Assembly (NCBI GenBank): GCA_030625085.1 | Contig: DAOURK010000029.1 | Coordinates: 1-38,447 of the forward strand | Direction of reading: 5' to 3' | Source: Pseudomonadota bacterium | Lineage (GTDB): Bacteria > SZUA-182 > DTGQ01 | DNA length: 38,447 bases | Part shown: positions 1 to 38,447 of the stretch, piece after piece | Layout of the letters: every line of letters starts with the position of its first letter | How positions within the stretch are numbered: position 1 is the first letter of the stretch | Notes under the pieces: generated by a model | Database searches by the model: none | What the model was told of the DNA's origin: nothing | Seen by the model: only the letters and a program-made list of their open reading frames with translations | Position numbers and translations under genes: made by a program

Positions 1-127
1 AATACATACTGATCTAACTTTTGCCGTCTTTAGGAATTTAAATTTGCCATATCCCGTGCGCAATGAGGCTACTACTTGTATTAATACTTAATTAAATTAT
101 AATTTTTATTTTCCTCGGATTCCATAA

Positions 128-604
128 TTAGAACTGCTGGAGGAGACCAGGCCAGATGAAATTTTTGATGACTTTGAATATGCGGTCAGACGGTATGGGG
201 TAGAATATTTCATTATTGATTCGTTAACGAGAGTAGGTTTACCCAATAAATCTGATTTTGAACTATATTCGGCACAAAAAAAATTCGTAGCTCGAATTAT
301 GACTTTTGTAAAAAAATATCAAGTTCATTGCCATTTAGTGGCTCACCCTCGAAAGGGGAGTACAGATGATTCAAAACCGGGTAAGGTTGATATTGCCGGA
401 ACCGGCGACATTTCATATTTAAGTGATAATGTGCTTGTCATGTGGCGGCCTAAAAAAGAGACTAAAAAGGATGGAGATCCGGACGGCGTGTTATATGTCC
501 TGAAAAATCGTGAATTCGGAGACCTGGGGGGTGTCAGATTATATTTTGATAAGGCATCAAGGCGGTTTAGATGCCAGGATCAACAAATTGAATTTTGGTT
601 ATGA
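128..604 (+). pseudogene. 5'-truncated DnaB/Twinkle-like replicative helicase ATPase domain
   Basis: The frame is open from a stop at 125-127 and encodes about 158 residues. A hydrophobic strand ending in Asp (YFIIDSLTRV, Walker B type) is followed by a VHCHLVAHPRKG stretch, the arrangement of the RecA-fold C-terminal domain of phage primase-helicases and DnaB/Twinkle relatives. The Walker A half is absent and the upstream 127 bases do not continue the protein, so this is a fragment. The first internal ATG (299) lies after the Walker B strand and cannot give a functional ATPase. It lies beside an integrase and an attachment site, which fits a decayed prophage or integrative element. Family assignment is by motif only. 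Confidence 0.6.
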
Positions 605-624
605 AAGGGAGGTGAAAAAAACCA

Positions 625-810
625 ATGAACGCAGTTGAAACAATGCCGGCAGTTAGTAAGCCAATCGATATTAATTATTTGAGCAAACATGGATTACCGG
701 TCAGGTACGGCGGTAAATCGTTTGTTTTATCTGGGAAAGCATTATCAACCTTGATCTTGGCAGAGTTCAAGGCCGTCTTGAAATGTAAACTTAACGCATT
801 ATTAAACTGA
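625..810 (+). CDS. small hypothetical protein of the integrated element
   Basis: A 61-residue ORF begins 20 bases after the helicase fragment. A GGGAGGTG ribosome binding site sits upstream of the ATG, which supports real translation. The product is basic near its C-terminus and has no motif I recognise. The last 15 codons run into one arm of an inverted repeat (767-828), so the 3' end may have been altered by a rearrangement. Position between a helicase fragment and an integrase suggests a phage or ICE accessory gene. Function unknown. Confidence 0.45.
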   Translation: MNAVETMPAVSKPIDINYLSKHGLPVRYGGKSFVLSGKALSTLILAEFKAVLKCKLNALLN

Positions 811-828
811 TGTCAAGGACGGCCTTGA
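767..828 (+). repeat. inverted repeat / hairpin before the next gene
   Basis: TCAAGGCCGTC at 767-777 pairs with GACGGCCTTGA at 818-828 (11 bp). After a bulged G817, TTGA (778-781) pairs with TCAA (813-816), leaving a 31-nt loop. There is no U-tract after it, so it is not a standard terminator. It overlaps the end of the 61-residue gene and stops just before the ribosome binding site of the following gene, so it could affect translation of that gene or be a protein or recombination site. Confidence 0.5.
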
Positions 829-847
829 TATTGGAAGGAGAAAGCAA

Positions 848-1147
848 TTGTCTAAACAAATTATTAAAGCTGATGGCTGGTACGCTCTATTCATGAATTG
901 TGAGAGCGGGCAGGAACTAAAGCTTAGAAAAATTCCTTTAACCGGCTGGCAGATCCAAGGAATACAAAATCAGGTGGAAGAAGTAAAAATCATAGGTTTA
1001 GTTTTAGATGAAAACGACGGAGAGACGGAACCGGCTGGTACTTATGACGGATTTTTCTTTTATTACCATGAGAGTGAACCCTGGTCAAAGGTGAAAAAAA
1101 GAGCTGAAGATATTTATCAGGGACTTTTAAAGGTGAGAAGCATTTAA
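848..1147 (+). CDS. hypothetical protein of the integrated element
   Basis: A 99-residue ORF starting at TTG; a strong GGAAGGAG Shine-Dalgarno about 8 bases upstream decides this start. The product is acidic in the middle and rich in aromatic residues (FFFYYHE near residue 75). It has no signal peptide, membrane segment or recognised domain. It sits between the small ORF at 625 and the integrase, in the same direction, and is probably an accessory gene of the element. I do not recognise the family. Confidence 0.5.
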   Translation: MSKQIIKADGWYALFMNCESGQELKLRKIPLTGWQIQGIQNQVEEVKIIGLVLDENDGETEPAGTYDGFFFYYHESEPWSKVKKRAEDIYQGLLKVRSI

Positions 1148-1363
1148 ACATTATTTATAACAGATCTTAAATTATATATTTGAAAAATGCAGACAATAGA
1201 GCAACCCAAAATAACTCAATCGGATTTTATTCAATTCCTTGAATATAAAAAATTCAAGGATCAAGGTGGTTCTATTGCTGATTTGACTTATTCCCCCCTG
1301 ACAGATAAAATCCCTGATAGCGCGCAAAACTATCTAAATAATCTATCAGGGGAGGAACCATGC

Positions 1364-2551
1364 ATGAAAGGGGCAATTCGTAGTTTACAAAGTAAGTGTC
1401 CAAAATGTAAGGGGAAATTTGTTGATACTGGCAGGGCGCTTGTCTGTCCTACCTGTTTAGTTATTCCCGAGAAATATTTTGTGGATATCCACTATGAGGG
1501 CCAAAGGGTAAAACTTTACCGGGACAAAGAGGGATTTTTATTAGATGCATATCGGAGGGCCAGCCGGCTATTAGAACATATCCGGTATCAAATAGATAAT
1601 CATACGTTTTATTTGAAGGATTATCTTTCAGTTAATATCAAAGGGGTACAATTTGAAAATAATATTAATGAGTGGTTAAAGAGGCAGGAAATCAGGCTAC
1701 AAAAAGATGAAATTGCACCATCATATTATGAAAAAATTGTATCCATAGTAAATAAATATTTTATTCCCTTTTTCAAAACAAAAGATATAAGGGATGTTCG
1801 TTCAAAAGATGTTGAGGATTTTTATTTAAAACTCCCAACTTTAGCCTTAAAAACTCAAAAAAATATAGTTGATTTATTACATAAATATTTCAATGACTTG
1901 TTGGATAGGGAGGAAATAAGCAGAATCCCTAAGGTTCCTAAAATAACTGTTCCTGATCCTCATTGGAATTGGGTTGCAGAAGATCTGCAAAATATGATTT
2001 TTGATAAAATATCTGATGAGCATAAGCCTATTTTTGCTTTCATAAAAGAACATGGACTTAGACCTTCAGAAGGACGAGCAATTCATAAAGAGGACATTCA
2101 CTTTGAGAATGGAACGGCAACAATAAGGCGTAATTTTTCAAATGAGCAATTACGATTAATAACGAAAAATAAAAGACAGAGAATAATCCCGATTCAAAAA
2201 GATGTACTTGCTATGCTAAAAAAATTACCCGTTCTTAATGGCTTTTTATTCTTAGATGAAAACGGCAAACGGTATAAGAAAAGAAAATTGGAAAGGATTT
2301 ATAATAAGGCCAGGGATGCAGCAGGCATTAAAAATCTTACGTTGTATCAATGGGGCCGTCATTCTTTTGCGAGCCAGGCAATAAACAACGGTATACCTGA
2401 AAATATTGTTGGGGCATTTTTGGGGCATTCTGATAGCAGAATGACAAAACGATATGCACACACAAATATTGAGGGATTAAAAATAATATTTAATAAAAAA
2501 AGTGTCCGTGGATCGTCCGTGGTAAAGATGAAGGGTAAGACAAGTGATTGA
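1364..2551 (+). CDS. tyrosine recombinase / integrase with N-terminal zinc ribbon
   Basis: Site-specific recombinase expected to integrate and excise the element at the tRNA site 26 bases downstream. The protein opens with two CPxC knuckles (CPKCKGK and CPTC), a zinc ribbon, then an alpha-helical core-binding domain, then the catalytic domain with Arg in HGLRPSEGR, a Lys-rich beta turn (KNKRQR), the Arg box QWGRHSF, His in LGHSDSR and the nucleophile Tyr in KRYAHTN. The usual first His of the HxxR box is Gln here. I chose ATG 1364 because GGGGAGG lies 8 bases before it and integrases of this type commonly begin just ahead of the zinc ribbon. The frame stays open upstream to ATG 1187 (454 residues), but that start has no ribosome binding site. 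Confidence 0.9.
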   Translation: MKGAIRSLQSKCPKCKGKFVDTGRALVCPTCLVIPEKYFVDIHYEGQRVKLYRDKEGFLLDAYRRASRLLEHIRYQIDNHTFYLKDYLSVNIKGVQFENNINEWLKRQEIRLQKDEIAPSYYEKIVSIVNKYFIPFFKTKDIRDVRSKDVEDFYLKLPTLALKTQKNIVDLLHKYFNDLLDREEISRIPKVPKITVPDPHWNWVAEDLQNMIFDKISDEHKPIFAFIKEHGLRPSEGRAIHKEDIHFENGTATIRRNFSNEQLRLITKNKRQRIIPIQKDVLAMLKKLPVLNGFLFLDENGKRYKKRKLERIYNKARDAAGIKNLTLYQWGRHSFASQAINNGIPENIVGAFLGHSDSRMTKRYAHTNIEGLKIIFNKKSVRGSSVVKMKGKTSD

Positions 2552-2576
2552 TTTTATGGAATTAAATTTGATGTTT

Positions 2577-2605
2577 GCAGGGTTCAAATCCCTGCACCGC
2601 CACCA
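2577..2605 (+). other. att site: 3' end of a tRNA gene
   Basis: The stretch folds as the 3' part of a tRNA: T-stem CAGGG (2578-2582), T-loop TTCAAAT, matching CCCTG (2590-2594), 3' acceptor strand CACCGCC, discriminator A and an encoded CCA at 2603-2605. No matching 5' acceptor GGCGGTG or tRNA body precedes it, because the integrase gene ends 25 bases upstream. This is the partial tRNA copy left at one end of an element that integrates into a tRNA gene. The intact tRNA should lie beyond the left edge of the window. Confidence 0.85.
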
Positions 2606-2854
2606 TTTATTTTTTAATTAATTCAATAAGTTAACTATATCTATACCCCTAAAATTTATAGCCCCAGACTAGCCCCGGAATTATTATAAAGCTCATATCA
2701 AATCAGCGATAAAATCAGTAAAGGGGATAAGGGATTGTGGATAATAAAGCCTTATTATTTCGTCGGTAAGAATAGTTTATATCCCGGATTTTCCGATTTT
2801 AAGAGTCAAACAGAAAGTCTGAAAGACTGCCGGGGGTTATTAAAGAATGGAGCC

Positions 2855-3277
2855 TTACACTTTTATCAAGTCTTCTTTTAATACCTCTTCAAGTTTTGCA
2901 ATCGTCTTTAGGGTAGGATTCGATTTTGACGGGTTTTCATATCTTTGATAACTCTGGTAGGATATTTTTAAAATATGCGCCACCTGCGTTTGTGTATATC
3001 CCTTCTCCTGCCTTTTTTTTCTGAGCCAGATGGCAAAGGATACATTTTTTTCAGGCTTAATATAATAAATATCTTCTCCCTTATGCTTTGAAGGATCGGG
3101 TATAGGAAGCTTTCTTGAATCAATGGTTTCAAGGTATCCGGACAGGGCCTCTACTGCATTTGAGATAGCCTCTTCTTGGGTTTGCCCGTATGTCTGACAG
3201 CCCGGTAAGTCAATAAATTCAACAAGAAAACATTTATCTACTTTATCAAAATAAATTTTTGCCGGATATTCAATCAT
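2855..3277 (-). CDS. hicB: HicB-family antitoxin with XRE-type DNA-binding domain
   Basis: A 140-residue protein. Residues 1-70 carry the HicB partial RNase H fold (start MIEYPAKIYF, then the LPGCQTYGQT turn typical of the family). Residues 80-135 form an XRE-type helix-turn-helix (YTQTQVAHILKISYQSYQRYE). HicB neutralises HicA by direct binding and represses the operon through its DNA-binding domain. The start overlaps the stop of hicA in an ATGA arrangement, so the two are translationally coupled, toxin first. The palindrome at 3461-3482 is the likely operator. Recognition is by sequence pattern; the domain order is standard for the HTH-bearing HicB subgroup. Confidence 0.9.
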   Translation of the reverse strand: MIEYPAKIYFDKVDKCFLVEFIDLPGCQTYGQTQEEAISNAVEALSGYLETIDSRKLPIPDPSKHKGEDIYYIKPEKNVSFAIWLRKKRQEKGYTQTQVAHILKISYQSYQRYENPSKSNPTLKTIAKLEEVLKEDLIKV

Positions 3278-3453
3278 TTTAAGTCCGCCTGTTTTAGTAT
3301 TGAATTCAATGTACCCTTCGGCAGTTCCCTATTTCCATGTACAGGGACCACTACTATCTTCTCGCCTTTAAAGAGAATGTGATGAGAACCATTAATTCTA
3401 TCCATTTCCCATCCATGACCTTTCAAAAACCGAAGAATCTGTTTGCCAGTCAT
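3274..3453 (-). CDS. hicA: HicA-family mRNA interferase toxin
   Basis: A 59-residue ORF read on the minus strand. It starts MTGKQILRFLKGHGW and continues to GSHHILF, in which His24 is the expected catalytic residue of the double-stranded-RNA-binding-like HicA fold, then a GEKIVVVPVH strand and a PKGTLNSILKQ helix. Length and motif order match HicA, which cuts mRNA when not bound by HicB. The stop overlaps the hicB start by four bases. There is no Shine-Dalgarno upstream, and the predicted transcription start falls at or within a base of the ATG, so the message is probably leaderless. The start cannot sensibly be moved, because the next in-frame Met (residue 17) would remove the first helix. 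Confidence 0.88.
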   Translation of the reverse strand: MTGKQILRFLKGHGWEMDRINGSHHILFKGEKIVVVPVHGNRELPKGTLNSILKQADLK

Positions 3454-3458
3454 AATTT

Positions 3459-3487
3459 ATAATACAACTTATATGTTGTATTGTCAA
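3459..3487 (-). promoter_or_regulatory. hicAB promoter with palindromic operator
   Basis: On the minus strand a perfect -35 TTGACA (3487-3482) is followed after 17 bases by a -10 TATTAT (3464-3459). Between and overlapping them is a perfect palindrome with 8-bp arms (AATACAAC / GTTGTATT, 3461-3468 and 3475-3482) and a 6-bp spacer. Occupation of this site would block RNA polymerase, so it is the natural operator for the HTH domain of HicB. Motifs are seen directly; the regulator assignment is inference. Confidence 0.8.
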
Positions 3488-3490
3488 TAG

Positions 3491-4433
3491 ATCAACAGGA
3501 CCACATCAAAGTCAAAGTAAGTATATAATTTTAATTCGTCATTTTTTATACTCTAGTTTACAATTATTACAAATAAAAAAACTGATGGGAAGTCCGTAAA
3601 ATGATTTTTAGTGGAGGTAAAAAGACAAGTGAAATCTACCCAACTTCAAGACAAAATTCTGTCATTGATCACCGAAAACACCAATTACCCATTATTTGAA
3701 ATAGGCCAGGCTTAAAACCAACGTTCGCCACTTATAACCAAGGTTCGCCGCTTAAAAAGTGCAGTCTTTTAAACGCCTTGTAAATAAAGGGATACAGAGG
3801 TAGGCATTTTTTATTCTACGCACATTATATATTGATAGAGGTAATATCCCTTTCTGTCAGATAATCTGGCTCTACTAAATGATTACAACCTAAAATATCC
3901 AATATTTCTTTTTGTTGCTTTGTGACTTGAGTAAGTTTTGAAATAGTGCAGTTTTTACTAAAAAAGTTTTTGTCACCTTTTTTTGCGATATTCGTAATAA
4001 GCATCCATATGCACTAATAAGATGATGAGAACAAATCGATTTTTCAAGGAGTTGGCGTCGATAAACAAAGAAAGGAATTTTACAAGCTAAATGTATTTAT
4101 GAATTTTAGATTTTTTTAATTTTTTTTTATCTATTGCTACTTGATTGGCACTGATTCAGGTTAATGGAAAATTTTATAATTTGAAAAGTCAATACCTTAT
4201 GATGTCTTCAATAAGTCAATGAAAACGCTCTCTGGTTCTGGTTACCCTCGATTCTCTCGCACATGCGATTGATTAGTAGTTCTATTTCCCTTCAACCTGC
4301 TCAGGCAATCGATTGATTTTTAGAAATTTTATTGATCCCATTAAACTGAACCAGTGCCTACTTGATCTATCTAGGCTATAAAGAGGAGAACCAGGTGAAT
4401 TTCAGGTTTGACGGGCCGAAGGTATGATATGAG
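3491..4433. other. gene-poor, decayed region between hicAB and the polysaccharide locus
   Basis: No intact gene is visible. A 28-codon ORF at 3629-3715 starts with GTG after a GGAGG and stops at once, perhaps a gene start left by a deletion. Two related stretches ending in TTCGCC-CTTA lie at 3719-3756. On the minus strand about 3835-4010 reads as a short protein-like fragment (including KQQKEILDILGC) broken by stops, and an adjacent frame reads HMDAYYEYRKKR before a stop. These resemble the tail of a decayed transposase, but I cannot name the family. The rest is AT-rich and featureless. Confidence 0.4.
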
Positions 4434-5141
4434 ATGATGGCCGCTATCCATCAGCCGCAGTATATCCCATGGCTTGGATATATGAACAAGATTGCCACCG
4501 CGGATATATTTATCTTTTTGGACACCGTCCAGTTTAAGAAAAACGAATGGCAGAATAGGAACAGGATTAAAACTGCCGGAGGATGGCAATGGATGACTGT
4601 GCCTGTTTGCTATCATTATCCGGAAAAGATCTCAGAGGTTAAAATTAATAATACAGAAAGATGGAGAGAGAAACACTGGCAGGCACTCGTCACCAACTAT
4701 AGTCGAGCCCCTTATTTTTATACTTATGCTGATTTTTTTCGCGATACCTTTGACAGGGCATGGGACCTGTTGACAGATCTAAGTATTCACATAATCACAT
4801 TTCTGGCCGGCATTTGGGATTTAAAGGCCAATATAGTGAGGACGTCACAACTTGGACTAAACCATGAAGATCCCACAGGTCGGCTGGTGGTCATATGTAA
4901 GACATTAGGTGCTGATGTATACCTTTCAGGGAAGGATGGACCGAACTATATGAATATCGATCAATTTGGCGATAACAAAATTAAGGTCTGTTATCAGGAA
5001 TTTTGTTCTGAAATATATCCTCAGTTGTTTGAAGGATTTATACCGGATCTGTCGAGTATAGATCTCCTTTTTAATTGCGGACCAATGGGGAAAAAGATCA
5101 TCGAGGGTTATTATGGTAGATCTACAGGGAAAAAGGATTAA
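4434..5141 (+). CDS. WbqC-family protein
   Basis: A 235-residue protein opening with AIHQPQYIPWLGY, the signature of the WbqC-like family, followed by the IFLDTVQFKKNEWQNRNRI block and a C-terminal DLLFNCGP motif, so it is complete. Family members occur in O-antigen and capsule loci and in clusters making amino-modified sugars; their precise reaction is not firmly established and they are often described as putative acyl- or aminotransferases. It is the first gene of the polysaccharide locus. Start is one of two adjacent ATGs at 4434 and 4437. Its last 29 bases overlap the next reading frame, whose start ATG 5113 lies inside it. Confidence 0.85.
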   Translation: MMAAIHQPQYIPWLGYMNKIATADIFIFLDTVQFKKNEWQNRNRIKTAGGWQWMTVPVCYHYPEKISEVKINNTERWREKHWQALVTNYSRAPYFYTYADFFRDTFDRAWDLLTDLSIHIITFLAGIWDLKANIVRTSQLGLNHEDPTGRLVVICKTLGADVYLSGKDGPNYMNIDQFGDNKIKVCYQEFCSEIYPQLFEGFIPDLSSIDLLFNCGPMGKKIIEGYYGRSTGKKD

Positions 5142-6316
5142 AAGGGACAAATCTATAAATGTACTAGTGGGTTTGGCCTGGATTGCCAAAAATGCTTATT
5201 ACCAAGAAAACGAAGAATTGGGTCTTTTGAGAAAAACTCCTCTTAATCCCTATATTATCGGCTATATTGTTGTTTGCTTTTTTTGCACAGGTATGGGTAT
5301 GATTGCCGACAGAGTAAATATAAAGACGGGTTTCTTTTTTGTTTTAAAATATTTTGAATATATTATTGTCTATTTTATTTTGGTAAATCACCTCCATCAT
5401 AAAAAACAGGTTAAAAACTATACTACGGTCATTCTTTTGACCTGTCTGATAGTGTGTATTGTGGCTGCCATGCAAATACCCGGAGGAATGCGCGTTACAG
5501 CGCCCTTTGAAGGAGCGCACGGCGAACCGAATACCCTTGGGATACCTGATCCTTATGCTCTCCATAGTCCTCGGATTTTTTTTTACCATGGACTCATTAT
5601 TCCTGAGAAGTGTTTTGGGAGCATTTTCCATAATCATCACTATTGTCTTAACATATACCTTATCAAGAACTTCCTGGATAGCCGCTGTGCCGGCAATCCT
5701 CTGTTTAGTAGTATTACTGAAGGGTACCCAAAGGGTGGTGGCTTTACTCATAATGATAGCTGCCATAACGATTCTGGTCTTAGTTGTTCCGCAAAATGTT
5801 AAAAAGAGGGTCTCGGAGACATTCGTCGATAAGAGAGTCTCGTGGGAACAGGAGTCGCTATTTGGCTATAATTTTGATCAATCGACTTCAGCCAGGATAT
5901 CCGACTGGAAAAACGGTTTAAGAGATTGGCTGGAAAATCATTTTCTATTCGGCTATGGAGTCACCGGTTATTCCTTTATGGATGCCCAGTACGTTAAGGT
6001 AGCTGTTGAAACGGGAATAATCGGACTCATTGCCTTTGTATTACTTATCACAGCTATCTTTAAACATGTCTGGCTTTCCTATAAAAATGTGCAGTCTCCC
6101 TTTTTTAAGGGATTATCACTTGGCTACATCGCCGGTCTGGTTGGTCTGCTTTTTCATTCTTTAGGAACCAATGCCTTTATCATTGTGCGAATCATGGAAC
6201 CTTTTTGGTTCCTTACAGGAATGGTTATTATGCTGCCCGAACTGGAAAATAAGGCCGATGAAGATGATTCAGCCGCTCAATACAAGGAGTTACCTTTTTT
6301 AGGTTCCAGGTTTTAA
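5113..6316 (+). pseudogene. Wzy/WaaL-like O-antigen polymerase or ligase, truncated and frameshifted
   Basis: Two frames together encode one integral membrane protein of the O-antigen ligase/polymerase (Wzy_C) family. The first frame (from ATG 5113) carries TPLNPYIIGY, LKYFEYIIVYF and the EGAHGEPNTLG motif. The continuation from GYLILM onward, including SRTSWIA and the periplasmic loop with RISDWKNGLRDW, is in another frame up to 6316. The break is at about 5540, where GEPNTLG should run into GYL; loss of two bases explains it. The N-terminus also lacks the first membrane helices usual in the family. Either this is a real pseudogene or the frameshift is a sequence error; the N-terminal shortening would remain. 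Neighbouring Wzm/Wzt export would not need a Wzy polymerase. Confidence 0.75.
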
Positions 6317-6463
6317 GGGAAAGATTCGAGTGAGCGATAAAGCCAAGGGACTGTTATTATGTCATTTCGAGCACATTCACAACGTTCAGTGTAAACTCCG
6401 CGAGAAATTTAAAGGGTTCCTCCTTTCTCGTTGAATTGGTTTTTAAATTTTTGGGATAATGTT

Positions 6464-7186
6464 ATGGTAAAAATTACAGCTCTTTTGCCTATGAAAGGAC
6501 ACTCGGAACGTATACCAAATAAAAACATGCGCCTATTTTACGGTAGACCGCTTTATTATCAAATCATAGAAACCTTGTCATCATCAAATTACATTTCAGA
6601 TATTGTAATAAATACAGATAGCCCGGTAATAGCTGAAAATGCCATCCGGCATTTTGATCAAATAAAAATCCTTAACCGTCCAAAAGAACTTCAGGGTGAT
6701 TCCGTCCCCATGAATGATATAATCGCTCATGACCTTTCACAATTAAATGGAGAGCATTTTTTGCAAACCCATAGCACCAATCCTTTGTTAACCACAACTA
6801 CCATTGAAGAGGCAATCAATTCTTATTTCGAGAACCTATATCAATACGATTCTCTTTTTTCAGTGACACGTCTTCAGAGCAGGCTCTATTGGAAGGATGG
6901 GCGACCTATAAATCATGATCTTCAGGAATTACTCAGAACACAAGATTTGTCCCCTCTGTTTGAGGAGAACTCTAACCTATATATTTTTTCAAAAAAATCG
7001 TTCAAAAGAGCAGGAAACAACAGAATAGGTTTAAAAACCCAAATGTTTGAGATAGACAAATGTGAAGCGATTGATATTGACGAAGAAAGGGATTTCAAAC
7101 TCGCAGAAATCCTTTACCAAATGAGTCATGCTCAGAAGGAAAGAGTGAAAATAGATCGAAGGAGTAAACGTTACCAATGTCTTTAA
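6464..7186 (+). CDS. CMP-sugar synthetase (acylneuraminate cytidylyltransferase family)
   Basis: A 240-residue cytidylyltransferase. The N-terminal nucleotide-binding loop reads LLPMKGHSERIPNKNMR (residues 8-23), with VINTDSP at 48-54 and QTHSTNPLL further on, as in NeuA and KdsB relatives that transfer CMP from CTP to a 2-keto-3-deoxy sugar acid. ATG 6464 is chosen over an upstream TTG at 6431 because family members begin two or three residues before the first strand. The 3' end overlaps the aldolase gene by 10 bases, so the two are co-translated. No NeuB-type synthase is present. The adjacent aldolase may supply the 2-keto acid substrate, which is an inference from context. Confidence 0.85.
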   Translation: MVKITALLPMKGHSERIPNKNMRLFYGRPLYYQIIETLSSSNYISDIVINTDSPVIAENAIRHFDQIKILNRPKELQGDSVPMNDIIAHDLSQLNGEHFLQTHSTNPLLTTTTIEEAINSYFENLYQYDSLFSVTRLQSRLYWKDGRPINHDLQELLRTQDLSPLFEENSNLYIFSKKSFKRAGNNRIGLKTQMFEIDKCEAIDIDEERDFKLAEILYQMSHAQKERVKIDRRSKRYQCL

Positions 7187-7938
7187 AACAAAAACTTAGC
7201 GAAAAGCAAGTAACAATAGGCTCATGGATAACCCTTGGGCATCCCTCCATCGCAGAAATTATGGCCAAAGCCGGGTATGATTGGCTCACAGTGGATATGG
7301 AACATAGCGCTATAACCTTACATCAGACCCAACAACTAATCCAAGTTATAGAGCTGTCAGGATGTGCGCCGCTTGTTCGTGTAGGAGAGAATAATCCCAA
7401 TCTTATCAAACGTGTTATGGACACAGGCGCCCATGGTGTAATCGTACCCATGGTCAATACAAAAGAGGAAGCTGAAAAAGCGGTTGCTTCGGTAAAATAT
7501 CCACCCAAGGGTTTCAGAGGTGTAGGTCTTGCTCGAGCACAGAAATACGGCTCTGACTTTGAAGGCTATAAAGATTGGAACAATACTGAAAGTATTGTTG
7601 TGGTTCAAATAGAACATATAAAAGCGGTTGAAAATCTCGAGGCGATATTATCTGTAGATGGTGTGGATGCTTTCATCATTGGTCCTTATGACCTTTCAGG
7701 GTCACTTGGCGTACCCGGTCAATTTGACCACCCTGACATGCTGGCTGCCTTGGCAAGGATTAAAGAAGTTTCTCAAAACCTAAAAGCAGTCTCCGGATTT
7801 CATGTGATTCCACCGGATGTGGATGCCCTTAAGAAGAAGGTCAAAGAGGGTTACAAATTTATTGCCCATAGTTTAGATATCTTATTCCTTGGGAACAACT
7901 GTAAAGAGGCATTAAAAATTATTCGGAGTGAACTGTGA
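7177..7938 (+). CDS. HpcH/HpaI-family class II aldolase
   Basis: A 253-residue metal-dependent pyruvate aldolase. Key positions of the E. coli HpaI enzyme are all present: Asp40 and His43 in TVDMEHS, Arg68 in LVRVG, the metal ligands Glu146 in VQIEH and Asp172 in GPYDLSGS. Members reversibly join pyruvate to an aldehyde. Degradative relatives cleave aromatic breakdown products, but here the gene lies inside a sugar locus, overlapping a CMP-sugar synthetase upstream by 10 bases and a dehydrogenase downstream by 4. That context favours a biosynthetic role in building a 3-deoxy-2-keto sugar acid. Family is confident; substrate and direction are inference. Confidence 0.88.
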   Translation: MSLKQKLSEKQVTIGSWITLGHPSIAEIMAKAGYDWLTVDMEHSAITLHQTQQLIQVIELSGCAPLVRVGENNPNLIKRVMDTGAHGVIVPMVNTKEEAEKAVASVKYPPKGFRGVGLARAQKYGSDFEGYKDWNNTESIVVVQIEHIKAVENLEAILSVDGVDAFIIGPYDLSGSLGVPGQFDHPDMLAALARIKEVSQNLKAVSGFHVIPPDVDALKKKVKEGYKFIAHSLDILFLGNNCKEALKIIRSEL

Positions 7939-8867
7939 GTGAAATGTCCATATTAATCACCACTTCATCTTTTGGGCGAGAAGATTCAAGTTGTTTGAAT
8001 ACATTAGAAGATTTAGGCTATGAAATAATACTTAATCATTATAAGCGAAGGCTTACCGAGGCAGAAGTTGGTGAATTGATATTCAAGCATCAGCCGATTG
8101 GAATGATTGCCGGTGTGGAACCTTTAACCCTGAAGGTCCTGAAAATGGCTAAGAATCTCAAAGTGATTTCTCGTTGCGGAATTGGTTTGGACTCGGTTGA
8201 TTTAAAGGCTGCTGCGAACTTAAGAATCGCGGTTATGAACACTCCTGATGCACCAACGATTCCGGTTGCTGAGCTAACCCTGGGGATGATATTGGGGTTG
8301 CTTCGCCGGGTGCATATTATAGATGCCGGTATTCGCCGAGGTGAATGGGAACGTCCCATGGGCTTGTTGCTCCACGGCAAGACAGTGGGAATTGTGGGTT
8401 GTGGCCGGATTGGTTCTTATCTGGCCAGACTGCTCTCCAATTTTGGTTGCCAGGTATTGGGCTTTGATCCATATCTTGATCAACACGAATTTTGTCATAT
8501 GGTTACCCTGGATGCTTTATTGGCCCAATCAGATATAGTATCTCTTCATATTCCTTATTCGAGGGATAATCATCATTTTATTGCTGCCGAACAGTTTAAC
8601 ATTATGAAAAAGGGAGCTATATTGATTAATGCTGCCCGCGGCGGGCTGATAGATGAAAAGGCGCTCTTTACCGCCTTACAAAGGGGTTACCTATGGGGAG
8701 CGGCTTTGGATTGTTACGAGGATGAGCCTTACAAAGGTGAATTAAAGATGCTTCCCAATGTGCTCTTGACTTCCCATATAGGCTCTTATGCCAGGGAAGG
8801 AAGAATTATGATGGAACAGCAGGCTGTGGAAAATTTAATCAATGAATTAGCAAAGTGTAGGGTTTAA
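7935..8867 (+). CDS. D-isomer-specific 2-hydroxyacid dehydrogenase
   Basis: A 310-residue NAD-dependent dehydrogenase of the phosphoglycerate dehydrogenase type. The Rossmann motif is VGIVGCGRIG (residues 151-160). Catalytic Arg235 is in NAARGGLID, the acid in DCYEDEP (about 262-264), and His281 in TSHIGSY. It has only the minimal two-domain form, with no ACT regulatory domain. The GTG start overlaps the aldolase stop (GTGA), giving tight coupling. In this cassette it might reduce or oxidise the 2-keto/2-hydroxy acid made or used by the aldolase, or make a glycerate-type precursor. The actual substrate cannot be read from sequence. Confidence 0.88.
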   Translation: MSEMSILITTSSFGREDSSCLNTLEDLGYEIILNHYKRRLTEAEVGELIFKHQPIGMIAGVEPLTLKVLKMAKNLKVISRCGIGLDSVDLKAAANLRIAVMNTPDAPTIPVAELTLGMILGLLRRVHIIDAGIRRGEWERPMGLLLHGKTVGIVGCGRIGSYLARLLSNFGCQVLGFDPYLDQHEFCHMVTLDALLAQSDIVSLHIPYSRDNHHFIAAEQFNIMKKGAILINAARGGLIDEKALFTALQRGYLWGAALDCYEDEPYKGELKMLPNVLLTSHIGSYAREGRIMMEQQAVENLINELAKCRV

Positions 8868-8871
8868 CTTT

Positions 8872-9771
8872 ATGAGAGTTCTTGTGTTTGGCGGTTCCGG
8901 TTTTTTGGGAAGTCATGTAGCGGATGCCCTAAGTGAAGCAGGGCATATGGTGACTGTCTTTGACATCAAACCTTCCCCTTATTTGAGAAATGATCAGATT
9001 ATGGTAACCGGGGATGTGCTGGATATGAATTTAGTCGAGGATGTAATTAAAAATCATGAGATTGTCTATCATTTTGCAGGGATAGCAGATATTGATGAGT
9101 GCGCTACCCGTCCAATAGATACCGTAAAGTTCAATATTTTGGGAACAGTACAGATCCTGGATGCCTGTCAAAGATATAAGATTAAACGCTTTATTTTTGC
9201 CAGCTCTGCTTATGTTTTCAGCAATTCCGGTTTTTTTTATTGCAGCAGCAAAAAGGCTTGTGAATCGCTTATTGAAGATTATCACAATGTATACGGATTA
9301 TGTTACACCATACTTCGTTATGGCTCACTCTATGGGGAACGTGCTGATAAACGAAATAGCATATATAAACTCATCAAACAGGCTCTATCGGAAGGAAAGA
9401 TTACCTATTATGGAACAGGTGATGAACTCAGGGAATACATTCATGTTTGTGATGCTGCGCAAGGCAGTATTTTAATATTGAAACCGGAGTATGAAAATCA
9501 GAACATAGTTCTCACAGGCAGTGAAAAAATGCGTTATAAAGATCTTCTGGAAATGATCAGGGAGATGTTGGACAATAGAATCGAGATCCAAATTAAGCCT
9601 TCCGAAAGAAGGGCTCATTACAGAGTGACACCATATAATTTCAGCCCAAAATTGGGTAAGAAGTTGATTAACAACCCTCACATTGATATGGGACAGGGAT
9701 TGTTAAATTGTATGGCCGAGATTTATGGACAATTGCATAAGGAAAAGAAGGTAGAAGTATGTGCCTATTAG
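8872..9771 (+). CDS. NAD-dependent epimerase/dehydratase (extended SDR)
   Basis: A 299-residue nucleotide-sugar SDR. The cofactor loop GGSGFLGSH is at residues 7-15, FASSAYVFS marks the active-site Ser/Thr strand, and the catalytic pair is Tyr123 and Lys127 in YCSSK. REYIHVCDAA is the usual SDR substrate-domain motif. It starts 4 bases after the dehydrogenase stop, so it belongs to the same transcription unit. UDP- or GDP-hexose 4-epimerase, dehydratase or reductase activities are all possible. The substrate is not deducible. Confidence 0.85.
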   Translation: MRVLVFGGSGFLGSHVADALSEAGHMVTVFDIKPSPYLRNDQIMVTGDVLDMNLVEDVIKNHEIVYHFAGIADIDECATRPIDTVKFNILGTVQILDACQRYKIKRFIFASSAYVFSNSGFFYCSSKKACESLIEDYHNVYGLCYTILRYGSLYGERADKRNSIYKLIKQALSEGKITYYGTGDELREYIHVCDAAQGSILILKPEYENQNIVLTGSEKMRYKDLLEMIREMLDNRIEIQIKPSERRAHYRVTPYNFSPKLGKKLINNPHIDMGQGLLNCMAEIYGQLHKEKKVEVCAY

Positions 9772-9891
9772 CGGATAAGCAATTATGAGTGTCTGGATTT
9801 ATCTTTATTATCTACCGATACAAAATTTAAACAGGTAGTAATCTGCCCATTGCGGGTTCCAAATGCAGATGGTTCCCCTTGCACTGTTAGC

Positions 9892-9896
9892 GGAGG
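9892..9896 (+). promoter_or_regulatory. Shine-Dalgarno that fixes a TTG start
   Basis: GGAGG lies 7 bases before TTG 9904. Translation from there begins MRWQAVFFDFDG, placing the HAD catalytic motif near residue 10 as in the family. The frame is open further upstream (another TTG at 9850, and on to the preceding stop at 9771), but those starts lack a ribosome binding site. Confidence 0.65.
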
Positions 9897-9903
9897 TCCT
9901 AAA

Positions 9904-10536
9904 TTGAGGTGGCAGGCAGTTTTTTTTGATTTTGACGGCGTAATTGTTGATTCTGTGCATATCAAAACTGAAGCTTTCGCTGAGATGTTTCGGCAATACT
10001 GCCCTGATATAGAAGCGAAAGTGGTTGATTACCATTTAGCTCATGGCGGCGTGTCTCGTTTTGAAAAATTTAAATATTATTATGAGAATTATCTTAATCA
10101 ACCGATTGACGAAAATAAAATTCAAGAACTAGCTCAGCAATTTTCAAATCTGGTAATTCAAAAAGTTTTAAAAGCGGCTTTTATTGATGGAGCTTTGGAA
10201 GTTTTAAAGGAGCTTGGATTAAAAGATATTCCCACCTATCTTGTTACAGCAACTCCTGAAGATGAAATACGCTATATTCTTAAGGAAAGGGATTTAGTTA
10301 ATTATTTTTCAGGGATATACGGCGCCCCAAAAACAAAAAAGCTTATTGTTAGTAATATCCTTCACCAAGGTAATTATAACCCTGCCGAATGTCTGTACAT
10401 TGGCGACGCGATGTCTGATTATTATGCTGCACAAAAAAATGGCGTTAAGTTTTTAGGCATTGTAAAGAAAGGGGCAAAGTCACCCTTCCTAAAAGGTGTA
10501 AAAATATCCTCTCATGTTGCCCTTGAATTTGCTTGA
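9904..10536 (+). CDS. HAD-superfamily phosphatase
   Basis: A 210-residue HAD hydrolase. Motif I is FFDFDGVIVDS with nucleophile Asp and acid/base Asp; motif II is the Thr in YLVTATPE; the motif III lysine is in the PKTKK region; motif IV is YIGDAMSDYYAA. The helical cap between motifs I and II marks the phosphoglycolate phosphatase/beta-phosphoglucomutase group. It probably removes phosphate from a sugar phosphate of the preceding cassette, analogous to the phosphatase step in KDO or KDN synthesis, though this is inferred from neighbours. Start chosen by the GGAGG at 9892. Confidence 0.85.
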   Translation: MRWQAVFFDFDGVIVDSVHIKTEAFAEMFRQYCPDIEAKVVDYHLAHGGVSRFEKFKYYYENYLNQPIDENKIQELAQQFSNLVIQKVLKAAFIDGALEVLKELGLKDIPTYLVTATPEDEIRYILKERDLVNYFSGIYGAPKTKKLIVSNILHQGNYNPAECLYIGDAMSDYYAAQKNGVKFLGIVKKGAKSPFLKGVKISSHVALEFA

Positions 10537-10632
10537 CTTGAATAGGCAAAGCATAAAAAGTGGAGGGAATAGAGGAGGTCGTCAATTTTTATGGTCATAC
10601 AGTGCATCGGATAAAAAGGCGGTGAGTAAAAA

Positions 10633-11499
10633 GTGAAGAGTAGGCCTAATAGAGAAAGTGAGAGAGTAGTTATATATGAACCGAATCATATCCTGAAGGC
10701 GGGGATTCGGGTTTGGTCCGAGATGTTTTACGAATTAATAGACTCTTGGGGACTTGTCTGGAGATTAGTCGTTCGTGACATTAGTGCCCGTTATAAGCAG
10801 TCCATTCTTGGAATTCTTTGGACTTTTCTTAATCCTTTAATATTAATGTTCACTTTTATCTGGCTCAAGGGTACCAACGTCCTTCCCATCGGAGAAACAG
10901 CAATGCCCTATGCAGCTTTTGTCTTCTTTGGTCAAATGGTGTGGCTCCTGTTTTCTAAAGGCGTGATGACTTCTGCAGACAGCCTGGTTACTGCAGGGAC
11001 CATGTTGACCAAAATAAACTTTCCGAGGGAGGTCCTTATATTTTCGGCCGTAGGGCAAACAATTTTTGAGTTCTTGATCCGGATACCCTTGTTGTTGATT
11101 GTGTTCGTTTTTGCCGGCTTTATGCCCAAATTAAGCATATTGCTGGTCCCCTTTGTTTTATTGCCGCTATTGTTTCTGGTTATTGGATTGGGATTTTTCG
11201 TTTCCCTTCTCAATGGTATGATTCGGGATGTGGGCAATATATTGGGAATTATTATGAATCTCGGAATGTTCGCTACGCCAGTGGTTTATCCAGCCCCGAC
11301 AAGTTGGCCGATGTCCTTCCTGGTCAACGTCATCAATCCCGTCAGTGGATTTCTTAGTGCAGCCCGGGACTTGACTACAGTAGGATATCTTACTGCTCCT
11401 ATGATTTATGTTTCCTCCGTTATCCTGAGCCTTTTGTTGTTTTTTGTTGGCTGGAGGTTTTTTCACCTGGTTGAACCTAAGATTGCCGAAAGGATATAG
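10633..11499 (+). CDS. wzm: ABC-2 polysaccharide export permease (Wzm type)
   Basis: A 288-residue inner-membrane protein with about six hydrophobic segments after a cytoplasmic N-terminus. The block LVVRDISARYKQSILGILW leading into the first membrane helix is diagnostic of Wzm/KpsM-type exporters of O-antigen, capsule or teichoic acid. The start is GTG. It lies 20 bases before the ATPase gene and forms the exporter with it. It would move undecaprenyl-linked polysaccharide from cytoplasm to periplasm. An exporter of this type makes a Wzx/Wzy system unnecessary for the same polymer. Confidence 0.92.
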   Translation: MKSRPNRESERVVIYEPNHILKAGIRVWSEMFYELIDSWGLVWRLVVRDISARYKQSILGILWTFLNPLILMFTFIWLKGTNVLPIGETAMPYAAFVFFGQMVWLLFSKGVMTSADSLVTAGTMLTKINFPREVLIFSAVGQTIFEFLIRIPLLLIVFVFAGFMPKLSILLVPFVLLPLLFLVIGLGFFVSLLNGMIRDVGNILGIIMNLGMFATPVVYPAPTSWPMSFLVNVINPVSGFLSAARDLTTVGYLTAPMIYVSSVILSLLLFFVGWRFFHLVEPKIAERI

Positions 11500-11519
11500 G
11501 GGGTAAGGGTATAGCCAAA

Positions 11520-12734
11520 ATGTCTGATGTTTTAGTCAAAGCGGAAGGCGTCACCAAGAAGTTTTGTAAGTCCATAAAACATTTGATGTTTTATGGGATG
11601 GCGGACATTGGACGAGATATGCTTGGAATGTCCTCAAAGACCGATGAATTGAGATCCAATGAGTTTTGGGCTAATGAAAATATATCTTTTGAGTTAAGGC
11701 GCGGAGAATGTCTGGGGCTTATTGGCCCGAACGGCACAGGAAAATCAACACTGCTGAAAATATTGAGCGGAATTATCTCCCCTGACAAAGGCCAGGTGGA
11801 AATTAGAGGAAGGGTAGGTGCACTTATACAATTAGGTGCCGGATTTCACCCCATACTCACCGGAAGGGAAAATATCTATATCAACGGCTCGATCCTTGGA
11901 TTCAGTAAAAAAGAGATAGACAAAAAATTTGATAAAATTGTCGATTTTGCTGAATTACAGGATTTTATTGATACTCCTGTCAAACATTACAGTTCCGGGA
12001 TGCATGTCCGTCTTGGGTTTGCTATCGCCGCGCAAATGGAACCGGATGTCTTGCTTATTGATGAGGTGCTGGCGGTAGGTGATGCCGGATTCAGGGCTAA
12101 ATCATTCAATGCCATAACAGAGATTTCGAGGAACGCTGCTGTTATTTTTGTATCACATACAATGCCGATGGTTGCTCGTATCTGTTCTAAGGTTATGGTA
12201 ATGGCACAGGGGCAGAGTATTTATCAGGGTGAAGATGTTCCTTTTGGAATAGAAGAATATTTTGGATTGTTTCAACAGGAAAAAACCCAAGTTATTGGAA
12301 AACAAACTGTCAAATTGCTCAACATCACCATCAATGGGATAGCTGATCCAAAGGCTGTTTCGAAAATATATTATCTGGATGATCTTGTAATTGAGTTGGA
12401 ATATTTAATGGAAGAATATACTGATGAATACTCAGTAAGTATTGCCATTTTCGATAAAACTTTACGATGCGTTGCGCAGGCCCTTTCACGTGCAGTCGGA
12501 AAAATTTTTAAGAACTCAAATAAAAAACAAACTCTTAAAATTATAATACCTCGCCAAATATTAAATGTCGGGACTTACAGCCTTTCTATTCATTTTGTGG
12601 CAAATTCCTCCGGTGATGGATACCGAGGAGATAAAATATTAACCCATTTTCAAGCAATAAGAAGCTTTAAGGTCGGCGGGCATATTGTTGGCCATGCACC
12701 TATTCAGCTTGAAGCGCATTGGGAACACCAATGA
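11520..12734 (+). CDS. wzt: ABC polysaccharide export ATPase with C-terminal domain (Wzt type)
   Basis: A 404-residue ATPase. Walker A is GPNGTGKS (69-76), the Q-loop region is LIQLGAGFHP, the signature is HYSSGMHV (156-163), Walker B is DVLLIDE (to 182) and the switch His is in FVSHTMP. Residues about 260-404 form an extra beta-rich domain like the Wzt C-terminal carbohydrate-binding domain, which in E. coli O9a reads a modified non-reducing end before export. Its presence suggests that this polymer also carries a terminal cap. The sulfotransferase or the SAM-domain fusion downstream could make such a cap; that last step is inference. The stop overlaps the next start in ATGA. Confidence 0.92.
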   Translation: MSDVLVKAEGVTKKFCKSIKHLMFYGMADIGRDMLGMSSKTDELRSNEFWANENISFELRRGECLGLIGPNGTGKSTLLKILSGIISPDKGQVEIRGRVGALIQLGAGFHPILTGRENIYINGSILGFSKKEIDKKFDKIVDFAELQDFIDTPVKHYSSGMHVRLGFAIAAQMEPDVLLIDEVLAVGDAGFRAKSFNAITEISRNAAVIFVSHTMPMVARICSKVMVMAQGQSIYQGEDVPFGIEEYFGLFQQEKTQVIGKQTVKLLNITINGIADPKAVSKIYYLDDLVIELEYLMEEYTDEYSVSIAIFDKTLRCVAQALSRAVGKIFKNSNKKQTLKIIIPRQILNVGTYSLSIHFVANSSGDGYRGDKILTHFQAIRSFKVGGHIVGHAPIQLEAHWEHQ

Positions 12735-13759
12735 ACTGGATAAAAATAGATAAAAAGAAGATCGGGCAAAAGTCATACTCAGATTCTATTTTAGGGGTGC
12801 CTTGCAGCCTATCCGGCCTAGTACTGTTCACAAGAGAAATCTATAAAAAAGTATCTCAAATATTTTTTCTGATTCCATTGGATTTACGTAATTACAGAAG
12901 CTTTGCCGGCCTAAATCGACTCTACAGCCGAAAAAAAATTCTCGATAGATCTCCCTATAAAAATATCTATCATTGCTGTACTCAAAAAACCGCTAGTCAG
13001 TGGTTCAAAAAAATTTTTTCTGATCCCATAGTTTATCAATATACAGGGCTTGAAGTTTTTCCTTTTGAAAGTCTCTTCGATCAACTACAAAACACTTTCA
13101 AGGATCAGAGCTTACCTAAATATGTGACGATTCCTCCATTATTATATAAAGAATACCCTATTCATCCGGCACCGCCGATATGCACAATCAGTAGCCCTTT
13201 ATATATAAGTTATCTTACGTATCTATCTTTGTCGAGAAAGCAAAAGCATAAGACTTTTTTTGTTTTACGAGATCCACGGGATATTGTTATATCATGGTAT
13301 TTTTCTGTAAAATACTCACATGGCTCAATAGGGCTTATCTCTACATTTCGAGATGACTTAGAAAAATTAAGCCTTGCCGAGGGATTGTGTTATTCCATTG
13401 ACAAACTTGAAGAAAGGGGAATATTTTTCGGTCAGAGGTCATGGATGAATATTTCAGAGGATAAGGAAAATATCAGAATTTTTCGATATGAGGATCTAGT
13501 TTTTGACAATAGGTCTTTCTTAAGGCAACTGTTCGATTACTTAAATATCGTAATACCGGAAAAGCGATTTTTGGAATTGTATGAGCGGTATAAATTCGAA
13601 AAACTTTCAGGGGGGAGAAAGCAGGGGGTAACAGAAATAAACTCGCACTATCGTAAAGGGGTGGCAGGGGATTGGATGAACTATTTTGATAATGCTATTA
13701 TGACGCATTTTAGGCAAGTGACAGGGGATCTCTTAGAAGTGTTGGGATATAGTGAATGA
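12731..13759 (+). CDS. sulfotransferase-family protein
   Basis: A 342-residue protein with PAPS-dependent sulfotransferase motifs. The 5'-phosphosulfate loop is YHCCTQKTASQWFKK (about residues 80-94), and the 3'-phosphate site is FFVLRDPRDIVISW (about 175-190), with a C-terminal GGRKQG and KGVAGDW segment typical of the cytosolic-type fold. ATG 12731 is preferred because it overlaps the Wzt stop (ATGA); an in-frame TTG at 12719 lies inside wzt. It probably sulfates the polysaccharide or its cap before export. The acceptor is unknown. Confidence 0.85.
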   Translation: MNWIKIDKKKIGQKSYSDSILGVPCSLSGLVLFTREIYKKVSQIFFLIPLDLRNYRSFAGLNRLYSRKKILDRSPYKNIYHCCTQKTASQWFKKIFSDPIVYQYTGLEVFPFESLFDQLQNTFKDQSLPKYVTIPPLLYKEYPIHPAPPICTISSPLYISYLTYLSLSRKQKHKTFFVLRDPRDIVISWYFSVKYSHGSIGLISTFRDDLEKLSLAEGLCYSIDKLEERGIFFGQRSWMNISEDKENIRIFRYEDLVFDNRSFLRQLFDYLNIVIPEKRFLELYERYKFEKLSGGRKQGVTEINSHYRKGVAGDWMNYFDNAIMTHFRQVTGDLLEVLGYSE

Positions 13760-13849
13760 AAAGGAGGGGGGAAGAACTATCCTGGGTACAGGCCAGGATA
13801 TGGTGTTTTATATTTATGTGTAAAGCTGAAAGAGAAAAGCGATATTGAT

Positions 13850-16504
13850 ATGGAAAATCCTTGCAAGATCCTGTGCTTTGGAGATTCGATGACAGTAAGA
13901 TATGCGCCGATATTTGAACAACGATTCAAACAGTCATTTCCTGACATTGAAGCGACCATAGTTAATGGTGGTGTTTCAGGCGAAACTTCAAGGGATGGTC
14001 TGCAAAGACTCCCTCAAATGCTGGCTGAAAAGCCTAATATTGTAATAATCTGTTTTGGAATGAACGACAGGGGGGCAGGGAAAAAAGCGCATAAACGTGT
14101 GCCACAATCTGAATTCGTCCAAAATCTCACCCGAATAATCTCGGCCTTTGAGGACATAGGCGCACGTATTCTGTTGTTAACTATTAATCCCCTTGCCGAA
14201 TCTTCTGGAAGCCTGGGTGATCGTATGATAGATGCCTATAATAAAGCGATACATGATGGCGCTTACAAGACAAAAGTGCGATTAGTTGACATCAATGCGA
14301 TGTGGAAACGCGAATTCAAGCCCTTTAGCAAAGGTTTAGAAGACACCCTTCACCCTAACAAAAGAGGTATTGAACTATATAGCAAAGCATTGAAGCTTAC
14401 AGTTCCAAGAAGAAATATTATTGTGCTATGGCAGTATAATGGCAATCCTTGTGCCTGTAATTATAAGTGCCCTTACTGTGTTTATAGGCATGTTCAACAA
14501 GGACAGCATTTTCAGGGTACAGTCGAAGGCTGGCACCATGCATTCAAAAAATCTTTTGGAAACCAACATATCGCCTTCTATCTGGCACATGGAGAGCCCA
14601 TGATTGGGGAAAATTTTTATGATGTTCTTGAAATGGTTGGAAATGAATCCAATTGGGAAATCCGGATGACGAGCAATATATCCATATCATTAAATGATTT
14701 GGTCAAAACGCGGGTAGCCCAAGAAGGCAGATTAAATATCAATGCCTCTTTTCATCCATACATGGTTAAGAGAGAAAAATTCCTTGACCAGGCCCTTTTC
14801 CTCAGAAAGCACGGTATTGAGGTGCCTATAATCTATGTAATGTATCCCCCCCTATTAAAGCGATTTGAGGACGACTTTAAATTTTTTAATGCGCATAACT
14901 TCCTTGTTCATGTACGAAGGTTCCGCGGTACACATAAAGGTAAGGTATATCCCAAGGCATATACTGATGAGGAGCAACAATTTATTGCTAAGTATTGTGA
15001 TGATGCGACCATCAAGTATATGCTTTTTAACGAGCCAAGTTATGGTAAGCAGTCCTGGGCCGGTGTTGATTTCGTGATTGTAGATAATAAGGGCAACGTG
15101 GGGTATTGTGATGATTTCAGACCCAACAAGCACGCACTTGGTAATATTTTCAAAGGCAATTTCAGACGCCATACTGAACCAAAACCTTTCCCAGGCCGTT
15201 TCACCTCGGATGGTACAGTAGATGGCGTCGCTAATTTTTTGGAGCTCAATTATCGCCAATTAACTGGTAATAATGTAATTAATTTTTCACGGCAAGGTGG
15301 AGTATATCATACCCCCAATGGCATCTATTATAAAAATATGAATGTTGATTTCAATGATAGCAGGGTGAGGGCAGAGTACCACTTTCCGGCACGAAATCTT
15401 AAAGATGCTTATGCAATTCTTACCTATAAAGAAGATCCCTTCCATAGACGGATTGCACGTCTTGCCCAGTCAGCATATCCTGATATATTCTATTACAATA
15501 AAGTGGTAACTCCAAAGACAGTAGCTGTTTGGATTATTTCACGCATTATAAGGTTTTTTCGTTGTACGAAAATTGTTCAAAAAATTCATCGATTATATCA
15601 GTTTGCCCATTCATATATCCCATACTTTTTTCTTTCAGAAGGGGGATATCTATATGCAAAAATAAATGGATTGAGGGGGATTCAATTTTACACGTTTGGC
15701 CAGCGGTGTGCTTTTAAGTTTCTACATCTCGAAAAGTTAAGATCTTTTTTAACTCTCCTTTTGAATCCGGTCCCCTTGTTTAGATTTGCTGAGTTTGATT
15801 TTGTGATTCGATCTGCAAAATGGAAAGGCAGTATTCGCGTGCTCGATGTGTCATCGCCCAGATTGTTTTCGGCTTATTTATTGGCAACTAATCCTGATTT
15901 GCAACTATATATAACTAATCCGGATAAAAGTGACATTACAAACACCCACGCTTTTCTTAAAACATGTAATTTAGATGGTGAGCGAATTGAATTTCAATGT
16001 CTTCGTGTTGCTGATTTGTCATACCAAAATGGGTTTTTCGATGTTATATACGCTATTAGTGTAATTGAGCATGTTTTAGAAGAGGAACAGAACAATTTTC
16101 TGGCCATACTCTGGAGGTTTCTTAAACCTGGGGGCAAACTTATTTTGACCGTCCCCGTCTCCTCAAAGTATAGGATTGAATATAGAAAAAAGGACGTATA
16201 CTCATTAGGTTATCCTCGAAATGAAAATGGAGCAATTTTTTTCCAAAGAGTGTATGATGCTGCCTCTTTGAAAAAGCAAATCATCGCGCCTATGAAGAAA
16301 CTCCAAGGGCGGCCTGGTCCAATTGAAGTTTTTGGTTTAACTGCAGGATGGAAATTCGAGGAATACTTAAAGCGTTGGGAAAATTTTGGAATAGCGGAAA
16401 CGGCAAAGGATATATATTATGCTTCGAAGTATATACACAAGTTTGATCGGATAGCCCAGTTAAAAGAAAGAGGCGTCTGTGGACTGACCTTTACAAAACC
16501 ATAA
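13850..16504 (+). CDS. three-domain fusion: SGNH hydrolase, radical SAM, SAM methyltransferase
   Basis: An 884-residue protein with three enzyme modules in one frame. Residues 1-185 are an SGNH/GDSL hydrolase: FGDSMT (nucleophile Ser13), Gly44 in GVSGETS, Asn72 in GMND, and Asp165/His168 in DTLHP. Residues about 190-470 are a radical SAM domain with CX3CX2C at Cys203, Cys207 and Cys210, and HGEP (247-250) as the glycine-rich SAM motif. Residues about 650-800 are a class I methyltransferase: VLDVSSPR at 664-671 in place of the glycine-rich loop, then FDVIYAISVIEH (730-741) and FLKPGGKLILTVP (757-769). No signal peptide, so cytoplasmic. It sits between a sulfotransferase and a pyruvyl transferase and likely modifies a sugar or lipid-linked intermediate. 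I know of no standard family with this order. Confidence 0.85.
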   Translation: MENPCKILCFGDSMTVRYAPIFEQRFKQSFPDIEATIVNGGVSGETSRDGLQRLPQMLAEKPNIVIICFGMNDRGAGKKAHKRVPQSEFVQNLTRIISAFEDIGARILLLTINPLAESSGSLGDRMIDAYNKAIHDGAYKTKVRLVDINAMWKREFKPFSKGLEDTLHPNKRGIELYSKALKLTVPRRNIIVLWQYNGNPCACNYKCPYCVYRHVQQGQHFQGTVEGWHHAFKKSFGNQHIAFYLAHGEPMIGENFYDVLEMVGNESNWEIRMTSNISISLNDLVKTRVAQEGRLNINASFHPYMVKREKFLDQALFLRKHGIEVPIIYVMYPPLLKRFEDDFKFFNAHNFLVHVRRFRGTHKGKVYPKAYTDEEQQFIAKYCDDATIKYMLFNEPSYGKQSWAGVDFVIVDNKGNVGYCDDFRPNKHALGNIFKGNFRRHTEPKPFPGRFTSDGTVDGVANFLELNYRQLTGNNVINFSRQGGVYHTPNGIYYKNMNVDFNDSRVRAEYHFPARNLKDAYAILTYKEDPFHRRIARLAQSAYPDIFYYNKVVTPKTVAVWIISRIIRFFRCTKIVQKIHRLYQFAHSYIPYFFLSEGGYLYAKINGLRGIQFYTFGQRCAFKFLHLEKLRSFLTLLLNPVPLFRFAEFDFVIRSAKWKGSIRVLDVSSPRLFSAYLLATNPDLQLYITNPDKSDITNTHAFLKTCNLDGERIEFQCLRVADLSYQNGFFDVIYAISVIEHVLEEEQNNFLAILWRFLKPGGKLILTVPVSSKYRIEYRKKDVYSLGYPRNENGAIFFQRVYDAASLKKQIIAPMKKLQGRPGPIEVFGLTAGWKFEEYLKRWENFGIAETAKDIYYASKYIHKFDRIAQLKERGVCGLTFTKP

Positions 16505-16511
16505 ATATAAG

Positions 16512-17813
16512 GTGCCTATATTGAAAGCACAAAAGATATTAATCGGCGGCAATATATACGGCTGCGGGAACATTGGTGATGATGCGGTCCTGCAAGGTAT
16601 TCTAAATATTGTAAAAAAGGCTGTGCCCGATGGCCAAATAACAATTGCCACAGCCAATGCCCAGAGGCTGAATTACCTCCCTCAAGATGTTAAGATTGTA
16701 AACTCCTATGACTTGGAACAAGTAACACAAGCTATTCGTGCATGTGATTGTTTTATTTCTGGAGGGGGAACAATGATTGGGGATGAGCTGAGCCTCAATT
16801 TTCCCCTCATACACAATGCACGGCGCATTGCAACGGCTAAATATTACGGCAAAGGCGTAGTGATGCTGGGAATTGGTGCGAACCGATTGAAGAACCCGGA
16901 AGGTATAAAAATTGCCGGAATGCTGGTTCGCTTTTCAGATTTAATCACCCTCCGTGATCAAGAGTCCCTTGACGCATGTACCGTTTTAGGTGCGCGACGC
17001 AGGCACACATTTGTGACAGCAGATCCGGCCTTTTTGTTAGGAGCGAAAGAAACTCCAAGGACAAGGACGCTTAAGGCAAGAATTCGAGCCTATGGCAAGG
17101 TGATAGGGGTTAATATAGTTAACGAAGCATGGGCTGATTTGAGAGGATACAAGTCAGCCGTTGCGCAGGCCTGCGATGCCCTCTCAACACGATATGGTTA
17201 CTTCCCGATCTTTTTCTCAAATGAAATCCGCCCAGAAAAAAAATATGATTTTGAGGCCAATCGAGAAACAGCCTCCTTGTTACATTGTGATCACGAGATC
17301 TTAGACCCTGTTTATTATAGACCTGAAGAGATGATTGATATTATTTCATCCTTTGATTGCATCATTGCAATGCGTATGCATGCCTTGATTTTTGCAGCGA
17401 TAACAGGAACACCCTTTGTAGCGGTTTCGCGTGTGGATAAAGTAGATAACTTTATGGAATTTTTTGGTTTTCCAGTTAGCGGAAGGGTTAGTAAGTGTCA
17501 GCCTGAAAAAATCATCGAAGATACAAACCACGTCCTTAACCAGTGGAGCACCTTAAGTCCTGAGGTTGAAAATAGGGTTGCCAGGCAAAAGAGTAAATGC
17601 TGGGAAAATGTGAATTTATTACGTGATGTGTTGCATAATCCTAGGACATACCGGCGCAAAGGAAATAGAAGCTCATTGGGCTATCTTTCTTTTTTGAGTA
17701 GGGAAAACCGCCTAAAGCGCAGGCTAATCCATATGCTGACCAGGAAAATGACCATAACACAAGCCATGAGTAAATTTCTCACCAAGGTAAAAACCACGCA
17801 AAATAGAGTTTAA
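16512..17813 (+). CDS. polysaccharide pyruvyl transferase family protein
   Basis: A 433-residue CsaB/WcaK-type enzyme. The N-terminal strand is GNIYGCGNIGDDAVLQGI, then FISGGGTMIGDE, VVMLGIGAN, RDQESLDAC, TADPAF and the active-site region IAMRMHALIFAA, all in the order of the family. It would transfer an enolpyruvyl group from PEP to a sugar to form a ketal, or act in a related surface-sugar modification. The C-terminal 60 residues are very basic. GTG 16512 is the start used, 7 bases after the fusion gene; a TTG at 16521 is the alternative. Confidence 0.85.
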   Translation: MPILKAQKILIGGNIYGCGNIGDDAVLQGILNIVKKAVPDGQITIATANAQRLNYLPQDVKIVNSYDLEQVTQAIRACDCFISGGGTMIGDELSLNFPLIHNARRIATAKYYGKGVVMLGIGANRLKNPEGIKIAGMLVRFSDLITLRDQESLDACTVLGARRRHTFVTADPAFLLGAKETPRTRTLKARIRAYGKVIGVNIVNEAWADLRGYKSAVAQACDALSTRYGYFPIFFSNEIRPEKKYDFEANRETASLLHCDHEILDPVYYRPEEMIDIISSFDCIIAMRMHALIFAAITGTPFVAVSRVDKVDNFMEFFGFPVSGRVSKCQPEKIIEDTNHVLNQWSTLSPEVENRVARQKSKCWENVNLLRDVLHNPRTYRRKGNRSSLGYLSFLSRENRLKRRLIHMLTRKMTITQAMSKFLTKVKTTQNRV

Positions 17814-17831
17814 TATAACGAGTTTACTATC

Positions 17832-18950
17832 ATGAGAGTTCTGGTTGATGGGCATATCTACGGGATGCAGTCTCATGGCGGCATTGGACGTTGTTTTACT
17901 GAATCCCTTGCTCGTATTGGGCAACAAATGGATGACCTGGAGGTAATTGTACATTTACCCGGCAGTCCAAAGGGAATTGTGCCCATGGGGCCGAGGATTC
18001 GCCATATTAAAAATTGGAATATTCGGCCCGGCAGATTCTTTGCCCCTTTCTGGTTTCATTTAAATATGGCCAGGATACGGATGTTACGACCACAAATCTT
18101 TCATTCTACTTATTATACATTGCCTTATTGGCCAAAACTCAAGTCTGTTGTCACAGTTCATGACTTTATTGATGAGAATTCCTTCCAAACCATGTCGGGG
18201 AATTACGCAGGGTTTGTAGCCCATAAAAAGAAGGTTATAGAACAAGCGGATGCTATTATCGCTGTTTCACAGGCCACTAGGCAGGATATACTCAAATATA
18301 CAAAAGTAGAACCAAGTAAAATTTCCGTCATCTATCATGGAATCAATGAAAACTTTGCGGCTCCGTTTCCATCTACTGAAGAAGTTAACCGTTTTCGTCA
18401 GGAAAACTGTATTAAGGGGCCTTATTGGCTGTTTATCGGACGCCGCCTCCGATATAAGAATTTTGGGACGATTTTAAGAGCATGGTGCAAATTTAGACAT
18501 GAGTATAAGATAGATAGTTATCTTGTGGCTGTAGGTCCTCACGATAGCTTGGAATCATGCCAGATAGATTTTCTCATCAAAAACCGGCTTGAACAGCGCC
18601 TGGTCTTATTATCCAGGCTGGATGACCGAACCTTGAGCGTGGCCTACCATGGCGCGCAGGCTTTCATCTTTCCCTCGCTCTTTGAGGGCTTCGGCATCCC
18701 TCTGTTGGAAGCCATGGCCTGTAACACGCCTATAATAGCTTCGGATATCCCTGTGTTTCACGAAATAGCCGAAGAGGCGGCATTGTATTTTGATCCACAC
18801 GATGAAAATGCCTTAGCCGAGACAATGGCCCGCCTCATGGACAGTCGGCTGCGTAAAGATTTGATCGGCAAAGGACAGAAAAGAAGTCATCAATTCTCAT
18901 GGGACAGAAGCGCTTGCCAGATTGCCGGGGTGTATCGAAGCCTCAGTTAA
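17832..18950 (+). CDS. family 4 glycosyltransferase
   Basis: A 372-residue GT-B glycosyltransferase. An N-terminal glycine-rich acceptor loop (MQSHGGIGRCFTE) precedes the C-terminal donor-binding domain with WLFIGRRLRYKN and the EX7E motif in LFEGFGIPLLEAM, followed by NTPIIASDIPVFHE. It acts on the cytoplasmic side, adding a sugar to the growing lipid-linked glycan, with retention of configuration as expected for the family. It lies 18 bases after the pyruvyl transferase gene and is followed by a hairpin terminator, so it closes this transcription unit. Donor and acceptor are unknown. Confidence 0.9.
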   Translation: MRVLVDGHIYGMQSHGGIGRCFTESLARIGQQMDDLEVIVHLPGSPKGIVPMGPRIRHIKNWNIRPGRFFAPFWFHLNMARIRMLRPQIFHSTYYTLPYWPKLKSVVTVHDFIDENSFQTMSGNYAGFVAHKKKVIEQADAIIAVSQATRQDILKYTKVEPSKISVIYHGINENFAAPFPSTEEVNRFRQENCIKGPYWLFIGRRLRYKNFGTILRAWCKFRHEYKIDSYLVAVGPHDSLESCQIDFLIKNRLEQRLVLLSRLDDRTLSVAYHGAQAFIFPSLFEGFGIPLLEAMACNTPIIASDIPVFHEIAEEAALYFDPHDENALAETMARLMDSRLRKDLIGKGQKRSHQFSWDRSACQIAGVYRSLS

Positions 18951-18955
18951 CTAAT

Positions 18956-18985
18956 AATCGAGGTTAGGCCTCGATTTATCTTTTA
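18956..18985 (+). terminator. probable Rho-independent terminator
   Basis: AATCGAGG (18956-18963) pairs perfectly with CCTCGATT (18969-18976) around a 5-nt loop, followed by a T-rich run (TTATCTTTT). It falls 5 bases after the glycosyltransferase stop and before the epimerase gene, so it probably separates two transcription units. Confidence 0.7.
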
Positions 18986-19019
18986 AAGATTGCAAAACAT
19001 ATGAATGGAGGGCACAACT

Positions 19020-20078
19020 ATGAAAGTATTGGTGACTGGCAGTAACGGCCTCATTGGTTCTGAGGCTGTTGAATACTATGATAGCCACGGTCACACGGTC
19101 ACTGGAATTGACAACAATATGCGGGCTGTATTTTTTGGGTCTAAAGGTGATACGATCTGGAATTTACAGCGGTTACAGAAAACCACTAAACGATTTACGC
19201 ATTACGGCCTTGATATTCGTGATCGAAAAAACATATTTGATTTATTCAGGGAGAATCGCTTTGATCTTATAATCCACTGTGCTGCGCAACCATCCCACGA
19301 CAAAGCAGGAGAGATACCTTTGTTGGATTTTGAAATCAATGCTCTAGGCACGGTGAACCTTCTGGAAGCGACCCATCAATTTTGCCCGGAGGCAGTGTTT
19401 ATCCATATGAGTACCAACAAAGTCTATGGAGATGCTCCAAATGAACTATCACTGATTGAGTTAGAGACTCGCTATGACTACGCCCGTCCTGAAGACGTTC
19501 ATGGCATAAATGAGGAGTGTCGAATTGATCGTTGTCTACATTCGGTTTTTGGCGCATCGAAAACAGCGGGTGATATTATGGCCCAAGAGTATGGCCGGTA
19601 TTTTGGTCTGAAGGTTGGCATCTTTCGGGGTGGGTGTTTGACCGGACCTTCACACTCCGGCGTCGAATTGCACGGCTTTCTTAGCTATCTCGTAAAAGTT
19701 GCCGTTACCGGCAAGTCCTATTCAATTTTTGGTTACCAAGGCAAACAGGTGAGGGACAATATTCACAGCTATGATGTTATTCAGGCTTTTGAATCGTTCC
19801 GGAGCGATCCACGCCCCGGCGAAGTTTACAATTTGGGTGGAGGCAAAAGAAACAGTATCTCTGTTTTAGAAGCAATTAACAGAGTGCAAGCTTTGCTGGG
19901 GAGGAATGTGCAGTACAGGTATGAAGAGCAAAATCGCCTTGGGGACCACATTTGCTATATCTCCGATTTGAGAAAATTGCGTACACATTTCCCCCAGTGG
20001 AATATTACGCGATCGCTGGATGACATTCTTACAGAATTAGTGCAAACGGAGTTGCGTTGTCAACTAGTAGGAGTATAA
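19020..20078 (+). CDS. CDP-paratose 2-epimerase-like SDR
   Basis: A 352-residue extended SDR. The cofactor loop is [10 protein letters not shown]. The block from QEYGRYFG through FRGGCLTGP to [12 protein letters not shown], and then [15 protein letters not shown], is characteristic of CDP-tyvelose/CDP-paratose 2-epimerase-like proteins. The position of the usual catalytic Tyr reads Phe (FGASK instead of YxxSK), so the mechanism may differ. ATG 19020 is chosen because GGAGGG sits 7-8 bases before it; an in-frame ATG at 19005 overlaps that ribosome binding site. No CDP-glucose pathway genes are in the window, so the true substrate is uncertain. Confidence 0.82.
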
Positions 20079-20081
20079 TTC

Positions 20082-21395
20082 TTGAAACTTCCTCGCGTCT
20101 TGGTGGTATCTCCTGTTAGATTCAATCAGCAGGCCGGTGGAGGAGTCACAATGGGCAATCTTTTTCGAGGTTGGCCGCTTGATTCGATTGCCCAGATATA
20201 TTCCAGTTTATATACCAAAGCTGATCACACCGTTTGTACGAACTACCTATTTCTTCAGGCCACGCGGGCTCGCCGGCAAATATCAATTCGTCCAAGAGAT
20301 ATGGCAACCTTAGCCAAGCAGATTTTTCACTTTGCACTTGGTCAGCAAAAGAGGCTAGGGCATTGGACAGGTATGAAAAAAGTTTTAAGATGGAGCCGGC
20401 AATTCAGACCGGATATAATTTATACTCACCCTCAAGATACCTACCCATTTTATTGGTCTTTTCCCCGGCAATTGGCTCAAATACTGGGTATACCTTATAT
20501 TACGCATATCATGGATGATTGGCCTGCACGATATGAAGCCAGAGAGGGCTTCATAAACAATTTTTTCCTGAAGCCTTTTTTACGGGAAAATTTGCAATCT
20601 CTGTTTGACGAAGCAGCCTTTAATATAGGCATTTCAGAGGAAATGGGTAAAGCCTACAGAAAAAGGTATGGCCGCACCTTTGTGCCTTTCCACAATTGTA
20701 TTAATGTCTCTGAATGGTCCTCTGTGAAAAAGTCTTATCATATGGATGGGAAATTCCGGCTTGTCTATCTTGGTGTTGTTACTGAAGATAAAGAACTTCA
20801 AAGTCTTATGGATATTCGAGATGCAGTGATATCCATCGGGCAAAAAGGATATCCAATTAGTATGCTAATCTATTCGGCGCCACAATGGGAAAATATTATC
20901 CGCAAACATCTGGAACAATCTCCATGGGTAGTCTATAAGGGGTATGTCTATCCTGCTGACTTGCCAAAAACACTCAGCAAAGCCGATTTGTTGATCTTGC
21001 CCATTAATTTTGATAGCCGCAGTCTAACGTATGTAGGATATTCCTTGCAGACAAAGGTTCCTGAGTACATGGCCTCAGGAACACCCATACTAGCCTACGG
21101 CCCGCCAATGAGTCCCAACATCCGCTACGCAGCTCGTGAGGGCTGGGGCCGGGTAGTAGACCATCCCGATAAAACTGTACTTGGTAATACAATTATGAGA
21201 TTGATGAAAGATCAAAATTTGCGAGTTAGGCTGGGACAGCGTGCTCGCGATTTAGCTTTTCGGAATCATGATGCAGCCGTGATTCGCCAAAGGTTTCGCC
21301 ATTTGATAAGTAAAGCGGCCTTTGGGTCGTTCACGAATAGTGACAGAGCAGATAGGGGAAATAGGATGCTGAAAGTGGGGAATCTGCAAGCATGA
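20082..21395 (+). CDS. glycosyltransferase, GT-B fold
   Basis: A 437-residue protein. The N-terminus (VLVVSPVRFNQQAGGGVTMG) has the glycine-rich acceptor loop of family 4 type enzymes, HIMDDWPARYE marks a mid-domain motif, and the donor site is near VPEYMASGTPILAYGPPMS. It starts with TTG 3 bases after the epimerase stop. It probably adds a sugar to the exported glycan. The EX7E motif is weak (Glu in PEYMASG is kept), so family assignment is less firm than for the gene at 17832. Confidence 0.78.
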   Translation: MKLPRVLVVSPVRFNQQAGGGVTMGNLFRGWPLDSIAQIYSSLYTKADHTVCTNYLFLQATRARRQISIRPRDMATLAKQIFHFALGQQKRLGHWTGMKKVLRWSRQFRPDIIYTHPQDTYPFYWSFPRQLAQILGIPYITHIMDDWPARYEAREGFINNFFLKPFLRENLQSLFDEAAFNIGISEEMGKAYRKRYGRTFVPFHNCINVSEWSSVKKSYHMDGKFRLVYLGVVTEDKELQSLMDIRDAVISIGQKGYPISMLIYSAPQWENIIRKHLEQSPWVVYKGYVYPADLPKTLSKADLLILPINFDSRSLTYVGYSLQTKVPEYMASGTPILAYGPPMSPNIRYAAREGWGRVVDHPDKTVLGNTIMRLMKDQNLRVRLGQRARDLAFRNHDAAVIRQRFRHLISKAAFGSFTNSDRADRGNRMLKVGNLQA

Positions 21396-22264
21396 TTCTA
21401 AGGAGCAGTCTGAAAAAGATAAAACAAATAAGGAATAATATTAAAACGAGCCTATACACAAAATTAGGCACACCGGTTATTGTCTATCAAATGGGAAAAG
21501 TTGGATCTACCTCTTTGGAAAAATCTTTAAATGTATACAAGATTAAACCGGTTTTTCATGTCCATCGAATGAATCTTGAAAATATTTCTAAAGTTCATCA
21601 AGAATATTTAGACAAAAATCTAACCCCACTTGATGAAAGCCTCAGTGCAAGATTATATAAGGATATCGTTAAAAAGCATAGAAAGGCCAAGTTTATATCT
21701 CTTGTACGAGAACCAATCAGTAGAAATATCTCAGCTTTTTTTCAAAATCTCGACAGATTCATTGGTACTAGTTGCGAAGAGGCGGATTTTGTAACCGAAG
21801 AACTTGTTCATATATTTATCAGGGAGTATAAACATTCGGTACCATTAACCTGGTTTGACATAGAAATGAAACAAGTATTAGATATTGATGTCTATGAATA
21901 TCCGTTCCCGAAAGAAAAAGGATATCTATCAATAAAAAAAGGAAATTTTGAGTTACTAATTCTCAAGCTGGAAATTGATGATTCAGTCATGGAGAAGGTT
22001 ATCAGGAAGTTCTTGGATATAGAAGATTTTAATCTGATTAGAAGTAATAGTGCCAAAGATAAAATCTATTTTAGGACATACCATGATTTTCTCCAAACAA
22101 TCAAGCTTCCGAAGGCATACATAGAAATACTATGCAATTCAAAATACACAAGACACTTTTATAGTGAGAAAGAAATCAAGTCTATTGAGTCAAAATGGTA
22201 TAAGAGAATTCCGGAGGTAAAATTGCCGATGGCTGTTTATCAAGATTTGTTGAGGCATCGATAG
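21392..22264 (+). CDS. sulfotransferase-like capsular polysaccharide protein
   Basis: A 290-residue protein starting in a 4-base ATGA overlap with the glycosyltransferase. VIVYQMGKVGSTSLEKSL at about residues 28-45 is a P-loop-like motif of the PAPS-binding kind, and FISLVREPISRNISAFFQN at about 103-121 matches the second sulfotransferase site (RxPxxRxxS). This combination occurs in the putative capsular polysaccharide synthesis family related to sulfotransferases. It likely adds sulfate to a sugar of the glycan. Its codon use is more AT-rich than the upstream glycosyltransferase, perhaps reflecting separate acquisition. Confidence 0.75.
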   Translation: MILRSSLKKIKQIRNNIKTSLYTKLGTPVIVYQMGKVGSTSLEKSLNVYKIKPVFHVHRMNLENISKVHQEYLDKNLTPLDESLSARLYKDIVKKHRKAKFISLVREPISRNISAFFQNLDRFIGTSCEEADFVTEELVHIFIREYKHSVPLTWFDIEMKQVLDIDVYEYPFPKEKGYLSIKKGNFELLILKLEIDDSVMEKVIRKFLDIEDFNLIRSNSAKDKIYFRTYHDFLQTIKLPKAYIEILCNSKYTRHFYSEKEIKSIESKWYKRIPEVKLPMAVYQDLLRHR

Positions 22265-22364
22265 AGTAATCGAGTGATTTTGAATTCTATAATATCGGGG
22301 TGTAGTCCTATGATCGGAAGGACTCTGGTTACAGATGTAAGGGAAAAATGAGGGTAGAAAAAGA

Positions 22365-23191
22365 ATGAGTTTCTTAATACGACCATTATTCAAGACTTGG
22401 GCACATCGATTGCTCAGTGATCGTTATTATATGCCTTTATTGGACTCTTACCGTCGTTATGGCGAGAGCGCCAACCTTTGGGCTGATAACCGTTGGGTAC
22501 AGAGTGTCAAACGTTTACAAAAGTATAAAAATCGACACCAAGGTGAGCGATGTTTTATCATTGGCAACGGGCCCAGCCTCAAAAAAACGGATTTGTCATT
22601 ATTAAAGGGTGAAGTGACTTTTGGTTTGAATCGAATATACTTATTATTTAATGAAATTGGATTTCCCACCACATATTATGTCACGGTGAATAAGCTGGTG
22701 ATTGAGCAATGTGCCGGTGACATTGAGAGATTACCTTGTCCTAAATTTATTAAATGGCACTCGCATAATATTATTAATTTCTCGTCCAGTATGTTTTTTT
22801 TATATTCTGGTTATTCTGATGGAAACCATTTAAAATTCTTTACTGATATTACTAAGGGGATCGATGAGGAGCAACGGTAACCTATGTAGCCATGCAAATT
22901 GCTTATTATATGGGGTTTGAAAAGGTCATTCTGATAGGAGTTGATCATTCCTTTGAAACAAAGGGTAAACCACACACGATGGTGGTATCGGAAGGGGACG
23001 ATCCTAATCACTTTGATCCTTGCTATTTCGGTAAAGGTTTTCGTTGGCAGTTGCCTGATTTAAGAACTTCTGAGTTGGCTTACCGTATTGCCAAATATCA
23101 CTTTGAAAATGCTGAAAGAGAAATCTTAGATGCTACAGTAGATGGCAAACTTCAAGTATTCCCTAAAGTAGATTACTATCAATTGTTTTAA
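22365..23191 (+). pseudogene. DUF115 / MptE-like protein, frameshifted
   Basis: Two frames form one protein of the DUF115 (6-hydroxymethylpterin pyrophosphokinase MptE-like) family. Frame one runs from ATG 22365, with CFIIGNGPSL and VTFGLNRIYLLF, to a stop at 22878-22880. Frame two carries AMQIAYYMGFEKVILIGVDHSF and continues to 23191. At 22866-22870 the family sequence DEGATVTYVAMQ would be restored by one extra G in GATGAGGAGC, so a single-base deletion explains the break. Members in surface-glycan loci may transfer a nucleotide-activated group; the exact reaction is unknown. It is either a pseudogene or a sequencing error. Confidence 0.8.
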
Positions 23192-23341
23192 CCAATGAAT
23201 TAAAATTTAACCGCATTCATCTTTTTTGTGATTTCCGGTAATACCGGTAATATATGCTCTTTCCTACATTCAAGGAACTTCCATATCTTCAGCCAGAGGA
23301 AAGACAGGCCCCTCGGACAGAAGAAAGCCCACAGTTGCCGG

Positions 23342-23362
23342 ATACATACGTGATCGGTTAAG
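23342..23362 (+). repeat. left terminal inverted repeat of the IS4-family element
   Basis: Its reverse complement, beginning CTTAACCGATCAC, matches 25118-25138 (CTTATCCGATCAC...) at 19 of 21 positions. It lies 94 bases upstream of the internal promoter. Confidence 0.7.
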
Positions 23363-23455
23363 ACGTACTCAAATACCCACAAAAACCATGTGACCTGTTG
23401 GTATAATGACATAATGAGCATTTCTTTGAAAAATTAAAAAGTAAGTAAAAATTAC

Positions 23456-23485
23456 TTGACATACCTATATATATAGTTGTATACT
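23456..23485 (+). promoter_or_regulatory. promoter of the insertion sequence
   Basis: TTGACA at 23456-23461 and TATACT at 23480-23485 with an 18-base spacer that is an AT alternation (TATATATATA). It precedes the winged-helix gene by about 30 bases and is the only clear promoter before the transposase, so it probably drives both. Confidence 0.7.
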
Positions 23486-23516
23486 CCTTTCATAAATAAA
23501 ATGAAAGGAGGTGTAC

Positions 23517-23846
23517 ATGATGGATACATTCGAAAAACTGCTTGAATTGCAAAAGGAATTGCTTCAGGCTCAACTTAAAACCATTTATCGATATCAACAG
23601 AAAATCCCTCTCCATGATAAACAATTAAAACGTACATCCAAATTAGATATTGTTGAAAACATACTTTTATCTGCTGACCAGCCGCTTCATATCTCTAAAA
23701 TAATCAAAATCGCACAAGATGATTACCAAGTGACCCTGGAAAGAGATTCCATTGTTTCTGCTCTTATTAAAAAGATTAAAGCAGGCATACGATTCGTAAA
23801 AGTTGCTCCAAATACCTTTGCTTTAAAAAAAGACCACCACCAATAA
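23517..23846 (+). CDS. winged-helix (HARE-HTH-like) protein encoded inside the IS
   Basis: A 109-residue protein. Residues 1-30 are a Leu/Gln-rich helix (LLELQKELLQAQL) likely to be a coiled coil. Residues about 45-105 resemble the HARE-HTH winged helix, with the ADQPLHISKIIKIA entry and a C-terminal GIRFVKVAPNTFALK wing. ATG 23517 is set by AAAGGAGG 6 bases upstream. It sits within the inverted repeats and directly before the transposase, so it is an element-borne regulator or transposition cofactor rather than a host gene. IS4-family elements usually carry only a transposase. Confidence 0.7.
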   Translation: MMDTFEKLLELQKELLQAQLKTIYRYQQKIPLHDKQLKRTSKLDIVENILLSADQPLHISKIIKIAQDDYQVTLERDSIVSALIKKIKAGIRFVKVAPNTFALKKDHHQ

Positions 23847-23860
23847 AGGAGGTATATCTT

Positions 23861-25104
23861 ATGAGCTTTACAGTAAAATTAAATCAGATAAAAAAGGTCT
23901 TGGGAAAAGATGAACACTTTCAACGGGAAAAAAAATTCCTCTTTTTGAACTTGTTGTTTCTTTAGTTACAGCTTTTTCTGTTACCACAAAGAAGAAATCC
24001 ATTGCTGATGCTCATAGAAATTTTATAAAACATACCGGAAAAGAGATTTCCCGAAGCAGCTTCTGGGATCGGCTTGCCGGTGATAAACTTGCTGATTTTC
24101 TGGAAAAAGCCATTTTAACATTTTCCTTCCACTTCCAACAAAAAGCGCTATCCAAACTCTCGTGGCTATCATCATTTAAAGATATCTATATCTACGATGC
24201 TTCTCCTATCCGACTGCCGGCAGCACTAGCGAACAAATTCCCGGGTAACCGGACTAATCATAGTCCTGCTTGCTTGAAATCAAGTGCCTTGTACAAATTG
24301 AGTGTAAGAGGCGTTCAATGGTTAAAGTGTACAGCTCAAAAGACCCACGATAGTAAAATTATTCCAAATCTGGAACAACTAAAAGATTCATTATTTTTAT
24401 TTGATCTGGGTTATTTTAGTCATACTTTTTTACAAAAATTGGATGAAATCGGCGTTTGGTTTGTTTGTCGTTTGAAGAATAACTCTATCCCGATCATTAC
24501 CCGTGTAGTCAAAGGTGTTGCCAAACGATATATCGGATGTCCTCTTAATAATAATCTTAACCTGAGAGGGCCCATTGTTGAAGTCTGGGCTAAATTATTG
24601 CTTCCGGGTAAAGGATCCATTGAGGTACGTCTCATTGGATTGCGCTTCCCCAAAACTAAACAATATCGTTGGTACGTTACAAATTTGCCGAGTTTAATGC
24701 TCTTGGCTGAATGGATATACCCCATATATCGATTAAGATGGCAAATTGAACTTTTTTTCAAATCAATCAAGTCAATCTTAAATGCTGATCAAATAACTTC
24801 TGAAAATGAAAAGATTGCTTTAGCCATTGTTTACAGTTCTATTCTGGCTTCCCTCATTGCAAGTTCCATAATAATTGAAGAAGCTTTGGTGTTTGCTCAT
24901 ATTGAACTGAAATCTATCACCGCTCAAAGGTTAATGATAGTATTCTCTGTTGTGGCGCAGAATTTAGCTCAGTGTCTCATCTCAAAGGAGATTACCAATA
25001 AATTCTTTCTGAATAAATTAAAATGTCTCTCCTTATCACTCATCTGTCCCAATAGAAAGCATCGCCCAACATCGTTAGAAAGGGTTGTGATGTTAGAGAG
25101 ATAG
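23861..25104 (+). CDS. IS4-family DDE transposase made by -1 frameshifting
   Basis: About 414 residues in two frames. From ATG 23861 (AAAGGAGG upstream) frame 0 runs 34 codons to TAG 23963. At 23929-23935 the heptamer A-AAA-AAA is in the exact phase for -1 slippage, after which the frame reads IPLFELVVSLV and stays open to 25104. The DDE residues are Asp in YIYDASPIRLP, Asp in FLFDLGYFS and Glu in YRLRWQIELFFKSIKS (the IS4 YREK signature). The second frame has no usable start codon before TTG 24274, which would lose the first Asp, so full enzyme requires the shift. A simple A-run indel is the alternative. Confidence 0.85.
23928..23935 (+). promoter_or_regulatory. A8 slippery site for -1 frameshift
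   Basis: Eight A residues after CGGG. Frame 0 reads GAA AAA AAA TTC; slipping back one base gives AAA ATT CCT and enters the transposase frame. The GGG just upstream may help ribosome pausing. Ribosomal slippage and transcriptional slippage on an A-run would both work. Confidence 0.7.
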
Positions 25105-25117
25105 AAAAGGTGTTTTG

Positions 25118-25138
25118 CTTATCCGATCACATATGTAT
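25118..25138 (-). repeat. right terminal inverted repeat of the IS4-family element
   Basis: Inverted copy of 23342-23362 with two mismatches, beginning 14 bases after the transposase stop. The outermost three bases may simply be flanking DNA, because IS231-type ends begin at CAT. Confidence 0.7.
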
Positions 25139-25260
25139 GAGCCTATAATTTTTGACCTTGTTTTAACACCTTTTGATAATATCAAAATGTTATGAGATTT
25201 TTAAAAAATTAACCGGACAGCAAAATAATCCGATGAGCAGAAGGACACAGTCCGAATAAT

Positions 25261-25411
25261 ATATATATTATATATATTGAACTTTGGCCATTCCTTAAAA
25301 AACAATAACTTATGAGGGCGGTTTATAAATACCGGGCCTAATAAAATCAACAGGTTATAGATCCAGAGGCCAGGTTATCAGGCAAAATGGCCAAAGTCGA
25401 GATATATATAT
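25261..25411. repeat. TA-flanked inverted repeat, MITE-like
   Basis: ACTTTGGCCATT at 25281-25292 is perfectly inverted at 25386-25397 (AATGGCCAAAGT). Outside each arm is an alternating TA run (about 25259-25278 and 25402-25411). The roughly 93 bases between arms contain no ORF. This is the layout of a small non-autonomous element or a large hairpin RNA. Confidence 0.55.
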
Positions 25412-25421
25412 AAAAAAATAT

Positions 25422-25450
25422 TTGTATTTTTCTAAATTTTGCGCTATTCT
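25422..25450 (+). promoter_or_regulatory. candidate promoter for the envelope locus
   Basis: TTGTAT (25422-25427), 17-base spacer, TATTCT (25445-25450), about 65 bases before the first lipoprotein gene. The matches are moderate and the surroundings are AT-rich, so chance is possible. Confidence 0.35.
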
Positions 25451-25513
25451 ATTGCATAATTAAAAAAGCAATTCCTTATCAATTCATCAATCAATTTAAA
25501 GGCCTGCGAATAC

Positions 25514-26149
25514 ATGAAGCAAGTAAGTTATGGATATAGAAAGTTTTACCGAATTTTAGAAAAAATACCTTTCCGGTTTTCATTTTTACTGTTGGCCTTT
25601 TTTTGTTTGCAAGCTTGTTCACCTGGTTTTTTTCATCGCCCCCAAACCTTTCCTGATGATTCCATGTATTTCGATAACCTAATTGCTGAAATTACCGAGG
25701 AATTATCCATAATTTCTCCCGAGGAATTTTCCCCGGGACAAAAACTTTTTATCGCCACCTTTGTGGACTTAAATAATTTGCAAAAAACCTCAGCCTTTGG
25801 CCGTCTTCTTTCAGAAAGGTTAATGACTTCTATGGGCAATCTGGGTTTTTATATCATAGAGCCTCGAAAAGGCCCTAATATTTATATTATTGAAAAAAAA
25901 GGAGAAATGATTTTAACCCGAGATAAAGAGAAAATTCCGGATAAAATTCAGGCCGGCGCTATTATCTATGGAACTTATGTGGTCTTGGAACAGGAGGTTT
26001 TGGTTACCGCCAGGATGGCCCGGGCTTCAGATTTTATGATTTTAAAAAGTTGGGATGGGAAAATTCCCAGGGTTTCTTTTGTGGAGAATCTTTTAGGGGA
26101 TCGGCTCTTGGGGGTGGATGTTTATGAGCGTATGCCGAGGACAGAATAG
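25514..26149 (+). CDS. FlgO-like outer-membrane lipoprotein
   Basis: A 211-residue lipoprotein. A basic N-terminus and hydrophobic segment end in the lipobox LQAC (Cys about residue 35), so it is processed by signal peptidase II. The mature part carries ATFVDLNNLQKTSAFGRLLSERL followed by a hydrophobic turn ending YIIEPR, the core of the FlgO domain, first described in a Vibrio flagellar-associated lipoprotein but also found away from flagella. No flagellar gene is nearby. It leads an envelope gene group with two further lipoproteins and a barrel-like protein. Confidence 0.78.
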   Translation: MKQVSYGYRKFYRILEKIPFRFSFLLLAFFCLQACSPGFFHRPQTFPDDSMYFDNLIAEITEELSIISPEEFSPGQKLFIATFVDLNNLQKTSAFGRLLSERLMTSMGNLGFYIIEPRKGPNIYIIEKKGEMILTRDKEKIPDKIQAGAIIYGTYVVLEQEVLVTARMARASDFMILKSWDGKIPRVSFVENLLGDRLLGVDVYERMPRTE

Positions 26150-26165
26150 ATATAAGAGAGGATAG

Positions 26166-26750
26166 ATGAAAATAATTATTAAAAAAACATTAGCTCTGAT
26201 TGGCGTTATTTTGATGTTAGGCGGCTGCTCCCTGTTGGGTTTTAAAAGAGCGGATATCGGACCGAATCTTAAGGTCATTATTGCTCCCAGAACTGCTTCT
26301 TACCGCCGGGATCGGGCCGCTTTGATTTTTTTTGCTCCCTCCCGGCAATCACAAACCCTGACGGCAGAATGTACAGCCATATTTCAAAAGGCTTTTTTAA
26401 AACATAAAGTGTTTAAGATTATCGAGCCATGTTCCGCTCCCCGGGAAACGGAAGAATACCTAATGGATTTAGCCGAAGAAAAGGGATTTGATATTTTAGT
26501 TGAGGGTAGATTGGCTGATTTTTATTTAGCCCATGGTGCAGAAAAGGCGCGGGCTGCAGTTTCCCTGAAAGTATATGATCTAAAAACCAGGGTGACCCTT
26601 TGGTATATTGATTATGCTACCCAAGAGGCAGGACGGGAAGCAGAAGATTGGATAGTATGGAAAAGAGCGCAAAAAGATCCTCCTTCCCCTTATTTTATTT
26701 TGACCCGAATAGCTGAAGAGATGGCCGTGATGATGGTCATGGAGAGATAG
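26166..26750 (+). CDS. small periplasmic or outer-membrane lipoprotein
   Basis: A 194-residue lipoprotein with a clean signal: two Lys clusters, a hydrophobic stretch and the lipobox LGGC (Cys about 21). The mature domain has the alternating pattern of an alpha/beta fold (LKVIIAPR, DILVEGRLADFYL, AAVSLKVYDLKTRVTLWYID), reminiscent of the nucleotide-free TolB-N/GNA1162-like lipoprotein domains, but I do not assign a family. It begins 16 bases after the FlgO-like gene, with GAGAGG as ribosome binding site, so the two are probably cotranscribed. Confidence 0.75.
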   Translation: MKIIIKKTLALIGVILMLGGCSLLGFKRADIGPNLKVIIAPRTASYRRDRAALIFFAPSRQSQTLTAECTAIFQKAFLKHKVFKIIEPCSAPRETEEYLMDLAEEKGFDILVEGRLADFYLAHGAEKARAAVSLKVYDLKTRVTLWYIDYATQEAGREAEDWIVWKRAQKDPPSPYFILTRIAEEMAVMMVMER

Positions 26751-26778
26751 GAGAGAGCACGTTAAGGGGGATATCGAG

Positions 26779-27375
26779 ATAAAAAAAGTAATTTTTGTCT
26801 TTTTGATATTAATATTATATATGACTGCTTATCCCGGCAGCGGTTTCTGTGCAAAGAAGGAACTGCTCGTGGACCCTTATTATAGTGAAAGTTCAAAGAA
26901 ATTTACCATTCATCTCTTATATGGCGGCGTGAATTCAAGTACTGCTAATAAAGCATTAAATGATGTGCGAGGAGGGGGTATAGAATTTGAATTTGAAAAA
27001 ATGAGCGCCTCAGGTTTTTTTTCAGGAGTAATTGGCCTGGGGTATATTAATCTTGATGATAGTTCTTCTTCCCGGGAACATTATCTAAAGAGTCCTTTCC
27101 TTAAAGGCGGATTTAATTTCTTTGCCTTTTCTTCTCCCCTGTTTATGAATGTAAAATTAGGCCCTGATATTCGATTAACTTCAGTAAGTGTAACTAATAA
27201 AAATAATGAAACCGAATCTCACTTCGGATTAGGGTTTGGGCTGAATTTGGCTATCGATGTCTCTATTAAGCCGAAATGGTTTGTTGGGGGCGGGATTCGG
27301 GAAGGGATCCTGAACTTTGGTAACGAAGAGCTTACGACAAGATATTTATTTCTTAATCTGCAAAGAACTTTCTAA
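26779..27375 (+). CDS. small outer-membrane beta-barrel protein (start codon unclear)
   Basis: The frame encodes a typical signal peptide (KKVIFVFLILILYMTAY, cleavage near GFCA) and then a Gly- and aromatic-rich sequence of alternating strands (for example GFFSGVIGLGYINL and LGFGLNLAID), ending in Phe as outer-membrane barrels do. GGGGG lies 8 bases before codon 26779, which is ATA where an ATG would be expected. The next conventional start is TTG 26803; it has no ribosome binding site and would remove the basic n-region. So either a rare AUA start is used, or a mutation has weakened the gene. About 170 mature residues suggest an 8-strand barrel. Confidence 0.65.
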   Translation: MKKVIFVFLILILYMTAYPGSGFCAKKELLVDPYYSESSKKFTIHLLYGGVNSSTANKALNDVRGGGIEFEFEKMSASGFFSGVIGLGYINLDDSSSSREHYLKSPFLKGGFNFFAFSSPLFMNVKLGPDIRLTSVSVTNKNNETESHFGLGFGLNLAIDVSIKPKWFVGGGIREGILNFGNEELTTRYLFLNLQRTF

Positions 27376-27411
27376 CAGTCAGCCTGAATCATATCTATCC
27401 TATAGTTTTTC

Positions 27412-27442
27412 AGACCTATAGATTTTTAGACCTATAGATTTT
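27412..27442 (+). repeat. 16-bp direct tandem repeat
   Basis: AGACCTATAGATTTTT occurs at 27412-27427 and again, one base short, at 27428-27442. It is in the gap between the barrel gene and the next lipoprotein gene. No clear function; it might be a binding site or a slippage product. Confidence 0.6.
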
Positions 27443-27617
27443 CAAATATTACATTTCATCCTGTAGCGCGGGGCTCTGACCATGCCTTTTCGCAGGCCGG
27501 CTTACTTTTTTTCATAAATAGGTTTTACTATCCGATTTTTACTACGATTTATTTAGGGTGAAGGTGCCGATAAAAAAGACAAAGCATAATTTTTATGAGG
27601 AATTATTAGGAATAAGA

Positions 27618-28358
27618 ATGAAGGTTATTAGGGCTTTACCTTTAGTAATCAAATCGAAAATACCTGCCTTGATTCTCCTGTTAATGTTTTTTGGGTTTTT
27701 CCTTGGCGGTTGTTCCGGATGGCTTGATCTTGGCAGAACAAGTAAAAGGTATTCGGATCTGCCGGTCTTTTCATCACATCCGGTTCATAATTACCCAAAT
27801 TACTCAGGGGGACGTTTTAAGATTTCCTTTCTGGCTGAGCAGATTACCAGAGTTTTAAAGGGTAAGAATATCAAGGAAACCCCTCTTCTTATTCTTCCCA
27901 TCCAGGAACTGGATAGATTAAATGTAATCAGTTCCTTTGGGAGGTATTTTTCGGAACAATTAAAAACTGAATTGTATCTTAATGACTTTCGGGTCCTTCG
28001 CCTGGGGCAGGAGATGGAAGAGCAACTTTTGATTCAGGTGGCCGGAGATTCGAACCGGTTTTTATCTTCTCCCCGGCGCAATCAGTTAATTAACAAGTTA
28101 TCCCCTTATGGAGTAGTATCCATTATTTGTGGCTCTTATCAGGTGGGGGCTGATAACATCTATGTAAATGTTCAGATAATCTCTTTGGAAAATTTGGAGA
28201 TTATCTCCATTGGAAGTTGTGAATTGAAAAAGAATAAAAATATTATGGGCCTGATCAAAAAAAAGAAAATCGTAAAAAGGCTGGAACATCTTGAAGATAA
28301 AGATCAGACAACCCAAGATTTTTTGGGATTTGCTGTAAAAGGGGGAGATGATTTTTGA
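27618..28358 (+). CDS. FlgO-like lipoprotein, second copy
   Basis: A 246-residue lipoprotein. ATG 27618 gives a conventional signal peptide ending LGGC and has an AGGA ribosome binding site; GTG 27558 upstream in frame would add 20 residues before it. The mature domain includes LLILPIQELDRLNVISSFGRYF then SEQLKTELYL, the same core as the lipoprotein at 25514, so the two are paralogues of the FlgO type. The last 11 bases overlap the following large cohesin gene, which suggests that the lipoprotein and the secreted protein act together. Confidence 0.75.
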   Translation: MKVIRALPLVIKSKIPALILLLMFFGFFLGGCSGWLDLGRTSKRYSDLPVFSSHPVHNYPNYSGGRFKISFLAEQITRVLKGKNIKETPLLILPIQELDRLNVISSFGRYFSEQLKTELYLNDFRVLRLGQEMEEQLLIQVAGDSNRFLSSPRRNQLINKLSPYGVVSIICGSYQVGADNIYVNVQIISLENLEIISIGSCELKKNKNIMGLIKKKKIVKRLEHLEDKDQTTQDFLGFAVKGGDDF

Positions 28359-31300
28359 GGGCATGACGGCTGAAAATAGTTTTTTGATAAAGAGAAAAAC
28401 AACCATTCTTTTTATATCCGTTCCTGTTTTATTTTTTCTTTTATTAACTGTTTTTATTAGCTTTTCCCATGCCACAGTTTCTATTTTAATGGATTTTGAG
28501 TCAGCAGAGACAGATCCTGAAAAAAAATATGTAATGCCCGGAGAAAAGTTCACTCTTTCCTTTAATCTGGTTGATGCTGCTCAGGAAATGATCGGGGGAA
28601 TTGTCATTGACCTTGATTTTGATGATGAGTTTCTTTCTGTTTCTCCCAATACGGATGTCCAAATATCCTCAGATATTCAAGATAAAAAAACCCTGTATAA
28701 AAATCTTATCACAGATGGTAGACTGAGGGTATTACTCATTGGTTTTAATGATATAACCATCCCAAACGGATCAAATCTTTTTACCGTCATGTTTAAAGTA
28801 ATTAAAAAACCGGTGCTCCTCCCCGGAACAATAATTTACAGCCATGCTTCTTCCTCCACTATTGGAGGGCAAAGAGTAGCTACCATAGCCAATTGTCTTT
28901 TTATACCTATTGTAGAGACATCCGCTCTCCTTTCAGAGATTTCGGGGAAAGTAATTGATTCCCAGACAGGGCAAGGCATCCCCGGTGTAAAGGTGGGGAT
29001 AATTTCCGAGATTAAACCGGATATTTTTTATCAAACCCTCACTGACATTTTTGGAGGTTACGGCATTTCGAACGTAATAGAAGGCACTTACACTCTTTTA
29101 GCCTTGAAGGGGGGATATAATGCCTTTACAGAAAAAAATTTTGTCTTTGCTCAAGGAAATCCCCTTAACAAGAACATATCCCTCAATGCGGGAGTAATTG
29201 ATTTTGACTTTGTTTATCCCGCCACTTCAGACGGGGGGCCCTTTTTAACCTCTCTTTCTGCGATAACGCTTTATGGGACATCTCCTGTCGACGCCCAATC
29301 TATTTTAATCAAAGGCGAATACCTGGCCGGTTATAGCCCCGGTGATTTATTTTGGACCAATCGGATTGCCCTTAATATAGGGGACAACCTGATAACCGCC
29401 CTGGCTTATGATGCCGCCGGGAGTATCCTAAATAGCGCCTCTATCATAATCAACAGGACTTCAGAGAGCAATTTTAAAATTAATATTCCTACCGGCCTGG
29501 AAACCTATGAATCCTCACAGTCCAGTGTTTCAGTCGGCGGGCTGACCACGTCTGATACTGTTTATATTTATTTGAATGGAGCTCAAATTTCAGATTATCA
29601 AGCCGGCGATACTACCTGGGGATCTTTGGTAAACAACCAGGTTGGCGTAAATTACCTGAATTTTACCGCCAAACGGCTGGACGGATCATTGGTGGGCACT
29701 GATTCCATCACCATCCGATATAATCCTTCCGCCCCGGCAGAGCAATTAATTATCACCTCACCAACATTGGGCGATTATTATAAAACAGGGCAGTCCACTG
29801 TCAGTATCGGCGGACAAACCTTTACCAATACCCATTCCTTGACCATGAATGATGCCCCTTTATCCGGCTATACCGCCGGGTCTGCCTCATGGCTGGTTAC
29901 GGGGATAACCCTGTCCGCGGGGGCGAATAATTATTTTACTTTTAAAGCCTATGATTTAAACAGCGCACTCCTTGGGGAAGCGAGTATCACCATAGAGTAT
30001 GAGGCGGGATACATCAATGAAGAGGATTTTACGATAAAGATTCCCACTGAAAATGATACCTACACAGCCGAAAGTCAGACAATTACCATAGGTGGGGATA
30101 CTCCGGCCGGCACTGCAGTAATTCGGTTTAATGGGGTCCCCATATCAGGCTATCAACCGGGGAATACAAGCTGGTCAACAGGTTTTACCCTTGAATCGGG
30201 CCAAAATCATATAATAGCCGTAGCCTATGATGCCCAGGGCCTTGAGATTGGGGCCGATTCAATTACCATCACCTTTATTTTAAGTTTTGGAGAAATGAGA
30301 ATTACCCAGCCGGTAAATGCACCCGAGTACCAGACAAAAAAAAAGACCATTCATCTGGGAGGCCAGACCTCTCAAGATACGTGTGAGATTATGGTCAACG
30401 AAGACTTGCTGGCAGATACGGATTATCAGGCCGGCAACTCAACCTGGTCTTACGATACTTCCATATCCCTGGGGACATACAGCTTTGTCTTCACCGCCTA
30501 TGACATTGATAAAGAAATCATTGGTCGGGATGAAATTGTCGTCACTAATCCAGGGGTCCTTCAAATCACCAAGCCTTCAGCAACCGAAGATTATACGACA
30601 GAGGGGGGGGAGCTTCTCATGGTCGGGACTATTTCCTGGTTGCCTGATGACCCTGTCACCAACACCATTGAAATCAATGGGCAGGCGCTGGCTGGTTATA
30701 AAGAAGGGGCTCCCCTTTGGAGTTGTGAAACGAATTTGAGCTACGGCGAAAACGATTTCTATGTGCTCGCCTATGAAGCTTCATCCACAACCCCGATCGG
30801 CGTAGATTTTATTAAAATTATTTACAGGGAAAAGGAAGTCCTTTCAGATCGGCCTATTTTTCAGATAAGGAACCCGGCTGCAGATCAGGTGATATTTCAA
30901 GAGAGTATCATCATTGTCGAAGGAGATTCCCCTTCTATAACTCAAAAAATATACCGGAATAATACAGAAATTTCCTTTACCCCTTACGGCACTTTCTGGT
31001 CGGATTCTATTGAACTTATGATTGGAGAAAATTATTTGGAATATAAGGCGGTTGATGAATCGGGGCAATCTGCCGGTCGTGATGAGCTTTTAGTTATTTA
31101 TAATGGGGTTATGAGGATTATCGAGCCTGTTTCTGAAACTATTTTTTATTACACTGAGGAGGATGAGGTTACTATTACCCTCCGGATTACCTCGCCGGGG
31201 ACCGGCCTGTCGGTAAATGATCGTCCTATGGCCGGGTATGCCGGGCAATCGACAATCTCTTATTCAGCCGGTATTCAGGATGGGGATAATGTTTTTGTTT

Positions 31301-31416
31301 TTAAGTTGATTAACAGTGAGGGTACCCGGATAGGGTATTCAAAAGTAAATATTATGAAGCAAGAAATCAACAAATCAAGTGTCGGTGCAGGTTTTTGTTT
31401 TATTGATTTTTTATAA
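28348..31416 (+). CDS. secreted cohesin-like protein with eight Ig-like repeats
   Basis: A 1022-residue exported protein with an N-terminal signal/anchor helix at about residues 15-42. Residues about 45-185 form a cohesin-like domain (from VSILMDFES through GGIVIDLDFDDEFL to LFTVMFKVIK). Residues about 197-278 are a carboxypeptidase regulatory-like domain (ISGKVIDSQTGQGIPGVKV). From about 280 to the end come eight degenerate repeats of about 88 residues, each beginning like ITxPxxxxxY and containing NGxxxSGYxxGxxxW and YDxxGxxIGxDSITI. The C-terminus stops at GAGFCFIDFL, a shortened form of the CFIATAAYG-type tail found in deltaproteobacterial surface proteins. Confidence 0.85.
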   Translation: MIFEGMTAENSFLIKRKTTILFISVPVLFFLLLTVFISFSHATVSILMDFESAETDPEKKYVMPGEKFTLSFNLVDAAQEMIGGIVIDLDFDDEFLSVSPNTDVQISSDIQDKKTLYKNLITDGRLRVLLIGFNDITIPNGSNLFTVMFKVIKKPVLLPGTIIYSHASSSTIGGQRVATIANCLFIPIVETSALLSEISGKVIDSQTGQGIPGVKVGIISEIKPDIFYQTLTDIFGGYGISNVIEGTYTLLALKGGYNAFTEKNFVFAQGNPLNKNISLNAGVIDFDFVYPATSDGGPFLTSLSAITLYGTSPVDAQSILIKGEYLAGYSPGDLFWTNRIALNIGDNLITALAYDAAGSILNSASIIINRTSESNFKINIPTGLETYESSQSSVSVGGLTTSDTVYIYLNGAQISDYQAGDTTWGSLVNNQVGVNYLNFTAKRLDGSLVGTDSITIRYNPSAPAEQLIITSPTLGDYYKTGQSTVSIGGQTFTNTHSLTMNDAPLSGYTAGSASWLVTGITLSAGANNYFTFKAYDLNSALLGEASITIEYEAGYINEEDFTIKIPTENDTYTAESQTITIGGDTPAGTAVIRFNGVPISGYQPGNTSWSTGFTLESGQNHIIAVAYDAQGLEIGADSITITFILSFGEMRITQPVNAPEYQTKKKTIHLGGQTSQDTCEIMVNEDLLADTDYQAGNSTWSYDTSISLGTYSFVFTAYDIDKEIIGRDEIVVTNPGVLQITKPSATEDYTTEGGELLMVGTISWLPDDPVTNTIEINGQALAGYKEGAPLWSCETNLSYGENDFYVLAYEASSTTPIGVDFIKIIYREKEVLSDRPIFQIRNPAADQVIFQESIIIVEGDSPSITQKIYRNNTEISFTPYGTFWSDSIELMIGENYLEYKAVDESGQSAGRDELLVIYNGVMRIIEPVSETIFYYTEEDEVTITLRITSPGTGLSVNDRPMAGYAGQSTISYSAGIQDGDNVFVFKLINSEGTRIGYSKVNIMKQEINKSSVGAGFCFIDFL

Positions 31417-31578
31417 AGTAATTCATTAGAAAATTACCCTTTATTAAAAAATTACCTTAATCTAGCCGGCATTATATTTTTATGCTTCTTTTTAATGCTT
31501 ATTAAATAAGAGCTTTTGGCATGGATTGTATTTTTTTTTTAAAGTTTGAATGAATTTAATCGATAAGTAAATAAGAAA

Positions 31579-31598
31579 CGGAATAGAAGTTTATTCCG
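31579..31598 (+). promoter_or_regulatory. hairpin upstream of the small cohesin gene
   Basis: CGGAATA (31579-31585) pairs with TATTCCG (31592-31598) around a 6-base loop. It is about 30 bases before the AAAGGAG ribosome binding site of the gene at 31639. With no U-run it is not a terminator; mRNA stabilisation or operator function is possible. Confidence 0.4.
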
Positions 31599-31638
31599 GT
31601 CACTGATCACTGTTTTTTGGCCGGTAAAGGAGTGAAAC

Positions 31639-32280
31639 ATGAAGACTTTGGTAAAGATCTTCAGAGCGAGTTTTTTCATTTTTTTCATTTTTACCTCTCT
31701 TTCCCTGCAGGTACATGCCGCCCCTGCCGCGGATGAAGTGGGCTTTAGTCTTCGATCTGAGGATATTACAACTCAATCCGGACAGGTTCGCCGAGTTTAT
31801 TTCAATATACAAAAAGGCGCTAATGCCGTGCCGGTCAGTTTGACCACTACTCTCGGATACGCCCCGGAGCTTTTTACCGCTGTTCAAAGTACGGATGTAG
31901 TGCCTTCCGCTGGCCTCAATAAGGTAGTCAGTCCGAATATTGACCAAAATAATCCCGGAATAATCAGGCTGAGCGTGGGGGTGGAAGATTATAACGGCGA
32001 GGCTTTGCCTGCCGGCGAGCTTTTTTATATTAGCTTCAAGGTCATGCCGGGCGTTGATTTGGAGGCGAACTCTGTTGACTTTAATTATGATATCAATTTG
32101 GGGCCAAATCAGGCAGGCACCAGGGAGGCGACTTTATTAAAGGTCGTTAATGAGTGGAACATTGACTTTGATAATGAAAACACTGCGGCTGGTGGGGATA
32201 AATCAAGTGAAGTAAAGGCCCATAGCTGTTTTATTGGTATGTTTTATTGGTATGTTTTATTGAACCTGTGGCCGGAGTGA
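31639..32280 (+). CDS. small secreted cohesin-domain protein
   Basis: A 213-residue protein with a signal peptide (KTLVKIF, hydrophobic core, cleavage after VHAA at about residue 30) set by AAAGGAG before the ATG. Residues about 35-175 are a single cohesin-like domain, with the strand TTQSGQVRRVYFNIQKG, VSLTTTLGYAPELFTAV and GELFYISFKVMPG. The tail GGDKSSEVKAHSCFI resembles the start of a CFIATAA-type C-terminal signal but then turns into FYWYVLLNLWPE, encoded by a 13-bp tandem repeat. It could bind the dockerin-like end of the next protein. Cohesin assignment is by fold pattern. Confidence 0.78.
   Translation: MKTLVKIFRASFFIFFIFTSLSLQVHAAPAADEVGFSLRSEDITTQSGQVRRVYFNIQKGANAVPVSLTTTLGYAPELFTAVQSTDVVPSAGLNKVVSPNIDQNNPGIIRLSVGVEDYNGEALPAGELFYISFKVMPGVDLEANSVDFNYDINLGPNQAGTREATLLKVVNEWNIDFDNENTAAGGDKSSEVKAHSCFIGMFYWYVLLNLWPE
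32228..32262 (+). repeat. 13-bp tandem repeat at the end of the cohesin gene
   Basis: GTTTTATTGGTAT at 32228-32240 and 32241-32253, then a partial copy at 32254-32262. The unit is not a multiple of three, so each gain or loss changes the C-terminal residues of the protein right after its CFI motif. Confidence 0.8.
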
Positions 32281-32413
32281 GGGATTAAGCGCAATTAACG
32301 GAATAGTATAAAATTTTTTATTTTTTTAGACCGACGGCCTATTGCTTTATCATCCCTGCCGGGAGATGAACTCAAGCAGGGACCTAATAAAAAATAAGAA
32401 AAGGTAACCCGAA

Positions 32414-35400
32414 ATGCGAAAGAAAATAAATTCTTCAAAGTTTATAATTTTGTTTGTTTTATTTTTTGGCCTGGTTTCCTTTGTGCCGGTAACGAGCGCA
32501 GTGAATCTACAGGCTATTCAATCTTCAGCTCATTTTGGCGGGCAAATATATTCCGTAAAGGTTTATGCCCATAGTGATTTGTCTACTTACTATTTAGTTG
32601 GAAGCGAGTCGGGATTTCAAATTTATAACAACGAAGATCCTCCTGTATGGCAGGACGATTTTCCGACCTTTCCCACCGCTTACACAGGCGGAGCTTCGCG
32701 ATTGGGAATCACTAATTTTAGGACCGGCCTGGATGCGGCCTTCATCGGTAGTAAGGATTATGCTTTTTATGCGGACGGTCAGGACCTTTATGCCCTGGAT
32801 ATTTCGACCCCGGCCGCCTTAAGCTCCACAGCAGCCGATTCCGTACCTATAGCCAATGTCAGGGCTGTTAAAGTCGCCCAAATTAATTCTTACCGGTATG
32901 CCTTTGCCCTGGCCTATCAATCCGGATCGCCCGGGACCACCATGTTGTATATCCTGAATATTGATGACCCTGCCAATATGATCACCCTTCAGACAATTGA
33001 TTTGGATAAGGATCCCGGTAACCCGAATAATAACGGCGGATGTGATCTTGAATTTATCGCCGATTTGGATGGAAATGGAACAGCGGATGATCCTTATCTT
33101 TTTATTGCCGATGGAGCGGAAGGGATCAAAGCGGTGGATCTTTCCGACCTTTATCCTGATGCCGGCGGGACCTTGCCGGATACAGGCGATGTAACAGCCA
33201 CCGATACCTATGGCACTGCCACCGGTATTGATGCGGCTTGGTTTGGCGGTATACTTTATGCCTTTGTGGCTGACGGTTCTGAGGGTTTAAAAATTTTTGA
33301 TATAACAGGCGCCAATATGCCGGCGGACTATGCCTGGAAGGGTTATGTTGAGTTGCCCCACTCGGGGAATGCTTATGATATAAAACTTTTTGGGACAACC
33401 GCCTTTATGGCCAATGGCGCTGATGGTGTTAGGGTGGTGGACGTGTCCGATCCCACCAACCCGGTGGACATTACCTGGGGCGAGGCGAAAACTACGCTCG
33501 CAGATTTGGGCTATATTGATTCTACCGACCTTTACAATCGATTAAACGGCACTGCCTACGGCCTTGACTTTGATTTTGATACCAGCACCGCCACTAACCC
33601 CCAATTGATGACCATTGCTGCCTGGGGCGAGGCCGGCCTGATCAAAACAGATATCAATCTGTCAGAAACCCCGGATGGAACCACAGGCGTCCTTGGGGGT
33701 GCTCTTTTAAGCGCCGTCTATGGCGGGAATTATATCTGGCTGTTGACTGCTGATGGGGAGCTAAGCAGGATCACCCCTGGTGGGGATTTGGGAGGCACCG
33801 GCATTATTACCACCACTAATACCCCTTTTGATACAGTTGGAAACATTGTTTATGCCGGCGGCTATATTTATGGGATTAGAAATGGAGCAACAACCAATAT
33901 TGCCCGAATTGACGCTGCTGATTTTGATGGCGATACTCCTACGACACCCGATATAGAAACCTCGAATAGCACTGCAACTAATGACGGATCGGTCGCTGGT
34001 GGCACTAACGCGATTTCGAAAATCTTCACAGACGGAACAAATGTTTTCTTCCTTGATGATGACAGCACTAATAATGATGAACATGAAGTGCACCGTGTAG
34101 ATACTTCTACGAACTTTGGTGTTGGTGCAGATATAATTGCAAGCGGTTCAGCTTTTGTTAATGCAAACATTTGTAATAATCTGGCTTTCGATGATACTTA
34201 TATCTATGGAATGAGTTGTACATCCGCCACCTCAGCAGCGCATACGATACAAATCACCGGTGGTCTTGCCGAGGGAGATACTATAGTAATCTCGTTGGGT
34301 GGAGTAGACGAGACATATGAATTTGATACTGCAGCCGATCCCGGCAACATAATAGGGGGTAATATTCGTGTTAAAGTTGACAATCTCAATGCGGACACAG
34401 CGTTGGCTGCATTGAGATTAGTGATAAATACTACTACCCCCTCAGCATTTGTAACTGCAGCAGTAGGTCCAATACCGGCTAGTGACATAACATTAACGGC
34501 AGTTGATCCTGGGATCTATGGTAACAGTATCACAATAGCAGACGGTATTGATACTAATGGTGTATTCGATTATGTAACCCCCCTCGTCGGTGGCGGCCTC
34601 GACAACGGTAAGATCAGCCGTATCTCTAAAGCTTTTATTGCTGATGAATCTGTTGCAGGCACCTCCTTCACCGCAGTGACAGGTGACATGGATGACATAG
34701 TCTTTGCTAATGACGATTATATGATTGCCTTAGGTGGTACAGGGTGTATCGGTCGATTGACTACAGGTGCTGGTTTTGGCAGTGATCCGGATATTCTCAA
34801 CACTATCGCTACCGTATTCAAGGTTGCCTCTCCTCTCAAGATCATAGGAGATTATATTTACGGAATCGATAATACTGATGTTTCCTACCCTGCCCGAATT
34901 TCTCTTGATTTCGGAGCAGGCGATAATGCTACCAACAGCGCAACTGCCTGCATCAACAGCATTGCTAAAATGGCTGCCGGTGAAAACGAGCTGTATGTTC
35001 TTGATGATACCGACGGTCATGTGAGTAGATATCTTCCTTCCCGATGGGAGACAGCCCCGGACGCTATTGCTACCGCCGTCGCAGAGTTCGATCCCGCCTC
35101 CCCTATCCTGACAGTTACTGGTGACGGCTATATTTTTGCCAAAACGAATGGCGCTGTTTCAGGGACTATGATAAATTTAGTCGGTGCGGAGGGTGATCAT
35201 AAAATTGCCGTCAACGCCGCCACGGACAGCCACTTTGCCGGCTATGCCAAAGATATTGTTCTGTTTACAGAGAATGATGGCGGCGATGATTACGCCTATA
35301 TGGCGGATGGCGAAAAAGGCATCGTCATGTTTATGGTCAAGGACCCAACAGTCACCACCGCCTGGGCCTCGGTAGTTTTGACCGATATCGCTGTCGATGG

Positions 35401-38050
35401 AGATGTCACCGACGATGAAGACATCCAGGATGCCCGCGGCATTGATGTTACTGATAGCACTGAAGGCGATACATTGGTTGCCGATAAAGTCCTGGTCCTG
35501 GTGGCCGATGGAACCAAAGGGGTCAAATTAGTCGATAATACAGGCGACACTTTCGATGATCTGCATGATAATGGTGGTGCCCTAGCTGACGGCGTCGGCT
35601 ATATAACCCAGACTCTGCTTGGCGGTGGCACAGCCGAAGACATCAAATATTTTGAATTTACGAAGGCTGGCGATGCCCTTCACGAATACGCCATAGTCGC
35701 CAATGGAGCGGCCGGGGTGGTCATCCTCGACATCGATGCTGATGACGACGATAATCTTGGCGATATGAGCGTAGTAGCCACAGTAGACACAGACGGCTAC
35801 GCTTGCGGTGTGGCCGTTGATACGGAAAATAACCATGTTTATGTGGCTGACGGATCGGGGGGGTTAAAGATTATAGACCTGGACCCGCAAGATACCGGAA
35901 ATGACCTTTCCTCGGCCCAACTTTTGAGTGGCGGGACCTATACGATAGGAATTTCCTATAATTTAAGGTCCGTGGTTTTGGATAATCCCGGCCATCCCAG
36001 TTATGCTTATCTTGCCTATGGAAGCAAAGGAGTAATCATTCTTGCCATTACCGACCCGACAAACCCGTCTGTAACCGATACCTATCCCGGGACCGGTCTG
36101 GTGGACGGAGAGGCTTTTGATCTGGCCTATGTTCCCAACGGCCTTTATGTAGCCATGAGCTACGGCGCCATTTTGGCCCTTGATATCATTGATCCTGATA
36201 ATATCGGGCTGGTGGGCGGTCTGGATACCTATGGGAAGGCCCTTGGCCTTGCCTACGGAGATGTGGACGGTACTCCCGATGTAGGCCCCATTGCTCCTCA
36301 TCTTTTTATTGCCAACGGCCCCGGAGGATTTTTGACGGCCTCAATCAAGAACCAGCCGCTTGTCATCACCGTCATTCCCAATATTCAACCGGTAGGGGGT
36401 GGCGATATCATTAAAGTTATCGGTTCCGGGTTTGAAGATCCCGACCTCATTCCCCCCGGCATGACCATCGATGTTTATAATGATGATGGTTCGGAAACCA
36501 TTTCCAATTATACCTATATTTCCGAGTTTGAGTTTACCTTCACTGCGCCAGCTTCGCCCACCGGGCTGCCGGGGCAATTTAATGTCAGAGTAACCTCCAG
36601 CAAAGGTGTTTCAAACAGCTTATCAAATGCTATTGAATACCTGCCGGAAGGAAAACCCATTGTCCTGATGTCCGCTGATGAGGCCGGCCAGGGGTTAGCT
36701 TCTCCCGGAGGGCTGGTCCCTATTAACCTTATCCTACACTCGAACGGGGCCGGTGAGATTACCTCCGTCACCGCCAGAATCAAATATAATGTTAGCCAAT
36801 TTGAGGTTTTAACTAATGAAGTTGGAAACGTTGATTCTTCAGTCTTTGATCTGAACGATAATTTGGAAAAGATAGTCTACATGATGATTACCGACAGTGA
36901 CCCCTATGATGACTACAAGACTTTAAATATCATTATCTATAGTGAGGATACAGGAGTAAATACACTCATTCCCGACGGCAGCAGCTTAGGGACGGTTTAC
37001 CTGACCGTGCTGAAGGAAAATCCAACCGATATTACCTTAACTTTAGACAGTAGTAGTAAGAGCGGCGTAATACAACAGGTATCAACATTCCTGGGCGATT
37101 ATGTCTATGCCCATGGCAGCGCCATTAATATTTATGTGAAACCGGCCCCTCAGATGACCTTTAATGTAGCTGCTTATACGGACAGCACCAACATGGCCGG
37201 TTCTAGCGGCACTTTTGGAGATTATGAGGTTACTGTGTCCGAATCCCTGGATTCAAGCGCTTGTATTGAAAATGGGGAGATTACCTTTAGCGTACCGGCT
37301 AATGCCCTGGCCAGTGCAAATGATCCGAATATTCCTGCGGTTGATGCTTTTACCATATTAAAGGGGACCTTAAGCACCGGCAATGACTGCTCCATTACAG
37401 TTCTCACCGATTCATCCGGACAGGCGGCAGTTACCCTGAATGTGGGCACAGTGGCCGGTGATTATACTATGACTATTAGTGGTGAGTATAACGGTTCAAT
37501 TATAAACGGATCTCCCACCACCCCCATTTATGCGGATTTTACGATCACTGCGGAAAATACTCCCAATGATCCGAATGATTCTATTACCTTGTCTAATACG
37601 CCCGAAAGTCCGACAACCGGCGGAACAGTTGCGATTACAGCTACTGCCTATGATAAATACGGCAATCTCTTAAGCGGTGAAACAGTAACTTTCTCAACAG
37701 ATCAGGGCACATTGAGTTCACTCACCGGCGTCACAGACAGTAACTGCCGGGCTACTGTTCAACTCAATCTGGAGAATGCGGTTATTGATCATACCATTAC
37801 GGCCAGATATGATACCGCCACTACGGCCACCATGATTATTGCCCCAGCCGGCCCGGATGTAAATGCGGACGGAGTCTGGGAGTCTTCATCAGACATTCAA
37901 ACAGCCATCAATTATCATCTGAACTGGACAGATCTTTCCACTGCTCCCAAGACTGAAGGCAAAACCTATGTGCCCGGCGATACCAACCAAAATAATCGCT
38001 TCGATTTAAATGAGGTTATCGCCATCATCAACCTGGCCCTGGGTATTTAG
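32414..38050 (+). CDS. giant secreted beta-propeller protein with cohesin-like and dockerin-like ends
   Basis: A 1878-residue extracellular protein. Signal peptide about 1-31, cleaved after VTSA. Residues about 32-590 and 930-1312 contain LVIVD-type propeller repeats (for example FVADGSEGLKIFDI and VYVADGSGGLKIIDL). A phage-tail-like Gly/Asn module (about 595-735) interrupts them. Then come an IPT/TIG domain (about 1315-1410, IQPVGGGDIIKVIGSGF), a cohesin-like domain (about 1414-1575), two Big_1-like Ig domains (about 1577-1812; SPTTGGTVAITATAYDKYGN) and a dockerin-like end (about 1814-1878) with two calcium-loop segments, DVNADGVWESSSD and DTNQNNRFDLNE. Start ATG has AAAAGG upstream. It probably binds cohesins of neighbouring proteins on the cell surface. 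Confidence 0.85.
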   Translation: MRKKINSSKFIILFVLFFGLVSFVPVTSAVNLQAIQSSAHFGGQIYSVKVYAHSDLSTYYLVGSESGFQIYNNEDPPVWQDDFPTFPTAYTGGASRLGITNFRTGLDAAFIGSKDYAFYADGQDLYALDISTPAALSSTAADSVPIANVRAVKVAQINSYRYAFALAYQSGSPGTTMLYILNIDDPANMITLQTIDLDKDPGNPNNNGGCDLEFIADLDGNGTADDPYLFIADGAEGIKAVDLSDLYPDAGGTLPDTGDVTATDTYGTATGIDAAWFGGILYAFVADGSEGLKIFDITGANMPADYAWKGYVELPHSGNAYDIKLFGTTAFMANGADGVRVVDVSDPTNPVDITWGEAKTTLADLGYIDSTDLYNRLNGTAYGLDFDFDTSTATNPQLMTIAAWGEAGLIKTDINLSETPDGTTGVLGGALLSAVYGGNYIWLLTADGELSRITPGGDLGGTGIITTTNTPFDTVGNIVYAGGYIYGIRNGATTNIARIDAADFDGDTPTTPDIETSNSTATNDGSVAGGTNAISKIFTDGTNVFFLDDDSTNNDEHEVHRVDTSTNFGVGADIIASGSAFVNANICNNLAFDDTYIYGMSCTSATSAAHTIQITGGLAEGDTIVISLGGVDETYEFDTAADPGNIIGGNIRVKVDNLNADTALAALRLVINTTTPSAFVTAAVGPIPASDITLTAVDPGIYGNSITIADGIDTNGVFDYVTPLVGGGLDNGKISRISKAFIADESVAGTSFTAVTGDMDDIVFANDDYMIALGGTGCIGRLTTGAGFGSDPDILNTIATVFKVASPLKIIGDYIYGIDNTDVSYPARISLDFGAGDNATNSATACINSIAKMAAGENELYVLDDTDGHVSRYLPSRWETAPDAIATAVAEFDPASPILTVTGDGYIFAKTNGAVSGTMINLVGAEGDHKIAVNAATDSHFAGYAKDIVLFTENDGGDDYAYMADGEKGIVMFMVKDPTVTTAWASVVLTDIAVDGDVTDDEDIQDARGIDVTDSTEGDTLVADKVLVLVADGTKGVKLVDNTGDTFDDLHDNGGALADGVGYITQTLLGGGTAEDIKYFEFTKAGDALHEYAIVANGAAGVVILDIDADDDDNLGDMSVVATVDTDGYACGVAVDTENNHVYVADGSGGLKIIDLDPQDTGNDLSSAQLLSGGTYTIGISYNLRSVVLDNPGHPSYAYLAYGSKGVIILAITDPTNPSVTDTYPGTGLVDGEAFDLAYVPNGLYVAMSYGAILALDIIDPDNIGLVGGLDTYGKALGLAYGDVDGTPDVGPIAPHLFIANGPGGFLTASIKNQPLVITVIPNIQPVGGGDIIKVIGSGFEDPDLIPPGMTIDVYNDDGSETISNYTYISEFEFTFTAPASPTGLPGQFNVRVTSSKGVSNSLSNAIEYLPEGKPIVLMSADEAGQGLASPGGLVPINLILHSNGAGEITSVTARIKYNVSQFEVLTNEVGNVDSSVFDLNDNLEKIVYMMITDSDPYDDYKTLNIIIYSEDTGVNTLIPDGSSLGTVYLTVLKENPTDITLTLDSSSKSGVIQQVSTFLGDYVYAHGSAINIYVKPAPQMTFNVAAYTDSTNMAGSSGTFGDYEVTVSESLDSSACIENGEITFSVPANALASANDPNIPAVDAFTILKGTLSTGNDCSITVLTDSSGQAAVTLNVGTVAGDYTMTISGEYNGSIINGSPTTPIYADFTITAENTPNDPNDSITLSNTPESPTTGGTVAITATAYDKYGNLLSGETVTFSTDQGTLSSLTGVTDSNCRATVQLNLENAVIDHTITARYDTATTATMIIAPAGPDVNADGVWESSSDIQTAINYHLNWTDLSTAPKTEGKTYVPGDTNQNNRFDLNEVIAIINLALGI

Positions 38051-38290
38051 CTAAACTAATCCTGCCGGTATCCCGATAATATTCTCTGTGAGCATCATTA
38101 CCTCTTCACTATTGTTAATTACTATGCCAAAAGGCAGATTATTTTCAGTTATAAATCTTTTCAATGAACTCAACTGCTTGAGCTTAGCATCCATTCCATA
38201 CTTAACTTCAATGGGCAAAGTTCCAAAATTACCTTTTATAATAAGATCTGCTTCTGCAAAATAAATTTTTTTTTCGACAAATGCTGCATC
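38051..38290 (-). pseudogene. C-terminal remnant of a DUF4143-type AAA ATPase
   Basis: Read on the minus strand, 79 codons end at TAG 38051-38053 and give EADLIIKGNF, LPIEVKYGMD, LKQLSSLKRFI and a final IIGIPAGLV, which is the nuclease-like C-terminal tail of ATP-binding proteins with DUF4143. A stop at 38291-38293 closes the frame upstream and the N-terminal ATPase is absent. Such genes are often scattered and decayed in these genomes. It is convergent with the giant secreted protein. Confidence 0.75.
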
Positions 38291-38447
38291 TTACACTATT
38301 TAGAATTACTTAAATGTTGCTTGAAAATCCCACCAAATTGCCTAATGTCTTGATAGCCAGTAGTTTTTAAAGATTAAAGTCCTTAATAGCCTAAAAATAC
38401 TAAAGAGAAGAAATATCAATAAATTTAATGCGATTCGGTATAAAAAT

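What the first reader, a model, noticed from the sequence alone, without database searches (positions are those of the whole stretch)
13850..16504. SGNH hydrolase, radical SAM and methyltransferase fused in one polypeptide
All catalytic residues of the SGNH domain (Ser13, Gly44, Asn72, Asp165, His168) and the radical SAM cluster cysteines (203, 207, 210) are present in one open frame, followed by a class I methyltransferase whose glycine loop is altered to DVSSPR. An acyl-group hydrolase or transferase joined to two SAM-using modules, set between a sulfotransferase and a pyruvyl transferase in an ABC-exported polysaccharide locus, suggests a multi-step glycan capping enzyme. I know of no described enzyme with this architecture.
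Basis: partly seen in the sequence, partly recalled or inferred. Interest (0 to 1): 0.8.

Follow-up and report, generated by a model that had tools for sequence, protein, structure and literature searches.

The report
Three-module glycan-modifying enzyme fusion
One bacterial gene joins an ester-cutting, a radical-generating and a methyl-adding enzyme in a single protein inside a sugar-polymer export locus; nothing else with this combination turned up, but the same kinds of enzyme sit as separate neighbouring genes in comparable loci, so it looks like a fused set of tools for finishing a surface sugar polymer.

Summary
ORF 13850-16504 (884 aa, ATG) is one open frame with an SGNH hydrolase (res ~1-182), a radical SAM core (~188-470) and a class I methyltransferase (~606-884). 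All named catalytic residues are present. Three corrections. (1) The 'altered' DVSSPR loop is a family trait: six standalone relatives carry D-[VIL]-[GSA]-S-P-K at the same place. (2) The radical SAM module looks like a twitch-type enzyme that has lost 4 of 5 auxiliary-cluster cysteine positions. (3) Related modules often sit in glycan loci and are repeatedly fused to glycan enzymes (GT2, sulfotransferase, TPR, methyltransferase). No second SGNH-rSAM-MT fusion was found in roughly 900 genomes or the plasmid, phage and GTDB scans, none exhaustive. Genome G885 carries a homologous exporter (Wzt 48%, Wzm 34%) followed by separate MT, rSAM, pyruvyl transferase and SGNH genes; G002, of the window's own family, has Wzm-Wzt-rSAM-GT-x-MT-pyruvyl transferase. 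Best reading: a cytoplasmic multi-step tailoring, possibly capping, enzyme for an ABC-exported glycan. Architecture is shown; chemistry, substrate and order of steps are inferred. New variant of a known kind (modular glycan-finishing enzymes).

The parts
13850..16504 (+). SGNH-radical SAM-methyltransferase fusion gene, 884 aa
13850..14395 (+). SGNH/GDSL hydrolase module (res 1-182); S13, G44, N72, D165, H168
   Evidence: Pfam E=6e-24; residues; fold pTM 0.80 and Foldseek to acetyl xylan esterases/TesA
14411..15259 (+). Radical SAM module with degenerate twitch region (res 188-470)
   Evidence: NCBIfam NF038073 E=2.6e-17, below family cut-off; alignments and HMM
14456..14479 (+). C203-x3-C207-x2-C210 radical SAM [4Fe-4S] motif
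   Evidence: Cys in 11 of 11 aligned sequences
15053..15211 (+). Auxiliary-cluster positions: S402, C420 (kept), F447, T452, D454
   Evidence: Cys in 10, 9, 9, 8 and 8 of the 10 relatives
15290..15664 (+). Linker (res 481-605), basic, no family match
15665..16501 (+). Class I methyltransferase module (res 606-884) of a D-x-x-S-P-[KR] loop family
15845..15862 (+). DVSSPR motif I loop (res 666-671)
10633..11499 (+). ABC-2 permease (Wzm-like)
   Evidence: 34% to G885 counterpart
11520..12734 (+). ABC ATPase (Wzt-like, weak C-terminal Wzt_C match E=0.003)
   Evidence: 48% to G885 counterpart
12719..13759 (+). Sulfotransferase (Sulfotransfer_1)
16512..17813 (+). Polysaccharide pyruvyl transferase (CsaB-like), 7 nt downstream of the fusion

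Best explanation
A cytoplasmic, multi-step glycan-tailoring enzyme. SHOWN: three enzyme modules in one chain; catalytic residues of SGNH and the radical SAM core intact; loss of most auxiliary-cluster ligands; position in an ABC-exporter polysaccharide cluster; comparable loci elsewhere with separate MT, rSAM, pyruvyl transferase and (in one) SGNH genes. INFERRED: on a sugar residue of the growing or finished lipid-linked glycan (or its activated precursor) the SGNH module removes an O-acyl (most likely acetyl) group, the radical SAM module abstracts a hydrogen from a sugar carbon with a 5'-deoxyadenosyl radical, and the methyltransferase adds an O-methyl group. Without the auxiliary cluster, which twitch enzymes such as BtrN are proposed to use as electron acceptor, the radical step is more likely redox-neutral (epimerisation, rearrangement, elimination) than a net oxidation. 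Together with the sulfotransferase and pyruvyl transferase this would finish the glycan, plausibly producing the end structure that Wzt recognises before export, as WbdD does in E. coli O9a.
For: Domains and residues. SGNH part is closest in fold to carbohydrate acetyl esterases, and several of its nearest genome relatives are secreted or carbohydrate-associated proteins; the fusion has no strong membrane segment. G885 locus: Wzm-Wzt-MT-rSAM-PS_pyruv-SGNH-GT2 as separate adjacent genes, exporter 34-48% identical to the window's. Same-family genome G002: Wzm-Wzt(51%)-rSAM-GT-x-MT-PS_pyruv. rSAM within two genes of PS_pyruv in G063 and Lachnospira eligens too. rSAM relatives are fused to GT2, to a sulfotransferase-like N-terminus with TPR and MT, and to GT2-TPR in a locus with a flagellin gene. 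Control: 0 of 10 plasmid Wzt-like loci (+-7 kb) had an annotated rSAM, 1 of 10 a pyruvyl transferase. Literature: WbdD kinase-MT terminates chains and its mark is needed for recognition by the transporter (PMC3482155); terminators occur in diverse multimodule proteins (PMC11231755); BtrN, a twitch enzyme, oxidises an aminocyclitol (PMC9012708).
Against: No substrate or product known. The G885 SGNH, MT and pyruvyl transferase are not recognisably homologous to the window's by pairwise BLAST, and its rSAM only at E=7e-4: same kinds of enzyme, not proven orthologues. The tree places the window rSAM in no supported clade. Some rSAM relatives lie outside glycan loci. Wzt_C match weak. The single-sequence model of the whole protein is not usable (pLDDT 39). 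The G885 and G002 loci were found through rSAM, so the co-occurrence is not an unbiased estimate.
Confidence: 0.5

Rival explanations
1. Precursor enzyme rather than finishing enzyme: the fusion makes an unusual deoxy, epimerised or O-methylated sugar at the nucleotide-sugar (e.g. CMP-ulosonate) or monosaccharide level before polymerisation.
For: The cluster has its own sugar-acid route: PseF-like cytidylyltransferase, HpaI-type aldolase, 2-hydroxyacid dehydrogenase in overlapping genes, plus two epimerase/dehydratases. The twitch enzyme BtrN acts on a small aminocyclitol (PMC9012708). A cytoplasmic SGNH O-acetylesterase is part of some CMP-sialate synthetases (NeuA; own knowledge, not tested).
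Against: Methylation is usually a late step; the gene is grouped with exporter, sulfotransferase and pyruvyl transferase rather than with the sugar-acid genes.
Confidence: 0.25
2. The modules are fused for dosage or localisation only and act on different substrates, possibly with the radical module reduced to a binding or scaffold part.
For: Auxiliary ligands lost; radical SAM Pfam score sub-threshold; rSAM relatives are fused to many different partners.
Against: Core CX3CX2C, the GEP motif and the conserved Asn and His are intact.
Confidence: 0.15
3. The chain is an accident: a recent in-frame gene fusion or assembly error with no functional meaning.
For: Single occurrence; draft assembly of 247 contigs; mobile elements and a frameshifted gene nearby.
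Against: Three modules stay in one frame over 2.65 kb with no stop; SGNH, rSAM and MT genes cluster in a comparable locus.
Confidence: 0.07

Closest known systems
WbdD-type chain terminators (E. coli O9a; K. pneumoniae O7 ORF6)
   Same: Multi-domain protein with a methyltransferase in an ABC-transporter (Wzm/Wzt) polysaccharide locus
   Different: WbdD carries a kinase and coiled coil; here SGNH and radical SAM modules, no kinase found
STM4011 family radical SAM proteins (NF038073)
   Same: Best family-level match of the radical module, same CNYxCPYC core
   Different: 63 bits against a 200-bit cut-off; no STM4012-4015 neighbours; auxiliary-cluster cysteines lost
BtrN / twitch-domain radical SAM enzymes
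   Same: Radical SAM core followed by a twitch-like region; carbohydrate-like substrate in BtrN
   Different: 4 of 5 auxiliary-cluster positions are not Cys
Acetyl xylan esterases / TesA (SGNH hydrolases)
   Same: Fold and catalytic residues (TM-score about 0.63-0.76)
   Different: Fused to radical SAM and MT, probably cytoplasmic
D-x-x-S-P-K methyltransferases of the G285 group (standalone, unnamed)
   Same: Near full-length alignment, same motif I loop
   Different: Standalone, and in four of six cases next to a tex-like gene, not in a glycan cluster
Sulfotransferase-like-rSAM-TPR-MT protein of G488 (L044)
   Same: A related radical SAM module and a methyltransferase in one chain, near APS kinase and sugar-nucleotide genes
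   Different: Sulfotransferase-like N-terminus and TPR instead of SGNH; different MT family (Methyltransf_24)

Membership tests
SGNH hydrolase | GDS, G, GxND and DxxH blocks in the SGNH fold | tested here: met
Radical SAM superfamily | CX3CX2C cluster motif in a homologous core | tested here: met
STM4011 family | Score above curated cut-off (200 bits) | tested here: not met
   63 bits
STM4011 family | STM4012-STM4015 gene neighbours | tested here: not met
   None among the neighbouring genes annotated; present in plasmid STM4011 loci
Twitch/SPASM radical SAM enzymes | Cysteines ligating an auxiliary Fe-S cluster | tested here: not met
   S402, F447, T452, D454 in place of Cys; only C420 kept
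Class I methyltransferase | Methyltransf_11 match over cut-off, motif I region | tested here: met
   DxxSP loop shared by six relatives
WbdD-type terminator | Methyltransferase in a Wzm/Wzt locus | tested here: met
WbdD-type terminator | Kinase domain (O9a type) | tested here: not met
   No kinase match
WbdD-type terminator | Product recognised by the Wzt carbohydrate-binding domain | not testable with these tools
   Wzt_C only E=0.003; needs a binding experiment

The most novel reading that the evidence does not exclude
A single enzyme carries out de-esterification, radical C-H chemistry and methylation on one sugar of an exported polysaccharide, giving an undescribed radical-made glycan end group; the radical SAM modules found fused to or clustered with glycan enzymes would be a largely undescribed set of radical-based glycan-tailoring enzymes.
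Probability: 0.3. Interest if true: 0.8.

Novelty: new variant of a known kind. Interest (0 to 1): 0.52.

Why it matters
No paper describing radical SAM enzymes that modify surface polysaccharides came up in the searches made. The fusion, with its unfused look-alike next to a homologous exporter, names a concrete set of genes (rSAM, MT, SGNH, pyruvyl transferase, Wzm-Wzt) whose product can be tested, and could extend chain-termination and tailoring chemistry for ABC-exported glycans beyond the known methyl, methyl-phosphate and Kdo ends.

Tried and rejected
The search for related loci (GTDB, viral) with the full protein: only SGNH- or MT-only hits, no fusion. Phages: none; plasmids: STM4011 loci and generic SGNH/MT hits only. 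Own genome: no second copy of the fusion. Phylum of 9 held genomes: no homologue of the fusion with the single query. Rfam and tRNA scans of the window: nothing. Single-sequence AlphaFold of 884 aa: pLDDT 39, discarded. Alignment A4 for a viral scan: not conserved enough. 16S to place the organism: none found in the assembly. Considered and rejected: membrane anchor in the linker (top Kyte-Doolittle window 1.33, below usual transmembrane levels); the 'unusual glycine loop' as a novelty (family trait); membership of the STM4011 family.

Full report
OBSERVATION. The ORF 13850-16504 encodes 884 aa from ATG with no stop. HMM scans give SGNH (Lipase_GDSL_2, res 9-173, E=6e-24) and methyltransferase (Methyltransf_11, res 695-766, E=3e-9) above their cut-offs; the radical SAM core is sub-threshold in Pfam (E=0.006) but clear as an STM4011-like match over res 196-446 (E=2.6e-17), itself below that family's cut-off. 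The SGNH part gives a fair model from a six-sequence alignment (pTM 0.80) and is nearest to acetyl xylan esterases and TesA in the PDB. Its closest genome matches include secreted esterases with dockerin-like tails and a long beta-helix-like fusion (the tail and helix labels are read from the sequence, not scanned).

SURROUNDINGS. The gene lies in a run of plus-strand genes: WbqC, an O-antigen-ligase-like gene, a PseF-like cytidylyltransferase, HpaI-type aldolase, 2-hydroxyacid dehydrogenase, epimerase, HAD phosphatase, Wzm-like permease, Wzt-like ATPase, sulfotransferase, the fusion, pyruvyl transferase (7 nt downstream), GT4, epimerase/dehydratase, GT4 and an NKWYS sulfotransferase-like gene.

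METHYLTRANSFERASE. A search of 290 genomes gave one standalone relative (G285, E=9e-11); its phylum gave five more. All six align with the window over most of res 606-884 and carry LD[VIL][GSA]SPK where the window has LDVSSPR, and a shared S-x-[VIL]EH[VI] motif. The loop is therefore ordinary for this family. In four of six cases the standalone gene sits next to a tex-like gene, not in a glycan cluster.

RADICAL SAM MODULE. Relatives are distant (18-27% identity). In an alignment of 11, the three core cysteines are invariant; at the five auxiliary-cluster positions (Cys in 8-10 of 10 relatives) the window has S402, C420, F447, T452 and D454. It thus very probably binds only the radical SAM cluster. 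A tree of 32 modules places the window in no supported group, so no subfamily name is given.

FUSIONS AND UNFUSED COUNTERPARTS. The same kind of module occurs in large chains: GT2-SPASM rSAM-GT2-rSAM (G480, G879), GT2-rSAM-GT2-TPR in a locus with a flagellin-like gene (G632; G655 has a similar locus in which the frame is broken inside the module), an N-terminal GT2-like stretch with rSAM (G080, 540 aa), and a sulfotransferase-like-rSAM-TPR-Methyltransf_24 protein near an APS kinase (G488) (the sulfotransferase, flagellin and G080 GT2 labels are read from the sequence). As separate genes: G885 has Wzm-Wzt-MT-rSAM-PS_pyruv-SGNH-GT2 in one direction, with Wzt 48% and Wzm 34% identical to the window's. 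G002, from the window's own family, has Wzm-Wzt (51%)-rSAM-GT-unknown-MT-PS_pyruv. G063 and Lachnospira eligens have rSAM within two genes of a pyruvyl transferase. In a control of 10 plasmid loci holding a Wzt-like gene, none had an annotated rSAM within 7 kb and one a pyruvyl transferase. The SGNH, MT and pyruvyl transferase proteins of G885 are not alignable with the window's by BLAST, so this is a parallel in kinds of enzyme plus a homologous exporter, not a proven orthologous set. G885 and G002 were found by searching for rSAM, so the figures are not an unbiased rate.

RARITY. No SGNH-rSAM-MT fusion appeared in the own phylum (9 genomes), a domain-wide sample (386 genomes; 337 overlapping, by profile), a phylum sample of 395, a class of 155, 72,556 plasmid records, phages or the peptide-pattern scan of GTDB. 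The last is insensitive below close identity, so 'unique' means 'not found here'.

MECHANISM. What is shown is architecture, intact catalytic residues, lost auxiliary ligands and genomic context. The inferred scheme is de-esterification, radical hydrogen abstraction and O-methylation on a glycan or its precursor in the cytoplasm. BtrN's auxiliary cluster is proposed to accept an electron during a two-electron oxidation (PMC9012708); its absence here favours a redox-neutral radical reaction. For ABC-exported O-antigens the WbdD kinase-methyltransferase terminates the chain and its mark is needed for recognition by the transporter (PMC3482155), and terminators are found in differently assembled multimodule proteins (PMC11231755). 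The window protein would work like such a finishing enzyme; it is not a WbdD (no kinase). Internal tailoring and precursor synthesis remain open.

VERDICT. Confirmed architecture, apparently undescribed, embedded in a recurrent pattern of radical SAM modules joined to or clustered with glycan enzymes. New variant of a known kind; interest 0.52.

Noticed in passing
window 5113-6316: An O-antigen-ligase-like gene is split between two frames (N-terminal half in ORF 5113-5802, Wzy_C half in ORF 5459-6316), suggesting a frameshift or pseudogene.
   Followed up: partly
window 6431-8867: PseF-like cytidylyltransferase, HpaI-type aldolase and 2-hydroxyacid dehydrogenase in overlapping genes: a possible aldolase-based route to a CMP-activated sugar acid instead of the usual PEP-dependent synthase.
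   Followed up: no
L042:9503-13300 and L074:3059-6862: 1265-1267 aa proteins with GT2, SPASM radical SAM, a second GT2-like stretch and a twitch radical SAM module in one chain.
   Followed up: partly
L044:8199-11399: Sulfotransferase-like N-terminus, radical SAM, TPR and Methyltransf_24 in one 1066-aa protein close to an APS kinase gene.
   Followed up: partly
L043:6947-10531: GT2-radical SAM-GT2-TPR protein about 6 kb from a flagellin-like gene; possible radical SAM step in flagellin glycosylation.
   Followed up: no
L030, L031, L032, L035: The D-x-x-S-P-K methyltransferase is repeatedly adjacent to a tex-like gene in the G285 group.
   Followed up: no
window 1187-2551 and 24274-25104: Tyrosine recombinase and IS4-type transposase on either side of the glycan genes; possible mobile or exchanged locus.
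   Followed up: no
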